A DNA stretch of 64,000 nucleotides from Isoetes taiwanensis (taxonomy: Eukaryota; Streptophyta; Lycopodiopsida; Isoetales; Isoetaceae): positions 434,001-498,000 of the forward strand of contig JAJEKV010000037.1 of NCBI GenBank assembly GCA_021234155.1, in the 5' to 3' direction. Numbering within the stretch: position 1 is the first letter of the stretch; every line of letters starts with the position of its first letter. Positions 1 through 64,000 of the stretch are shown here, one piece after another. Both the position numbers and the translations under genes were made by a program. The notes under the pieces are model-generated. The model was not told the origin of the DNA and ran no database searches. It saw only the letters and a program-made list of their open reading frames with translations.

Positions 1-866
1 AAGTGTCCGGATTGTATCAGACTTTGTTATTGGAAAAATCTAGACTATAATATTTGCTTAAGACATTTACAACTATGCCAGAAGATAAAAGGAGAAAGCA
101 CGAACATGTAGAGCTTTATAGGTCCTTAATCAAATGAGGGTTAGGTTACACAATGATTGTGATTATATTTGTTATGTTTATGTGTTAGATGCAAACAATA
201 GACAATATGAAGCAAAATTATGCACATTCAGCAACATAAGTTATTTTTGGTGTGGCATATTGTATAAAACTGCAAGGAAGGATTGCGCATCTTAGAATAT
301 TGAAAAATGGGTACTCTAATTTTAGTGAGCATAAGAGTAAGTGTTGCTCCAGTAAGCTAAATGATTGGCAATTGTGTCTATATACTGTAAGTCTTTAAAG
401 GAGTTTCTGCATGACTTAGGTTGACAAATGTAAAGGCCACAACTACAAACTATATTAGTTCCAAATAGTGGGTCAACACTATGCATGGACAAATAATTTT
501 CACCAAAGCATAAGGGTTGGTATAGCTAATATGGCTAATGGCCACCAGTATGTCAAAATTAATACTGTTGTTCATGCGTATGTCAAAATTAATATTGACG
601 ATTTTCTTGGTCGTGCATTAGAAGGATCCATATGGTCGTGAAAATGACCTGGCTACCAAATGCATGATGTGTGTAACGAGGAAGCTCCATCTTGCAATAT
701 ATCGAGTTTACTAACCACCTTAAATGATTTGCCAGAATTAGACAATGTCTAATTCCCAAACTAGAACTGGCTACATATTCCTGACATGATTAAAGGAATT
801 TGTCGTCGTCGCATGTTTCTTGCACACCTCATGGGATTATTAACCTTGATATTGCACAGCCAAAGA
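1..866. other. AT-rich stretch without recognisable gene
   Basis: I see no open frame of useful length, splice-consistent exon or known domain on either strand. The sequence is AT-rich with scattered stops. It is probably old intergenic or repeat-derived DNA. Confidence 0.5.
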
Positions 867-994
867 GAAGACATTAATACAAATAGACCACGGTGTGCTA
901 CATGGGATATTGGATGGAGAAGCTATTAATACAAATAGACCACGGTGTGCTACATGGGATATTGGATGGCATAATGCCAACCATTATGCCATCC
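867..994. repeat. 52-bp tandem duplication followed by a 13-bp-arm hairpin
   Basis: Positions 867-918 and 919-970 are near-identical copies of a 52-bp unit. It overlaps a short perfect inverted repeat: 964-976 (GGATGGCATAATG) pairs with 982-994 across a 5-base loop. The short ORF crossing this area owes its length to the duplication and has no recognisable product. Confidence 0.75.
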
Positions 995-1343
995 ATTATG
1001 TGTTTCTGTTGTACATTGTCAGATAGATGCTCTTCTCTCTTGTTACAAGGCCAACGAGGACAAGCAAAAAAGCAAAAGTCCCCTCACTCTTCTAATCCCT
1101 AGGACAACTCCTGGGGAGATGTGTCATGAGGCAAAGATACACTTTTACAATCCCATTTATTCTAAAAGTGAAGGGATTTTCAGCATGTTGAATAAGGAAA
1201 GACAAAACTTGAATTGATATTTAAATTGCGAGGATGCAGTAAAAGCAAGTGGAAAATGAAAGGCACACAATCCTTAGAATTTCGAGATTAAAGTAGAGGA
1301 AAGAGAGAGAGAAAATGAGACTGCATTAGCAATGTTGATACTG

Positions 1344-1850
1344 ATTATGATGGAGGAAGAATTAAGCGATGAAATTGATGTTAAGGAGAAACGAAGGATT
1401 ATGAAGTTTGAATGACAAAACAAAGAGGAAAAGGAAGAAGCCTAAATGAGTCGGATTATAGCAAATCTAGAAATGGGTCGTGGAAAGTTAAAGTAAGAAA
1501 TCTTAGCAAAGCTAGAAATCCACGGGCGCGCAAAGCAGAGTAAGAAATCTGTATAGATCAATCAAATATAGAAGCATATCCTTGAGATCTAGATGTGTCA
1601 TGGATTATAGCAAAGCTAAAAATCCATGGGTAGTGCAAAGTTACGGTAAGAATTATGTATAGATCATTCAAAGATAGAAGCTTATCCTTGAGAAGGATCC
1701 AATGGTAGGTAAGATTTGCACCTGCCATTATGATGGAGGAAGAATCAAGCGATGAAACTGATGCTAAGAATACATGGAGGATTACGAAGGTTGAGTGAGA
1801 AAACAAGCAGGACAAGGAAGAGGAGTCAGATTATGTGTCCGTAAGGAGGA
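1344..1850 (+). repeat. Two diverged copies of a coding-like unit
   Basis: The sequence at about 1350-1440 is repeated in diverged form at about 1730-1825. In one plus frame both read as acidic/basic text beginning MMEEE or EEESSDE, and both are interrupted by stops. The material between them, containing the phrase CATATCCTTGAG, is also duplicated (about 1573 and 1680). This looks like decayed coding or transposon sequence duplicated in tandem; I do not recognise the source. Confidence 0.45.
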
Positions 1851-1910
1851 TCTATGGTAGCTAAGCTTTGCACACATTATTGCTTCCAAAACTAAGCAAA
1901 TCAAATTAAG

Positions 1911-1975
1911 ATAGATAGATAGATAGAATTTTAACGTCCGAAAGAGACTACAAGAGCTATGGACGATAACTGAAC
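1911..1975 (-). mobile_element. Short LINE 3' end with (CTAT)n tail
   Basis: On the minus strand this reads CGGACGTTAAAATT followed by about four CTAT repeats. The layout (GGACG, then T/A-rich AAAA, then a short tandem repeat) matches the 3' ends at 18.2, 19.3, 38.4, 44.1 and 45.9 kb. I interpret it as a strongly 5'-truncated insertion of the same non-LTR retrotransposon lineage. The match is short, so chance cannot be excluded. Confidence 0.45.
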
Positions 1976-2019
1976 ATGGGCTTTAAGAAATATACACAAA
2001 GAAGATCAACATTATTTCC

Positions 2020-2741
2020 TTATCGGACTCTTGTATGTAATGGGAGTGTAATTTTTTTTTGCTTATCCTCATTGGAGGTGTACTAATAATTAATTATCGA
2101 TCTTGGAGGTGTCCGATAATTAATTATCAAGACACCTCGATCTTAATAATTAATTATCACTACACACCGCCTCTACTACGGTCGCCATCGCCCTTAAAAC
2201 AGCTGATGATCTAAACTAAAACAGATGATCTAAACTAAAACCGTCTTCAAAACTAATGATCTAACTCTATGCCACGGCACCGGGCGGCTGTTGCTCTTGC
2301 CGGGCGCCATCGGTACCTCTTACCGCCATCGCCAATCTTTGCGTCTCTGGCCGGCCATGGCCATCGCCATTGCCGCGCCTCCTTCAAAACCTAAAAAGCG
2401 GGGGCAACAAATGTCAGCAGAAGGAAAAAAAGTGATAATTTTAGGTCCAAAGCCCGATAAATGGCTGTCGGACGTCGTGCCCGGCGTCTGGCTTTGATAA
2501 CTTGTCTGCCCTAGCGGGCCTCGCCGATTATCAAACAACGTCTGGACTTCGGCCCCTAACGGGCCTCCGTCGGCGTGTCAAAAATGCATGACCTCGGCTC
2601 ACGTCCCTCGGCCGGATATCGGCACGTAAGGCCTCGGCGGCCTTGACCTTAGCCGGCCTCGGCGACTGCGTGCGGATATCCGCCCTGACGTAGAGAGCCT
2701 AATCATGCATTTTTGGTTATCAGCCTTAGCTAGTCCGATAA
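2020..2741. mobile_element. Non-autonomous element with short terminal inverted repeats, copy 1
   Basis: The segment begins TTATCGGACT (2020-2029) and ends AGTCCGATAA (2732-2741), a perfect 10-bp terminal inverted repeat. A shorter relative with the same start, the same internal TAATTAATTAT-type motifs and the same end (GGTTATC...CCGATAA) lies at 36980-37207. The interior is GC-rich, with repeated GGCCTCGGC-type motifs and no convincing transposase. It is probably a MITE-like or deleted DNA transposon; I found no clear target duplication. Confidence 0.55.
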
Positions 2742-2939
2742 CCTTACCTTCAAAGACTAAGACCATCTAATATGATACAAACAAAGCAAGAAATATTTAG
2801 GTGGTGTAATATTATAAGGTTAAAGGCATATGTATGTGTGAGTAAAGTTAGAAAGAAATATGTTGGAAAAACTTGAGAGGCTATGCATTCAATTGGATTT
2901 GCACACCAAATACAATATTTAAATCTAAAAAAAGGGGGC

Positions 2940-4573
2940 TCAAGAAGGAGGCAAGCTTCTAGAACTAGGGCTAGAAGCAAGGGCCTTAATCCGATCCATG
3001 GATCCAAAATCAACAGAGGGCAGCCGAGCTCTTCTGATAATTCTGTCCATATTTCTCTGCAAGCTCTGATTAACCATTCTGTTTACAATTTTTCGCTCTT
3101 CGCAGATCTCAGATTCGTCAGAAATCCGGCCGCTTTGTGAAGATCCGGTAGTAATTGGTGCAGAAATGGCCCTTCCTTTCTGCCTCTCTTCTCTCAAGCA
3201 TTCTAAAATCCTAGAAGCCCTTTTCTGTGCCAGAGTCGATCCTAAAAGCACCACCTCCAGCAGACTAGAAACTGCTCCTAATCTTATCAATGCTTGCCGG
3301 ATCGCCCAGCTATGGTGTGCCAGAATCATCAGCACATATACTGCTAATTCTTGGCTCTTGCTTCCGTTTTCCCATTCCAGAGCACCCACCAAAATTTCCA
3401 GAATTTCATTCCGCTCTGCCATTGATTTTCTTCCGGCTTCTGTCGCTGCCAGATTCCCTAAAACCGCCAGAGATTTTTCGCCCAGAGATGGGTCTTTTAT
3501 TAGATTTAATACCACCGGAATTGCCCCTGCTTCTGTGATGAATGATGCGTTTGTTGGGCAGATCGATAGATTGTAAATGGCTCTTAATGCATCTTTCTTG
3601 GCCTGAGACTGAAGATTTTTATTTTCCAGCATTGATTTTAGCAACGGAATTGCTCCGGATGATCCAATAATGGGTTTGTTGGCATCTAAAGCTGACAGGC
3701 TAAGAAGCGCTGCAGTGGCGGCTTCTTGGGTTGTCGAATCTTGAGAGATTTCCAGCAGATCGACTATTTTGGGAATTGCACCTGAGGCAGAAATTGCAGC
3801 CTTGTTTCTGCAGATTTATTGAGCAAATTGTTAGAAAGATTCGTCCAAACAATCTTTAAAATATTGTAGATTACTGTAAAGAATTTGCAAGGCGGAAGAA
3901 CATACATGTCGTTTCCGATGGCAAGATTGAGCAGGGCAAAGAGGGCCGAGTTCTGGAATGCCGGATTAGACAGATCTAACAAAGAAATTAGAAAAGGGAT
4001 TGCGCCCAGCATGGAAAGAGTTTCTCTTGCCCATGCATTATCTTTTGTAATATGTCTGATTTTTTCCGCAGATCTGCCCTGTTCTTCATCGCTTCCCCGC
4101 CGGAGTTGCTTCACCAAGCTTTGCAGCTCATCAAACAGCTTGCTCCTGGCTTCTAGATACTCTGTTTTTGCTATTAAATCTAATTTCTTGCTTGAATCCG
4201 AAACGCCCTGTAAAATTTCCTTGCTCTGATCACCTGGGTCTTTTTCGTTCTGCAAAACCGAGCAATCCCTGCCAGTTTTCTTTCCCTGATCATATGAGTT
4301 TTTGCCATCTCCGTGCTTATCCCTGCCGGACTTCTTGATTCCATCCTCTGCGCCAAGATTTTGCTCTTTTTCTACCGGAACAGCCTGTCCCCTGTTTCCC
4401 CTCTTTGGATCTAGCCTCTGTTTTTTCTTCAGCTCCTTCAGCGATGTAATGCTTCTCTTAGAAGCCGAAGATCTGCACCGAATCGCATCAAAAAAAGTCG
4501 AGAAAATGCCCGAAAAGCTTCTTGAATGAGAATGCGTTATAGCTCCGCCTGATTCCGAAGCAAAGTGGGGCAT
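2940..4573 (-). CDS. ARM-repeat superfamily protein (PUB-ARM-like, no U-box)
   Basis: Two exons: 4573-3906 and 3807-2940. The donor is GACAT|GTATG and the acceptor CTGCAG|AAAC, and joining keeps frame (1536 nt, 511 residues plus stop). The first ATG is at 4573, reading MPHFASESGG. Residues 1 to about 140 are low-complexity and basic/acidic, with no U-box or other domain. From about residue 150 there are successive armadillo repeats with typical text such as AIPFLISLL, ALFALLNLA, GAIPKIVDLL, AATAALLSLSALDANK, GAIPLLKSML, LRAIYNLS and KSLAVLGNLA. The C-terminus is basic and serine-rich, ending SRSLPPS. Plant relatives are annotated as ARM-repeat or U-box-like proteins and usually act as protein-interaction scaffolds; without the U-box, ubiquitin-ligase activity is not expected. 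The exon structure is intact with no frame damage, so this is probably a functional gene. Its specific partner cannot be inferred. Confidence 0.9.
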
Positions 4574-5135
4574 TCTGGCCAATCTAAGACAGATTCAGAA
4601 TGTGGGCTCCTCAATCTGCAGCAAAGATTTGCTTCCAAAACCTGAATTCATCCTTCTAATCAAATCTAAAATCAATCGACAGCAAAAGAAGGCGGATTTC
4701 TCATAATAAGCAGCAAAACGATCCAAAACTGCGGTCCAAGGGAGCGGAAAGAGGAGTAGAAGCTCCAAAAAAACATGGCAGGATGACAAGGGATCGGATT
4801 TGATCAGAAAAAAGAATTGAAATACCTGGATTTACAGCGGATTTGATCAGAAGAAAAGGATTGAAATACCTGGTTTTACAGCGGGTTAAAGGATGGAGGA
4901 AGCACGGCGATGGCCTTTTTTTGTGTTTTTGCAAGCACGGCGATGGCAGAGAAGCTCTGTAGCATGGGACAAGAAAAAATGAATGGCCCAATTAAGTTTT
5001 TGCCGTTTTGGAGGGCAAGAACAGGCCCAGGATGCTGCAGCGGCAAGCTTGTTTGTCACACTTGTCTCGTGCCGGATTCATCATTCTGATGCTGTTTGAT
5101 CCATTTTCTAACCGAAATTATAAGCTTTATTTCTG
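4574..5135 (-). other. Upstream region of the ARM-repeat gene
   Basis: This is 5' flanking and possibly 5'UTR sequence of the minus-strand ARM gene. It contains a 43-bp tandem duplication (starting 4795 and 4838, each with GGATTTGATCAGAA) and a shorter repeated phrase GCAAGCACGGCGATGGC near 4892 and 4931. No other gene is visible. Confidence 0.5.
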
Positions 5136-6903
5136 GAGCAGATAAAGTGCATTCATAGATAGCTCCATCCCATCCCTTTTTTAAACCATCAATCTAAAAC
5201 CTAACCCCTCCCCTTTTTTTCCAATGGTTTATTCCTTACCCCGCCTTACCCCCTTAAAATATAAATACTCCCTTTTTTTAAAAACCACCTCTTTCCAATG
5301 GTTTATTCTTTATCCTGACCAAAATACAAATCAATACTAATCTATTATTATCTGTGATTTTTTTATCCTAACATATATACTCAATGCTATTTTATTATTT
5401 ATGTATTATGGTGTGTGTTATTATATTGTGCTCTTTTTACTGCACCCACATTTTCTCTAGTTTACTATATTTACTCATTGTGTCTCTGCAGCCACATTGT
5501 TGTCTACTAATTTACTGCTGCAGTATGCTTGTTTACTCATTGTGTCCCTGGCATCTGGCATTGCCAAGGGTCCAGCAAATTGCCAACCTTGGGTTTTATG
5601 TGTTCGAATGTCAATATCATAACTTATTAAGTGTGTCATCTCTCCTGAAAATGGGATCATCACTTGCCACAATCCAAAATAAACATTCAACCTAATTTTC
5701 AATGCTAACTTTCTGCACAATTGTATCAAAACATTGAATTTCTCAATTTAACTAATGAGTTCCAATCTGGGCAATGCCTTCATTTATAGTAAATTGTTGA
5801 TCTTCAACTCAACAGTCCTCTGCCAAAGTTCATAAAATTCTCTAAAGAATTGTAGAACTCTTAAGACATTCAAAGCTCTCATAATATATATTTTAGTTAA
5901 AGTTCTCAAAAGAATTATAGCACCCTTAAGACATTCAAAGTTCTCATAATACATATATTAGTTAAAGTTCTTTAAAAAATTATAGAACCCTTAAAGACAT
6001 TCAGTTATCATATCTTTGTCTTTCTCGCTTGTCTTGATGTAGTGGTCAAAGCTTTTGGACTTTCAAACCTTTTGAAATGTTGTATATGACCAGAAGGCAC
6101 ACATTTACATTTGTTTTATTGATTGCACGTTTTTGTTTGCTTCTTTTGAATTTTTATCCAAGAATGTATAACAATTGCTTTAACATATAAGCACCTCAAA
6201 GTCATGTCCATACATGGATAATAATTGTGCATGCATATTCTCAACTATAGTCAACATAAAGAAAGAGAGTTTCTTGTCAACCAACACCAACACCTCTTAT
6301 GTAATTGTTTACTTGTCGATGCCGTATATCTCTATTCTCGAATAGCACCGTCATGCGTAACCATTGCAATTTGCCTCTTATGTAATTGTTTACTTGTCGA
6401 TGCCGTATATCTCTATTCTCGAGTAGCACCGTCATGCGTAACCATTGCAATTTGATTGCTTGTCAGCTTCAAATTCATGTCGGGTACGTGTTTAAACCAT
6501 GTTACTGGGTTGTTTTATGAGAATTGGCGACCTCATTCCACAATTCAAGCATTATCACATGCCACACGCATGCTAAATGTTCAAACCTATTTCCAATGCG
6601 CAAAGTTGCCGTTATCTTACACATTATGTGTGTACTAACAATCTAAATATATTATATATTAGTCTTGGTCTATCTTGCACTTTTTTTATAAGGTAAGGTC
6701 TTGATATTGAGCTCAAAAGCCATATGTCATAAGTTTTGTTTATAATGCAATGCGTGCACATATTCTAGTCTAGTTAAAGATGCTTATAGAATCACTCCAA
6801 TCCAAACATTCTTCCTACTCCTAGTGAACGGTCTCTAGTTTAGTTAAAGATGCTTATAGAATCACTCCAATTAAACATTCTTCCTACTCTTCATGAACCG
6901 TCA
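5136..6903. repeat. Long dispersed repeat, copy 1 (partner at 15068-16600)
   Basis: From GGAGCAGATAAAGT at 5136 to the TCATGAACC phrase near 6890 the sequence matches 15068-16600 in order and on the same strand, with many substitutions and small indels. The short hydrophobic ORFs in both copies (YYLCI.VCVIILC) are by-products of T-rich sequence. No transposase or reverse transcriptase is visible. It is probably an old non-autonomous transposable element or segmental duplication. This copy also has an internal duplication at about 6771-6903. Confidence 0.7.
6293..6454. repeat. 81-bp tandem duplication
   Basis: 6293-6373 and 6374-6454 are two head-to-tail copies starting CCTCTTATGTAATTG that differ at about one base. 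The homologous stretch of the 15-16 kb copy has only one unit, so the duplication arose after the two large copies separated. Confidence 0.85.
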
Positions 6904-7042
6904 AAGCTGAGACCTCACATCACATTGGCAAATGGTTTTACAAGTTTTTTTGTTGGGGAAAAAAAGCTTTATTCAAAAATAGACATCTTTTTGTGTGTGC
7001 TGAACCATTGAGAGTTCCTATAAATATAGAGGATTTGATGTA

Positions 7043-7160
7043 TGGGTGCAAGGCAATTGGGACCGCATTCCGGCGTGGATCGGTGGGGTCCCGCGACTGG
7101 CGTTAGCCGGGAGCGGGTCACCGGTCCCGCCGGAATGCGGGATCAATTGCCTTGCACCCA
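7043..7160. repeat. GC-rich foldback with ~32-bp arms
   Basis: The left arm beginning TGGGTGCAAGGCAATTG (7043) pairs with the right arm ending CAATTGCCTTGCACCCA (7160), with about two mismatches over 32 bp and a GC-rich centre. The sequence is far more GC-rich than its flanks, suggesting an inserted foldback element. Its right end abuts the TIR element that starts at 7160. Confidence 0.75.
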
Positions 7161-7835
7161 CAATATGGTAGTTGGGGAACGATCCCTGTTTCACAGCTAT
7201 GGCGCTGGCTATGGCGCTGAAGGTCCCCTATGGCTGGGGCGTCCGCTATGGCGCTGAAGGTCCGCTATGGCTGAGGCGATGAAGGTCGGCTATGGCGGTG
7301 AAAGTCGGTTAGTAGTTGCTCTGTTTGCTTTGCTAATCGTTGCCTTTGCTCTGCTAATAGTTGCCTTGGCTGCCGTTGAAGATCTTTAAGCCCTGAAAAA
7401 ACAGAGCCAGCCCAGAAGATCCAACTCCGGCCGTGAGACCTGTTTCGCAAGCATCTGTTCGCCATGCTTTTGCCTTGTTCGCCATCCAACTCCGGCTGTG
7501 AGACCTCCATCGCCAAGCATCTGTTCGCCATGCTTTTGCCCTGTTTGGCAAGCATTGAACAAGCCAAGCCAAGCCTTTTGTGTTCGGCATTCTTTGCTTG
7601 GAAGAAACAGAGCATTCTTTGCTCGGCAAAAACAGAGCTCGGGAAAACAGAGCATTCTTTGCTCGACAAGCATCGAACAAGCCAAACAAAAACAGAGCAT
7701 TTTTTGCTGTTAACCGGATGGAAACCGGAGATGCGGAATGGACGACCCGAATACCATTCTGCAATGGAATTGAATGCCACGTGGCAGCACGAAATTAACC
7801 GAACGCTAAAATTCGTGACCCAACTACCATATTGT
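7160..7835. mobile_element. ~680-bp element bounded by 17-bp perfect terminal inverted repeats
   Basis: ACAATATGGTAGTTGGG at 7160-7176 is exactly inverted at 7819-7835. The interior has short imperfect direct repeats (GGCTATGGCGCTGAAGGTC near 7200-7310; GAACAAGCCAA and AGAGCATT units near 7555-7700) which create overlapping ORFs on both strands. None of these ORFs resembles a transposase. I call it a non-autonomous DNA transposon; superfamily unassigned because I see no clear target duplication. Confidence 0.65.
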
Positions 7836-7999
7836 AGCTAAAAATGAAAAAGAAAATAAAGAAGCTTAAATTATTTTAAGGGCTTATATTCTTTTATTGG
7901 TTTATTTTTTTAAGGGCTTGGTATTTTTAAACCTAACTAGCTTTTTCACTTTTTTGGTTTATTGTTTTAAGGCCTTATTATTTCGAATCCCACAAACGT

Positions 8000-8131
8000 G
8001 AAAACAGCTAGTAGTTTTTTGTTGGGCAGCCGCTTGCATACCAGAGGATGCCTAGATGCAAATGCGAAAACAGCTAGTAGTTTTTTGTTGGGCAGCCGCT
8101 TGCATCCCGGAGGATGCCTAGATGAGCATGT
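8000..8131. repeat. 66-bp tandem duplication
   Basis: 8000-8065 and 8066-8131 both start GAAAACAGCTAGTAG and differ at a few positions. The ORFs spanning them are repeat artefacts. The following 750 bp up to 8880 are AT-rich with homopolymer runs and no gene that I can see. Confidence 0.8.
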
Positions 8132-8882
8132 TGCAAGGGGTGATGTAATTCCTAGACTCAGGAGTTTGCTTGATCCTAATAACATTGAGCTTCTCCATGC
8201 TTGAGCATGAACTTGTGCTTGATTCTGGAACATAAATTTTGATGGTTCACTGGCAGATTGTGTTGAATTGGCCGTAAATTGATTTTATCTGGCTCTCCAG
8301 GTGTATGTATGGCAGATAGGGTCGCTTTTGAATTCACGCAGCAGAACAGGAAGAGGAGTTGAACGAGGCTTGATTACTTTTAACCATGGTTGAACAAGCT
8401 AGAAGACCTACAGAAGGCAACATTGAAAATTATATGCGAAAGATCATTGTAGTGCACTAAGCTTTTACAAAGATATTGAAACTAAGACAGATAAGGTTAG
8501 GCAGTTTATTTTTTGGGCCTCTTTCATTGCTTACTTTGAGAGATGATATTATGGTGGCCGCGCTTTATTGGCCGCGTTTTTGTATCGAAAAAGAAAAAAT
8601 TAGAAATTTTTGTTTTAATGTGTTATGGGATTTGTGCTATATTTAATATTTTATATGTTATCCATAAACTTACCAACATTTTTATTTTTTATTTTTTTTC
8701 CAAACCAAAAAAACATCTCCTATAACACATCAAAACGAAAATTTCCAATTTTTTTTCACGACATTCCTTATGGTTAAAATTCGTTCAACTAATTATAACT
8801 TTTTTTATATTGCTCATTTACCATCATTGATTCTGATTTAAAGTTCTTATTCATTTGTTTCATTTGGTTCGAGTCCTCAAAC

Positions 8883-10012
8883 CAGTGCGCCCAGGGCCAA
8901 TCCGGAAAGTTTGGAAGTGCTCCTCGCGCACTGTGTGAGTGTTGGGCCACTGATCTATGTCTAGACTTGTCCCAATGTAGAAATTAAGGGCACAAGCCAC
9001 CTTAACTCTGCAAAATAAGTAGGATTCGGTCTTCATATCAACCTTGTAGAGTCATCTGGGACCTAAAGAGGTGGTGACCACTCACAGAGTGCGCCTCTCG
9101 CGCACTGTGTGAGGGGTCAAAACTTTGAACCTTCATAACTTGAGCTATACAGCTCCAAATCGCCTAAAATTTGTTGCGTTAGGACCATTAAAGAGTCTAG
9201 AATTCGAACTCAAAATAGTATAATCCACCTCAAAATGACCAAAATAGCTCAAACCCTAAATTATGTCTTCCAAATTACAGTTTAAGTAGAAATAGAAGCA
9301 ATAACTTTTGTAGTACAAGGCTAGAGCCACAGAAGAGCAAGGAGCACGACTTTTTGAAGACGTTGAAGACCTAGGCGACGTACTGACAACAGAAGGGAGG
9401 AGAGTGGAAAGGCAGACCCAAGAGAGAAAGCACTGAGGCAAACACCTCTACAAACGAAACGAGTAGTACAGGGTAAATACAAAATTAAGTTTTGAACATG
9501 TTAATGTGCAAAATCATAAGTAATTAGGTTGTACTAATGGTATCTGCATTTGGAATTGCCAAAATTGGAGCAAAATTCAGTGTTTTTGGCCCCACCCCTC
9601 ACAGAGTGCGCCAGGACCAAATCCGTCATTCTCGGATTAGCCTCTCGCGCACTATGTGAGTGGTCGACCACTGATCTTTGCCAATAGGCCAAATGTAGAA
9701 AGTAAGGGTATAATCCAACCCAACTCATTGAGATAAGTAGGATTTGACCTTTAGATTATAGAAATTGAGCCATCCTAGATCCAAAGCGAGTCCCCACCCT
9801 CAAGTGAGCGCCAGACCAAATCCGCCATTCTCGGATTAGCCTCACAAGACCGTGTGAGAATGAAATTTCGATCTATGCCAAGACTTGTCTAAATGAAGAA
9901 AGTAAGGGCACAATCCGACCTAACTCGTCGAGATAAGTAGGATTTGACCCTCATGGAGTGCGCCATGACCAAATCCGTCATTCTCGGATTAGCCTCTCGC
10001 GCACTGTGTGAG
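8883..10012. repeat. Array of four to five diverged stem-loop repeat units
   Basis: A motif starting like CTCACAGAGTGCGCC and closing like CTCGCGCACTATGTGAG recurs near 8883-8935, 9081-9112, 9597-9652, 9800-9857 and 9953-10012. The two ends of each unit are inverted complements, so each could form a stem-loop. Longer shared text (GAAAGTAAGGGCACAATCC, GATAAGTAGGATTTGAC) follows several of them, indicating units of about 150-200 bp. The array lies upstream of a TATA box and ORF, as in the leader or LTR of a retroelement. Confidence 0.65.
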
Positions 10013-10188
10013 TGGTCAGACCAAATTTGACCCAATTGGCCTCAATTTTCCCCAAATTAGATGAAATTTCTTGCAATAGGATCCTTAGAATGCACTCTTT
10101 AACCTAGTTTGCCTATGAATTGCATAGCAGCACCTTAGAATCATAGATATTCCCCAACCCAAAAATTTTCCAAAATTAGGGTTTTGCC

Positions 10189-10196
10189 TATAAATA
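10189..10196 (+). promoter_or_regulatory. Candidate TATA box
   Basis: TATAAATA lies about 175 bp upstream of the ATG of the 171-codon ORF and downstream of the stem-loop array. The spacing suits a transcription start near 10220 with a leader of about 150 bases. The assignment rests on sequence and position only. Confidence 0.45.
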
Positions 10197-10369
10197 GGAC
10201 CACAACCCCCAATTGCACCCTACTCATTTGCTCCTAACTCCAAGGCGATTTTTCAGCTCCCAGAGGTGCTTCTTTATCTGTTTGACAACTCCTAGAGCTT
10301 GAGCCCATGGCCATCGCAGCAAGTGAGGAGGAAGATGCTTCGAGTACCTAAGAGAGAAAGCAGAGGAAG

Positions 10370-10885
10370 ATGAAGGCGTGGGCCTGGACGTGGGAAGACA
10401 TCATCGACGTCGACCCCACTCAAGAAAGGCAACAAGCAGAGGAGGACCTTCCGAGCTTCGAGGAGGGATTAAGAGCAACAAGGACAGCTCCACCACTTGG
10501 GTTAGGCATCACCAGTCTAACCCCGGTCATCATCCAAGGAGAAGCATACCTGACCCTACATGACATCAAGAACCTTCCAGAATGCAGGGGCAGGGGCTAC
10601 AGGATAGACGAGCTCCTACATCTCTTACGTCAACAACCGGACCTTGATGACTTCATCGACCGGGAGACACATGACTTCCCCATCAGCATAAGGGAGGCCC
10701 CGACGTACACTGACCAATCATCGACGAACATAGAAGCCTACACTGGTATTAGGCAGATGATGGCACAACAGGAGTTACCCACAGAGGAGGAGTTCATACC
10801 GATCCACGAGCGGATGGGAATCAGAGGGAAAAACAACGAAAGGCTCCTACCCAAGACACCGGCGGCGGAACACCACCAAAAATGA
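10370..10885 (+). CDS. Hypothetical 171-residue protein, possibly retroelement-derived
   Basis: An uninterrupted ORF starts at ATG 10370 (MKAWAWTWEDIIDVDP) and ends before 10886. It is hydrophilic, rich in Glu, Arg, Gln and Pro, with no signal peptide, membrane segment, zinc knuckle or catalytic motif that I recognise. The TATA box and repeated stem-loop leader upstream suggest the 5' part of a retrotransposon whose remainder is lost. It could also be a small lineage-specific gene. GC content is clearly higher than in the flanks, consistent with an inserted element. Confidence 0.45.
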   Translation: MKAWAWTWEDIIDVDPTQERQQAEEDLPSFEEGLRATRTAPPLGLGITSLTPVIIQGEAYLTLHDIKNLPECRGRGYRIDELLHLLRQQPDLDDFIDRETHDFPISIREAPTYTDQSSTNIEAYTGIRQMMAQQELPTEEEFIPIHERMGIRGKNNERLLPKTPAAEHHQK

Positions 10886-11497
10886 TAGAGGCAGTATCAA
10901 CTTAACATCTTCTAAGTCCATGATTCGGCGACTACAGGGAGATGATAGCAGTACTGGTGGACGAATACTCTGGAAGACATAGGGCTGCAATCAGAACTAG
11001 AGAGGAGGCGGCAAAACCGAAGAATCAAACGTGATTGAAGGAGGGAAAATCCTAAAGGAGTATAAAATGTTCTTCTATAGATTAGAAAAGTGGACGAATT
11101 AAAAATCCCAATATAATTATACATATGTCTATCAAAAGTATCAGGTGCTCATACATAGTACAAAATTAGGATCATGTTTTAGGATTTAGTATTTGCATCC
11201 AAACTCCATCGCTTCGACTGCCAAAGGATGAAGTAAAGAACCACAGGTATAGAGAAGATCAAATGTTCGAATGGAAGAGCAAGTAGAGAGAGAGATGACC
11301 AGAGCCCAAGCCAAGCTTCGACTCCAAACACTTCGAGAAGCGGCCTTAAGTAGAAGACCGCTCGTCTAGCACAATGTCAAGATGAGAGATAACGCCAGTC
11401 ATGTCAAGATCCGTAGCGCTACACCATCTAGGTTTTGCACGACGACATCTTCGGAATGCAACTCTACCTCCTCTAGGAGCAGAAACACTTGACGGCC
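10886..11497. other. No recognisable gene
   Basis: This stretch lies between the 171-codon ORF and the copia fragment. Short frames contain stops and no known motif. It may be the remainder of either neighbouring element. Confidence 0.4.
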
Positions 11498-12960
11498 TTA
11501 TGAACTTGCAACAAACTTCTTTTCATTTCCCAAAAAGATATTACATCCTTGAGAGTCAAAATTGACTATATAGCCAAGATCTACTAACTGACTAACAGCA
11601 ATCAAGTTCTTAATTATGCTAGGTACACACAAAACATTTTCAATGTCAACTACATTTCCTTCTAAGTCTAATAACTGCAACAGTCCTCTTCCTTCAATGG
11701 TTTGCAATGCTCCATTCCCTACTTGCACACTCCTTGTATGATTCTTGGAAATTTTCTTGAGTAGATCCACATACCTCTTCCTCATCTTCAGTGCCTTCTT
11801 TTTCTTCTTGTTCATGTTCTTTTGCAATAAAAGCTCCTGCTAGTTTTCTTCCTCCTTTTCCCCTTGTATCTGTTTTTCTACTAGCATTGCTTTTCCCTTT
11901 ATAATCTCTTGGTGTTGGGCATTTAGCAGCCAAATGACCCCTGCCTCCACAATTGTAGCAATTGAATTCCCTTTTTAACTTTGGACAATTATTCTTTACA
12001 TGCCCTTCCTCATTGCAATTATAGCAAATTATTTTGGGAAAAACTACAATATACCCCTAACTTTTTGCAAAATTCACAACATACCCCTAACTTTTAGAAA
12101 ATTCATGAAATGCCCCTAACATATAGGTTTTTAGGGGCATTTTGTGAATTTTTAGGGGCATTTTGTAAATTTTTAGAAAGTTAGGGGTATACTGTGAATT
12201 TTGCAAAAAGTTAGGGGTATTTTGTAGTTTTCCCCAATTATTTTTCTTGCTGATCCTTTGCCCTTTTATCCAGCATACAGAATTTCTGCTCCTTCATCAT
12301 CATTGCCTTTAGCAACCTTTTTTTGTTCAACCTCAGTCCTCAAGATGCTCTCTGCCTCATCTCTATTTTTGGCCACATTCCTTATAAAGAGCCCCAATTG
12401 CGCATTTTCTATTACTGCTCTAGTTATGGTGAGCATTTGGAATCTTTCAGATAAATCAACCCTACCAGCAGCCACAATATTGTCAAATTTATTAAAGAAA
12501 TCAGACAAGTCATCCTCATCATGTAACTTTAAATTTCTTAGTTCTTTATCAAGCAGATCTATTTGAGAGGACGTCTTCTCCTCAAAATGCATCCACATTT
12601 CTCTTGGAGTCTTATTTCTCAATTTCAATCTTATAGTAGGACTTACCTTGGAAGTGATGATTCCTTGTGCCTCCTTCAGCCTTGCATATTCTGTTTTTGT
12701 CCCTTTGATACCTTCAGCAGATTCTGCTGAGTTTACTTCCCCTGAACTTTCAGATTCATTTGCACTTGTTCCTCCTCCAGATCTTGCTGCAGCACTAGCA
12801 TTGGACCTTATGCCATTACTGGATAAATTTTCTCCTAAGGGATTGACCAGATCCCAAAGTTCCTCTACTTCTAGAATGTGTATTGATGAGTCCTTCCAGA
12901 CTTGGAAACCAGGACCCCCTGTTGGGCGAATTCCCCATATCCACCCAGCATAAGGGGGGT
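11498..12960 (-). pseudogene. gag: Ty1/copia-type retrotransposon gag and protease-proximal fragment
   Basis: Read on the minus strand, 12.96 to 12.27 kb encodes a UBN2-type gag: ARLKEAQGIITSKVSP, PREMWMHFEEKTSSQ, DEDDLSDFFNKFDNIV. Next come two CCHC knuckles (CYNCNEEGHVKNNC and CYNCGGRGHLAAKC), then protease-region text (VQVGNGALQTIEGRG, NVLCVPSIIKNLIAVSQL) ending at 11498. The DSGAS catalytic motif expected before VQVGNG is not present in readable form. Integrase and reverse transcriptase are missing. A 200-bp inverted-repeat element splits the gene just before the first knuckle, and at least one frameshift lies near 11.8 kb. It is a dead copia remnant. Confidence 0.85.
12036..12235. mobile_element. 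200-bp inverted-repeat MITE with 9-bp target duplication
   Basis: The left end GGGAAAAACTACAATATACC and the inverted right end GGGGAAAACTACAAAATACC pair over about 42 bp with few mismatches, and the rest of the element is also largely self-complementary. AATTATTTT occurs on both sides (12027-12035 and 12236-12244). Removing the element and one copy restores a continuous gag frame running GSARKIICYNCNEEG. A 9-bp duplication is typical of Mutator-like elements; the superfamily is inferred from that length. Confidence 0.85.
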
Positions 12961-14080
12961 GTGGCAAACACAAAATTTTACTTTTGGAACAGAGAATAAC
13001 GAAAGAAAATCCAGAACCAAGAACTTAAATTGGTGCACCAAAAATTAACTCTAAGGAGTAATACAAAGCTTCGGGCAGATTTGGATGTGGAGGAGGCTCT
13101 CACCCTCCTCCTTGAGCTCTGCCACTAAGCCCATATAGGCTACATTCTACCACGAGCATGAGAGAGTGAATTTTTTATTTTTCATAATATTTATACAACA
13201 TAATGTTTAATCTAAGCCATTTAATAGCACCTCATAATCTCAACCTTCCATTGCACCACTTAATCTCAACCTTCCATCTCCACCACTTCATCTTGATCCT
13301 CTATTTGCACCACTTAATTTTGGCCTTTCATCCCAATCATACAATTTTAACCATTGCCCAAACAATTAAGTATATGATCTCACAACATTATGGTGCCACT
13401 GTTGACAAGTTGCCTTCAACACAAGGTCTAATCTCCCCATGTTCCCTCTTGCAACTTGTCTAACTTTCACCATAAAAGCTTAAGACCATTTATCACCATC
13501 ACTTACCATTGCTCACACAATTATGTGGTCTTCAACGTTATGGTCTCAACGTTGACGAGTTGCCTTCAACACAAGGTCTAATCTCCCCATGTTCCCTCTT
13601 GCAACTAGTCTAACTTTGCTACCACAAAATCTAGACCATTGCATCATTGCCCAAACATTAAAAAATAATGGTTTCTTAATGTTGGCCAAATTGTTAATGT
13701 GGTGTGTATATCTCGCATAGACATGTTGGTACAAACATACATGTATGCTAAAAGCATTATTGTAACACAATAGGCTAGTACAAGAGAGTTCAAGCCGCAC
13801 AGAGTGCATTCAATGTAAGGTGATTGGGGGAAGGACCCAATAAGCAATGTTAGTATTCTGTGTGCATCGTATATTAAACTTACAACTTATGCAAGACCCA
13901 GAAAGAACAAAGATCTAACAAAGCAAAACGTGCAAGTAAATGCAGTGACCAAAAAAGCCAGAAAAGCAACAAAAAAGAACCTATGCATCAATTCCTCTCA
14001 TTCTTCGGATGCTTGTTCTCAAACTTGTGAACACATCAATGTTGCCACAAGGAATTGAACTATGGTTGGTTCTGATACCC
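12961..14080. other. Repeat-rich intergenic DNA
   Basis: 12961-13200 may be leader or LTR sequence of the copia element. 13203-13350 holds imperfect repeats of a CACCACTTAATCTCAACCTTCC type. A longer unit containing GTTGCCTTCAACACAAGG recurs at about 13382-13470 and 13530-13625. No gene is visible. Confidence 0.5.
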
Positions 14081-14081
14081 A

Positions 14082-14560
14082 ATGTTATACTTGTCCCTTA
14101 GGGATCGCTATCATGCACAAAAGGTTGGATCCTTAGTGAGCCCTAACCTCTCACAGGTTATATCCCTGCCCTGTAACAGTACTCCCTTCATATTGCTCGT
14201 CCTCGATCATGTGGATTCTGACCCCACTAGGAGACATATATTACCACAAGAACGTCCTTGTAGAGAATTGAACCTGCGCACTGATACGAAATGTAACATT
14301 CCTTAATGCTACATAACCCTATACGACTAGCTATCAGGCCCAAAGGGGTCGATCCTCAATGAGCCCTAACATCTCAGAGGTTTTATCCTATCTCTACAAC
14401 ACTTCACTCCTCACATTCAATACTTGTCCTCGAGCATGTGGGTTCTGACCCTACTAGGATGTATATTTTACACACAAGGATCATTCCCACTAACTTTGCG
14501 AATCGCCTCTAGAGGCATGGTATCGCCCCTAGAGGGAATCAAACATGTGCTCTGATACCC
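14082..14560. repeat. Two adjacent copies of a dispersed repeat (third copy at 17455-17660)
   Basis: Both copies carry the ordered phrases TGAGCCCTAACCTCTCA, CTCGTCCTCGA, GGTTCTGACCC, ACTAGGA and GACATATATTA. The third copy at 17455-17660 has the same order. Divergence is high, so these are old. No protein is encoded. Confidence 0.65.
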
Positions 14561-15067
14561 AATGACATCTTGGCATTTCTTCATCTCAATATATCATTTT
14601 TTGCTTTGGCTTGCAAGATACAACATTGCAATGAGAGATACGAACGCATCGATGAGAAGCCGACAAAAAACCTGCAACAAGTAGCAATCTCCCAAATGAT
14701 ATAGTGGCCCACAAAATGCATGTGTGCTTGACTTTCATGATAAGATCTAATGCCTTGGATCGATGGCATTACTAACATAACAATTTGTTCGGGCGAAATT
14801 GATTTGGTTGTGTAAAAAGGTGCATTTTTCAAAATCATTCCATGGTCGAGAATTCAACAAATCTTAAAAGAAAAAATGGTGAGCTAATATAGGAATATAA
14901 TCACGTTTTGATTTTATTGTATTACTCAAATTGTTCCCTTTAAGACATTGAATTGCTTTTGTATGGATTCAACTTTTTTTGTATTGAATTGCTTTTTGTA
15001 TGGATTCCTCGAGCTTGGCAAGGTTCAGATTCTATATAGAGGATCTCCTAAGTATCTTTCTGTAATT
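14561..15067. other. No recognisable gene
   Basis: AT-rich sequence with one minus-strand frame of 85 codons that resembles nothing I know. I see no other structure before the dispersed repeat that starts at 15068. Confidence 0.4.
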
Positions 15068-16600
15068 GGAGCAGATAAAGTGGATTCATAGCTCCATCCG
15101 ATCCCTTTTTTAAAGCATATCTTAAATCTAATCCCCTTTTTTTTCTAAATGCTTTATTCCTTACCCCCTTAAGACATAAATACTCTCTTTTTTCAAAACC
15201 ATTTCTTTCCAATAGTTTGTTTTTTATCTTTAAAATAATCAAAATACAAACACAAACACAAATACCAATACCAACTCTAATATTATCTGTGATTTAAAAT
15301 TTCTATTTGTGTATTATATTGTGCTATTTTATTATTTATGTATTTTGGTATGTGTTATTATATTGTGCTTTTTTTACTGTAGCCACATTGTTGTCTACTA
15401 CTTTATAGTCTCATTTTGCTTATTTACTCATTGCGTCTTTGCAGCCACATTGTTGTCTACTGATTTACCATCCCATTTTGCTTATTTACTCATTGTATCT
15501 CTGGTATCTGACAACACCAGGAGTCCATCAAATTGCCCACAATGGGTTTTACGTGAATGTCCATACTATAACTTGTTAAGTGTGTCATCTCTTATGAAAA
15601 TGGTGATTCATTTGCACAACTCAAAATAAACATTCAACATAATTTTCAATGCTACCTTTCTACACAATTGTATTGAAACATTGAATTTCTCAATTTAGCT
15701 AATGAGTTCCAATCTAGACAATGCTTCCGTGGATAGTAAATTCTTAACCTTCAACTCCAGAGTCATCTGTCAAAATTCTTAAAGTTCTCTAAAAAGAATT
15801 ATAGAACCCTTAATACGTTCAAAGTTTTCATAATATATATGTTAGTTAAAGTTCTCCAAAGAATTATAGAACCTTTAAGACATTCACTTATCATATCTTT
15901 GTCTTTCTAGTTTGTGTTAATGTAATGGTCAAAACATATGGACTTAAAATTTTATAAAATGTTATAAATGACCAAAATTTACATTTGTTTTATTGATTGC
16001 ACATTTTTGTTTACTTCTTTTGGATTTTCATCCAAGAATGTATTACATTGCTTTAACATATGGGCACCTCCAAGTCATGTCCAAACATGTATAATAATTG
16101 TTCACCCATAGTCAACATAAAGAAAAAGAGTCTTGTCAACAATACCAACACCTGCCATGTAATTGTTTACTTGTTGACCCTGTATATCTTTATTCCCGAG
16201 TGGCACCGCCATGCGTAACCATTGCAGTTCAGTTGCTTGTCGGCTTCAACATGTCAAATACGTGTTTAAACTGGGATGTTTTGGGAATTGGGGATCTCAT
16301 CCCACAATTCTAGCATTATCACATGCTAAGTGTTCAGCCCTGCTTTCAATGTGCAAAGTTGCCATTATACATTACGTGTGTATATATATTATAAAAAAAT
16401 GAGTCTTGGTCTATTTTGCACCTTTTTCATAAGATAAGGTTTTGATATTGAGCTCAAAAGTCATATGTCGTAAGTTTTATCTTATAATGCAATGCGTGCA
16501 CATATTCTAGTCTTGTTAAATATGCTTATGGAGTCACTCCAATCCAAACAATCTTCCTACTCCTCATGAACGGTCTCTATTCTAGTTAAAGATGCTTAAA
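15068..16600. repeat. Long dispersed repeat, copy 2 (partner at 5136-6903)
   Basis: Begins GGAGCAGATAAAGTGGATTC and follows copy 1 in order, including the TTACTCATTG and CTAATGAGTTCCAATCT phrases and the GTTAAAGATGCTTA end. It lacks the 81-bp internal duplication of copy 1. It is non-coding as far as I can tell. Confidence 0.7.
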
Positions 16601-17454
16601 AAGTTGCTTCTTCTTCTATTTGGTATTGGAAGTTTTGGTGCGAGGCTCAAAGTGACACGATACAAAATTGGCATGTATGTAGGCATGAATCACATGCAAA
16701 TACATGTTATGCATGTATGTTAGATTGCTAGATTATCAGATACGTGGACATGTTCCCATCACCCTTCAAAATGGCAATCGAATAGACCTTATCACATTGC
16801 ATTCTTAATGCGAAGTCGTAAGACGATCCTTCTAACATTGAAACACGACATGGTATTTATCTGTTTGTTCTATTCTCTTAGCAAAGCTTGAATCCGACCA
16901 TGTTCCGAGCAAGACATGGCCATAGCTTGAATCCGGCCTTGTCATAACCTGGCGTAACTTCTTTACCATCTAAAAACCAGCCACGTCCATAGCTTGCCTA
17001 AGTTTTGAAGCTTGTCATTGCATCAGAAGGATCTCCAATGACATTTGCTGCCTCTTGCTATGTCATACATGATTCAAAGCCCATTTCCTTGAGAAAAACA
17101 AAACAACAAAATCTTGATAGTGGAAATTACCTAGATGAAGTTGTCGGAGATATAAAACAAATCCTTTCATCTACCTTGCATACGCAAAAAATCTGTGAAT
17201 GCGAGCAAAACACAAAAATCTATCCACATTGCCCTATTTTTCTTCTAATTTGCGTCAGGCCGAAAGAGCAGAACTTTTGGACAAGAGCAAGAGCACCAAC
17301 CCGATATCAAAAGCTCTATTGAAAGCCTAAATGGAAGAAACCCTTTATTTGTTTCCATGTCATGTCATGCTTGCATTTTTAGGGTTGTTAAATCTTGTTG
17401 GAATTTGCTAAAAAATTTGGATTTCTATTTCTGCTGCCTCTTATGTTATGCTAA
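16601..17454. other. No recognisable gene
   Basis: Contains one plus-strand frame of 105 codons at 17005-17322 with no known motif. The rest is AT-rich with stops. I would not annotate a gene here without transcript evidence. Confidence 0.4.
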
Positions 17455-17660
17455 CCTCGTAAGGCTAGCCATCATCTCAAAGGGTGGACCCTTAGTGAGC
17501 CCTAACCTCTCAGAGATTTTGTCACACACCCTGTAGTAATCCTCCCCTCACATTTGATGCTCGTCCTCAAGTGCGTGGGTTTTGACTCTACTAGGAGACA
17601 TATATTACCCATAATAACATTCCCTCTAACCTCAGGGAATTGAACCTGTGCACTGATCAC
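17455..17660. repeat. Third copy of the 14.1-14.6 kb dispersed repeat
   Basis: The phrases TAGTGAGCCCTAACCTCTCA, CTCGTCCTCAAG, GGTTTTGACTC and AGGAGACATATATTACC occur in the same order as at 14082-14560. The following 500 bp to 18172 hold no gene that I recognise. Confidence 0.65.
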
Positions 17661-18172
17661 CAATTTGTTACACACTAAAAGAAGGTGATGAGCTTGAACA
17701 ACCTTGAGCTCTCGAGACTCCTCGCTCCTTGAAATCCCAAAAGAGATTTTCCTACATCAAGCTCACAATCCAAAGATCAATAGGATGCCTAGTATCCTTC
17801 CAATACCATCAACCATTGATTGCACTCTTATAATCCAACTGTATCCTTTTTGGTGACTATCACACCATGGACATATAAAACTGGATCGGCAGCTTGCACG
17901 CGGTTGCATAACCAACTGGCCGAAACATCTGGATGTTTAAAAATCTATTCCACCCTGTTGTGGTGGTGTCAAGAAACACCCCACAGCTCTCAAATCGATC
18001 CCCAAGGATCCATTGCGATTTTTCCCACTAAAACTATGTCCCTCCCCCTCCCATGGGAAGATACTACCAAGAACAAAATCAGACGCTTCAAGCTCAAATC
18101 AACATACAGTCCATCCTCACGAAGCTTCTAGAGAACTTGATGAACATGCCTCTCATGTTCTTCGAGAGTTTT

Positions 18173-18240
18173 AGAATAAGATAAGATAAGATAAGATAAA
18201 TTTTTACGTCCACGGGAACCCAACGGGTTATGAATGTTAA
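18173..18240 (-). mobile_element. LINE 3' end with (TATCT)n tail
   Basis: On the minus strand the sequence reads GTTCCCGTGGACGTAAAAATT followed by four to five TATCT units. The GTGGACG-AAAA element matches the 3' termini of the LINEs at 44.1 and 45.9 kb. The insertion is short or its body is too diverged to read. Confidence 0.6.
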
Positions 18241-19257
18241 TGCTAGTAGTAAATTTATGCTTCTAAAATTATCTAGACATAGCCAGTCCAAGGATTGAAA
18301 GGCCATTGATCTAGAATAATTGCTGTGCCTCCCCTGTACACTGCCCATTTCTTTTGCAGGCGGGCTGCCCTCACCTACCATCTAAAATAATGAAACATAC
18401 CATCTAGATAGATAATGGCAAAAAGATCCACAAATTCATGCAACATATCATTTGCCATATGCTAAAAGATTGTTGGGGCATTTGCAAGCACAGAAGACAT
18501 AGCATAATGTCCATATCAAGTACAAAATGTTATCTCACGAATCCGAATGAGATTGTACGCACCATGAAGATCAATATTTTGTGCACCTTGTAGTCGCTTT
18601 GACAACTCTAGGATCAGAGGAAGTGGATGCCAATTCGGCACAGTAATCTCGTTGGAACCGTTATAAAACAACAAGCGATCGCAAAGATTTGGCTTATTTA
18701 ACAAAGAAAATGTGTGTCCTAACAACTAACTGTGAATGCCAAATGAAGCTTCTCAATATTATTCCGCGAAACCTCTAACTCTCAACAAGTGATAGACCAT
18801 AAATAGGACCATATGATGGCATAGTCCTGGGTTTTAGATTGATAGAACAATCATATGGATGATGCTCTAGAAATTTGCTAGTCTTTACTTTGTCAAAAAC
18901 ATCAGAAGAGCTACCATAGACATCTGGGAGCGTTGAAATAGACTTGGCCGGTGCAGAGCTAGTTACAGGCCAAACTGAGCTGCAAATACTGAGAGTTTCA
19001 TCTTTGAAATTTAGTAAACTTTGAGATGCAAAACTGAGGATATAATTGGGATGAAGAAGCCTCCATGAAAACAAGAATCTGGACATGAATAAGAGCAAGA
19101 AATGAAGTAAAAGTCAGGACATAAAGCAGGTGCAAGATTAAGATTAGGGTTAGAGATGGAGTTAGAGACTAGAATGAGAACATAGCCATGTGCAAAAAGT
19201 GGGACATCATTGACAGGATCTGGAAGATAAACTGACGCAGAGACGAGAGCAGGATTA
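18241..19257. other. No recognisable gene
   Basis: Several short minus-strand frames occur (for example 18775-19098 and 19011-19433), with no domain and no consistent splice pattern. It may include the eroded 5' parts of the LINE fragments on either side. Confidence 0.35.
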
Positions 19258-19400
19258 GGAAGGAAGGAAGGAAGGAAGGAAGGAAGGAAGGTTCTTTTAT
19301 CGCCCGCGGAGGCCAATCGGCCTATGGGACCCAAATTACACGGGTGCAGCAAGCCCCTTGCTACCCAGATTAAAAAACCCCCCCTTAGGAGGACAAGAAT
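19258..19400 (-). mobile_element. LINE 3' end with (TTCC)n tail
   Basis: The minus strand reads GGGTCCCATAGGCCGATTGG, then a GGGCGATAAAAG box, then seven TTCC units. Upstream are a G-rich run and a GGGGTTTTTTAATC motif also present in the 3'UTRs at 27.8, 44.0 and 45.8 kb. This is a 5'-truncated insertion of the same LINE family as the 38.5-44.1 kb element. Confidence 0.75.
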
Positions 19401-19553
19401 TGGAACAACGACTGTGGCAGAATCAAGAACCAAATAAGAATAATCTAAGAGTCAATCTATCTGTGGGTTATTCCATTTAAGCCACGCAGCCTCTGACTGC
19501 AATGATATAGAAATCATAAATTCTTAACTGACCCTATTAGAAGGAATAAACCC

Positions 19554-19701
19554 TTTATAAGATGTAGAAGGAGACTGACAAATGTCGGCTAGTCGTCGAG
19601 AGACTCCTACTACTCCTTGCAGTCCTTTTTATAAGATGTAGAAGGAGACTGACAAATGTCGGCTAGTCGTCGAGAGACTCCTACTACTCCTTGCAGTCCT
19701 T
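19554..19701. repeat. 74-bp tandem duplication
   Basis: 19554-19627 and 19628-19701 are near-identical, starting TTTATAAGATGTAGAAGG. Each contains a short inverted motif AGTCGTCGAGAGACT. No gene. Confidence 0.85.
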
Positions 19702-21216
19702 CATATTTCCCGACTGATTAGATCACTTTACTAGACATTCATGAGCCATGTGACCTGAACTTTCATAATAGACATAGATTTGATTCCCTTCAATGTTGCC
19801 TTTCAGCAGAAGACAAGGGTCCTCAAAAGAAAGAACAATCAACCTACATAGAAATAGGGCCATCTATTCTGCAAACATACGCAGAATGTGACTACTGGTG
19901 CTTGCAAAATTGAAGAAGCAAGCTGATTGCGTCCTTCTCAATGCCCAAAAAGACAGTTACCACAATGGACTGCAAAGTTTACAGATTCCTCTAATGTCTT
20001 GAGATCTTCGATAGACAATAAAATATTCTTGACATCCTCACACAAGCTCCTTCAAAAACAATCTTGAAGGGCATCATCATCCCATGCAGTATCTATAGCA
20101 TATGACGAAATTCAGATGAGACAAAAGTTGGACGAGAACCTTGCCTAAGATTACAGAGTTTGTAGCTGTTGTATGTGCAATGCAGTAAAAGCAACGAAGT
20201 CTTGTAACTTTGGAGCTCCTCTCTAAGGGAGCAAAAAACTTAGAGCTGGCCCTATGAGATGACAACCAACTGTCATTTTAGATCTTTGCATCAATCATCA
20301 AACCATTTATTTCTCGGGAAGATAGACGTATGTGATATTCTACATTCTTGTGTCTTCTACCAAAACATTATTCTACTGCACTCAAAAGGACAGTGGCAAG
20401 TCTGTCATATTGTTGTTCCAATGTGGAAAGACTCCCGATGGTGATACCTCCTCCCATGTTAGCAGCTGGATATAATTCTTCGCCTTGTCATAATTCAAAT
20501 GAAGTTGAGGCACCCAGAAGGTAGCCTGACTTTGGAGCTATATTGGTTGCCAATCTACTGTCATGAAGAGGGGTTGATGATTCGGATCTATCCCACCTCT
20601 ACTTTGTATGCCCATCTGTATATGTATAAGGAGATGTAGATCTTGCGCAGCTATAAGCATATAATCAACCACGTAGAAGTTTGAGTCGGCATATGGAAAA
20701 TATCATGTTGCGATGAATAGGGGATCTCCGCATGCATTTTGCATCTGCCTTGTGTGATGAAACCATAGATGCCAATGATGTCTTGTAATAATAGGTTATG
20801 TCGCCATAGCCCCACTTGCTTGTGCACTGATTGGACAATGAATATTGTTGATATCCTGGCAGATCTATTATCCTTGAAGTGGCGATGTGAGAGAGAAGAG
20901 AGTAAAGAGAGAATAAGCTAATGAAGGAGGAGGAGGCGGAGGAATTTTTACTTCATGCCACTTGGCAGCATCCTTTATGACATATGACACACACCACTCT
21001 AACATTGCTTAGTTGTGTATTTGTTAGGTCTTGCCCCCAAACACCTTATATTAAATGCAATTCTGGGCGACCTCGAACTCAAGACATATTTGTTCTAGGA
21101 CTAGTGTGTGAGAAGAAAAGAATAAAGAGATAATTTAGAACGCAAAATAAAATCATTTATGGCATTGGGGCAATTCGTAGTGCATTGGCAACTTTTTTAT
21201 TTTTACAAGAAACTTA
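19702..21216. other. No recognisable gene
   Basis: About 1.5 kb with short frames only on both strands and no domain text or convincing exons. A plant promoter or degenerate element cannot be excluded. Confidence 0.4.
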
Positions 21217-21242
21217 TCGCGGCGGCCTAGCGGCCGCCGCGA
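21217..21242. repeat. GC-rich perfect hairpin, 11-bp arms, TAGC loop
   Basis: TCGCGGCGGCC (21217-21227) is exactly inverted at 21232-21242 around the loop TAGC, in otherwise AT-rich DNA. It is compact and exceptionally GC-rich. A hairpin with the same TAGC loop occurs at 53843-53870. Confidence 0.8.
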
Positions 21243-21545
21243 ACGTTTCTCTTCACCAGCTCATCTATACGTAGTAGAACATGCAGAATTTGAACCTGCG
21301 TTTTGTTGCCTTGTGTTCAGTGCCTGCAAGATAGAAGAATATTGACCATAACGACTCGTTAAGAAAGATGTTTTGTATTAAATCAAAAGAATCTAAGTTC
21401 CGAACATACAAAAATTAAACTGTGTTTGAGCATGGGGAATTCTAGCCTCTGTAGTTTAAGGAGCCCTATAAATACTGCTCCATGGATAGATCTAAACTTA
21501 AGTCTTTAGGCCACGTTCGACCCTTAAAAATTCGGCCATTCCAAA

Positions 21546-22262
21546 AAATTTCCGATAGCCAAAAAATATTCCCGGCGTTTAATGGTTAGGGCAAATTTCG
21601 AACTTACTGATTTTAAAGTTTGTGTGATCGAGACATGCCCAAAGCAAAACATACTTGGCCACCTATATTGTGGATGACCTAACTTGGCCACCTATATTGT
21701 GTATATTGTGGATGACCTAATGTGGCTTGAGTAAAAATCGGGATGCCTATATTGTAAGGCAGAAGCCTTAAACGGCCTATAAGGATTTTTAAGGCACAAT
21801 ATATGGTTATATGATTCTTAAACGGCCTAGGCTATAAGGATTTTTAAGGCACAATGATAAATTTCCGATAGCCAAAAAATATTCCTGGCGTTTAATGGTT
21901 AGGGCAAATTTCAGAACTTAGTGATTTTAAAGTTTGTGTGATCGAGACATGCCCAAAGCAAAACATACTTGGCCACCTATATTGTGGATGACCTTAACTT
22001 GGCCACCTATATTGTGGATGACCTAATGTGGCTTGAGTAAAAATCGGGATGCCTATATTGTAAGGCAGAAGCCTTAAACGGCCTATAAGGATTTTTAAGG
22101 CACAATATATGGTTATATGATTCTTAAACGGCGTAGGCTATAAGGATTTTTAAGGCACAATGATATATAAGGATTTTTAAGGCACACTGATATGGTTATA
22201 TGATTCTTAAACGGCCTAGACTATAAGGATTTTTAAGGCACAATGATATGGTTATATGATTC
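21546..22262. repeat. 313-bp tandem duplication with nested short repeats
   Basis: A unit beginning AAATTTCCGATAGCC at 21546 recurs at 21859. Inside each unit the phrases CTTGGCCACCTATATTGTGG and GGATTTTTAAGGCACAATG are themselves repeated, and the latter continues two more times to 22250. No coding potential. It looks like a minisatellite-like expansion of an older element. Confidence 0.8.
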
Positions 22263-23078
22263 ATACATCAGGATAAGTTTCCTCTCAATCAGCTCAATCA
22301 AGGAAATGATCTGTGAGCATATGCAACAATCATGGCTAAATCATGATTTTTGAACCGGATACTCTATTTCTCAGGAACCAACAATAGAGTTCCCTTCTTT
22401 CTAATCCTTTGTCTCAAACTCTTCTATTTTTGCTCTTCTACGTTTATCCTTCATATGTCGGATTTAACATATGACTTGTGGGTTCTTCAGGCGCCTCTTC
22501 AGGCTATTTAACCTGCTCATTAAAGATGTTCAAATAAAAAATTACAAACTATACTTCAACATTAAGATATTTAGAAAGCATATAAATACCTATTATCAGA
22601 TGCTCCTTTGCAAAAGCTAATGCTGCTTTCATTCTTATTATTGTGTTGTCTGGTCTAGTGTCAAATCCCAGCATCCAACTTCAATACCTCAATCTCAGCT
22701 TTTATAAGTACCTACAGAAATCTAGCTACTTTTCCATCAACATTTTTCAATTCACAGCCTATGCATGTAATAATGCTTCAACAGTTAGTTACCTGTGTAT
22801 GCCAGTTCTAAGCTTTTCACACACCAACTACTGGAATTTGATTACGGTGAATCCTCGCAGATATGGCTTTTAATCCCCTCGCCCAAGTCTTCCAAACCAG
22901 CTCAAACAAAAAAATACCAGCAAGAAGGGCAATTTTTGCTTCCAGAGCAAGAAATATCTGTGGGCCTTACGTCCTTGGAGAGTGATTTTCTCTAAAAGAT
23001 AGATCAAGTTCATTAAGAACAAATTTGGGGAAAAAACAAAGTTTCTTACAGTGTAGCACAGAAACAGTGGTTTTTTGA
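22263..23078. other. Region upstream of the AP2/ERF relic
   Basis: AT-rich. A plus frame ending at 22995 contains LLEFDYGESSQIW and later IPSPKSSKPAQTKK, and the same frame resumes with [17 protein letters not shown] at 23060-23110 just before the AP2 domain. This could be the remains of the ERF N-terminal region separated by stops, but there is no motif to prove it. Confidence 0.35.
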
Positions 23079-23375
23079 TCAGAAAGAGGTGCCAATGGCT
23101 GTAAGCAAGAAAGTAGAAAACCTATTTGCAGGGAAGAGCATCGAGGGGGCGTAAGAAGAAGACCATGGGGAAGATTTGCAGCAAAAGTAAGCGATTCAAG
23201 AGGGCAAGAGGCTTGGATATGGCTGGGAATTTTTGATATGGCAGAAGATGCTGCTTTTGCTTATGATGGAGCTGCACTTTCCATGCGTGGATGCAGATAT
23301 CTTAATTTCCTCATTTGATCAAAACCAGATACTACCTGAAATTTGAAGAGAAGGTTGAAGTATGACGATGGCGCA
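23079..23375 (+). pseudogene. AP2/ERF transcription-factor relic
   Basis: The frame at 23139-23318 carries a nearly complete AP2/ERF domain: [16 protein letters not shown], then [20 protein letters not shown], then [11 protein letters not shown], with the DNA-contacting Arg/Trp residues and the WLG element. Ahead of the domain a preceding frame reading FAGKS must shift to reach RGVRRRPWG, and there is an extra Gly (RGGV for RGV). After LNF the frame meets TGA (23316-23318), while the +1 frame continues [18 protein letters not shown]. Two frame breaks and no intact start make this a relic of an ERF gene, normally a nuclear GCC-box or DRE-binding activator or repressor. Confidence 0.8.
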
Positions 23376-25519
23376 TGAACACCTCTCTGCTAAGATAACG
23401 AATGCAGCTTTGTTTTTGCTCAACTGTATGAAAACGAAGATGTATATCAACAAAACAGGAGGCATACCAAACACAAAATTAGCTTTATCAAAGACTCATA
23501 TCACAGAGATCAATTTGTAACAATTTAAAGGCTTGTACACTGTGTACCTGCCTGAGAAACACATACAGCTTGACATGTCCAAATCTGGCATGCTTACAAC
23601 GTCTGTCTCTCGAGTTAGACATACTGCCCCATACCATTTCACACAAAGTTCTGTCTATGTAAACAAAACACTTGTCCTTTTTGTCGAACTGTGATACAGA
23701 CATAAAATAAGTCTGAAACCTGCCATGGCATAGCATTTCAAGGTACCCCTACAGTGCTAGATGTTGCGGCAGATACAACAGCCAGATAGGGAAAAATAGG
23801 GAAAGGATTAGCGACTGCTTACAGGATCATCTTCTGAATTGATCTCATATGATGCAAGGAAATTCTATTGAACAAAAAATCCCATCATCAGAAAGCCAAA
23901 ACCCAGTTGTCGTACCTCTGCAGCAATATATTTACATATCCAGTGCAAGAAATCCATTTCTAAATGCAAGAGCTTGAATATGGTTGTTTCGATGCACAAA
24001 TTCATCCACAAAATTGCTCATTTATATGGAATTGAAGTCGAAGTGGGTCATGCTTTGGCGGATGCCCTTAACGCAAAAAGAAAGGAAAAAGAAACAACGA
24101 TGTTCAGACTTACATCAGAAAGATTTCCTTGTTGCTGTAGAAAAGTATTAATGATCAAATTGAGCAACTGGCTAATCTCCGCCTAAAAGGCAAAAGTCTT
24201 GACACCACCGGTGCTATATTCACTTCCCGATAAAAGCTTTTTGTGAATGCCTTTCTGAATTCCCTTTTTTCCCCCTCTTGCTCTGCCGTTTAAGCAACCC
24301 TTTTGGCTTCCTTTGTGTGGATCCACAGCTATATCCAACCTTTTCATTAGGAGTAATGTGCCCCTGCAGGCCCTTATACGGGGTAAGGGCCTGGCGAGAA
24401 GAAATTGCTGCTCCCCATAGCCACAGCTCCGGAGTGCAGGAAGCACGCACCTTCCCAGCTCCGGCGCTGTTACAGATAATACTGGACCATAACTGGTCAG
24501 AGTCTAGGTCAAGAGGGCCGAAAATGGTTCAGAAGGCCGATTTGGTTTTAGGAAGCCCAAATAGATCCTAGCCTGGAGAGATAACTGCCGGAGTCGGAGC
24601 TTCAAACCAACACTGCCATGAAGAAATAACGACCTTAAGGAGGTTGGAACGAGGGCCAGAAGGGCCGATTTGCTGGTCAGGGACCTCTGCTAGGTATGAA
24701 GAAGGAGAATCGATGGCATGCAGCCCTCCTTTCGGCTGTTTAATCCATATATGCCGCTTCGTTTTCCTAGATACAGAGCATAGAGCATGCTGATCGGCTT
24801 GCAGAGCAAGAAAGGGCAATGAAGTGCAAATGAAAATTGAGAAGTGTAAATGAAAAGTGAAACCCAACACGTGTCTCTCACAGGTTTTTTTTGCATCAAA
24901 GAAAATAGAGGAGGAACATGCTTTATATATGGTTTGATGATGTATATGTTTGCTTGCAAACAATATTCTATAATCTTTGTTAAAAAGAGCATGATATGCA
25001 TGTACCATTTGAATGATGCAAAAACTAAAGCAAAGGGATGGACACTTTCAAATTCTTAGCATTTTTCGGATTCAAAGCTTTAACCAAGTTTGGAGGACAG
25101 TTTTGATGTTCTAAACGGAAAAAAAAAGGTATTGTCATTGGCAGATGCATTTGATGAAGGCTTTTTGTTTCCAATTTATTTGGACTATTGGCCTTTTCTG
25201 CTTGCATTATTGTAGAACATGCTATTGAAACCTTAAGATGGTGTGTTTGAATTTTCCACTTTCCATTGCACTTGACAATGACAATGAAAATACATTGGGT
25301 AAAATATTGCATATAGTTTTACTGTCGGTGCTACAAATGAATGCATAGCTCTAAAAATGCCAGACGTTAGTCTTTTAGGCGCATTTGTCCTTTTAACTTA
25401 GATAGTTTGAATTGGAGGTTTTGCCATGCATTTGATTGTAGGCCTTAACATCAAAGCACATGTGATATTAAAAAGTCTGAATGCCTAATATATCCATATT
25501 TCACAGCACATATACCAAA
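23376..25519. other. No recognisable gene
   Basis: Frames of 70-146 codons occur on both strands (for example 24568-25008 minus), with no family signature. The 24.3-24.6 kb part is GC-richer than its surroundings and may be an eroded element. Confidence 0.4.
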
Positions 25520-26212
25520 GCATGGAATAATGATGTGCGTCACATCCAGGTATATAAATGGTGGTCTTTATCATGTTTGTGGCATTTGAACCTCAGATGT
25601 GATTTTGGTTCAGATAGACGTAGAAAGCTCACTATGTTAAGAATGTACCTTTTGTGATCTGCCCTCTTTGCATGCAGAGGGATGAGACAATTGAGCACTG
25701 CTTTTTCTTGTGTCACCATGTTCGACTTGCGTGGCAGTGGCTTTTGAGTCTTTTCCATTGTGACTTGAATAGTCAGCAGGTCCTATTGTCAGTCTATCCT
25801 AGTTCTTGGGACAAGTTGGCAAAGAGGGCTTTCCACTTGGCATCTGCTTGGATCATCTGGTCCATTTGGAAGAGACAAAATCTCCTCATCTTCAAAGGAC
25901 AGGCCTTTTCAGATATGCAAGTGCTTAGCGATGCCCGTAGTCGCATTGTGAGGGCGTACAAGTGTTCTTCCTTAAAGGACGACATCAAAAGTATCATTTG
26001 GGAGCAATATCTTCAGATTCACACCTACTCATAGCAAACAGTTGTGCTCGTGGTGATCTGTGTTCTCTGCTTTTCTATGTTATGTATGTGGTGGGTAGTG
26101 TTGCTCTAGTGGATATCTTCTCCACTGGTTTTGAGTCCCCCATGTACTCTTTGTATTCTTTTGAGTAATAAAGGTCCACGTTCATAAAAAAAAAAAAAAA
26201 AAAAAAAAAAAA
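25520..26212 (+). mobile_element. 5'-truncated LINE with zf-RVT domain and poly(A) tail
   Basis: The frame 25654-26034 encodes the C-terminal zinc-binding domain of plant L1-type reverse transcriptase: ICPLCMQRDETIEHCFFLC, then the usual hydrophobic helices (AWQWLLSLF, ASAWIIWSIWKRQNLLIF), ending at a stop. Diverged RT-proximal text (WWSLSCLWHLN) precedes it from about 25530. An AATAAA lies at 26167-26172 and 27 adenines at 26186-26212. The 5' truncation and poly(A) tail are typical of LINE retrotransposition. This tail differs from the microsatellite tails of the other LINE family in the window. Confidence 0.85.
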
Positions 26213-26860
26213 CTTCTCTAAATATATGATGTTGGTGTTGGTGTTGCTTTGCTATCAAATATAATCAAGAAAAGTTACCATCTAATGCCTTCAATAAGTG
26301 ATGTTGATACCAATAACTTGTTTGGCAAATGTTTTTTACCAAAATTTTGGTTGGAAAAAAGTTTCAATTAAGAATTGGGAATTTTCGTGTGTGGTTTTAT
26401 CTGACAAACCATTTTATAAACCATTGTATATAATATCTAAGCCAAATTAAAAAGGATTGCAACCTTTTTTGAGTTTCTTATTAGGGATAGGGGCAGGGGG
26501 TATAGGGGGATTGAGGCGGGGAAGATGATGGGGTAGAAACGTGGAAGAAAAATCGGGATTGCGATGGGGAAGGATACAACTGAAGGAGCTTCTACCGATG
26601 GAGAACAAAGAGCAACAAGGGGGCAACAAAGGTTTGGCGAATGGTGGGAAGAGGGTGAAGCAGGGTGCAACAAGGTTTTGGTGAATGGTTGAAGGCAGAT
26701 GGGGAAGCAGATGTATGATAAGGCAATGAATTAGACTTGCTTCTTCTTTTTCTTCTTCTGCAGGTCTAGCAAGCAAGGATGGCAAAGAGCACTTGTGGAG
26801 ATGGTCATGGCTCTTCTTCCTTGGCGATGGAGGCAACACATCTTTGCTTTTTTCTTGCAG
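26213..26860. other. No recognisable gene
   Basis: T-rich and then purine-rich sequence. The minus-strand proline-rich frames (26437-26839) reflect G-rich plus-strand composition. No domain. Confidence 0.4.
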
Positions 26861-27330
26861 ATTGATCAGAGTATTTTAGGCAATTATCTCACCCTGGTGC
26901 CTTGAAAACCTGACGAATATGAGAAGCTTGAAAGCTTTCTATGGCAGGATTGTCTTCTCAATATCCTTGCTTTATGAAAGTAGGCAAGTCCAAGGCCGGA
27001 TATAATGTTATAATTGGAGGAGGCAATTTTGGTTCTGGTTCTTCTAGAGAACATGCACTTGTTGCTCTTGCTGCAGATGGAGTAGAGGTTGTAGTTGCAG
27101 AATAATATGCCAAGATTTTTTTTAGAGACTCTGTAGCAACTGGGGAGCTCTATTCAGTTGAATCTGAAAGTCAGATCTAGGAAGAGTGTGAAACTGGAGG
27201 TAAGGTTACTGTGGATGTAGAAAAGAACTTGTTGTTTAATCATTCTACTAGGAAACAATATGTTCTAAAGCCTATTGGTGATGTTGGTCCTATGATTAAG
27301 GCCGATCGACAGTATTTTTGCTTATGCAAG
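26861..27330 (+). pseudogene. Relic of 3-isopropylmalate dehydratase (isomerase) small subunit
   Basis: The plus strand reads successive conserved blocks of the LeuD/IPMI small subunit: NYLTLVP-KPDEYEKLESF, YNVIIGGGNFGSGSSREHA, LVALAADGVEVVVAE, IFFRDSVATGELY, VDVEKNLLFNHST, YVLKPIGDVGP. The normal enzyme is the plastid small subunit that, with a large Fe-S subunit, isomerises isopropylmalate in leucine (and glucosinolate) synthesis. Here there are in-frame stops after LVP, VVVAE and ESESQI, and a frameshift near 26940. The N-terminal transit region is absent. TTTTTTCTTGCAG lies directly before 26861 and could be an old splice acceptor, so the relic is either a truncated genomic duplicate or a retrocopy. 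Confidence 0.85.
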
Positions 27331-27699
27331 ACAGACAAGCATGATTGCTGCTGGTTGTTTGTTCTTAAAATCTTCGTATTGGATAGAAGTGTAGTTTTGA
27401 ATTCATTTTATTATATTTTGGTTGGAAAAAAATAAATAAAGAAGCTCGTGGCCAGAAACTACCTCTCCAGAAGCTAGAATCTTTATTTGTTATGAAAAAA
27501 TTGACTATTTTTGTTTTGGTGCGTTATTTGGCATCGCGTGACACGCGTGACCAACCCCTCGCTTTTTCGAGGTTGTTTTTTTGTCACGTGGCATGCGTGA
27601 CCAGCCCCTCGATTTTCGAGGTTGTTGTTTTCTTATCTTTGTGTTCTAGTTTGTTGATGTGCAGGTACAGTGGGATGCGCGACTCCATCTTCTTCATAC

Positions 27700-27845
27700 T
27701 TCGTGGGTTTCTTTATGGGAGCGTTTTTTTTTTGCAGCCTTACGTTGTGTCCAAGCCCCTTGCCGAGGGCTTATCACTAGGGTTTTTCCTCGAAAATCCG
27801 AAAGGGCAGGGTTTTTTAATCCCCGCGATAAGCTCTCTGCAGGTA
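27700..27845 (+). mobile_element. Fragment of a LINE 3' untranslated region
   Basis: The phrases CCTCGAAAATCCGAAAGGGC, GGGTTTTTTAATCC and GCGATAAGCTCTCTGC resemble the stretch before the 3' end of the LINEs at 43.99-44.06 and 45.81-45.87 kb. The terminal GGACGATAAAA motif and tail are missing, so only a piece survives. Confidence 0.5.
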
Positions 27846-30800
27846 CATTAACTGACATCTGTAGAATTTTTTTGGGGTCCAGATGATATAATTGGATATT
27901 CCATGTGTTTTTTCATTGTGGGTAGCTTGCAAATGTGCAGCTACCCACTCTCAACCTTGGTAGAATTCTGCTGAGATGAATGAAATAAATTACAATCAAG
28001 GTTACAATAGACTACAATTTCAACTCCCAACAGATTACAACCAAGATTATATTGAGAAGAAAGATTACAACCAAGATCACAAGAGTTTATCACATTTTCC
28101 TGACCAAGATCACAACAGTTGATCACAAGATTACAGCACACAGTTTATCAGAGTTTACTGAAGTATCAACCAACACATTTTCACAACATAATTTATCAGT
28201 TCATTAAAACTGATAAAAGATGAACTTGCCATCAAACTGAATTGCCACAAAAGATCAACCTAATATTAAACTGAACTGCCATAGAATATCAACCTGTCAT
28301 CAAACTGAACTGCCAGAAGACTGTCGATTTTTATCCAAAGCATTATCGAACGCTGCTACTAAAGCCTGACATCAACACCACCAAAGTTGAAAGTACAATT
28401 ATAAAAGGTTACCTCAATTGTTAATAACAGGGCCAATGAACCTGCCAATTGCCTTTGAACTCTCGGGATGATCCTTGCTCAAAGTAGCATAGAAATAGTC
28501 ATCAAACAGATCACCTTCAATTTCAATATCTTTTGTCTTAACTATCTGATTGTCCAATGAACTGGCATCACTGCAGAATCTTTTAATTGCAATACAGAAA
28601 CTGCAGAATCCTTCCCAATATCCTTTCCATCTTCCACGGCTCGAAGCAGCGAAGAACTTCGAGAACCAAGAGCAACGTTGCAATCAATTTCTCCAAGGAC
28701 AACATTTGAATCTATTATAGCAGAAGTTTGTTTACACCTCAGTTGCAAAACAAACCAAATAAATAAATAAATAAACAAGTAAACAAATAAGTAATCATGA
28801 AAACTACATCTTTGTACGACCGTGGTGAACCATCTGCATTATATGGGTGTCCAATAAAAAATAAACCATTAGTAATCCGTCCACACTCTTATGTCCCATA
28901 ATTTGCATTCCAGCAACTCCAGGAACATCGAAAGAAGCAAGACGAATAACCAATGAAACTCTGCCAGACTTATTACAAATCTCTATTTCTGGACTGGCAA
29001 TTGAAGCCATAGTATGAAGCCACTTGCAAAGGGCATCAACACCAAACCAACAGGTGTAACTGCATATTAGACCTGCAATCCAAATAAACAATAAGTGAAT
29101 TCATTAGAGAATTCAAACTAGAAAACAATGTTTTGTAATTATGGATCGGCTGAAGAAAGGAGTGATGCGTTTCATCATTCTGCTCTTTTGTAGGCACATG
29201 ATGAACATATTGCTTAAAAGTAAAATGTGTCCAAACAGGTTTTTTAAAGTACTCATCAAACTTAGTGATAATAGAATTATAACTCTTACTAATAGGCCAA
29301 TGCTGCTATTCGACCGATCAAAGACGATATCTTGCTGAACAAACATGGCATGCATGCCGGGACAGGGAAAATATTGAAACTCACAGCCAAAAAAATTGGA
29401 ACAACACAGATCGAGATGAGGCATGCTTTGGTTAGCTCATTTGCCTCATATACACCTGTAGCTTTAGTGTAAAGAGTATGGAATGTCCTCTATATAATGT
29501 GTATAGTAATTATCGAAAATCTCAATATGGGAGAAGAAAAAGATAGAAGGAAATGGCAGTATATATCAAAATGTAGCAACAATTAATTCTACTTACAAAC
29601 CATCTAATCATCAAAGACTTGTAAAAAATATATAGAGCGACAATTTATTAGCTATCAAATTTCTAGAGAGCAAGAACATATCTATAAATGCTATTATGAA
29701 TCGAATGAAAGACCAAAAGCAATGGAAAACCAAATTTAAAAGGACCTTCTCCACCTCTAGCACCTCAACCCATACCTGATGATCGATATCAGACAAAATT
29801 TCCCTCTCAAAGTTGAAGGTTATAGCAGTAAACTTTTCCTTCGCCTTCTCATAATTTCCCTCTTTTCTTGACTTCTTCATCATACCAACAAAAGCCTCAT
29901 GGTTTTGAGAAAACATTGCATCTGTCCTCATATTAAAAGGATGCTCACTAATGCCAGTCTCTCCAATCTCTTCTCACTCATCTAACAATTCTACCAACAG
30001 CTCTAAACAAAGGGCTAAGCCTACAAGACAAAACAAAAAAACAGAATAAATTAATTAATTTAAACTAACCCAAAACAATCAAATTAAAACTTACGTTCCA
30101 GGTGGATAAAGCCTTCCATTATTCTTCTTTGCCCACAAAATAAGCATAAACAAATCAGTAAAAATTTTACAAACAGGAAAAATAAAATTATGAAAACAAG
30201 GTGCTGCGTGCGGAGGTTTGCCCTCCATGGCTGGAGGGTGAAGTGGCTTAAATCATAGTTCAGAGTCATGTTTTGGCATGATTGGATTACTTCGTAATGT
30301 AACATATATACTATATTCCTGCAAGCATCAACCATGTGGTGTCAGTCCAAAGTTGCAACATATTGACGTTAAAAGGCAAGTAAAATCACAAGTAAGGACG
30401 TTAGCGTGACAACACCAGACACACGTTTACTAGTTCTGTCTATATTGCCTCCATTGTGGCTCCAAAGGGCCTGTCAATAACAGTTTTGCTCAATTAGCAC
30501 GTGTTCTCAGTTGTTTATTAGAAGACAGCATCATTGAATTTCATATCAACGACATTGGTTTGTTAAATGATGTTCACGTTGTTCGAGGCCCTGTCATAGT
30601 GTTGCCCAATAAAGTTCTGGAAATAGATCGCTATAGATCGCCATAGCCAAACCACCTATTAAAGGCCATACTTGATATAGCCATACTTATAGAGGTTCCC
30701 TCATTTTATGGCTTTTCTTGACTTCCTAGCAGTATTTAAAAAAAAATTCAAATTTTGTTGCTATGGTTGTTTATTATTGCTTTTTTTCTTTTTTCTTTTT

Positions 30801-31863
30801 GAACAAAATGATGTCTTCCATAAACAACCACAACAGTATTACCCTAATAGTAACCCAAAAAACAAATGGGATATCTTGCAAAGTACACACTTTCTTATAA
30901 TTTAATGGGCTCTAGCATTGAAAAGCCTTGTAATATCAAGCATGTCTACATAAACCAAGTATGTATTTGGATATATTGTTTTCGATCCTTGCATGATTCG
31001 TAGCTTTGGATCTATCTGCCAATCAATGCAGATCCTAAAATCAAGACAATGTTAATGTCCTTTTTTAGGAGGCTACTATAAAGCTTACAACAGAATGCAC
31101 ACATAACGACAATGAAGTTAATGGAATACTCCTTTGTTTTTTTTCTCTCACAATATCAAATTAGATTCCACTCAACATGAACATCAAATTATCAAATTCG
31201 ATTTCTTGGCAAAGGTTTTACAAAGTCTAAATGCACATTTAGAACCATCTTACAAATATGTTATCAAGGAGGAATTAAGACAATGATATGTATTATGTGG
31301 TTGCCAAGACGCTAAAGGATGGGGTTCAAGGGTCAGAATTAGGCGGGGTTTCTCCCCAGAATATCCGATTAAAGTTGGAAATATCCGATTTGCTAAAGTA
31401 GATGCAGACAAATTTTCGGTTGAAATTTCATAAAAATAGTGTTAAACTCAAAAATCCGGTAAGCATAAATAAAAGGTGACCTTTTTATGGTTAGTGCAAA
31501 ATCTAAATTCTAGGCCTGGTGGGGATGATGCCATGAGTAAGCTAGGGTAGATGCACGTGCCAGTCCACCTCAACAAAACCATGTGTAGTTGCATGTACAA
31601 AGAACGGACAGATAACTTCAACCAATCATGCAAATCAACCCTTTTATTTATTAGTAAGAAAGCCAAAATAACAATATTCTTAATCTCAAAACCCCACGAA
31701 GCAAATCGAAAGCTGGGTATCAATCACTCCATCGGGCGCTCTGTCTATAAGAATCGAACTGAGTTTACTACATTTGACAGAAATGTATTGAGTGCACAGC
31801 CAAATGTTGGGATCTAGTACAATAGAATGCATCATTTCCTGTGCTCAGTCATAAACATAATGT
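27846..31863. other. About 4 kb with unassigned open segments on the minus strand
   Basis: Minus-strand segments at 28414-28683 (ending GRFIGPVINN, followed by a GAG|GTAACC donor-like site), 28804-29070 (preceded by GGATTGCAG, acceptor-like), 29290-29335 (QDIVFDRSNSSIGLL between TTCAG and GTAAGAG) and 29740-29931 look like short exons of a decayed gene. I cannot name the family. VFDRSNSSIG is reminiscent of the end of pepsin-like aspartic proteases, but the surrounding text does not support that. 30340-31860 shows nothing beyond short repeats. Confidence 0.35.
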
Positions 31864-32300
31864 GTGCAAATGCAGCAACACAATCTGAATGGTCAGTTCT
31901 GTCAGATTTGGCCCAGTCCCTTAACATTTTCCAGTGGAATTTTCAGCTCAAATGCATGCACTATATCATGGGAGGGAGTGGCGTGTGATGAAAGGGGTAG
32001 AAATATTCTGGAGCTTAGACGCTCAGAAGGGATTTTTAGGCAGCATTCCCAAATCTCTAATGTAAGTTCCTTCACAAAACTGGAGCTCTGGAGTAACCTA
32101 TGGTTGGAACCATACCACCTTCTATCGGAAAAATAACTACTCTGGAGAATCTTAACCTAAAAACTATCGGTCTCACAGGCTCCATACTATTCATCTGGAC
32201 ATAAGTAATAATACACGTTCAATTCCTGCTTTTCTGAGCCATCTCTCTAACCTCACAAATATTTCCATCCAGTGGTGTGACAACTCAGGATTTCCTCACA
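31864..32300 (+). pseudogene. Leucine-rich-repeat receptor-like relic
   Basis: The plus strand encodes the N-cap and first LRRs of a plant LRR receptor: ISWEGVACDERGR, then LELRRSEGIF, SNVSSFTKLELWSN, then in other frames GTIPPSIGKITTLENLNL and a TIPAFLSHLSNLTNIS-like segment. The frame changes several times and stops occur. Kinase and transmembrane parts are absent. A normal gene would encode a cell-surface receptor-like protein. Confidence 0.75.
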
Positions 32301-32499
32301 GACTGTAGTGGATATATATACGTCCCAACCATAAAAGTTAATTCAAGTCAATTATGGATTTTATTCTTTACTTTCCGAAGGCAAGATAAATTAGGATGAG
32401 GTACAATCTTGTGTTTGCATTGTATCCACATAATCTGACCAAAAGTGACATGATACCCCCCACCTCTAGACAGCTGTAAGTGGACAAATATATTAGTAT

Positions 32500-33020
32500 A
32501 TCACCCTCGCCTGGAGGTTCTGGCCTGCCCAAGAGACGTGAAAGAAGCCAAACATCATGTATTCTTTTATGCAGAAGATGAAGTGGTGAATACCAATGAG
32601 TTTGTCAAGTTGTAAAGCCCAGAGTATAAAATTTGCATCAGTTTTGCTGTCTTGCATCACCGTTAAGTTACCATTCTCAATCACAACACTTGCGTAAAGT
32701 TCTAATCCAAAGCAACATCTGATGGATGACCTATGCTTTGCCATACTGCAGTGCCATTCCCATCATAAACCAAATTACCGTTCCATTGCATCTCCTGCCT
32801 CTTTATTCCAGGGCCAGGAGATCAAACCATTTGATTTGAATGCCGCAGTACAAGGGTTCCAGCTGAATCCAAAACAAGCATGGCATCCCAGCTTACAATA
32901 GCACCAGAGTTCCATAATAACATAGATATCTCTAGATTGATTGCGGTTGCCAGCCTTTATTAATTGATACATAAGACAACAGGCTTTCAAACTAGGAACT
33001 TTGTCGGGTTGAAGAGCATG
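32500..33020 (-). pseudogene. Bulb-type mannose-binding lectin domain relic
   Basis: On the minus strand, pieces in shifting frames read LLWNSGAIVSWDAMLVLDSAGTL (here split by a stop), then NGNLVYDGNGTAVWQSIGHPSD, then VVIENGNLTVMQDSKTD. These are typical of the B_lectin (G-type) domain of S-locus-like or lectin receptor kinases. Stops and shifts at several sites, and no kinase domain, indicate a relic. It is opposite in strand to the neighbouring LRR relic, so the two are separate. Confidence 0.7.
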
Positions 33021-33205
33021 TAGCACAAAAACCCTCGTGGATAATTGTTTTAAACTCCACTTGATTTACAGAATATAACAAGAAATCAATTGTCTATACT
33101 AACAAAAATTTAAATTCCTCTAAGACCACGAAATGATAGTCATATGTTACAGAAAACACATGTTGAGCTTTTCCATAGAATCATTTTGATGCAGCTCAAG
33201 ATATC

Positions 33206-35871
33206 TTAATTACATAACTTCAACCTCTCACTTGGATATATAAGATCTGGATTCTTCAACTGGGGATTGAGTTGAGCTAATTCCTTCCACCCGCTCTTCC
33301 CAGTTCGTCGAGCAATTGCTGATAATGTATCTCCTTCTCTAACTTCATAACATGATGGTGCCCTGAAAATAGATTGAATCACGTGTCACTTTAGTTCTAC
33401 CAGGCAAGGTCTCATACTGCACAGAGTTACCTTGGATTAGCTGAAAGCAGTGCTCCTAGGAAAGCAACCACACCTGCTGCAACAGGTACCCAAAAGCTGT
33501 TTTTCCACAAATTATTAAAATCTGGACTTTTACGAGAAGCTGAATTGGCAAGATCTCCCTTTTCCTGAGAAAATTGGACACAAGTTCAGCCATCTGACTC
33601 GTAAGCAGGAGAGAGAGCTGCAATAAATACCTGCACTGATGGCTTATCATCATTCTTAAGTACTGGGGTTTCTTCCACGTAGATCTTCTCTTCAAGTAAA
33701 TCTTTGTCTTCAAATGTACCTTGGTTTGGCAACAGTTCATCAATGGAATTATGCAACTGGGAACCATATGGGTTCTCTTTCAGAACAATAGAAGGTTCTT
33801 GAGGCAATATATATGGCAAAGAAGGCCTAGTTGTCAGCATCTCTTCCTGAGAACCAGAAGCTTCAACATCCCTCAGTGTACCTCCTTCTGCTGTAAAGAT
33901 CTTGTTTTCTGAACTTTGAGTCTCTTGGGCTGTCGATGGCTCATCCTGGCTGTTGATTTGAGATTCAGCTCCTATTGGATCTTTATACACAGATGGACTG
34001 GACACAGATGAGGATGATGTTGATGTGCTAGATGTGGAAGTTCCAGAAGATGCAGGAGTTGACGGTGATTCTTCACTCTCCTCCATTTTCTCAGCAAAGT
34101 TAGAAGTAAAGTGCTCAGGTGGCGATGTTTCATCACTTACACTATCTTCTAAATCTTCATTTTTGACAGAGGAACCGACTGGTTCCAATCTGTCCAAATC
34201 AATAGGCTCCAACATCGTCTTTTCCAGGTTCCTGACAGAAGGGGTGGTGAGTTCTGAATTTTCTCCTCCATTTGTTCCATTCGAGAGTTGTGGTATATTA
34301 GAGTTATTTAACAAAGCCAAATTTTGCGAGGATGTTATTCTTCCAACAGTCTGCCAGGAAGTTTGCAAATTGTAAGAAAATTTTAGGCCATACTTCATGC
34401 TTGAAATGATATTATTTTCATCAACTGACCCTTGGAGTCTTCACATCAGGGGTTATTGCGGCTTGTTGTAGATACTCTCGAATGCCTCCAACCTTTACAG
34501 TGGGCATCGATACAGTATGAACTACATTGTCGAAATCTGGAACCTGAAAAGAATGATATGTAAACCATAGAATATATTAGGACTACAATAGCAATTTACC
34601 ATAATATATTCAAAGTTGAACTCATTGGAATATCAAAGCTACCTCTAGTTGTTTCGCCTGTGCTTTCTTGGAAAGGGCCCTGATGCAAACACAGACTCTT
34701 CTAATGTCCTTTTTCTCCACTACATCAGGTGGACTAAACAGATCAAGATCTGGCAAACCAATTCTCTTACAAACCTATGGTGATTGAAAATTATATGGTG
34801 AGAAGCCATCTGTAAATGTGGAAAGTTCAAAGAAATAAACTTCTTACTGAGAGAAAGGAGTCAACATTGGAATAAGGGAGATATTTTCCACCCTTCCCAT
34901 CAGCTGTGGATTCTGGGACTGGGGTAGATACTTCTCCATCAGACCTCTTCCGTATAAGTTCTTTAATGGCTTTCGAAACTCGATATCTAAAGATGAAACA
35001 AATTTTCAGGCAGTATAGATGGTGTTTATTGCAAGTAACAAAGACACAGAATATGACATATACAATGGGTAAACCTCTTCCAAAGGAGAAACAATCAAGT
35101 TCCTTGGCAACATGAGATCCAAGAAAAACAAAAGGGAACAGTTACATAAATACTGAAGGGATGTATAGATTGCTTTATAATGGATAAACCTCTTCCAAAG
35201 GAGAAACAATCAAGTTCCTTGGCAACATGAGATCCGAGAAAAACAAAAGGGAACAGTTACATAAATACTGAAGGGTTGTATAGATTGTATCATTCGTGGT
35301 TTAGATTATTTGCAATGTCTTTAGCGGATGCCAACCGTGTACATTTTCTCACACGTGAATGTAAAAAGTGTATTCTTCACTCACAGAATATCTCCATTTG
35401 CTAGCAGGTCAGAAAGACTCTGGTTCTCTTCATATCTTTCTTCCAAAACAGCCTCCAACCAAATCCGTGCTTGTTTCTGTTGCAACAAAAGTATCAATGT
35501 TACTGACGAAATAAGAAGGAATTTAGCTAGAATATCTGGCAATACAACAATGACAATTAACAAAATTTCCAACATAACTTTCCACAGGAAACAAAAATGT
35601 TCAGCTGGAATACTAGGTCTCATGGATGGAGCATGCATAGTGGTGTCATTACGAGCATACCAAATCTAAAGCAAAGAAGTCAACAAAAGCATAAGCATTA
35701 AACAAGATAGCTCAAGATTCGGTACCTGTAAGGACTCCAATCCAATTTTATCAAAAATTGCAAGATTGGACCTCAGGAAAGAAGCTAAAATTGACATAGA
35801 CTACTAACCTGCAGAAATTCATCATCCAATTCTCTGAACTGAGTTGTGGGAGGCACTTCTTCTTCAGCCAT
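33206..35871 (-). CDS. CH-like domain, membrane segment and LysM domain protein
   Basis: Eight exons join in frame (1551 nt, 516 residues): 35871-35809, 35476-35385, 34986-34848, 34774-34643, 34543-34430, 34350-33631, 33564-33431 and 33362-33206, all with GT-AG borders. The start is ATG 35871 (MAEEEVPPTTQF). Residues about 20-140 resemble a calponin-homology domain (ARIWLEAVLEERY, LSDLLANGDILY, YSNVDSFLSVCKRIGLPDLDLF, VCVCIRALSKKAQ). Residues about 180-420 are acidic and Ser/Thr-rich. FWVPVAAGVVAFLGALL near 435-455 is a predicted membrane segment. The C-terminus is a LysM domain (CYEVREGDTLSAIARRTGK...LAQLNPQLKNPDLIYP), ending LKLCN. LysM usually binds N-acetylglucosamine polymers and CH domains bind actin or microtubules. 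A single protein with both, split by a membrane anchor, would face both sides of a membrane, but this is inference. No frame damage is visible. Confidence 0.85.
35064..35293. repeat. 115-bp tandem duplication inside intron 2 of the LysM gene
   Basis: Units starting AATGGGTAAACCTCTTCC (35064) and AATGGATAAACCTCTTCC (35179) are about 95 percent identical by eye. They lie between exons 2 and 3 of the minus-strand gene and do not touch splice sites. Confidence 0.85.
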
Positions 35872-36556
35872 GCCAATTTGAAGAAAAATCCGCTTCTAAA
35901 TGCAGGCCCAATTTAAGAGCTACTGGAACAAGACATTTATGCAATGCAGAATGGCAAGCTTAGATGAGCCAAAGAAATTGCTGACTTGGGCACATGGAAG
36001 AAGCCCTGAAATGCAAAGATCTATGAAAAAAATTGCCGGAGACAGAGGAGTCGAGCTTGTATGGAGGAGCTCGACTCCAAACTGGCAATATTATTATTAT
36101 CGTTTATATTTTTGCTATGTAGGTGTTTATCCCACGAAGGAAGCAGCAAGGGCAGGCTCAGTCTACGGGTTGATAGGCGCCCACGTGCCTGCGAAAAGGC
36201 CCTTCTGTCCTCTTTTTCAAATCATTCTAGGAATTATTTGCATATACTTGCTTGCACCTATGTCTCTTTCTAAATTGGGTTCTTCCTCTTTTTTTTTCCC
36301 ACATGCTTTTCCAACACAGTATTTGGTAAAACCTCTCCATACCATATACCTTCAATGATGTAGACTTTACATTAGATATACATCACAAATATTGCCACAT
36401 GAGATGGCCTAAGAATCGGATAGCCTAAGAATGCAGGAGGTTAAGAACTTATCTGCCAAGTGTAACCTAGAGCAAAATAGGACACAAAATTATGCATAAG
36501 CATTGCGTATAATTCAACCATAAAAATAAAGAATATTCTTCCACTCGAATTTGAAG
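35872..36556. other. Upstream flank of the LysM gene
   Basis: A plus-strand frame of 152 codons begins at 35900 on the opposite strand to the gene. I do not recognise it; it may be chance or an old relic. A short inverted pair GGAGTCGAGC/GCTCGACTCC occurs at 36047-36078. Confidence 0.4.
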
Positions 36557-36664
36557 AAGGGGTTCACCTCCCCTGCGAGCCCATTGCGTCTGATAAATGG
36601 GCGAGCCCGGAGGGGCGAGCCCATTTATCTGGCATAATGGGAGAGCAGGGGAGGTGAACCCCTT
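36557..36664. repeat. Foldback element with 46-bp arms
   Basis: 36557-36602 (starting AAGGGGTTCACCTCCCCTGC) pairs with 36619-36664 with about six mismatches around a 16-base GC-rich centre. The arm also has internal repeats of GAGCCCATT. It resembles the small GC-rich foldback at 7043-7160 in size and layout but not in sequence. Confidence 0.8.
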
Positions 36665-36979
36665 TAATCGGCGACCTCACCGATCTTTGAAACACCAAGC
36701 TGGATTATGAAGACGGATTTGCGGGATTATCGGACCCCACAAGAGCGGTTATTAGCAGCCATAGCACGATTATCAAACCCAGGGCAAGATTATCAGCATC
36801 CGGACCAAGATATCAGCATCCAAATCTGAATCCGAGGAAGTAGTTAGCATTCTCCTCAAAAATTCAATAACTAGCAAAGGGGTGCTTGGGCAGTTTTAGG
36901 CTTAGATTCAGTTTTGCATTTGATTAGGTTAGATTGGTTTGCATGGTGTTTTTTGTTTTTTATAGGCATAGTATGTACC

Positions 36980-37207
36980 TTATCGGACTCTCTTGTGTAA
37001 AGTGAGAGTCCTAGTTTTTTAATTATCATTATTGGAGGAGTACTCATAATTAGTTATTAGTACTAGAGGAGTACTGATAACTAATTATTAGTACTATTCC
37101 ACCCATATAAGTTCGATAAGGTGGTTATTGGTCTTGCCAAATATCTGGCCGAGGACGTACAGCCTCGGTCACGCATTTTTGGTTATCGGCCTCGGCCAGA
37201 CCGATAA
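36980..37207. mobile_element. Non-autonomous TIR element, copy 2 (relative of 2020-2741)
   Basis: Starts TTATCGGACT, contains TGGAGGAGTACT and AATTAGTTATTAG motifs, then GCATTTTTGGTTATC, and ends GACCGATAA. This is the same order as in the 2.0-2.7 kb element but with about 500 bp less interior. No coding capacity. Confidence 0.55.
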
Positions 37208-37219
37208 CCTTACCTTGTA

Positions 37220-37680
37220 TAACAGTCAATGATTATTGGATATTGGCATTGTTGAATTTTTTTTCGTTTATAAATTTCATCATTTTTAAGCTTCGGTGGA
37301 GCTTTGCATGGGGTTTTTTCCCCTTTTTTTTTAAAGAATAGAGAGTAGAATAGAATAGATGAGCTTTATATGGATGTGCTATGTTCTACTTTAGTTCTTC
37401 TCTTCAAGTAGTATAGAGCCCAAGGTTGTATTTAGGTTTAAAATGTTGATAAGTCACATTTAATTAAAGTGGGTCAGATCTCGACGTTTGGGACTCAGAG
37501 TGAAAATGGGACTCATACTATAGAAAAAAAAATTCTGAATTGAATGCTTGAATAGAATTACACATCACACACAAAGAACTGGATAACTTGTTTTCCTCAT
37601 AAATTTTACAAACTACGAGTTGAGAAAGTTTTCAAGCTTCTCAATATTATCTACCCTCATACAATGCTATAGCATGGAGG
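37220..37680. other. No recognisable gene
   Basis: AT-rich sequence with a run of GAATAGA-type repeats near 37337. I see nothing assignable. Confidence 0.4.
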
Positions 37681-38462
37681 TTGCTCGTGGCTTTGTCCAT
37701 CTCCCTTTTTGGGATCTTGTGTGTCTTGTCCTCTCTTCCGCAAACTTCCCGGCTTTGCTGGCGCCGCACAGGCGCGACTGGCGCTTGCGCTGTTAGGCGT
37801 CGCGCGCCGATGAAGGGTGGCGCTGGGAGGTGCTGCGATGGGTGGCGCTTGGGGAGTTTGTGAGGCACCTCCCCCGACTTCCCCGACCGCTTTCTCGGCC
37901 TTGTTAAGCCTTCCCCTGGCGGCAGGTTATTGGTGTTCGGGCCTATTGAGGCGCTTGTTTTTCGCTTCGGCGGTGCCCTCGTGGTCCGCCTTCCTATGCA
38001 GTAGCCGCCGTGGGTTTAGGGAATTGGCCTGTTCCTGGTGGCGGCTCTTATGGTCTAGTGGTTTGATCGAGCTCCTTGGTGGGTCAACACGGATCTTTGC
38101 ACCGGCATCTATTTGCCCCGGGTTTTAGTGAGAAGATGGAGACTTAGCGGCGTGCGTAGGTTCGGGGCGGTCCTCGGCACCATTTGTGAAGAGGTTTGCG
38201 GTTCGGGCGTTTGGTGAAGTTTTGTTTGTTGGAGGTATGCTTGTTGCTTTTTGGCAACAAACATGGATTTTGGATATGTAGTCATCCCGGCAGCTTTTTT
38301 TGTGTGGTTTTAATCTAGGCCGGGGTGATTATGTTTTATTGTGTTTGTAAGGGCTTCGGCCCATGTTCTGGTAAGGGACTTCGGTCCCGTCTTGTACTTG
38401 TGGTCCCATAGCCCGATTGCGCTCCGTGGACGTTAAAAGTTTCTTCCTTCCTTCCTTCCTTT
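37681..38462 (+). mobile_element. LINE 3' fragment with (TTCC)n tail
   Basis: GC-rich DNA ending TGGTCCCATAGCCCGATTGC, then TCCGTGGACGTTAAAAG and three to four TTCC units (about 38446-38462). The end matches the two LINEs to the right. The body is low-complexity Gly/Arg/Leu-coding sequence with no recognisable domain, probably 3'UTR and the end of the last ORF. It sits directly upstream of the larger LINE. Confidence 0.65.
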
Positions 38463-39048
38463 GAAATGTGACAAGTTGGATATGACTATACCACACACTC
38501 CACTAATTCCCTCCCCTTGCATAGACCCCTTGATTTGCCCTTTTCGGCTTTTTCTCTCTCTAGGGTTTACAATCTCTCTCTAGACCCAAAACCCCCAAAC
38601 CCCCAAAAGGCGCTCCACCGCCTTTCCGAGCCCCTAAACTGGATTCTAAGCACCCTTGAGGTGACCCAGAGACCCCTCGGACTTTGGAGCCCTCAAACCC
38701 CCCACACCTGCGGTAGTTGGCATGCAATAATTGTGAGTGATGTTCTATTCTAATCTATGAGAAGCGGTGGCGGTAGATTAGAAGCGGTGGCATGTTAAAT
38801 GGTGTCGTGTTGTACAAAGCTTTGGAAAGACCTATGAGAAGCGTTGGCGGTGGGTCAAAGTCAAAGTCAAAGGTGGTGGGCACCCCCTACACGGGTGTTC
38901 TTTGGGCTCGCTAGAAGCGCACACCCCCTGCCCACCACTTAGGGTTTCCGTTGACTAGCCCAAAAGGTGCCCCCCGCCGTTCTTGAGTCCCCAAATTCAA
39001 TTCTAGGCACCCTTTCTTGACGGCGAGACCCCTCAAACTTTGGGAGTC

Positions 39049-39600
39049 ATGGCCACGAGGAAGATGGGCGCCACTGGAAACCCAAAGGCGAGGGCCCGGG
39101 CACAAACGGTCCCGATCGGCCATCATGGGCGGGGAGAGTCATCCTCCATGAAGAAGGAGGCTCGGGCTAAGGCTAAGGCCCCTCGGCCGAGGCCAGCCCG
39201 GCCGGAAGGGATTAATTGCTCGAGACCACATAGGGAACTCCCGCGCCGGCAGAGAATGGAGCCACGCCAAAGCGGGAATGGAGGCTAACAGTGCTCGTAT
39301 TGAGGCTAACTTGATTGCCACCGGCTGGCATGGCAGTGGAGATGGAGTCCTCGGCATCCCATGTGCTCAAAAGGCAAATCGGGGTCGAGAAGAACCAGTA
39401 TCACAGGCTTGGAGACCCGCACGCTGCATGTGGAAGATGGCCTTGGCCTTGCACACTTCGAGCGGCAGCAGGCCAGGCAGGAGGTCGCTGACATGCGGGC
39501 CCGCCTAGACTCTGTGTTCATCACTCTGGACACCATGACACAGGAGAGGGAGCGCGCAATGCAGGAGACGATGGTCACCGCCTCTCTGGGCCGAGGGTAG
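39049..39600 (+). pseudogene. LINE ORF1-like region
   Basis: The ATG at 39049 starts MATRKMGATGNPKARARAQ, strongly basic and Pro/Arg-rich, as expected of an RNA-binding ORF1. A second frame carries LAHFERQQARQEVADMRARL, a coiled-coil-like stretch, to 39600. The first frame stops at about 39288, so at least one shift is needed to connect them. No RRM or zinc knuckle is visible. Confidence 0.5.
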
Positions 39601-40675
39601 AGGCGCCCCACCACCATGGCACGGGGAGCACAGTCGCCTTTGCGCATGCCTCGCATACGCCTTCGTGATCTTCTCGTAGTAAGACGGAATACAAGCCCGG
39701 CCCTCGACTGGCCGGGCGCTCGCAGCACGCCTTCGCTACCGTAGCCCGGAGCTCCTTGTGGGCTGCGCTCAACCATCCACGCATTGCAGCCGGTCTCCTT
39801 ACCGGTGTTCATAGTCACCGGCAAAGAAGGCAGTGTGAGATGGCCAAGCAAAGAAAGGTGCTCCGGAAGAGCCGTGTTCACTTCACGCGGACGCAGAACG
39901 CCGTCGCATCGGGCTATCCCGCCACGCCCACGCCGGGCAGCCCACGCCTCTTGCCGCTGCCCAGCTCTCCGACCACTCCCGCCATCCCAGCCACCTCGGT
40001 CCTCCCGCCATCCGGCCACCACCACCACCCCCGGCCACGGGATGACCTTCGCCCACCTTGGACCCGCAGTATGAGAACTCGAGGCCTTGGCGAGAGGCTT
40101 TCACACCGGTAGTTCGAGGCATGCCGTAACGCCAGGGGAGAGTCTTCCCGCCCACAACATCCCAACACACATTCTCGATCGATGACATTCCGGGCCGATT
40201 CACATTTCTCGAGCACAGCGGCATGGGGCTCGCACCGCCGCGGACCGCATTGTCATATTCACGATTTGCGCATGCAGTGCGTGCGGATGCCATATTGCGC
40301 CAGGCCGATGTTGAAGGGGACATCCTCAGACGTGGACCGGGACCTCACACTGCGCAGAGGGAATTTTAGAGCGGGAGCTTTGTCGTGGTCGTAGGCATTC
40401 GCCATGAGGGGGTGCCGCGATGATTGGTTCGAGAGGGGATGCACATTTTCCGGCGACAAGTATCTGCTTGCACCCATGAGGCCCCAACCCACGGTACCGC
40501 TGCCCGCTTCGGCTTACTACCACGCCCCCTTCTCCTCGCTCCTACTCCACGCTCCCGCGGCCCGCCTCTCTCAGCCACATCTTTGCCTCCGCTCCATCTA
40601 CTTCTCACTTTCGGCCTCTGCTTCCGGGTCCCTCCCCGCTGACTTCGAGTGCGCATACCATCCCTGGCCGACAAA

Positions 40676-41150
40676 TAGGAATTGTGCCTCCGGGTGGTCT
40701 CATGGAATTGTCGAGGCTTCCCTTGGCGAAGGGGCGGTCCCCGAACTCAAGTGTGGCGCCGGTATGGATCTCATCTTCCTCATGGAGACATGGGAGCATC
40801 TTTGGGCCTGAGCTACATTTCTTGGGGTTACCAACATTTCTCGGTCTTCAATACATGTCACCGGGGCGGCGGGGTCATGGTGGAGTGGCTTGCTACTGCC
40901 GGACAACCTTGGCACGATCCGTTTTACCCTCCGGAAGGCAGGCGGACACAGGGGCGCCACGGGTTCGTGTTGCATAATACCGGTGGCAACCCTCTTTTCG
41001 GCCTTTGTTATTTCCCTCGCCTTGACGGCACCTTCTATCGCCACCGATGCGGATAGGATGGACGATATGTCGATCTATATGATGACATCACACCCGCATC
41101 GGCAGTTGGGTAGGGTCGTCCTTCTTGGAGATTTCAATGCACGGACGGAG
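40676..41150 (+). pseudogene. LINE endonuclease (EEP) region
   Basis: Opening text LRVVSWNCRGFPW is the usual start of LINE AP endonucleases. It is followed in other frames by DLIFLMETWEHLW and, at about 41110-41150, by VVLLGDFNART, the conserved GDFN catalytic block. The pieces are in three frames, so the enzyme is dead. In active elements this domain nicks target DNA to prime reverse transcription. Confidence 0.75.
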
Positions 41151-41599
41151 TAGAGCAGCCCATCGACTTGACCCCCTGGCCGACGATGTCTGCCTTCGCC
41201 CGCTGGTAGCCCGGCCAGCTGGTCGGATGACGGCCAGTCACTTTCGCTTTGTGACGGTTGCTCACGCTATGTGGCATTTTTGACTTGATAATTTGCAATG
41301 GCCTTTCACGGTGGCCCGATTCTAAGTGCACATGCGGACATGACAATCGAGGGGAGGGTCTAGTGTGGTGGACTATGTGCTTATGGTTGCGCAAGATATG
41401 CATCTCATCGATGTTCGTTTAGGGTGGAGCGCGGGCCGATGCGGGATGAGGAGGTCGACTCGAGATCACCTCCCCACTTTATTTGGACTGGTTTGGCGAG
41501 CCGCGGAACCCCACTATGCCCAGCCCCTCGTAGTCCTCGGTTGAGACTTCGATTATGAAGCGGTGAGAGGATCTGTAAGATGCTCATGGGCGCCCTCGG

Positions 41600-43140
41600 T
41601 AATTAGAGACCTCCACAGAAGCGTGATGGACCGGTGACTTATTTATTACGGGATACGGCGGACGGGTGCTGGCGGGCCGTCGCGCTTCGGGGTGTAACAT
41701 TCCCTCGTAACCGATGGTTTGATGCGGTGATTTGTAAAGATGCATGGCGGCTGACTCAGATCACGATACGGATCAGTGCCGGCTTGAGGCCACCACCGCG
41801 ATGTAAGCCCATCGAAGGACCTGGTAGCGGTACCTTCAACTGTCGGGGAGAATGTTACGACTGGCGGACACTCATCCTCGAACCTTTTGGTAGCGAGTGC
41901 TTGAAGGCCTGACCCGACCCTGAGGACATCACACGAGGCGTGGGAAGCGATTCTGCGGCAGCTCTATGACCGCCCGGGGGCAACGTCGCATATACCCCCG
42001 CAGGATGGCCCCATTGGTTCACCGTGGGCGAGGATGTTGAGGAGGGCACGCAGCCCGCTAGCTAATGGGAAGGCGGTACGACACCGATGGTATCGGGCGA
42101 GTTACTCAAGTGGGCGGGGGCAGCGATTGTGGGTCCCTCACTACTGTTCCATGAGCATTGCGGGGAGGGTTCCCCCGACAATGGACCTGGCGGGGTTGTT
42201 CCCATTCACAGCGGGCGACCCTGCTTTCGACCAATTACGGACGATCATGGTCGGCCAAGTATTTGCCAAAGCGTTGGTCGGCATTCTCGGCGGCGGTTGA
42301 CCGGCGGCGGATGCGGATGGGGAGCCCTCACGCGAGGCAGGCTTTTCGACCCGCCACTCAGCGATTGACCATATCTTTACAGCTGCGGGCGGCGGCGGGA
42401 ATCATCGGTGGACTTGTATTCTGCTTTGTGGACTTTCGCAAAGGCTTTTGATACGTCCGAGGGAAAAGGCGTGGGCTGGGGCTGCGTCAGCGTGGGGCTC
42501 ATTGCACGTGCGAGAATGCCATATCGGGTTGTATGAGAGTTGTTTTGGCGGGGATGCGACCAGCAGGCCAAGCATTCACCGATGAGTATCGGGGTCGTGT
42601 GGTTGCCCCCTCTCGCCAACACTTTTGGCCTCTACATTGTCGGTTAGAGCCTCGCCTTCGAGCATGGGGGATGGCATACGACTTTTGCACCGGGTCATCC
42701 CCGACTCATCTATCGCGGACGATGTTGGCTTTCTTTGGCCCACCCAGAAGCTATGCGATCTCACACGGATGCCCTAGACACATTTTGTCGGGCTTCTGAC
42801 ATCGCGGCGTCAAACCGCCAAGACCGGGGTGGTTCTCATATCCTCTTCACGTCACCCCATGCCTCCCTGCACTCACATATCGGGGGACGGCTGTGGGCGT
42901 CCGCCCACCTACAAGTACCTAGGGGGTGGAGTTCCCCTCCCCGCTCTGGCGGGAGGCGTCTATCGCTATGGTGACAGTGAGCTGGAAGCGCTTTATGCCA
43001 TCGCTTGAACAGGTGATCCGAGGCGAGCTATATGATTGGGGCCATCGGTCACATCTGTTAGGCACGGGTCGAGAACTGTCTTACATGCGGGGTCGAGGTT
43101 TGGGGCCTGGCCGTCTCTTTGGCGACACGGAATGACTTGG
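41600..43140 (+). pseudogene. LINE reverse transcriptase region
   Basis: Conserved RT text survives in fragments. FVDFRKGF with the next codons, shifted, gives the FRKAFDT-like block near 42420-42450. VVWLPPLANTFGLYIVG near 42595-42645 corresponds to the block around PLSPTLFGLYID. The YxDD block is not readable. Several shifts are needed between pieces. Order and spacing relative to the endonuclease and the C-terminal region fit a LINE. Confidence 0.65.
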
Positions 43141-43559
43141 AGCGGTGTGCGAAGGCATTTTGGCCTGCGCACTTGGGGGTGAAACCTTCCCCCTATCGAT
43201 TCTGCTGCAGAGGCGGATTCTTGCCGCTTCAGCGTGCACGACTATGATAGACACATCGTCTATTTTCAGAAAGTGGTTACTATGGGTGATGCTCGGCTCC
43301 GCGACCGGGCTTACTTGTGGCCATGAGTCCGCAGCGGCTTAGGGCCTGTTGGAGGGTAAGAGAGATCGGTGGTTCGCCGGATGGAACGTGCGAGCACGCA
43401 TCGTCTTTTGGGCGCAAGTGGGCGTCGTGGCGACTGCGGGGAGTACCCTAGATGCTTGTTTCCTTGGCAAGCTCGGGACCCCATTGCTCTAGAAGCAGGT
43501 CAAAATGGCCCATTACAAGGAGCACATCAACCCGTGTTAGCGGGGCCACAACTCTACCT

Positions 43560-43895
43560 GCGTTCCCGGTTCTCCCCGAAAAAGCGGACTCATTGCCTCC
43601 ATTTGCAAGGTGCCCACCATCTTCGCGATCGAGGCAGGCGGTGGATTGGGGAGCCCCGCCGGGGCAACTCTGTCGGTCTTTGTCAAGCGGGTGCCATTGA
43701 GGATGAGTCTCACACTTTCGAGTTGCCCAGCATTGATCCGGATCCGGGCGGATACGCTCCCTTAGTAATGGCCGGACGTGCCCTTGCATTTGCCGATGAA
43801 CACACCGTCGATGCGTGCCACGGGGTCATACATCCGGGGAGGTATCGGACTCGCGAGGTCACCTTTGCCCCCTACCGGTATTTTGTCCGTGACTA
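43560..43895 (+). pseudogene. LINE C-terminal zinc-binding region
   Basis: The frame containing EDESHTFELPSIDPDPGGYAP corresponds to EDESHTLQSCPAYDQIRTRY in the truncated copy at 45.57 kb, the usual E-HTLF-CP-Y pattern at the end of LINE reverse transcriptases. In this copy the CP of the motif is lost or shifted. The frame ends at 43896, followed by the 3'UTR. Confidence 0.65.
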
Positions 43896-44127
43896 GGCAC
43901 TACGGGGGTGGTGCATGTTGTATATATTGGGATGTTTTACGCATTTTATATGATTAGCACGGTTTGTCGTACAGGCTGATTGCTGCCACGGTTTTCCCTC
44001 GAAAACCCGCCCGGCGGGGTTTTAATCGAGGCGGTAATCCGAATCTTGCTGCGTTTGTATTGGGTCCCATAGACCGATTGGTCTCCGTGGACGATAAAAG
44101 TACCTTCCTTCCTTCCTTCCTTCCTTT

Positions 44128-45052
44128 GAGGATTAGCATGATTTGCCCTCCACTTCTTCTCCCAGCAGTCGGTGTATTGTTCCTTCAAGTTGCCCTTCTT
44201 GTGTCTTCCAATGGGCTCCCAATATTGAATTTGGAATCCAGGACGCAACTCCTCTTCATCAGCCATGGTGGTGGTTACATCAGAGAGTGCCACTCCTAAC
44301 CATATTGGACAATCCTCATCTTTAGGCCTTACTAGCACAAAGTATCCTTCCTTGATGTCCTCAAAGGGATCCCACTCAGGAAGATCAAACCACTTTGGCT
44401 TTGAGGCCTTACTTCCCACAAACCACTTGGAACCATCGTTAGGACCCAAGTCAACTTTCTTAGATGTGCTTGCTCCATGAGAACCCTCCCATCCGGACTC
44501 ACGGTAAGAACCCGTCTCTCGGCTCCCCCCCTCCCCTCCCCCTCCCCCCACATGGTTGTTACGTTTCTAAGCATGTCGCAACTTTCTCCCAATAATTGAT
44601 TAGGGAGTCCATGTGATTTTTCTTCAGAGTGGAGGTGTGCTTTCCATTTCGAACGTCATTCCCGTGCGTTATATAATCCTTGATGCCCTTCACTAGTTGG
44701 CTAGAGTCTTTAACAATCTTGAAGGGAGGAATTAGTTTTGGCTGCCCTCTAGGAATAAGAACTTCACATGTAGCCCCCCGTTGCCACAACTCGATTCCTT
44801 GTACAGGCATCCACAACTTGTCACCTGGTCTCCACTTATATTGCATGATTGGTATTCCATCCCTAACCCAAAACTTGAACTGAAGTGGCTTTGTGTGTCC
44901 TGTCAACTGATCCTTACCATCTAGCAAGTATCCCTCGACAAATGATTTCCAATCTGCAACCTCATCCATCAAGAAAGCCATTGGGTTGGGGTCAATGTAG
45001 CTCTCAAATACATCCATTAGTTCAGGGAGACTAGTCACGTTCCATATCAAAT
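44128..45052 (-). pseudogene. C-terminal part of a DUF7869-like transposon protein
   Basis: The minus strand reads NVTSLPELMDVFESYIDPNP, then PLQFKFWVRDGIPIMQYKW, WMPVQGIELWQRG, then in another frame FVLVRPKDEDCPIWLGVALS and YWEPIGRHKKGN. This continues the 45.94-46.93 kb fragment, from which it is separated by the LINE at 45053-45943. The left edge is set by the tail of the large LINE at 44127, so that LINE probably also inserted into this gene. Frames shift between blocks. Confidence 0.6.
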
Positions 45053-45943
45053 TCTACTGCAGGAGACAGGATTCTTGCCTCTTCAGAGGGCGGCCCTTGA
45101 TCGCCACATTGTCTATTTTTAGAAGGTCGTCAATATGGACGATGCTCGTATCCCTAAACTAGCTTATATCATGACAATGGGGCGCGGCGCCTCAGCGCTT
45201 TCTTTGGAGGGAAAAAGAGAGCTCAATGGTTGGCTAGATGGAATATGCAGGAGCACAGGTGCATACATGTGCAAACAGAGGCAGATCGCCATAACTTGAG
45301 GCAATATCTTGACGCTTGCTTCCTCAGCAAGCTTTGGGATGCCAATGCCCTTGAACATGTCAAGACAGCACACTACCAGCGCCACATAAATCCCACATTG
45401 GAACGAGGTCCGCAATGCTACCTGCGTACCCACTTGCCCATGAAAAGGCGTGGACTCATTGCCTCCATTCGCACGAGGGCACATCATCTTGAATTGAGGC
45501 AGGCGGATGGATTGGTGAGCCACGCCCGGGGCAGATGTCATCAATCTTTGCCAAATGGGAGTCATTGAGGATGAATCTCATACCCTTCAAAGTTGCCCAG
45601 CATATGATCAAATTCGGACGCGCTATGCTGAGTTGGTCAGGCCTGGCCAGCCGTTACATGTGACATTGAGCACAGCATCCGTACGGGTGTTGGGATCATA
45701 CCTTCAGGAGGTTATAGACATGCGAGATCAGCTATGTCCTCGGGCACACACTTGACATGTATATATACATTGATGTATACTTGTACAATTTGTGACATTC
45801 TTATTCTTTGCCGCGTTTTTCCTTGAAAACCCTTGGTGGGGTTTTTTAACCCGGACAGTAATAAGTTTGCTGCGCTCCTTATGGGTCCCATAGGCCGATT
45901 GGCCTCAGTGGACGATAAAAAATCATTCTCATTCTCATTCTCT
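45053..45943 (+). mobile_element. 5'-truncated LINE copy inserted in the DUF7869-like gene
   Basis: Codes for RQYLDACFLSKLWD, QRHINPTLERGPQCYLRTHL, RRGLIASIRTRAHHLELRQAD and EDESHTLQSCPAYDQIRTRY, the C-terminal part of the LINE at 43.4-43.9 kb and better preserved there. It ends CCCATAGGCCGATTGGCC, GTGGACGATAAAAAATC, then (ATTCTC)n at about 45920-45943. Both flanks are pieces of one minus-strand gene, which defines the insertion limits to within about ten bases. Confidence 0.8.
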
Positions 45944-46930
45944 TGAGCTTGGTAGAGAAAGTTCCGAAGAATGCATCTATATCATCATGCGTATGCCCAA
46001 CCATCATGAACCCTACTTTCACAACCTTAAATACTCCCACTGCTATCAAGTATGACATTGCCCCAAACATCCATCTATTCTTATTTTTTTTTTCACAGTT
46101 GTCCAATTGAACACATAGCTCCTTTGGCAGTTGTTTCTCAAGTAAGAGGAAATCATCCCAAGTCCTCCTTGATTCTTTCGACACCTTGGATGTGAGCTCT
46201 TTTATCTGCCTTTGGTAACGGAGCGGTTGATCGTCCATCAAAGCCTCAAAAATGGGGGCTGATGGAGAATACCTCCTCCCTTCTATCGATCCTTTTCTCT
46301 AGTGTTCTCAAGCACTTGAAAATAGAACTCACATGGAATTTGGATCATCCCTCCATAGATCAAGCACAAAATGACCATAGGTTCCAGTTCCATGCCCATG
46401 TGCTAACACACCTGCCACTTACTTTCATCTGAAAAGCGTTTTGACAATGCTTGGGCAAAGGATCTAGCTTTGGCAAGAAAGTCTTGTGTTGGTCCATCTT
46501 ATCATGAATTAGACACAAAAATCTGTCAGGCTGCATCTGGGAAAATATTCTCCACTGCCAATACAACTGTCTACATGATATTTGGTCCCTTTGGTGATCT
46601 GCAAATTGCTCCCTAATTGCCATTCTTTCTTTCTCTATTGCAGTTGATACAAGTGTATCCTTCAGTTGAATCCAAGTGTTGCACTTTGAGAATGGCATGT
46701 GTTGCTCACGTCAGAGAAGTGAGTTCTCCATAACTTGCTGAAATGTGATTGAGAAAGAGGCCACCTCCAGTAGTTTCTAGGATGGAGTTGACCTCTTTAA
46801 GACACTCTTTCTGGATGTAATGTTGTGGCAACACCCTTTGGACCACTCACACACCGTTGGGGCATAGATTGAGACATGTATATCACAAAGCTCTCGAAGA
46901 CTGCAATGGCCTTCAAAGTGTTTGCTCTAG
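45944..46930 (-). pseudogene. N-terminal/central part of a DUF7869-like transposon protein
   Basis: Minus-strand blocks in order are SKCNTWIQLKDTLV, FLCLIHDKMDQHKTFLPKLD and GFMMVGHTHDDIDAFFGTFS. The DKMDQ-KT-P block and GHTHDDIDAFF are hallmarks of the DUF7869 family found in plant repeats and probably transposase-derived (my family recall, not a search). Upstream from 46930 to 46700, blocks such as LHPERVS and FSKLWRTHFSDV are readable with stops. The gene is dead: it has shifts and is split by a LINE. Confidence 0.65.
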
Positions 46931-49858
46931 GTTTCAAAGTCAGTTCATTGCCATGTTGGAACAACCTGTGCCCTTTTCTGACCTGCTCCTAGTATCTGTA
47001 AAATGAAGACTTTCTCACGCCAAGAATCCATCTCAATGCTCTCATACATACCTTCAGGCCCCTCAATTGATAAAGTAACCTTCCCGTGTTTTTATCATAG
47101 CTGGAATTTCTATACAAGGTTTAAGCTGTCCAATGTATTGGGACCATATAGCCATGTACACTACAAATCAATAAACAATAAAATATTAAGATAAAACCAT
47201 ATGTAACTAAATATAAGATTACTAGAAAAAAAAATGGAATTATCTATGGTTTTTGGGTTGCTTTTTCCGGGGATGTTTTCCGGCGATGGGTCCAGCTTAG
47301 GAACGGAGCGGTGGGCTTGGGAAAGGGGGGTTTGGAGCCGATGGAATCAGCGGGAGACGGAGCGGCTAAAGACCTTAGTGGGCTACAACACAAAAGGTAT
47401 GGCCGCCTTGTTCCATCTCCCTGCTCACCCAAGCGAACCCCCATCTACCTGCATCGCCGGATAGAAGCTGCCAAGCATCCTCTAGATAGGCCGCCTTATC
47501 CATGACTTAGTTTATGCAAAACAAATCACCAAACAGTTTTATTTGTTGTGGTGCTTGCAAAAGTTCTGCACCGACTTGCACAGAGCTGGAGTAACCTGCA
47601 ACCTCGGTAAGTTCTGCACCAACTTGCAATTGGATCCACCCTATATAAATTAGAGTTTTGTATCAGTTTTAGCAGAGAAAATTAAGAGCGTATATGGCAG
47701 TATTTATTGCATGCTGATTGATTCATTTAAAACAGCCTGGTTATTAGATGCCGAGGAATGGTTCTGGCAGAATTGTTGCTATAGCACTAAGCTTCTCCCT
47801 TTTACTGTAAGGGAAAACCATCTTGGCCTTTTGTCGGGCATTTCATCGGATGAACTCTGTGGCAGAAAAGTAACCATTTTTTCCCCTTTTAAGATTCCGA
47901 TAGCCAAAAGCTCTGTCTTGATGATGATTCAAGCTTCAGTTTGATAACTCTGTGAATTTGAGGTTATTTTGCCTCTACGGCTTCAAAGCTTTGTTCTACA
48001 GGCAAACGGCATGGGTTTGGATCTGGTTCAGGTTTTCCTTTCAGCTCGTCATTTGTTGGTGATCCGCCGGGCCACCCAGAGGTTAGAATGATGGGAATGC
48101 CAATTTTATTCAGTTTCAATTTCTGTAGGAGAGCAAATTCCTACATGTTTCGGCCCTGCTATCCAAATTTGCAGCCCCAATTGAAGAGCCAAAGAAAACG
48201 GCAAAAACATATCAGAAATTCTTGACTCTCCGCATTGTGGAAGCTCTCTTGGCATTTGTGGAGAAAATCTTCTCATATTTTATTGAATTCGAAGCTACAA
48301 CAATTCATAGACGGTTTGGAGCCTCTTTTTGCTCCCAGATTCTTTCGTACAGAATAGTATGCTCAAAATCGACATTTGTTTACAATGAATAGATTGATAT
48401 GGGTTGGAAATCTCATAGTAAATTGAAGTGCAGGGTGATCTTTCCTCTGTCATTTCATGCAGTGCCCTCTAATTTAAGGCATGAATTAGACGATGAGCCA
48501 ATTCCGATGCCTCTAGCCTCCGCTCTCTGATGGATTTAGTTCCCAACATAGCAAGGCCACGTGGCGGGTCTCCAGCACCGGTAGTTGGCTCACAAGGCAA
48601 ATTGGCAGAAGGCAATTCTGACCCAGCAGGAGCTCGTGTCTGTTTTTTATCTGTGGCAGCGCCACAATGGTGGTTGCCCCACTATTGGGGTGCTCACCTA
48701 TTTAACCTCAATGGTTCTCCAGTGACATACTGCATTGCCTTTTAATGGTTTAAAATTCAACATATTTTAATAATGCCTTAACATATTCAACCATATGACA
48801 TAAAATGTGTTATTCATCATTAACATTTCCAACTTAAGCATTCTAGGTGCACCACAAACTTCAGACTAGGGAAATGTGCGACCACATTCAACCGGCTTAG
48901 GATCCAAGTAGCATGATATGGTGGGACTGCTGCTATGCAATTGGAGACTATTTGCAAATGTCAAAAGTCCTTCTGTAATTGGAACTTCAAGCTTAAAGAA
49001 GGGCGTGTGTTAGGGCAGATCAGATAATGGGAGAAGTTTCAGTATCTGACGCGCATCTATATGTCTGGGTCCTGCATTACAAAAACAAAAACAAAACCAT
49101 AATTTAGAGCTTCTATGTACTTTCCAGAGCACTCTATCCATATGATACGAAGGCCCATTCAAGATTTTTTTGTCCATAATTTACACAAGTTTTTATTCTT
49201 GGTTGGCCCTAGACTGATTTTGTGACCTTTGAAAATTTTTAAAAGGTATTATCTCTAGCCTCATGTTAATTTTGTGGTGGTAATAGTGTATTCTGCCAAA
49301 ACATATATGTCACCAATCTTATTGGTTTTTTCTTGCACTTTTCATTTGCATTTATACCATTTGCAGACATCGTTGCAGAATCGTAAAACTTAACGCAAAA
49401 ACAAACTTAGCTCCTAAATCTGGCCAGCAATTTTCACCATGACTGACTAAATGCTCTAGTCATCGCATTTTAGGAGGTCGAATTTCGTGAAGACACTCTA
49501 TGGTTTGTGAACTCCCAGTTTGGTTTTCAATTATTTACCATGGAGGCTGATAGATTTTCATTTTCTCTGTGAAGCCCATACAAACGGACAATTATTTGCA
49601 AGTGCAGCTTTATCTTGCCATGTTTACCCATCATGGTTCGGTTTATTTATTATGTAATGCCCAAGTATCCCCATTATACACCTTCAATCTCTCAGTAGCA
49701 AACACATGTTCCACAACTGGAGGTCTATGTGAACAAACTTGCACTAATTAAAACAACACCTTTAGAAATCTTTAGATATAGACTCATACACAAATTTATT
49801 GAACAATCAACTTTTTTAAGTTTTTAACTATTGCAAGAAAAGCAATATATTGTTTTTC
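46931..49858. other. About 2.9 kb without recognisable gene
   Basis: Short frames only (for example 47234-47464 and 47711-47944 plus), with no motif. 47250-47480 is GC-richer. I see neither tRNA nor clear element ends. Confidence 0.45.
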
Positions 49859-50640
49859 CTAGGAAGCCCATAAAATGGCAATCATTCCTAGGATGGGTCC
49901 TAAGACACAAAGCTCCTTTTTAGCCTGAGAAATACGAAAGAAACCCTCCTGTGCATCAACTATGAAGCCTAAAAAGATTGTGCGGTGTGAGAGATGAAAA
50001 CGACACTTTTTCCATGCCAAGAGAAAACCGGCCTGCTGCAAGTCGGCAATGACGCGAATCTGGAGAGACTCAGGAAGGGACTGGCAAAGAAACAAAATAT
50101 CATCGACATAGGGCAAACAATGAATACCACGACCGCCAAAACCGAACTAAGCTGTCTAACTAATTTGGTAAAGACAAGGGGACAGGAAGCAAGACCAAAG
50201 GGGAGGACATTAAAGGCGTAAAAGCGACCTCGAAGCTCAAAACCCAAAAAGTGCGGTGAGGAGGCCAAATAGAGACATGGTGATAACCGGACTTAAGGTC
50301 GACCTGCAAAGAAAAATCATTAAGGCGCACATAAATGTGAAAGAAGCTCAAGAGACTCATATCGGAAGGAAGGGATTGTCAAGAAAGAGTTCAAACATCA
50401 TTAAGTCAAGGATAAAGGCGAAACTTGTTCATGCCTTTGGGGACAACACCCAAGGGGAGCAAAAGAAAGGGCAGGTGAGGACGTGGGACGCTGCACCCTA
50501 TCATAAAAGATCGGAAAGCAACGCCGGCGTGCAAAGTCCATGTGGGCAGACAAAGAAGAGTGATTTGGGGCGGAAAAAGCAACAGATGGACGAGAAGATG
50601 ACCAAGGAAGGCGATAACCAAACTGGATCCAATGCAAAAC
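49859..50640 (-). pseudogene. DIRS-like reverse transcriptase
   Basis: Ordered blocks on the minus strand are PLGVVPKGMNKFRL, then LQVDLKSGYHHVSI, LGFELRGRFYAFNVLPFGLA with VFTKLVRQL, PYVDDILFLCQSLPESLQIR and FLGFIVDAQEGFF. The catalytic YVDD is present. Frames change at about five points. Typical Ty3 text (LRSGYHQI, MPFGLTNAPATFQ) is absent; PFGLA-VFTKL is the DIRS form. RNase H and methylase domains, which DIRS polyproteins carry downstream, are not seen. Confidence 0.6.
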
Positions 50641-51324
50641 TGCTTTGTGAGGAACGGATAGATTTGCCCGAAAAGAAAAAGCGGTGGAGGCGATTTAGGA
50701 CCACAGAAGCAGAAGCCAAATCATCAGCAGGGGAGGGGTCAATGCCAAGATGAGGGATGATGGAGGTGATCGGAGCACATTCTGAAAAACCGGGTGCAAA
50801 CCGCAAGTTATGTTGCCAAAAAGAAAAACACAACCAAGTTAGTCGAGTGGATAACCGTGGACAAGACAAAAACCCCAAAGCTAACACCAAACACAATGGT
50901 CACAACAAAACATAAATCCAAAAGAAACTAGACGACAAACATCCAAACTACAATGCCGAGTACGACAATTAACATCCTACTATACTTAACAAACAGAAAC
51001 CATCTAATTGTAAGCAAAAAACTCAACATTTCCAAGAAAAATTAGACAAGAAAAAACAACCACAGCCGCCCGATAGCACATAACCTAATTCACTCAAGTC
51101 TATATCACACGAAAAAATAACAATTCTGCAAAAAGGACCAAATTTTTTTATTAATGTCGAGAATCTATGACAACAGGGGGAAAATATGCAAGGGCGAACT
51201 AAGATTCAAGGGCCGGGACGAGGAAAAAAAGCGGGCAGGGCCGGCACAAAAAGGACCCGGGTGGAACCAGACAAAGGAGGGGGAGCAACAGGAGAGGCAG
51301 GTGTTGGGGCGAGAATGGCACGTT

Positions 51325-52276
51325 TCAATCACGATGGCCAGGCGCCACAAAATGTGCAAAATGGCGGGACCAAGCCGAGATGAGGAAAAAAGGGATTGAG
51401 GTGTGGCGAGAGAAGGTGAAGCCGGAGGGCGAGGCGGTGGATCTAGAAGCAGGAGGGCACCGATCACGATGCATTTGCCGAGCTAGTTTTAATTTCTTAG
51501 AATCATCGTGATCGAGGCCGGGGGCTGTGTGGTCATCAAAATCAAAGGCGACATCATAGCCCTCGCGATCAACAATAATCAAGAACTTCATCCTTCGCAA
51601 AGTGGCAGCCTTACCTTCTTCGACAATCACGGAGGACGAGATCGGGCACTCGAGGAGACAAGGCAATCAATCGAGCATGGAGCTCCCGGAATTTGGACTC
51701 GTGGGTACCATGGGAACTCGCTCGGGTGGCGCAATAACTCTCTTAAAAGCCGGGCCCGATCGTGAAGAGCGTTCTCGAACTTCTTGGCGCAACACCTCGA
51801 CCGCCATGAACATTAGTGTTAGAAGTGAGTGTCGATGAAGACTTCGGATCGCGCCATCCGTGAATCGAAGGGTTTGCAAAAGCCGAGGCACCATATCCGC
51901 AATTTGAGAGGAGGGAACATGAGAACTAGCGATCGTCGGCAAAGAGTGGCTCAACCCCACAAATGGGACCAGCAGAGGCAAAGGGAAAAGCGAGGAGGTG
52001 GCATGAGCGAAGCAAATGACCGCGGAGGAGATGGAGAAGGACCCGGTGAGCGAGTGAAGCGGCCTTGGTCGCATCGATAGTGGAAAAAACTGGATTGACA
52101 GGCTCAAGAGAAATTGCGGGGGTATGCAAAGCAGACACCTCAGAGGCAATAGAAACTCCAGTGGTGCGGGCACGTCGCATAGGTGGGGTGGATGGGGCAG
52201 TGCTTGCCGCGACCCGTTTAGCCCTCCGAGCCCGCAAAGAAACCTGAGAGGTGCTAGGAATGTCTTGATCTGCCAT
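51325..52276 (-). pseudogene. Gag-like region of the DIRS-like element
   Basis: A minus-strand ATG at 52276 opens MADQDIPSTSQVSLRARRAK, a basic Ser/Ala-rich N-terminus. In further frames come PSSQIADMVPRLLQTLRF, LMFMAVEVLRQEVRER and FLIIVDREGYDVAFDFDD. No zinc knuckle. Position and strand relative to the RT suggest the first ORF of the same element, but the family link is inference. Confidence 0.4.
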
Positions 52277-53100
52277 ATCGTGAAAATGTCTAAAAAACAT
52301 AATTCACAATGTTAGTACAAACAATGGGAAAAATTAACACGCTTTACGAGATCCATGCCAACACAAGATGCTAAACCCAGAGCGAGTTCGCAACACACAC
52401 CACTAAACATATAATGAAAAATTGACGAGAAAACGTAAAAGGCGAGGAAAAAGCAAAGAAGCAAGAAAAAACTGAACCCACAGCACCAACGGGACAATGT
52501 TAGGAAGAAAAGAAGCCGAAAGAAAAAGAGACTTGCGACCAAAAATAATAATAACAACCGGAAAAGAAACCAGAGAATGAAATGGTAAAGACAACACCAA
52601 CAAAAAAAGACATCAAAACAACAACCTCAAACAAATAAGGTACGAAAACGAAATTCATCCCAACAAAAAGAAAAAAACAATGGTCTAGGGGGAATCCCGG
52701 AAATAGATCCCAACCAATCGGTAAACTGGTCCGACGGCCGCAGATCCCCGCTTCATAAGTGACGAAGCAGCTATGAAGGCTCTGCGGAAGGCGGAAAGCA
52801 GAGAGGGAAAACAATCAATGCGGAGAAAGACTCAAGAATACGTATGTGGCAGAGAGGAGATGGATGCCGGAGGGTCGGATGCAGCCGAAAACCAAAGAGT
52901 AAGGGCAAAGAATCGAGGGTAAAGGAGGCCGATCTTGAAGCCAACACGTAGACCCAGAAGCGTAATCGAGGAGGAACTTGGAGCAATGATTGGAAATACA
53001 AGAAATCGGACTCGAAAATGATCCGGAGAGGAGTTAGGGAGAGCGGGTCGAAACCGATTGAGCACCGAAAAGAAGCTCGCTATGGCGTACCGAATACATG

Positions 53101-53468
53101 CCCCACCGCCCAATCGGTGGCGGGGAGGTAGTAACGGGCGGATTCGCCCACAATTCAAGGGGCGAGGAATTTGGACAAGCGGAAAAACCAAAGGGTTTCC
53201 GAAGCAAGAAGACCCGGGCTATTGGCCAAGCCGGTTCAACTGAATCAAAAACAAAAACATGAACCAGAATCGAAAGCCCCCCATGCCCCACTGCCAAACC
53301 GTCTGGCAGGAGGCAGTAACGGGCCCGGATTCGCCCACAAATCCTGGGCAGAGGCTGGACAAAACAGAAAAACCAAAAGGTTCCGGAAGCAAGAAGACCG
53401 AGGTTGTTGGCAAGCAAGTCGGATTCAACTGAATCAAAACAAAACAGGAACAAAAATCGAAAGCAACC
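53101..53468. repeat. Two ~184-bp tandem repeat units
   Basis: Units starting near 53101 and 53285 share GCCCCAC, GTAACGGGC, GGATTCGCCCACAA, GGAAGCAAGAAGACC and TTCAACTGAATCAAAA in order. The minus-strand frames through them (53034-53627) contain the same Phe/Leu-rich text twice. They lie upstream of the gag-like region of the minus-strand retroelement and may be its leader or terminal repeat. Confidence 0.75.
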
Positions 53469-53842
53469 AACTAACCGAAAAACGCTCAAGAAATCCTTGA
53501 CCATGCCATAACCGGGAGGGGATTGACGCCCAAAACTCCGAAAAACGCATCCCAACCAAGAGGAGAACACAAACCACAAACGAAAACCCCACGAAAACAG
53601 GATTAAAATAAAAAATATCACGATCATCGTACCTTGAACAAGCTTTCTTGGGTAGGCACGTAGGCGGTAGGCACACAGTTGAGCTCTTCAGGTACGACCG
53701 GCTTAGTTGAAGGTAGGAAACCAGGTAGAGGCGACCGTAAGATAGGAGAAAAGCCCAAGGAGAACGCCGATAACCAAAGAAAAGGAAAAATGGGCTATAA
53801 AAAGGGGAAGGAGCTGAGGTGGCGTCCCCATCCAAGGAATGG

Positions 53843-53870
53843 CGGTTCTATTGCTAGCGCAATAGAACCG
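53843..53870. repeat. Perfect 12-bp-arm hairpin with TAGC loop
   Basis: CGGTTCTATTGC (53843-53854) is exactly inverted at 53859-53870 around TAGC. The loop is the same as in the hairpin at 21217-21242. It lies just right of the retroelement region and could mark an element end. Confidence 0.75.
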
Positions 53871-54519
53871 AAGCATTATATTGCACATTTGCAAAATACA
53901 AACGTCTGAAGTGATTGATCATCTAGTGAGTGGATATTTGGAGTAGAACCCAGCCCCGACGTAAACATAATTATATAAACTCCTCAAATGTGTCACCAAA
54001 GCATCAATGTTCACAACAAATTCTATTGAAACACTCACGTTCGTGTTGTTACGGCTATTGTCTCACTAAGCCATAGTTCACCATTTATGTCCATATATGC
54101 GTTTACATGATACATGTATGGGTGATGGCATAGATGCAGTATATACGGAAGATTATATGAACCATGAATAAGAGTTATGCTTTGCAAATGGTTAATACAC
54201 CCTAAATAAATGAAAGTAATATAGGCTGTTCAGTTGAACTTGATCTTGCTACATACATCTTAGATCATATTATGTTAGAGTGGTTAGTAGTTTTTTTGTT
54301 CTAAAAGCTGTTTCAATACCTATTTTGTTGCGTTGTTTGTTTCGTTTAGTTGCAGGTACCTGCTTTGTTAAACTCTTTGTTTCCGTTTATTTGCAGCGAC
54401 ATAGGTATGCCATATTCATTCTATAAAATTAAAAGACTTAAACCTCTTAAATTGCATGCTTGCAATATTTGAAATATTGCTTCATCTTTAATAACTACCA
54501 ACTGCGACATGTGCACAAG

Positions 54520-54790
54520 GCGCTGGCTCCGCCAGCGCTAAATTCTTGTAACTTATAAAACATATATAATATAATAGACATTAAATATAAACCATATAAC
54601 CATGTAAACATATAAGCATATAACCATATGTCAATTATCATAACCATATAAACTTATAACCATATAACATTAAATATAAACCATATAAACATATAACCAT
54701 ATGTCAATTATCATAACCATACATATAACTATAACATTAAAAACGTAAAATATTAAAACTATAACATTTTACCATAGAATATATAAAACT
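54520..54790. repeat. Short GC hairpin followed by AT-rich minisatellite
   Basis: GCGCTGGC-TCC-GCCAGCGC (54520-54538) is a perfect 8-bp-arm hairpin. From 54590 to 54770 a unit like CATATAACCATATGTCAATT is repeated irregularly. No coding capacity. The 54.0-54.5 kb stretch before it shows nothing. Confidence 0.7.
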
Positions 54791-55370
54791 TATTCCACAT
54801 AAAATATTTTATTGTGGCCACGTGGCACTTAGTCAGCGACTGTTGACGTGGCCACGTCAGCAGTCTGCACACCCACGTCACGGATGGCATGGCCCGCACG
54901 TGCGAGCCATTCATTATGGCACTTTTACGAGGTTCGAGGGTGTAGCCAGAAATAACTGCACTCTCTTCCCTCCCTGATTCATCCTCCCCTGTTTTCTCAA
55001 AATCCTATGTCCTTCATCCTCCTCTGTTTTCTCGAAATCTCGAACTCCTGCTAGGCGATCGAACTCCTGCGACTTGATCTTATGACAGCCGCCTAGTCGA
55101 CGGATCGTGACGCATCCAGCGCCGAGGTTTTCGCACACATTGAGACCTCCAAAGGCCGCTATTGTCTAAGAAGAAAGTGAGGTTCTTTTCTGTAAGTTTT
55201 TAACACTATTTTTACTTCCAGTTCTTGTTATTTCGATATCTTTTACTGTATTCTTACTTACACCTTTCCTTTATAGTATTTAGAGGATCTTACTATCCCC
55301 TGATACAATTTCCAGCCCGACAAATCCCTATTCTCGATTTGCAGGCGACTATGTAAGCAAGGAATCAGAC
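54791..55370 (+). promoter_or_regulatory. Putative promoter and 5' leader of the ParB/methyltransferase-like gene
   Basis: 54800-54900 is rich in CACGTGG/CCACGTC motifs (G-box-like). The region then becomes C/T-rich with two CCTCTGTTTTCTC or CCCCTGTTTTCTC phrases that also accompany the intron palindromes. An acceptor-like TTTGCAG ends at 55344, before the ATG at 55371, so a 5'UTR intron is likely. The transcription start cannot be placed. Confidence 0.4.
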
Positions 55371-55772
55371 ATGGAAGCTGCCTCTTCTTCCAGCAAATCT
55401 GCCAGGTACGTTCTTTCCTTATGTTCTCTATTTTTTTCTTTGTTTCACTCTTTTTCATATATTTTCACTATTTTCTGTTGTGTTTTTCTTAGAAAGCCAG
55501 TTACGAGTTCTTTGTTTGTATTGTTTAATTGAATACCATTTATGCATAACTAAGATTAGGGACAAGAAACCGAAATAGGAATCCTCCAAAGAAAGGTGAT
55601 AGGATGAAAGAAATTGCATAGCAAGCATGTACACAGAAGAAACAACTATGAATGTTTTATTGCACAGAGCATTTCTAACACCTAATTCAATCCATCAGGT
55701 TATGTTTCATTGCGCAGAGCTTTCTAACTTACAGTACGTCCTCTCCTGTAGGAAAGGTGCAGGCTACACCCT

Positions 55773-55800
55773 GGATTCTCGACTCGCGAGTCGAGAATCC
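55773..55800. repeat. Perfect 28-bp palindrome (family core CTCGACTCGCGAGTCGAG)
   Basis: GGATTCTCGACTCGCGAG begins a fully self-complementary 28-mer in the first intron of the ParB/methyltransferase-like gene. It is the longest perfect member of the family. It carries four CpGs and two GANTC sites. Confidence 0.9.
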
Positions 55801-55807
55801 CTCACCG

Positions 55808-55903
55808 AGACAGCACTCCAGAAAGTACACTCCATGTTCTCGCCTCGCAAGTCGAGAATTTTGCGAGGCGAGAACAGGGAGTGTACTTCCTGGAGTGCTG
55901 TCT
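55808..55903. repeat. 96-bp foldback built on a palindrome variant, 43-bp arms
   Basis: 55808-55850 (AGACAGCACTCC...CTCGCCTCGCAA) pairs with 55861-55903 with about two mismatches around a ten-base loop GTCGAGAATT. The variant palindrome 55837-55858 lies at the inner end. A half-site GCGAGTCGAGAA follows at 55908-55919. Transcribed, it would form a long near-perfect hairpin. Confidence 0.85.
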
Positions 55904-55943
55904 GGGTGCGAGTCGAGAATGCCTCAGACAGCCAACATGTCTT

Positions 55944-55965
55944 TTCTCGACCCGAGAGTCGAGAA
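55944..55965. repeat. Palindrome family member, variant centre
   Basis: TTCTCGACCCGAGAGTCGAG plus AA: outer arms conserved, centre altered from CTCGCGAG to CCCGAGAG. Same intron as the preceding copies. Confidence 0.85.
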
Positions 55966-55989
55966 TGCCATAGCCATCTAATGCTACTG

Positions 55990-56428
55990 TGTGCATTCTC
56001 CAGTGTATGGTCGCAGGTACCTCGATGTAGTCAGAGTCACTCTCCTTCGAACCATCTTCCTCGAATATTGCGAAGGGGAGGGGCTCGGATTGGGTGGCAG
56101 CCTCTGCGACTAACCACAGGGGAATGCATTTGAACTGCATCCCTAAGGCGCACTCGTTGCTTTCTCGACTCGCGAGTCCCTATGCGGAGACCTTACTCCA
56201 CATCCGCCTTGACCCGCCCAAGCTTTAGTGCATTCTCCTGTTTTGAGTCGCAGGTGCCTCTAGCCAGTCTGAGCCACTCTGCTTCGAACCATCTTCCTCG
56301 AATATTGCGAAGGGGAGGGGCTTGGACTGGGTGGAGGTCTCTGTGACTAACCACAGGGGAATGCATTTGAACTGCATCCCTAAGGAGCGCTGGGGGCTTT
56401 CTCGACTCGCAAGTCGAGAAGACCCTCG
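55990..56428. repeat. ~237-bp tandem duplication, each unit ending in a palindrome
   Basis: 55990-56190 and 56228-56428 share TGCATTCTCC, GAACCATCTTCCTCGAATAT, CACAGGGGAATGCATTTGAA and then the palindrome (truncated at 56162-56178, near-perfect at 56399-56420). On the minus strand each unit reads MQFKCIPLWLV, then PLPFAIFEEDGSK. The first has a good donor (GAG|GTACCTGCG) and the second has GC in place of GT. So an antisense exon and a palindrome were duplicated together. Confidence 0.8.
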
Positions 56429-56447
56429 ACCAACCAAGTTCAAACCT

Positions 56448-56830
56448 GGAGCTGTTCGCGAGTTAGTCCGATTTGTTCTTCCCTTGCTGAGCATCTCTCA
56501 ACCCAGAGATTATCTCGACGTTGAAATATGCTCAACAAGAAAACAATAAATCGGTCGAGCTTTCGACCAGTTCCATGATCTAAACAGGTCTAGCATGCCT
56601 AACAGAGACTCGGACTCGGTGGAGCCGTTTGCTTCTAAACACAAAGGACTGCATTCTAACCAAAACAGAGTACACATGGAGCTGTTCGCGAGTTACTTCC
56701 GATTGGTTGCTCCCTTGCTGAACATCTCTCAACTGAGAGAGTGTCTCGACGCCGAAATATGCTCAACAATGAAACAACCAATCGATCGAGCTCTCGAGCA
56801 GTTTCATGTTCTATACGGGTAGTGCATGCC
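56448..56830. repeat. ~230-bp-spaced duplication of a second antisense coding-like unit
   Basis: Units at about 56448-56600 and 56678-56830 share GGAGCTGTTCGCGAGTTA, TGCTGA(G/A)CATCTCTCAAC and ATATGCTCAACAA. On the minus strand the first unit reads RKLDRFIVFLLSIFQRRDN...REQLQ with a CAG|GTTTGA donor-like end. The second is partly shifted. They appear to be duplicated exons of the antisense gene at 56.0-57.3 kb. Confidence 0.65.
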
Positions 56831-56878
56831 TAACAAGCATTCTAATAAAATAATGAAACAAGCATCTCTGAAACTCAC

Positions 56879-57254
56879 CTCTTCTCGCAAGTACTCTTTA
56901 GGCCATTGTATCACAGATCCCGCAACCTCTCCGAGAGTCTTCGCTTCTTCTGTTGGCCTCATCAACAAGGCATCTGCATCAAAAACTTGACTTAAAGCGA
57001 TTCTTGTGTATCCCTTCTCCATGGCGCTGTAGTGAAGAGTGCCCGTGTCCTCCAGCTCATCTTCGGCTGCTACCTTTGCCCCATGCACATCGATCAGATC
57101 AACTAGTTTGAACAAGACACGTAGTTAGAACGAGACACAGATTAAACCGCTATTAGGAGCTTACATCGTCGTGGCACCATCCGGGAACTTCTTCAGAATC
57201 TCTCTCGGCCTCCGGCTGCGAAGACCCAATAAAACTATGCGCCCGATAATCTCC
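56879..57254 (-). pseudogene. Antisense exons resembling a plant transposon-associated (DUF8039-like) domain
   Basis: The minus-strand ATG at 57254 reads MEIIGRIVLLGLRSRRPREI up to a GAT|GTAAGC donor. After an intron and AAACTAG acceptor, exon 57102-56879 reads DVHGAKVAAEDELEDTGTLH, then LSQVFDADALLMRP, GEVAGSVIQWPKEYL and a GAG|GTGAGT donor. The pattern (DVHG-VA...H...V.V..VFD...LL.P......AG..IQWP) recalls domains found beside En/Spm-type plant transposases. It lies wholly within intron 1 of the plus-strand gene. Family assignment is tentative; the exon borders are good. Confidence 0.45.
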
Positions 57255-58299
57255 ATTGCGCTCAAACACTTAGTCCCTGGAAATGATCAATTTCGAATTA
57301 GTGTTTGGGCAGGCTAAAGTTGGCTGTGCTGTACCCTTAGCCTGCTTTTTTGCCTTGAATAATTGTATGTCCTTAATTTCAAATTTAAGAACACGCCGGT
57401 ACCTTTTTTTTTACGTACAGTCCCAAAATCTCAAAGACCCGGAAGAGACTCAGTTTAGAAGGGAATTCGAGCAGCAAGAGACAGCGCCGGCATTCTGACA
57501 TGACAACTCCAACGAAGAAGCGGGGCGTCGGAGCGGATGCCGGTTCTAGTGGAACGAAGAAAAGAAAGACCATGACGCCAGGTAAGCTCTCAATTCATCC
57601 ACCTTTTCTGATTCGATTCATCCACCTTTTCTGATTCATTTTTTTGTCTTGCAGCATTTACGGCAAAGACGCTAGTGATCACTGGTAGAACTCCATTCTT
57701 CGTTATTGAAGGATTGGAGACAGAGCTACTGGAAACACCTGCAGATTGCTGGTGGTATGTCGAAGTCACATCTTGTGGGAAGGAGAAAGGTCTGTTCCTT
57801 TGGCAGAGGGATAAAAAGAGTTCCGGCGACAAGTAATCACACCAAGAAATTATCTGTCTCCAATTATTCTTCCACTTCAATGAGCAAGGTCAAGGGGACT
57901 GACAAAAGGCCGGCGCCTTTAAATTTCTAGAACCTTGGCTGGAAGGATTTGGAAGGGATGAAAGAGGCCAGAACTCTCACATCAAGGGAGCTCGCAATGG
58001 AGATTTTCAGGGTGAGAGAGAGGCTTTTCAACACCGGGAACTTCACGTCCAACGTACTGAAGACATTAAAGTACTCTACAGTTACTAAGGATGTAGTTCA
58101 GAAAGAGAAAACTCCAGAGAGGACTTCAAGTGTGGAAGCAGAAAGTACTCAAGAGGATTCAGATGCAGATGAAGAGGATGAAATGGTTGATTCTCAATTC
58201 TTGGATCCATGTGACCAGATAAGAAAATCACAGAGAGGGGCCCAAAAGATGGAGCGGCTGGCTCAATATTATCAATTGGGAATTGGCCACAAGTTGTTG

Positions 58300-58706
58300 C
58301 TGGACATAAGACGGTTGAAGGTTTGCAGTGGCGATGCGGTCCTGTTCAACCACAGGGAATTTAATCCAACTCACATGCTAGAGATTCTGAACCTCATGGT
58401 GCATCATTCCGATTCTTGGATCAATGCCCGGCAGATGTCATAACATTGCCAGAGAGCACGGTGAGTTGTTCGGGGAGCACGGAGGAAGACACGAAGGGAA
58501 AAGATGTGAGGTTCTGGGTTGTGGACAGTCAGCATTCAGTGAGGTCAGCACAAGTATTGCAGACAGAAAAGGAAGTCCCGCAAAGGATCAAGGATAGATA
58601 TTCCAAACGAGAGTGCAGAGTTCTCTCAGCGGACATGCCACCAACATGAGCTTCGCAAAGATTAGCCCTTGTCGAATACAATAGCGATAAGTGCCGACTA
58701 CATAAG
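58300..58706 (+). pseudogene. ParB-like domain segment
   Basis: Text FNPTHMLEILNLMVHHSDSW is followed, after a one-base shift near 58435, by DVRFWVVDSQHSVRSAQVL and then KDRYSKRECRVLSAD and LVEYNSDKCRLHK up to a good donor (AAG|GTAATT). The block VVD-x-QHSVRSA corresponds to the VVDGQHRxxAA signature of ParB/sulfiredoxin-fold domains, with Gly replaced by Ser. ParB proteins bind CTP and palindromic parS DNA; related domains are nucleases. Whether this one binds nucleotide or DNA is unknown. The assignment is by motif recall, not a profile search. Confidence 0.5.
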
Positions 58707-58731
58707 GTAATTTCATCGTCCTGCTCGGCGG

Positions 58732-58864
58732 TTCTCGACTTCGGAAGTCGAGAAAGCCCCCTAATCCTCTGTTTTCTATTTTTCTCTAGGCTTTCTCAAC
58801 TCGTGAGTCAAGAAAAGCCAGAAAACAGAGGATTCGGGGGGTTTCTCGACTCGCAAGTCGAGAA
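58732..58864. repeat. 133-bp compound palindrome containing three family members
   Basis: Palindromes at 58732-58754, 58793-58814 and 58843-58864 are joined by spacers that are inverted copies of each other: CCCCCTAATCCTCTGTTTTC on the left against its complement near 58821-58841. The whole block is therefore one imperfect palindrome centred on the middle member (CTCAACTCGTGAGTCAAG, with CpG-to-TpG/CpA changes). It lies just downstream of the donor at 58706. Confidence 0.9.
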
Positions 58865-58874
58865 AGCCAGAGAA

Positions 58875-59816
58875 AGCCCATTTGCATTTTAAGCCCTACC
58901 CCAAGGCCAAATACTACTATCATTTTTCAAAATCTTTCCTATGGCACAAGTCACATTATGGTGTTGGAGTACACCTCAAAAACTCCAAAATATTATCTTT
59001 TTCAAATAGGTTTGGAGGGTCCGTTAAAACCCCCATTTTCTTAATAGGTTTGGTGGGACCCGTAAAACCCCCAGTTAGCTCTTTTTTGTGCCAAAGAAGA
59101 CTAACTTATTGTACTTAAATGTGAAAAGTGTTGAAGTCAGTGGCCGAGGGGACCGGCCACATCTTTTTGTTTGTGCGTGATGTTGACCCGATTTTTGGCA
59201 AAATCGGGGTCAACATAGAAGAACACTATCAAGGTCTAAAGGGGGGGTGAAGATCAAGGGTCCAGATTCATTTGTGCTTGTTGTTAGAATCCAAGGGCCC
59301 ATATTAAGTTGTGTTAGTTGTTAAACAAAAAGACAAATTTGGTTATGGAGAAGAAGAAGACAAAAAACAAAGGATTGATGAGGTGTAAAAAAGGAGTGCC
59401 AAGATCATGCCAAGTGGATGGCCAAGATTTGTTCAAAAAAAATATAAATATCTTGAGGGGACTTGTTCTCCTCCTCTTGGGCTCTAGAATCTCACATGGA
59501 GCAAGGGTAGTGGCAGCCCTGGGAAGATGGTGTCAGAGACCTCTTCCCCCATGCAAGATATCTTGAAGCATTGTTTTGTATTACCTTCTTGAATAAAGTG
59601 GTGCACCCTCTTTTTATCTTCTACATTTTTTCCATTTTTCCATATTTCTACATTTTCTTCCACACTTCCTTTATCAATTTTTCATTACCAAATTTTCGTC
59701 CTTTTTTTCCTTCAAAAAATTTTTCTTGGTTCTTGGTTCTTTTGCCTTGCAGCAGCACTATTTGATCCCATGTTTGTCTTTGAAGGTCGATGATGAGGAT
59801 GTGGGGAAATCCGTCA
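58875..59816. repeat. 942-bp direct repeat, copy 1
   Basis: Matches 60936-61870 at roughly 99 percent by eye. The visible differences are a few substitutions and a 7-bp deletion near 61077. Each copy contains a hairpin TGTTGACCCGATTTT/AAAATCGGGGTCAACA (59181-59216 here), a short ORF starting at 59318, and a T-rich acceptor with GCAG near 59752. The borders lack TG...CA ends and a matching target duplication, so LTRs are not proven; a partial tandem duplication fits as well. Confidence 0.9.
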
Positions 59817-60935
59817 TCATCATGGAGGTTCTACCGAGATCCTACTTCTCCCCGGGATCAGATTTTGGTGCTGCTGTTTCTTTTCTATATCATGTCTTCC
59901 ATACCTTAAATCCCGCTTTCTATTCTCTGCCATTCATACTCTGCTGCCAAGATCGACTGCTGCCAAGACTCTGCCAACCTGCAAGAAAACAAGGAAGAAG
60001 AGTTGTCCATCTCGGTTGCCTTCGCCTCAGAAGCTACCGGATTTGCCGAACAAATAACAGAAGGAAATACTTCTTGAATATTTTCGGGAGAGCCAGCAAA
60101 AAGCCAGCCCTCCATCTCATTCTACCCTTGATGATGGATTTGTTGACAAATCTCTGTTGCCTTCGCCTCAGAAGCTACCGGATTGGATTTTCCGAACAAA
60201 TAACAGAAGATTGAAGTTGCCTCTAATTGCTGTTGCCAAGATCTGTAAGCAAGAGATGAAGCAGGAAGGAGAGAAGAAAGAAAATAAGAAGTTCTTCTTT
60301 TGAAGATGGTGCGCAGACAAAGCAAGATATTTAGAAGAACAGCATAATTCGGACCTGCAAAGCCATTTCTCTGTCCGCCATAATTGCATGCATCTCACCT
60401 GCTCCATCGCCATACCTGCTATCAGACCCGCTGAAGAAAGAAAAGATGATGACCCTGCTGTCGCCATAGATGTGCCGAACCTGCGGAAGATTGAGGAGAA
60501 CGGGAGAGAAGAGGAGGTTAAGTTCAAGAAGAAAGAAGACGCCGCCATTTCGTCCACCGCTGCCATGGAAAGAAAGAATTTTGCCCTTTCTCTCAACTTT
60601 TTGCCACGTTACCTTTTTTCCCCTTTTAGCCATTGCTTTGCTTTTTTCTCCCACTTTGTTTTTTTCCACCTTTATTTATGACTACCTTTTTCTTAATCTT
60701 GCCACTTCGCCCACGTTCCTTTCTTTTTGCCCCATGCCATACATCATTTTCTTGCCATGTTATTTTATAGCCTCCCCACATCTTACTATTTCATTTGCCT
60801 CATAAGTACTTACCTATTGTGAAAACATTCATCAATTTTGCCTTATTACACACCTTGTTGGACACTTTGGCTAGCAACTTGACATTTTTTTGTTTGTGCG
60901 ACTCTATCTTACCATCCCCAATATCTTGATGACAT
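59817..60935. other. Segment between the direct repeats
   Basis: A plus frame continues from copy 1 (VDDEDVGKSVIIMEVLPRSYF...) to about 60214 and includes CLRLRSYRI twice, owing to an internal duplication (about 60012-60064 and 60157-60210). On the minus strand 60168-60669 holds overlapping frames with no known motif. I see neither primer-binding site nor polypurine tract next to the repeats. 60590-60900 is T/C-rich. Confidence 0.45.
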
Positions 60936-61870
60936 AGCCCATTTGCATTTTAAGCCCTACCCCAAGGCCAAATACTACTATCATTTTTCAAAATCTTTCC
61001 TATGGCACAAGTCACATTATGGTGTTGGAGTACACCTCAAAAACTCCAAAATATTATCTTTTTCAAATAGGTTTGGATTAAAACCCCCATTTTCTTAATA
61101 GGTTTGGTGGGACTCGTAAAACCCCCAGTTAGCTCTTTTTTGTGCCAAAGAAGACTAACTTATTGTACTTAAATGTGAAAAGTGTTGAAGTCAGTGGCCG
61201 AGGGGACCGGCCACATCTTTTTGTTTGTGCGTGATGTTGACCCGATTTTTGGCAAAATCGGGGTCAACATAGAAGAACACTATCAAGGTCTAAAGGGGGG
61301 GTGAAGATCAAGGGTCCAGATTCATTTGTGCTTGTTGTTAGAATCCAAGGGCCCATATTAAGTTGTGTTAGTTGTTAAACAAAAAGACAAATTTGGTTAT
61401 GGAGAAGAAGAAGACAAAAAACAAAGGATTGATGAGGTGTAAAAAAGGAGTGCCAAGATCATGCCAAGTGGATGGCCAAGATTTGTTCAAAAAAAATATA
61501 AATATCTTGAGGGGACTTGTTCTCCTCCTCTTGGGCTCTAGAATCTCACATGGAGCAAGGGTAGTGGCAGCCCTGGGAAGATGGTGTCAGAGACCTCTTC
61601 CCCCATGCAAGATATCTTGAAGCATTGTTTTGTATTACCTTCTTGAATAAAGTGGTGCACCCTCTTTTTATCTTCTACATCTTTTCCATTTTTCCATATT
61701 TCTACATTTTCTTCCACACTTCCTTTATCAATTTTTCATTACCAAATTTTCGTCCTTTTTTTCCTTCAAAAAATTTTTCTTGGTTCTTGGTTCTTTTGCC
61801 TTGCAGCAGCACTATTTGATCCCATGTTTGCCTTTGAAGGTCGATGATGAGGATGTGGGGAAATCCGTCA
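60936..61870. repeat. 935-bp direct repeat, copy 2
   Basis: Near-identical partner of 58875-59816. The high identity points to a recent event compared with the decay of the surrounding gene. After 61870 the sequence differs from that after 59816, defining the breakpoint at AATCCGTCA. Confidence 0.9.
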
Positions 61871-61902
61871 GCATATGACTGTTTTCTGTTTTCCTCTGAA
61901 TA

Positions 61903-61924
61903 TTCTCGACTCGCGAGTCGAGAA
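61903..61924. repeat. Perfect palindrome family member
   Basis: Complete 22-bp form with core CTCGACTCGCGAGTCGAG, preceded by CTGTTTTCTGTTTTCCTCTG, a phrase type seen before other members. It lies in the intron before the exon at 62164. Confidence 0.9.
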
Positions 61925-62031
61925 CGACTCTATATGGCTTCCTCTGTTTTCTCTTCTCTTGTGGGAGGCTCGATGCTTTTACTCATCAACCATTGATCTC
62001 TAATGAACCCTTTCATGTTTGTTTTCTGTTT

Positions 62032-62108
62032 TTCTCGCGAGTCGAGAAAGCCCCTGCATCCTCCTTTTTTTGTTGGCTTCTGGGTATTCTCGACTCGCGA
62101 GTCGAGAA
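62032..62108. repeat. Two palindrome family members, one deleted and one perfect
   Basis: 62032-62048 is TTCTCGCGAGTCGAGAA, lacking five central bases. 62087-62108 is the perfect 22-bp form. Both lie in the same intron, 55-75 bp before the acceptor at 62163. Confidence 0.9.
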
Positions 62109-62480
62109 ACCCTGTGGATGTACTCCTTCCATGCTCTGACATAGTTTCATTTATTGATTGCAGCCCGTATCCTGACCAGATCATACACGCTCGGCAACAG
62201 TGGAAAGCATTGGGTTGTCCTCAGCAGCCTAAAGGAAACAGGGCTCCCTCGGATAAGTGGAAAACCTTCGACAAACTCTGCATATATGTTCTTCTGGAAG
62301 GCCAGGAAGATGATGAGGGGGATGATGAAGATGAGAAAAAGAAAAAAAACACCAAGAAAGGGCAGGGAATCTCTATCTGACCAGTATAACCTCATTCTCT
62401 GCAGTGAGGTGGTCTAGGTAAAATAGACTGAGATATGGGCTCTCTGGACAAGAGGCAAGCTTAAGGATAGCAATGGAGAA

Positions 62481-63731
62481 TTGCAAACTAAGCTGGACCC
62501 AAAGTTGTTCGACAAGCAGTTCATGAAAAGGATACAGGGCCTGACGGACAAAGAAACGTTTGACCTACAGGGCAAAATCCTAGATGGGACAATCCTGCTA
62601 AGGAAAACTAGGAGTTCAAAAATGCAGGATGCAAAGGATTATGCCAGAATCCTAAAGAGATGGCGTGCACTGGAAGAAGGCATCACAGAGTTTTGCAATG
62701 TTGCATCCAATGCATGCCATGATTTTGATTATTATAAGGAGAAGACTGCGCTTGATGAGGATGACATGAAGGAGTTGAACTACATCAACACAAAGCTAAA
62801 GCGTAACGTCAAAACCGCCCCCTTTCCTGAACGATTTATGGCACTTCTGAAGCGAAAGCTTGGATTCGGGGTGGTCCCATTTAAGACAGACGATAGCTCC
62901 CCTTCCTTCTTGGTAACCTTGGGACACAAGGGGTTCGGTGGTCTGGAACTGGCGGCTGGGCCCGTGGCACTATTTGCCATGAATATGATTGAAGACCCTA
63001 CCCTATTTTATGAAAAAGCTGACATTGAGCAGTGGTACAAGACGTGTCTGGACATGACCGAGATGGATACTTTTAGTTTCCTTATCTTTTGCATGCCGGG
63101 CAATCAGGCAACTGCTGTGTTACAATGGGCAGCTGATATTAATTTCACCAACAAGATCTTGTATTCTATATACGAACTGGAACATGAGTGTAGACATGGC
63201 CTGCCGAAGGCACCAAGTTTTGCCAACATAGTTTTGGTTCTGGTTTCAAGGTCGGCTGCAGACCTGGACAAGTGGTGGTCAAGCGAGCACCACTATCTCG
63301 ATAAGTTCATGATTTCTCAAGAGCATATGGAACCCTGGAAGGGCGGCAGATTTATGGAGGATGTGCCATCGATTGACAAAGTCAGTACTGATGGTGCGAC
63401 AGGTCCAATACATAGAATTCCTATCCGTCCAAGAGTTATCAAGTACTTCATAACCAGCTTGGTCGAGGGAGATCAAATTGTATGCGAGTGGTATATGAAT
63501 GGCCTATTGTCTCAGGGGGTTATGCTCTATGGAATGAAACCAATATCTGTGGTTGGGAACAAGGACATGGTTGAGACCATTCGGTCATACTTGGACTTGC
63601 TTCATGAGCATTTTCAAGAGAGGAAGACAGCTGAAAGTAGTAAGGACGAAGATGACAGAGAAAAAGCTGTCAGCCAGGGAGATAAAAATGACGGAGATGT
63701 CCAAGGTTTAGACGAGCTTGAAGCGGAATAA
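62481..63731 (+). CDS. 416-codon open stretch: N6-adenine-methyltransferase-like domain with degenerate motifs
   Basis: The open frame continues upstream (EIWALWTRGKLKDSNGEL from about 62432) behind two in-frame TAGs, and ends at TAA 63729. The second half has the layout of beta-class DNA methyltransferases. EDPTLFYEKADIEQWYKTC sits where DPPY and the next helix belong. FSFLIFCMPGNQATAVLQW and IVLVLVSRS look like central strands. IPIRPRVIKYFITSLVEGDQ, then IVCEWYMNG and KPISVVGNKDMVETI, sit where the motif X/I segment (VLDxFxGxG) belongs. Key residues (DPPY, FxGxG) are replaced, so catalysis is doubtful and a binding role is possible. The C-terminus is acidic. Length without damage suggests recent decay or selection on this exon. 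Confidence 0.5.
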   Translation: MQTKLDPKLFDKQFMKRIQGLTDKETFDLQGKILDGTILLRKTRSSKMQDAKDYARILKRWRALEEGITEFCNVASNACHDFDYYKEKTALDEDDMKELNYINTKLKRNVKTAPFPERFMALLKRKLGFGVVPFKTDDSSPSFLVTLGHKGFGGLELAAGPVALFAMNMIEDPTLFYEKADIEQWYKTCLDMTEMDTFSFLIFCMPGNQATAVLQWAADINFTNKILYSIYELEHECRHGLPKAPSFANIVLVLVSRSAADLDKWWSSEHHYLDKFMISQEHMEPWKGGRFMEDVPSIDKVSTDGATGPIHRIPIRPRVIKYFITSLVEGDQIVCEWYMNGLLSQGVMLYGMKPISVVGNKDMVETIRSYLDLLHEHFQERKTAESSKDEDDREKAVSQGDKNDGDVQGLDELEAE

Positions 63732-63773
63732 ATAATGGAAAATCTGAGATTGAGGTTAGTTCACTTTGCTTTT

Positions 63774-63809
63774 GGAGGGTTTCTCGACTCGCGAGTCAAG
63801 ATACCCTCC
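63774..63809. repeat. Palindrome family member with extended arms
   Basis: Core TTCTCGACTCGCGAGTCAAG (63781-63800) with extra flanking complementarity GGAGGGT/ACCCTCC. It begins about 20 bases downstream of the donor at 63754. Confidence 0.85.
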
Positions 63810-63828
63810 TAGTCTTTAACTTTTTCCT

Positions 63829-63850
63829 TTCTCGACTCGTGAGTCGAGAA
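63829..63850. repeat. Palindrome family member, one CpG changed
   Basis: CTCGACTCGTGAGTCGAG with matching TT/AA ends. With the preceding member it occupies much of a 131-bp intron (63755-63885). Confidence 0.9.
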
Positions 63851-64000
63851 TCTCGTTTCGTAACTGACGGCTTTCATCATTCCAGGGACATCGAGCGCAA
63901 CCAATCTGGATCATTGTCGCAATTACAGGGGTCTGCTGGCGGTTTAATTCAACAGGAGGATACTGCATCCAAAAAAGGCAGTCCAGAACAAGATAGTGCG

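Follow-up and report, generated by a model that had tools for sequence, protein, structure and literature searches.

Palindromic minisatellites are a known kind of repeat. Small inverted triplications are described from yeast and from cancer genomes; they reportedly originate from misalignment of a 3′ flap at palindromic sequence, and their three segments average 148, 160 and 148 bp (PMC13334657). In Arabidopsis VANDAL transposons, the introns carry clusters of motifs to which VANC proteins bind; VANC21 binding is stronger in the introns, intergenic stretches and noncoding ends of its transposon, and the VANC21 motifs have multiplied through the formation of tandem repeats (PMC5735166). The subterminal repeats of CACTA elements are bound by TNPA-like proteins, and in soybean Tgmt* 24 such repeats constitute 12 palindromes within 732 bp, or one per 61 bp by our division (PMC2613891).

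The palindromes considered here lie in the last part of a 64,000-nucleotide stretch of Isoetes taiwanensis DNA (the window), at a locus that looks like a decaying plant gene. The 22-nt palindrome TTCTCGACTCGCGAGTCGAGAA has 14 sites between 55776 and 63850, 11 of them full-length and three partial, which are grouped in three arrays (A, B and C). An ungapped scan with the 22-mer gives three exact copies, and cumulative totals of six at up to one mismatch, nine at up to two, 10 at up to three, 11 at up to four, 12 at up to five and 13 at up to seven; the copy at 58732, whose 3-nt loop makes it invisible to such a scan, was included by eye and from a profile, and the ungapped frames of the partial sites start at 55898, 56162 and 62027. 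The original prediction of a cluster of about fourteen palindromes thus holds, all 14 sites falling within about 8 kb, and each of the 13 positions that it named does carry a copy, variant or half-site; it had, however, credited four copies with the whole 18-bp core, where the actual number is three. That no copies occur elsewhere in the window was also correct, as judged by a mismatch scan and a profile search of the 64 kb: bases 1–54999 contain no site at up to seven mismatches and five at eight, and outside 55.7–63.9 kb the best profile scores (E=0.67 for a 32-bp palindrome profile, E=0.64 for a palindrome-plus-spacer profile) amount to no match.

A chance origin was ruled out by simulation, as 60 first-order Markov simulations of the window produced nothing at up to four mismatches (and means of 0.97 at up to seven and 5.6 at up to eight). 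It is hardly credible that the family is an unrelated coincidence or an artefact of assembly: the palindromes are dense and some fall within nested duplications, a setting in which assembly from short reads can go wrong, but the copies have scattered point changes and differing flanks, and the simulations speak against coincidence. The exact 22-mer is absent from IMG/VR viral contigs and GTDB prokaryote contigs (in searches that may have excluded records of the genome to which the window belongs). A looser pattern was matched in a single viral contig, L001, where the surroundings of the hairpin look unrelated by eye, and we take this to be chance. Four strings of the palindrome were not found in the literature searched, and among the matches listed (for searches including TCTCGCGAGA in plants, CACTA, VANC, palindromic minisatellites and mobile palindromic elements) no paper describes such a family in its title or the start of its abstract. 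No tRNA genes were found in the window.

Array B occupies a plus-strand intron (58707–62164, with a GT donor and an AG acceptor identified by eye). Its first palindrome (58732–58754, 23 nt, with 10-bp arms around the 3-nt loop) begins 25 nt past the presumed exon end at 58706, and is followed by the 38-nt spacer B1 (58755–58792, plus by definition), a second palindrome with three mismatches, all of them CpG transitions (58793–58814), spacer B2 (58815–58842, minus), which is an inverted copy of B1 with a deletion (25 of 27 aligned positions identical), and a third palindrome with one mismatch (58843–58864). The array is then interrupted by a 3-kb LTR-like insertion (58875–61874, its ends set by alignment) comprising two direct repeats of about 940 bp (58875–59820 and 60936–61874) that are 98.8% identical. 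When the flanks of the insertion are joined they form a 38-nt spacer, B3, homologous to B1, although the homology is confined to the right 28 nt, which score the same on their own, and the length of B3 hinges on the insertion ends chosen. Beyond it lie an exact palindrome (61903–61924), spacer B4 (61925–61952, plus), a partial palindrome (62034–62048; five mismatches in the ungapped frame 62027–62048), spacer B6 (62049–62086, plus) and another exact palindrome (62087–62108). With the insertion left out, the spacings are 61, 50, 60, 124 (2 × 62) and 60 bp. The sequence itself shows that the insertion came later than the array. The spacing of about 61 bp, the inverted spacers and the splitting of one array by the LTR-like insertion are matters on which the earlier reading of this DNA was silent.

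Local alignment to B1 gave 0 of 2000 shuffles for B2 in inverted orientation, and likewise for B4 and the joined B3 in direct orientation, and B5, also direct, gave p=0.025 with the same number. Global alignments gave 0 of 300 shuffles for all six pairs among B1, B2, B3 and B6; B6 is identical to B1 at 26 of 35 positions, although its local p is 0.08, and B4 did less well globally (p 0.093 against B1, 0.53 against B6). The homology of the array B spacers argues for local duplication. The explanation that we prefer, with our confidence about evenly balanced, is that the three short arrays arose by local amplification of a tandem repeat that carries the palindrome, in noncoding parts of a single degenerate locus. 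The repeat unit, of about 60–61 bp, would consist of the 22-bp palindrome and a spacer of about 38 bp; growth would have been local and at the level of DNA, through tandem slippage or unequal exchange, and the inverted spacers would have come from fold-back (template-switch) synthesis at a palindrome, or from recombination between two palindromes. Tandem Repeats Finder reported no array at the palindrome positions.

Array A begins with an exact 22-mer (55776–55797) inside a 28-bp perfect palindrome (55773–55800), and continues with the 39-nt spacer A1 (55798–55836, plus by definition) and a palindrome with two mismatches (55837–55858) that sits midway along a self-inverted stretch (55803–55908, 87% identical). 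Spacer A2 (55859–55907, minus) is an inverted copy of A1, identical at 30 of 33 positions in the part compared (55875–55907; 0 of 2000 local shuffles). After the right half of a palindrome (55908–55919; seven mismatches in the ungapped frame 55898–55919) come spacer A3 (55920–55943, plus), possibly a shortened direct copy of A1 but weakly so (p 0.027 global, 0.09 local), and a palindrome with two mismatches (55944–55965). A truncated palindrome (56162–56178) then terminates the first copy (55991–56178) of a 188-nt direct duplication, the second copy of which (56228–56415, 87%) ends inside a palindrome with one mismatch (56399–56420). Array C lies in a 132-nt plus-strand intron (63755–63886, GT…AG by eye) and has two palindromes, one with two mismatches (63781–63802), which with its flanks makes a 36-bp imperfect palindrome (63774–63809, 89%), and one with a single mismatch (63829–63850). 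The figure of 61 bp is not general, since array A has spacings of 46, 218 and 237 bp besides two of 61 bp, and that of array C is 48 bp.

Arrays A and B both open with spacers in the order plus, minus, plus (the third weak in A), as would be expected from fold-back synthesis or palindrome recombination, and it looks as if this order is the signature of a small inverted triplication made by fold-back copying. The centre of the inverted repeat in array B is, by our arithmetic, 5 bp from the middle of the palindrome at 58793, and coincides with it once B2 is credited with the 10 nt that it lacks. In array A, the A-to-C change at position 7 of the palindrome at 55837 is found in both long arms of the hairpin, as if one had served as the template for the other. 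If amplification is all that happened, the locus would show clearly how a palindrome can drive a repeat to grow locally within a plant intron, and the direct-inverted-direct order of the spacers would survive in one array and probably in another.

Amplification alone does not explain, however, why the palindrome occurs in three arrays with mostly unrelated spacers. Exact 22-mers are found in both A and B, and yet homology to B1 is absent from A1, A2 and A3 (local p 0.80, 0.44 and 0.71); A4 gives a borderline result (0.059 local, 0.003 global), though as the best of 48 cross-scores, and homology of the array C spacer to B1 is not clear (global p 0.037, local 0.70). A neutral repeat should moreover lose a CpG-rich palindrome before its spacer, and between the arrays the opposite is seen. 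Such identical 22-mers within largely unrelated flanks could be those of a tiny mobile palindromic element, inserted repeatedly in the manner of organellar palindromic elements or very short MITEs, as the original prediction had suggested among other roles. We think this unlikely, because there are no convincing target-site duplications (the best flanking direct repeats for the 11 copies are 4, 0, 0, 0, 0, 0, 0, 3, 3, 0 and 3 nt, and repeats of at least 4 nt occur at 14% of random places), and the homologous spacers of array B and the local clustering, with none in bases 1–55700, weaken it further. An element with copy-specific inverted flanks was also considered and dropped, as in the 11 copies a left flank does not pair significantly better with its own right flank than with one from another copy (p 0.07 for 8 nt, 0.20 for 12 nt and 0.5–0.7 for 16–40 nt).

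The changes within the palindromes are mostly of the CpG type, in agreement with the original prediction. In the seven variant 22-nt full copies (a count that leaves out the three exact copies, the 23-nt copy at 58732 and the three partial sites), eight of 12 substitutions are CpG transitions, an excess with a binomial p of 1.5e-5 if all substitutions are equally likely and of 0.002 with transitions making up two-thirds of changes. On the amplification reading, the DNA would have become methylated after the arrays had grown, and the CpG sites would then have started to decay. The same substitutions bear on a suggestion that the palindromes are intronic RNA hairpins, perhaps small-RNA precursors or splicing or processing structures, selected for base pairing. 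Several copies are predicted to fold stably as RNA (–51.0 kcal/mol for an 82-nt stretch around 55837, a value without a shuffled control), but none of the 12 substitutions is matched by a compensatory change on the opposite arm, and in the copy at 58793 a G-to-A change in each arm has broken the pairing. These observations disfavour selected hairpins, as does an Rfam search of the window, which gave no match at gathering thresholds, and we infer that an RNA role is very improbable.

What the three arrays have in common is the palindrome (mean pairwise identity 90%, lowest 77%, among 11 copies) and not the spacer, and we therefore retain, tentatively and with some doubt, the possibility that they are cis-acting arrays of binding sites of a transposon-like gene unit, in which a symmetric (dimeric) protein, perhaps from the same gene family, would bind the palindrome in introns and upstream DNA. 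Such a reading is compatible with amplification, and would imply a transposon-like gene that marks itself through a CpG-rich target. It is in keeping with the binding of VANC21 to motifs in noncoding transposon DNA, multiplied there as tandem repeats (PMC5735166), and with the dense palindromes of Tgmt* (PMC2613891). In this decayed locus the sites are outside the exons that can be read by eye, but that four clusters should all be outside exons is, in our own estimate, weak evidence. The inverted duplication 58732–58864 tells against binding, as the outer palindromes differ at their centres while the spacers have remained nearly identical. Among the CACTR/YAGTG strings listed from 53 kb on, in a window that ends at 64000, no pair with matching flanks emerged that would establish the ends of a transposon.

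The original prediction had put all copies between the exons of one gene, and this stands for the eight sites from 58732 to 63850 (with splice sites placed by eye); for the six sites of 55776–56420, which make up array A, it is doubtful, as the first recognisable exon is over 1 kb further on and they are 3′ of a minus-strand coding-like stretch. The gene was presumed to be ParB/methyltransferase-like, a label that finds no backing in a Pfam or NCBIfam match above cut-off among the pieces of the locus scanned (which also counts against the binding-site reading), or in two PDB searches, although scans of selected pieces of a broken locus could let a distant or damaged ParB domain escape. The 434-aa exon frame had no match in viral contigs and none in PDB at E up to 1, and AlphaFold2, run on the single sequence, gave a model too poor to use (mean pLDDT 38.6, pTM 0.27). 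The minus-strand pieces (56807–57279), which may resemble CACTA-associated domains, had no Pfam match in the selected frames scanned. Elsewhere in the window, the frame 2943–3815 matches the plant U-box ARM-repeat family PF25598 (35.9 bits against a cut-off of 33), a match that by itself makes a land-plant source likely. By analogy with VANC and VANDAL, it is conceivable, though improbable, that the palindromes are recognition sites for a protein of the same degenerate transposon-like family, as a palindrome-based counterpart of VANC/VANDAL anti-silencing. The CpG-rich symmetric motif of 22–32 bp would then have become numerous in introns and upstream DNA, enabling the element to mark or de-silence its own copies, in a system that would have arisen independently in another plant lineage.

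Returning to amplification as the preferred explanation, comparison with the systems described at the outset brings out both likenesses and differences. The arrays may be likened to palindromic minisatellites in that array B has a near-constant unit length and homologous spacers, with direct homology to B1 in B3, B4 (locally), B6 (globally) and, weakly, B5; they differ in that some spacers, such as B2 and A2, are inverted, and in the silence of Tandem Repeats Finder. The CACTA repeats keep to 159 bp and 732 bp at the ends of the element, whereas two of the three arrays here are intronic and neither ends nor a transposase could be made out, but the right border of Tgmt* similarly has a short motif whose inverted copies form closely set palindromes, at about one per 61 bp (PMC2613891). 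With the VANC arrays is shared a short motif, clustered in introns or noncoding DNA and multiplied with neighbouring sequence as repeats; the VANC21 motif is 9 bp (YAGTATTAY), and words beginning 'palindrom' are absent from the main text of that report (PMC5735166). Finally, small inverted triplications likewise have a short segment in direct-inverted-direct order with palindromic sequence at the junction (PMC13334657); the segment there is of about 150 nt, whereas here it is decayed and of about 38 nt, and here the palindrome itself recurs at every junction.

The palindrome TTCTCGACTCGCGAGTCGAGAA, a 22-mer identical to its own reverse complement, forms a cluster that is real and well beyond chance. 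Copies were counted by an ungapped scan of all 64,000 bases, which found the exact 22-mer three times (at 55776, 61903 and 62087; the original prediction had the entire 18-bp core kept in four) and, as mismatches were allowed, six sites with up to one, nine with up to two, ten with three, 11 with four, 12 with five and 13 with seven, every one of them confined to 55.7–63.9 kb. The copy at 58732 has a 3-nt loop that makes it invisible to ungapped matching and was recovered by a profile search; the site total is 14 (11 full-length and three partial). In bases 1–54,999 the same scan found no site with seven or fewer mismatches and five with up to eight (simulation of the whole window gave 5.6 on average); sites with four or fewer mismatches never arose in the 60 first-order Markov simulations. 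Flanks such as GGGCT...AGCCC lengthen the palindrome in several copies, and among 11 copies own flanks did not pair significantly better than swapped ones (p 0.07 at 8 nt). The exact 22-mer did not turn up in the viral and prokaryote collections searched (IMG/VR and GTDB contigs), which has little bearing on a plant. A 22-nt hairpin in a metagenomic viral contig (L001:3800–3821) shares the palindrome's 9-nt arms; its flanks look unrelated by eye, and we take the likeness to be chance.

Where a dispersed palindrome family in the introns of one gene had been proposed, the family stands, and the reading is now of a degenerate locus with three repeat arrays that carry the palindrome and are in part inverted: array A (six sites, 55776–56420), array B (six sites, 58732–62108) and array C (two sites, 63781–63850). 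Eight sites (58732–63850) lie inside two intron-like stretches with GT/AG ends and splice sites placed by eye (58707–62164, holding array B, and 63755–63886, holding array C). The six sites of array A precede the first recognisable exon (ATG at 57500) and lie 3' of a coding-like stretch on the minus strand (57279–56877), so that an intronic position is supported for eight of the 14 sites at best. In-frame stops and frame changes break the frames of the plus-strand locus. When selected frames (2 + 5 + 5 + 2 pieces) were scanned against Pfam and NCBIfam, no piece of this region reached the cut-offs, so that the label ParB/methyltransferase is a tentative one that found no family support. The weak matches below cut-off were to Peptidase_C93 (E 0.033), RXT2_N (0.025), DUF6371 (0.014), DUF5888 (0.072), GapR (0.046), Fn_bind (0.051), NCBIfam AtcC (0.053) and Voldacs (0.074), and to DUF7135 (E 0.00047, below its cut-off) in a charge-rich piece of 68 aa. 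A possible resemblance of the minus-strand stretch to CACTA-associated domains found no Pfam support in the pieces scanned.

Elsewhere in the window, a frame at 2943–3815 has a plant U-box ARM-repeat match, which points to a land plant, a DUF7869 match on the minus strand (45882–46298; 94.6 bits, cut-off 26) is perhaps a transposon-like gene remnant, and weak reverse-transcriptase matches in two frames of 49862–50292 (minus strand; E 0.00015 and 0.02, both below cut-off) probably mark a decayed retroelement. Self-inverted units of other sequence, MITE-like hairpins of 88–204 nt and 78–80% identity, occur at 2078–2165, 7043–7160, 12034–12237 and 36557–36664; two more self-inverted units, decayed and each with a direct duplicate nearby, lie at 56447–56575 (73%) and 56229–56365 (70%). 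Across the window, short tandem duplications of two to three copies are numerous (38 TRF rows, some overlapping), which suggests that the genome readily acquires small tandem duplications.

Array B appears originally to have been one array, now split by a 3-kb LTR-like element (58875–61874) whose two repeats, each about 940 bp long, share 98.8% identity. This element contains none of the 14 sites; its inner ends are TGATGACA... and ...GTCATCATCA, the same letters being missing from its outer ends, and no target duplication was seen by eye. Joining its flanks gives B3 (spacers are numbered along each array), 38 nt long with the insertion ends placed, as here, at the alignment ends, on which its length depends. 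B3 is homologous to B1 (25/37; 0/300 shuffles globally, 0/2000 locally), and its right 28 nt by themselves reach an equal local score. With the insertion removed, the palindromes of array B are spaced at 61, 50, 60, 124 and 60 bp. Those of array A are spaced at 61 and 61 (at 55776, 55837 and frame 55898), then 46, 218 and 237 bp, and the array includes a 188-nt direct duplication, both copies of which end inside palindromes; the two of array C are 48 bp apart.

Spacers were compared locally in both orientations (2000 shuffles) and by global alignment (300 shuffles), with A1 and B1 taken as + by definition. Against B1, B2 matches in reverse (local score 37 vs 8 forward), B3 and B4 forward (each 0/2000 locally) and B5 forward but weakly (local p=0.025), while B6, also forward, is not significant locally (p 0.08) and the array C spacer has no local match (p 0.70). 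Globally, all six pairs among B1, B2, B3 and B6 gave 0/300 shuffles; B4 gave p 0.093, 0.017, 0.080 and 0.53 against these four in turn, and the array C spacer 0.037 against B1, 0.017 against B2 and 0.17–0.34 against the others. A2 matches A1 in reverse (local score 51 vs 11 forward) and A3 matches it weakly forward (p 0.09 local, 0.027 global). For A1, A2 and A3 no homology to B1 was seen (p 0.80, 0.44, 0.71); A4 is borderline (0.059 local; 0.003 global with 3000 shuffles), and 0.4% of the places sampled in the window score as high globally, but it is the best of 48 cross-scores, uncorrected. By these orientations array B begins +, -, +, and array A probably likewise. The inverted-repeat centre in array B lies 5 bp off the middle of palindrome 58793, and coincides with that middle once the 10 nt missing from B2 are taken into account. 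Palindrome 55837 has an A-to-C change in both long hairpin arms, which suggests that in array A the change came first and one arm then served as template for the other.

This direct-inverted-direct order, together with the way array B is spaced, indicates local growth at the DNA level, and local amplification is the best-supported mechanism, to which we give an even chance. The arrays would have grown by slippage or unequal exchange, along with recombination at the palindrome or fold-back synthesis there; yeast and cancer genomes are described as having small inverted triplications that arise from misalignment of a 3' flap with palindromic sequence (PMC13334657). The want of convincing target-site duplications (the best being 4 nt, at one of 11 copies) counts against an ordinary mobile element. 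Selection for an RNA hairpin is likewise argued against, since none of 12 substitutions in the seven variant 22-nt full copies has a compensating change on the other arm; a search of the window against Rfam at gathering thresholds gave no match. Eight of these substitutions are CpG transitions and four are others (the count covers these seven copies and takes the consensus as ancestral; the exact copies, the one of 23 nt and the partial sites are left out), an excess (binomial p=1.5e-5 with all substitutions equally likely, 0.002 with transitions making up two thirds of changes) that fits methylated DNA.

Local growth leaves unexplained the identical exact 22-mer in arrays with mostly unrelated spacers: either the palindrome alone was transferred or homogenised, or it was kept by selection while the spacers drifted. 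Arrays of putative protein-binding sites are accordingly worth weighing as a serious alternative, compatible with local amplification, though on balance we think it rather unlikely. In the inverted duplication at 58732–58864, however, the outer palindromes differ at their centres and the spacers are 25/27 identical, so that there the palindrome is no better preserved than its spacers, which speaks against selection. Comparable motif arrays are known from two kinds of transposon: VANDAL elements have VANC motif arrays in introns and other noncoding DNA (PMC5735166), and CACTA elements have palindromic subterminal repeats, with 12 palindromes in 732 bp (PMC2613891), or by our division one per 61 bp, a likeness to the spacing of about 61 bp found here that may be coincidence.
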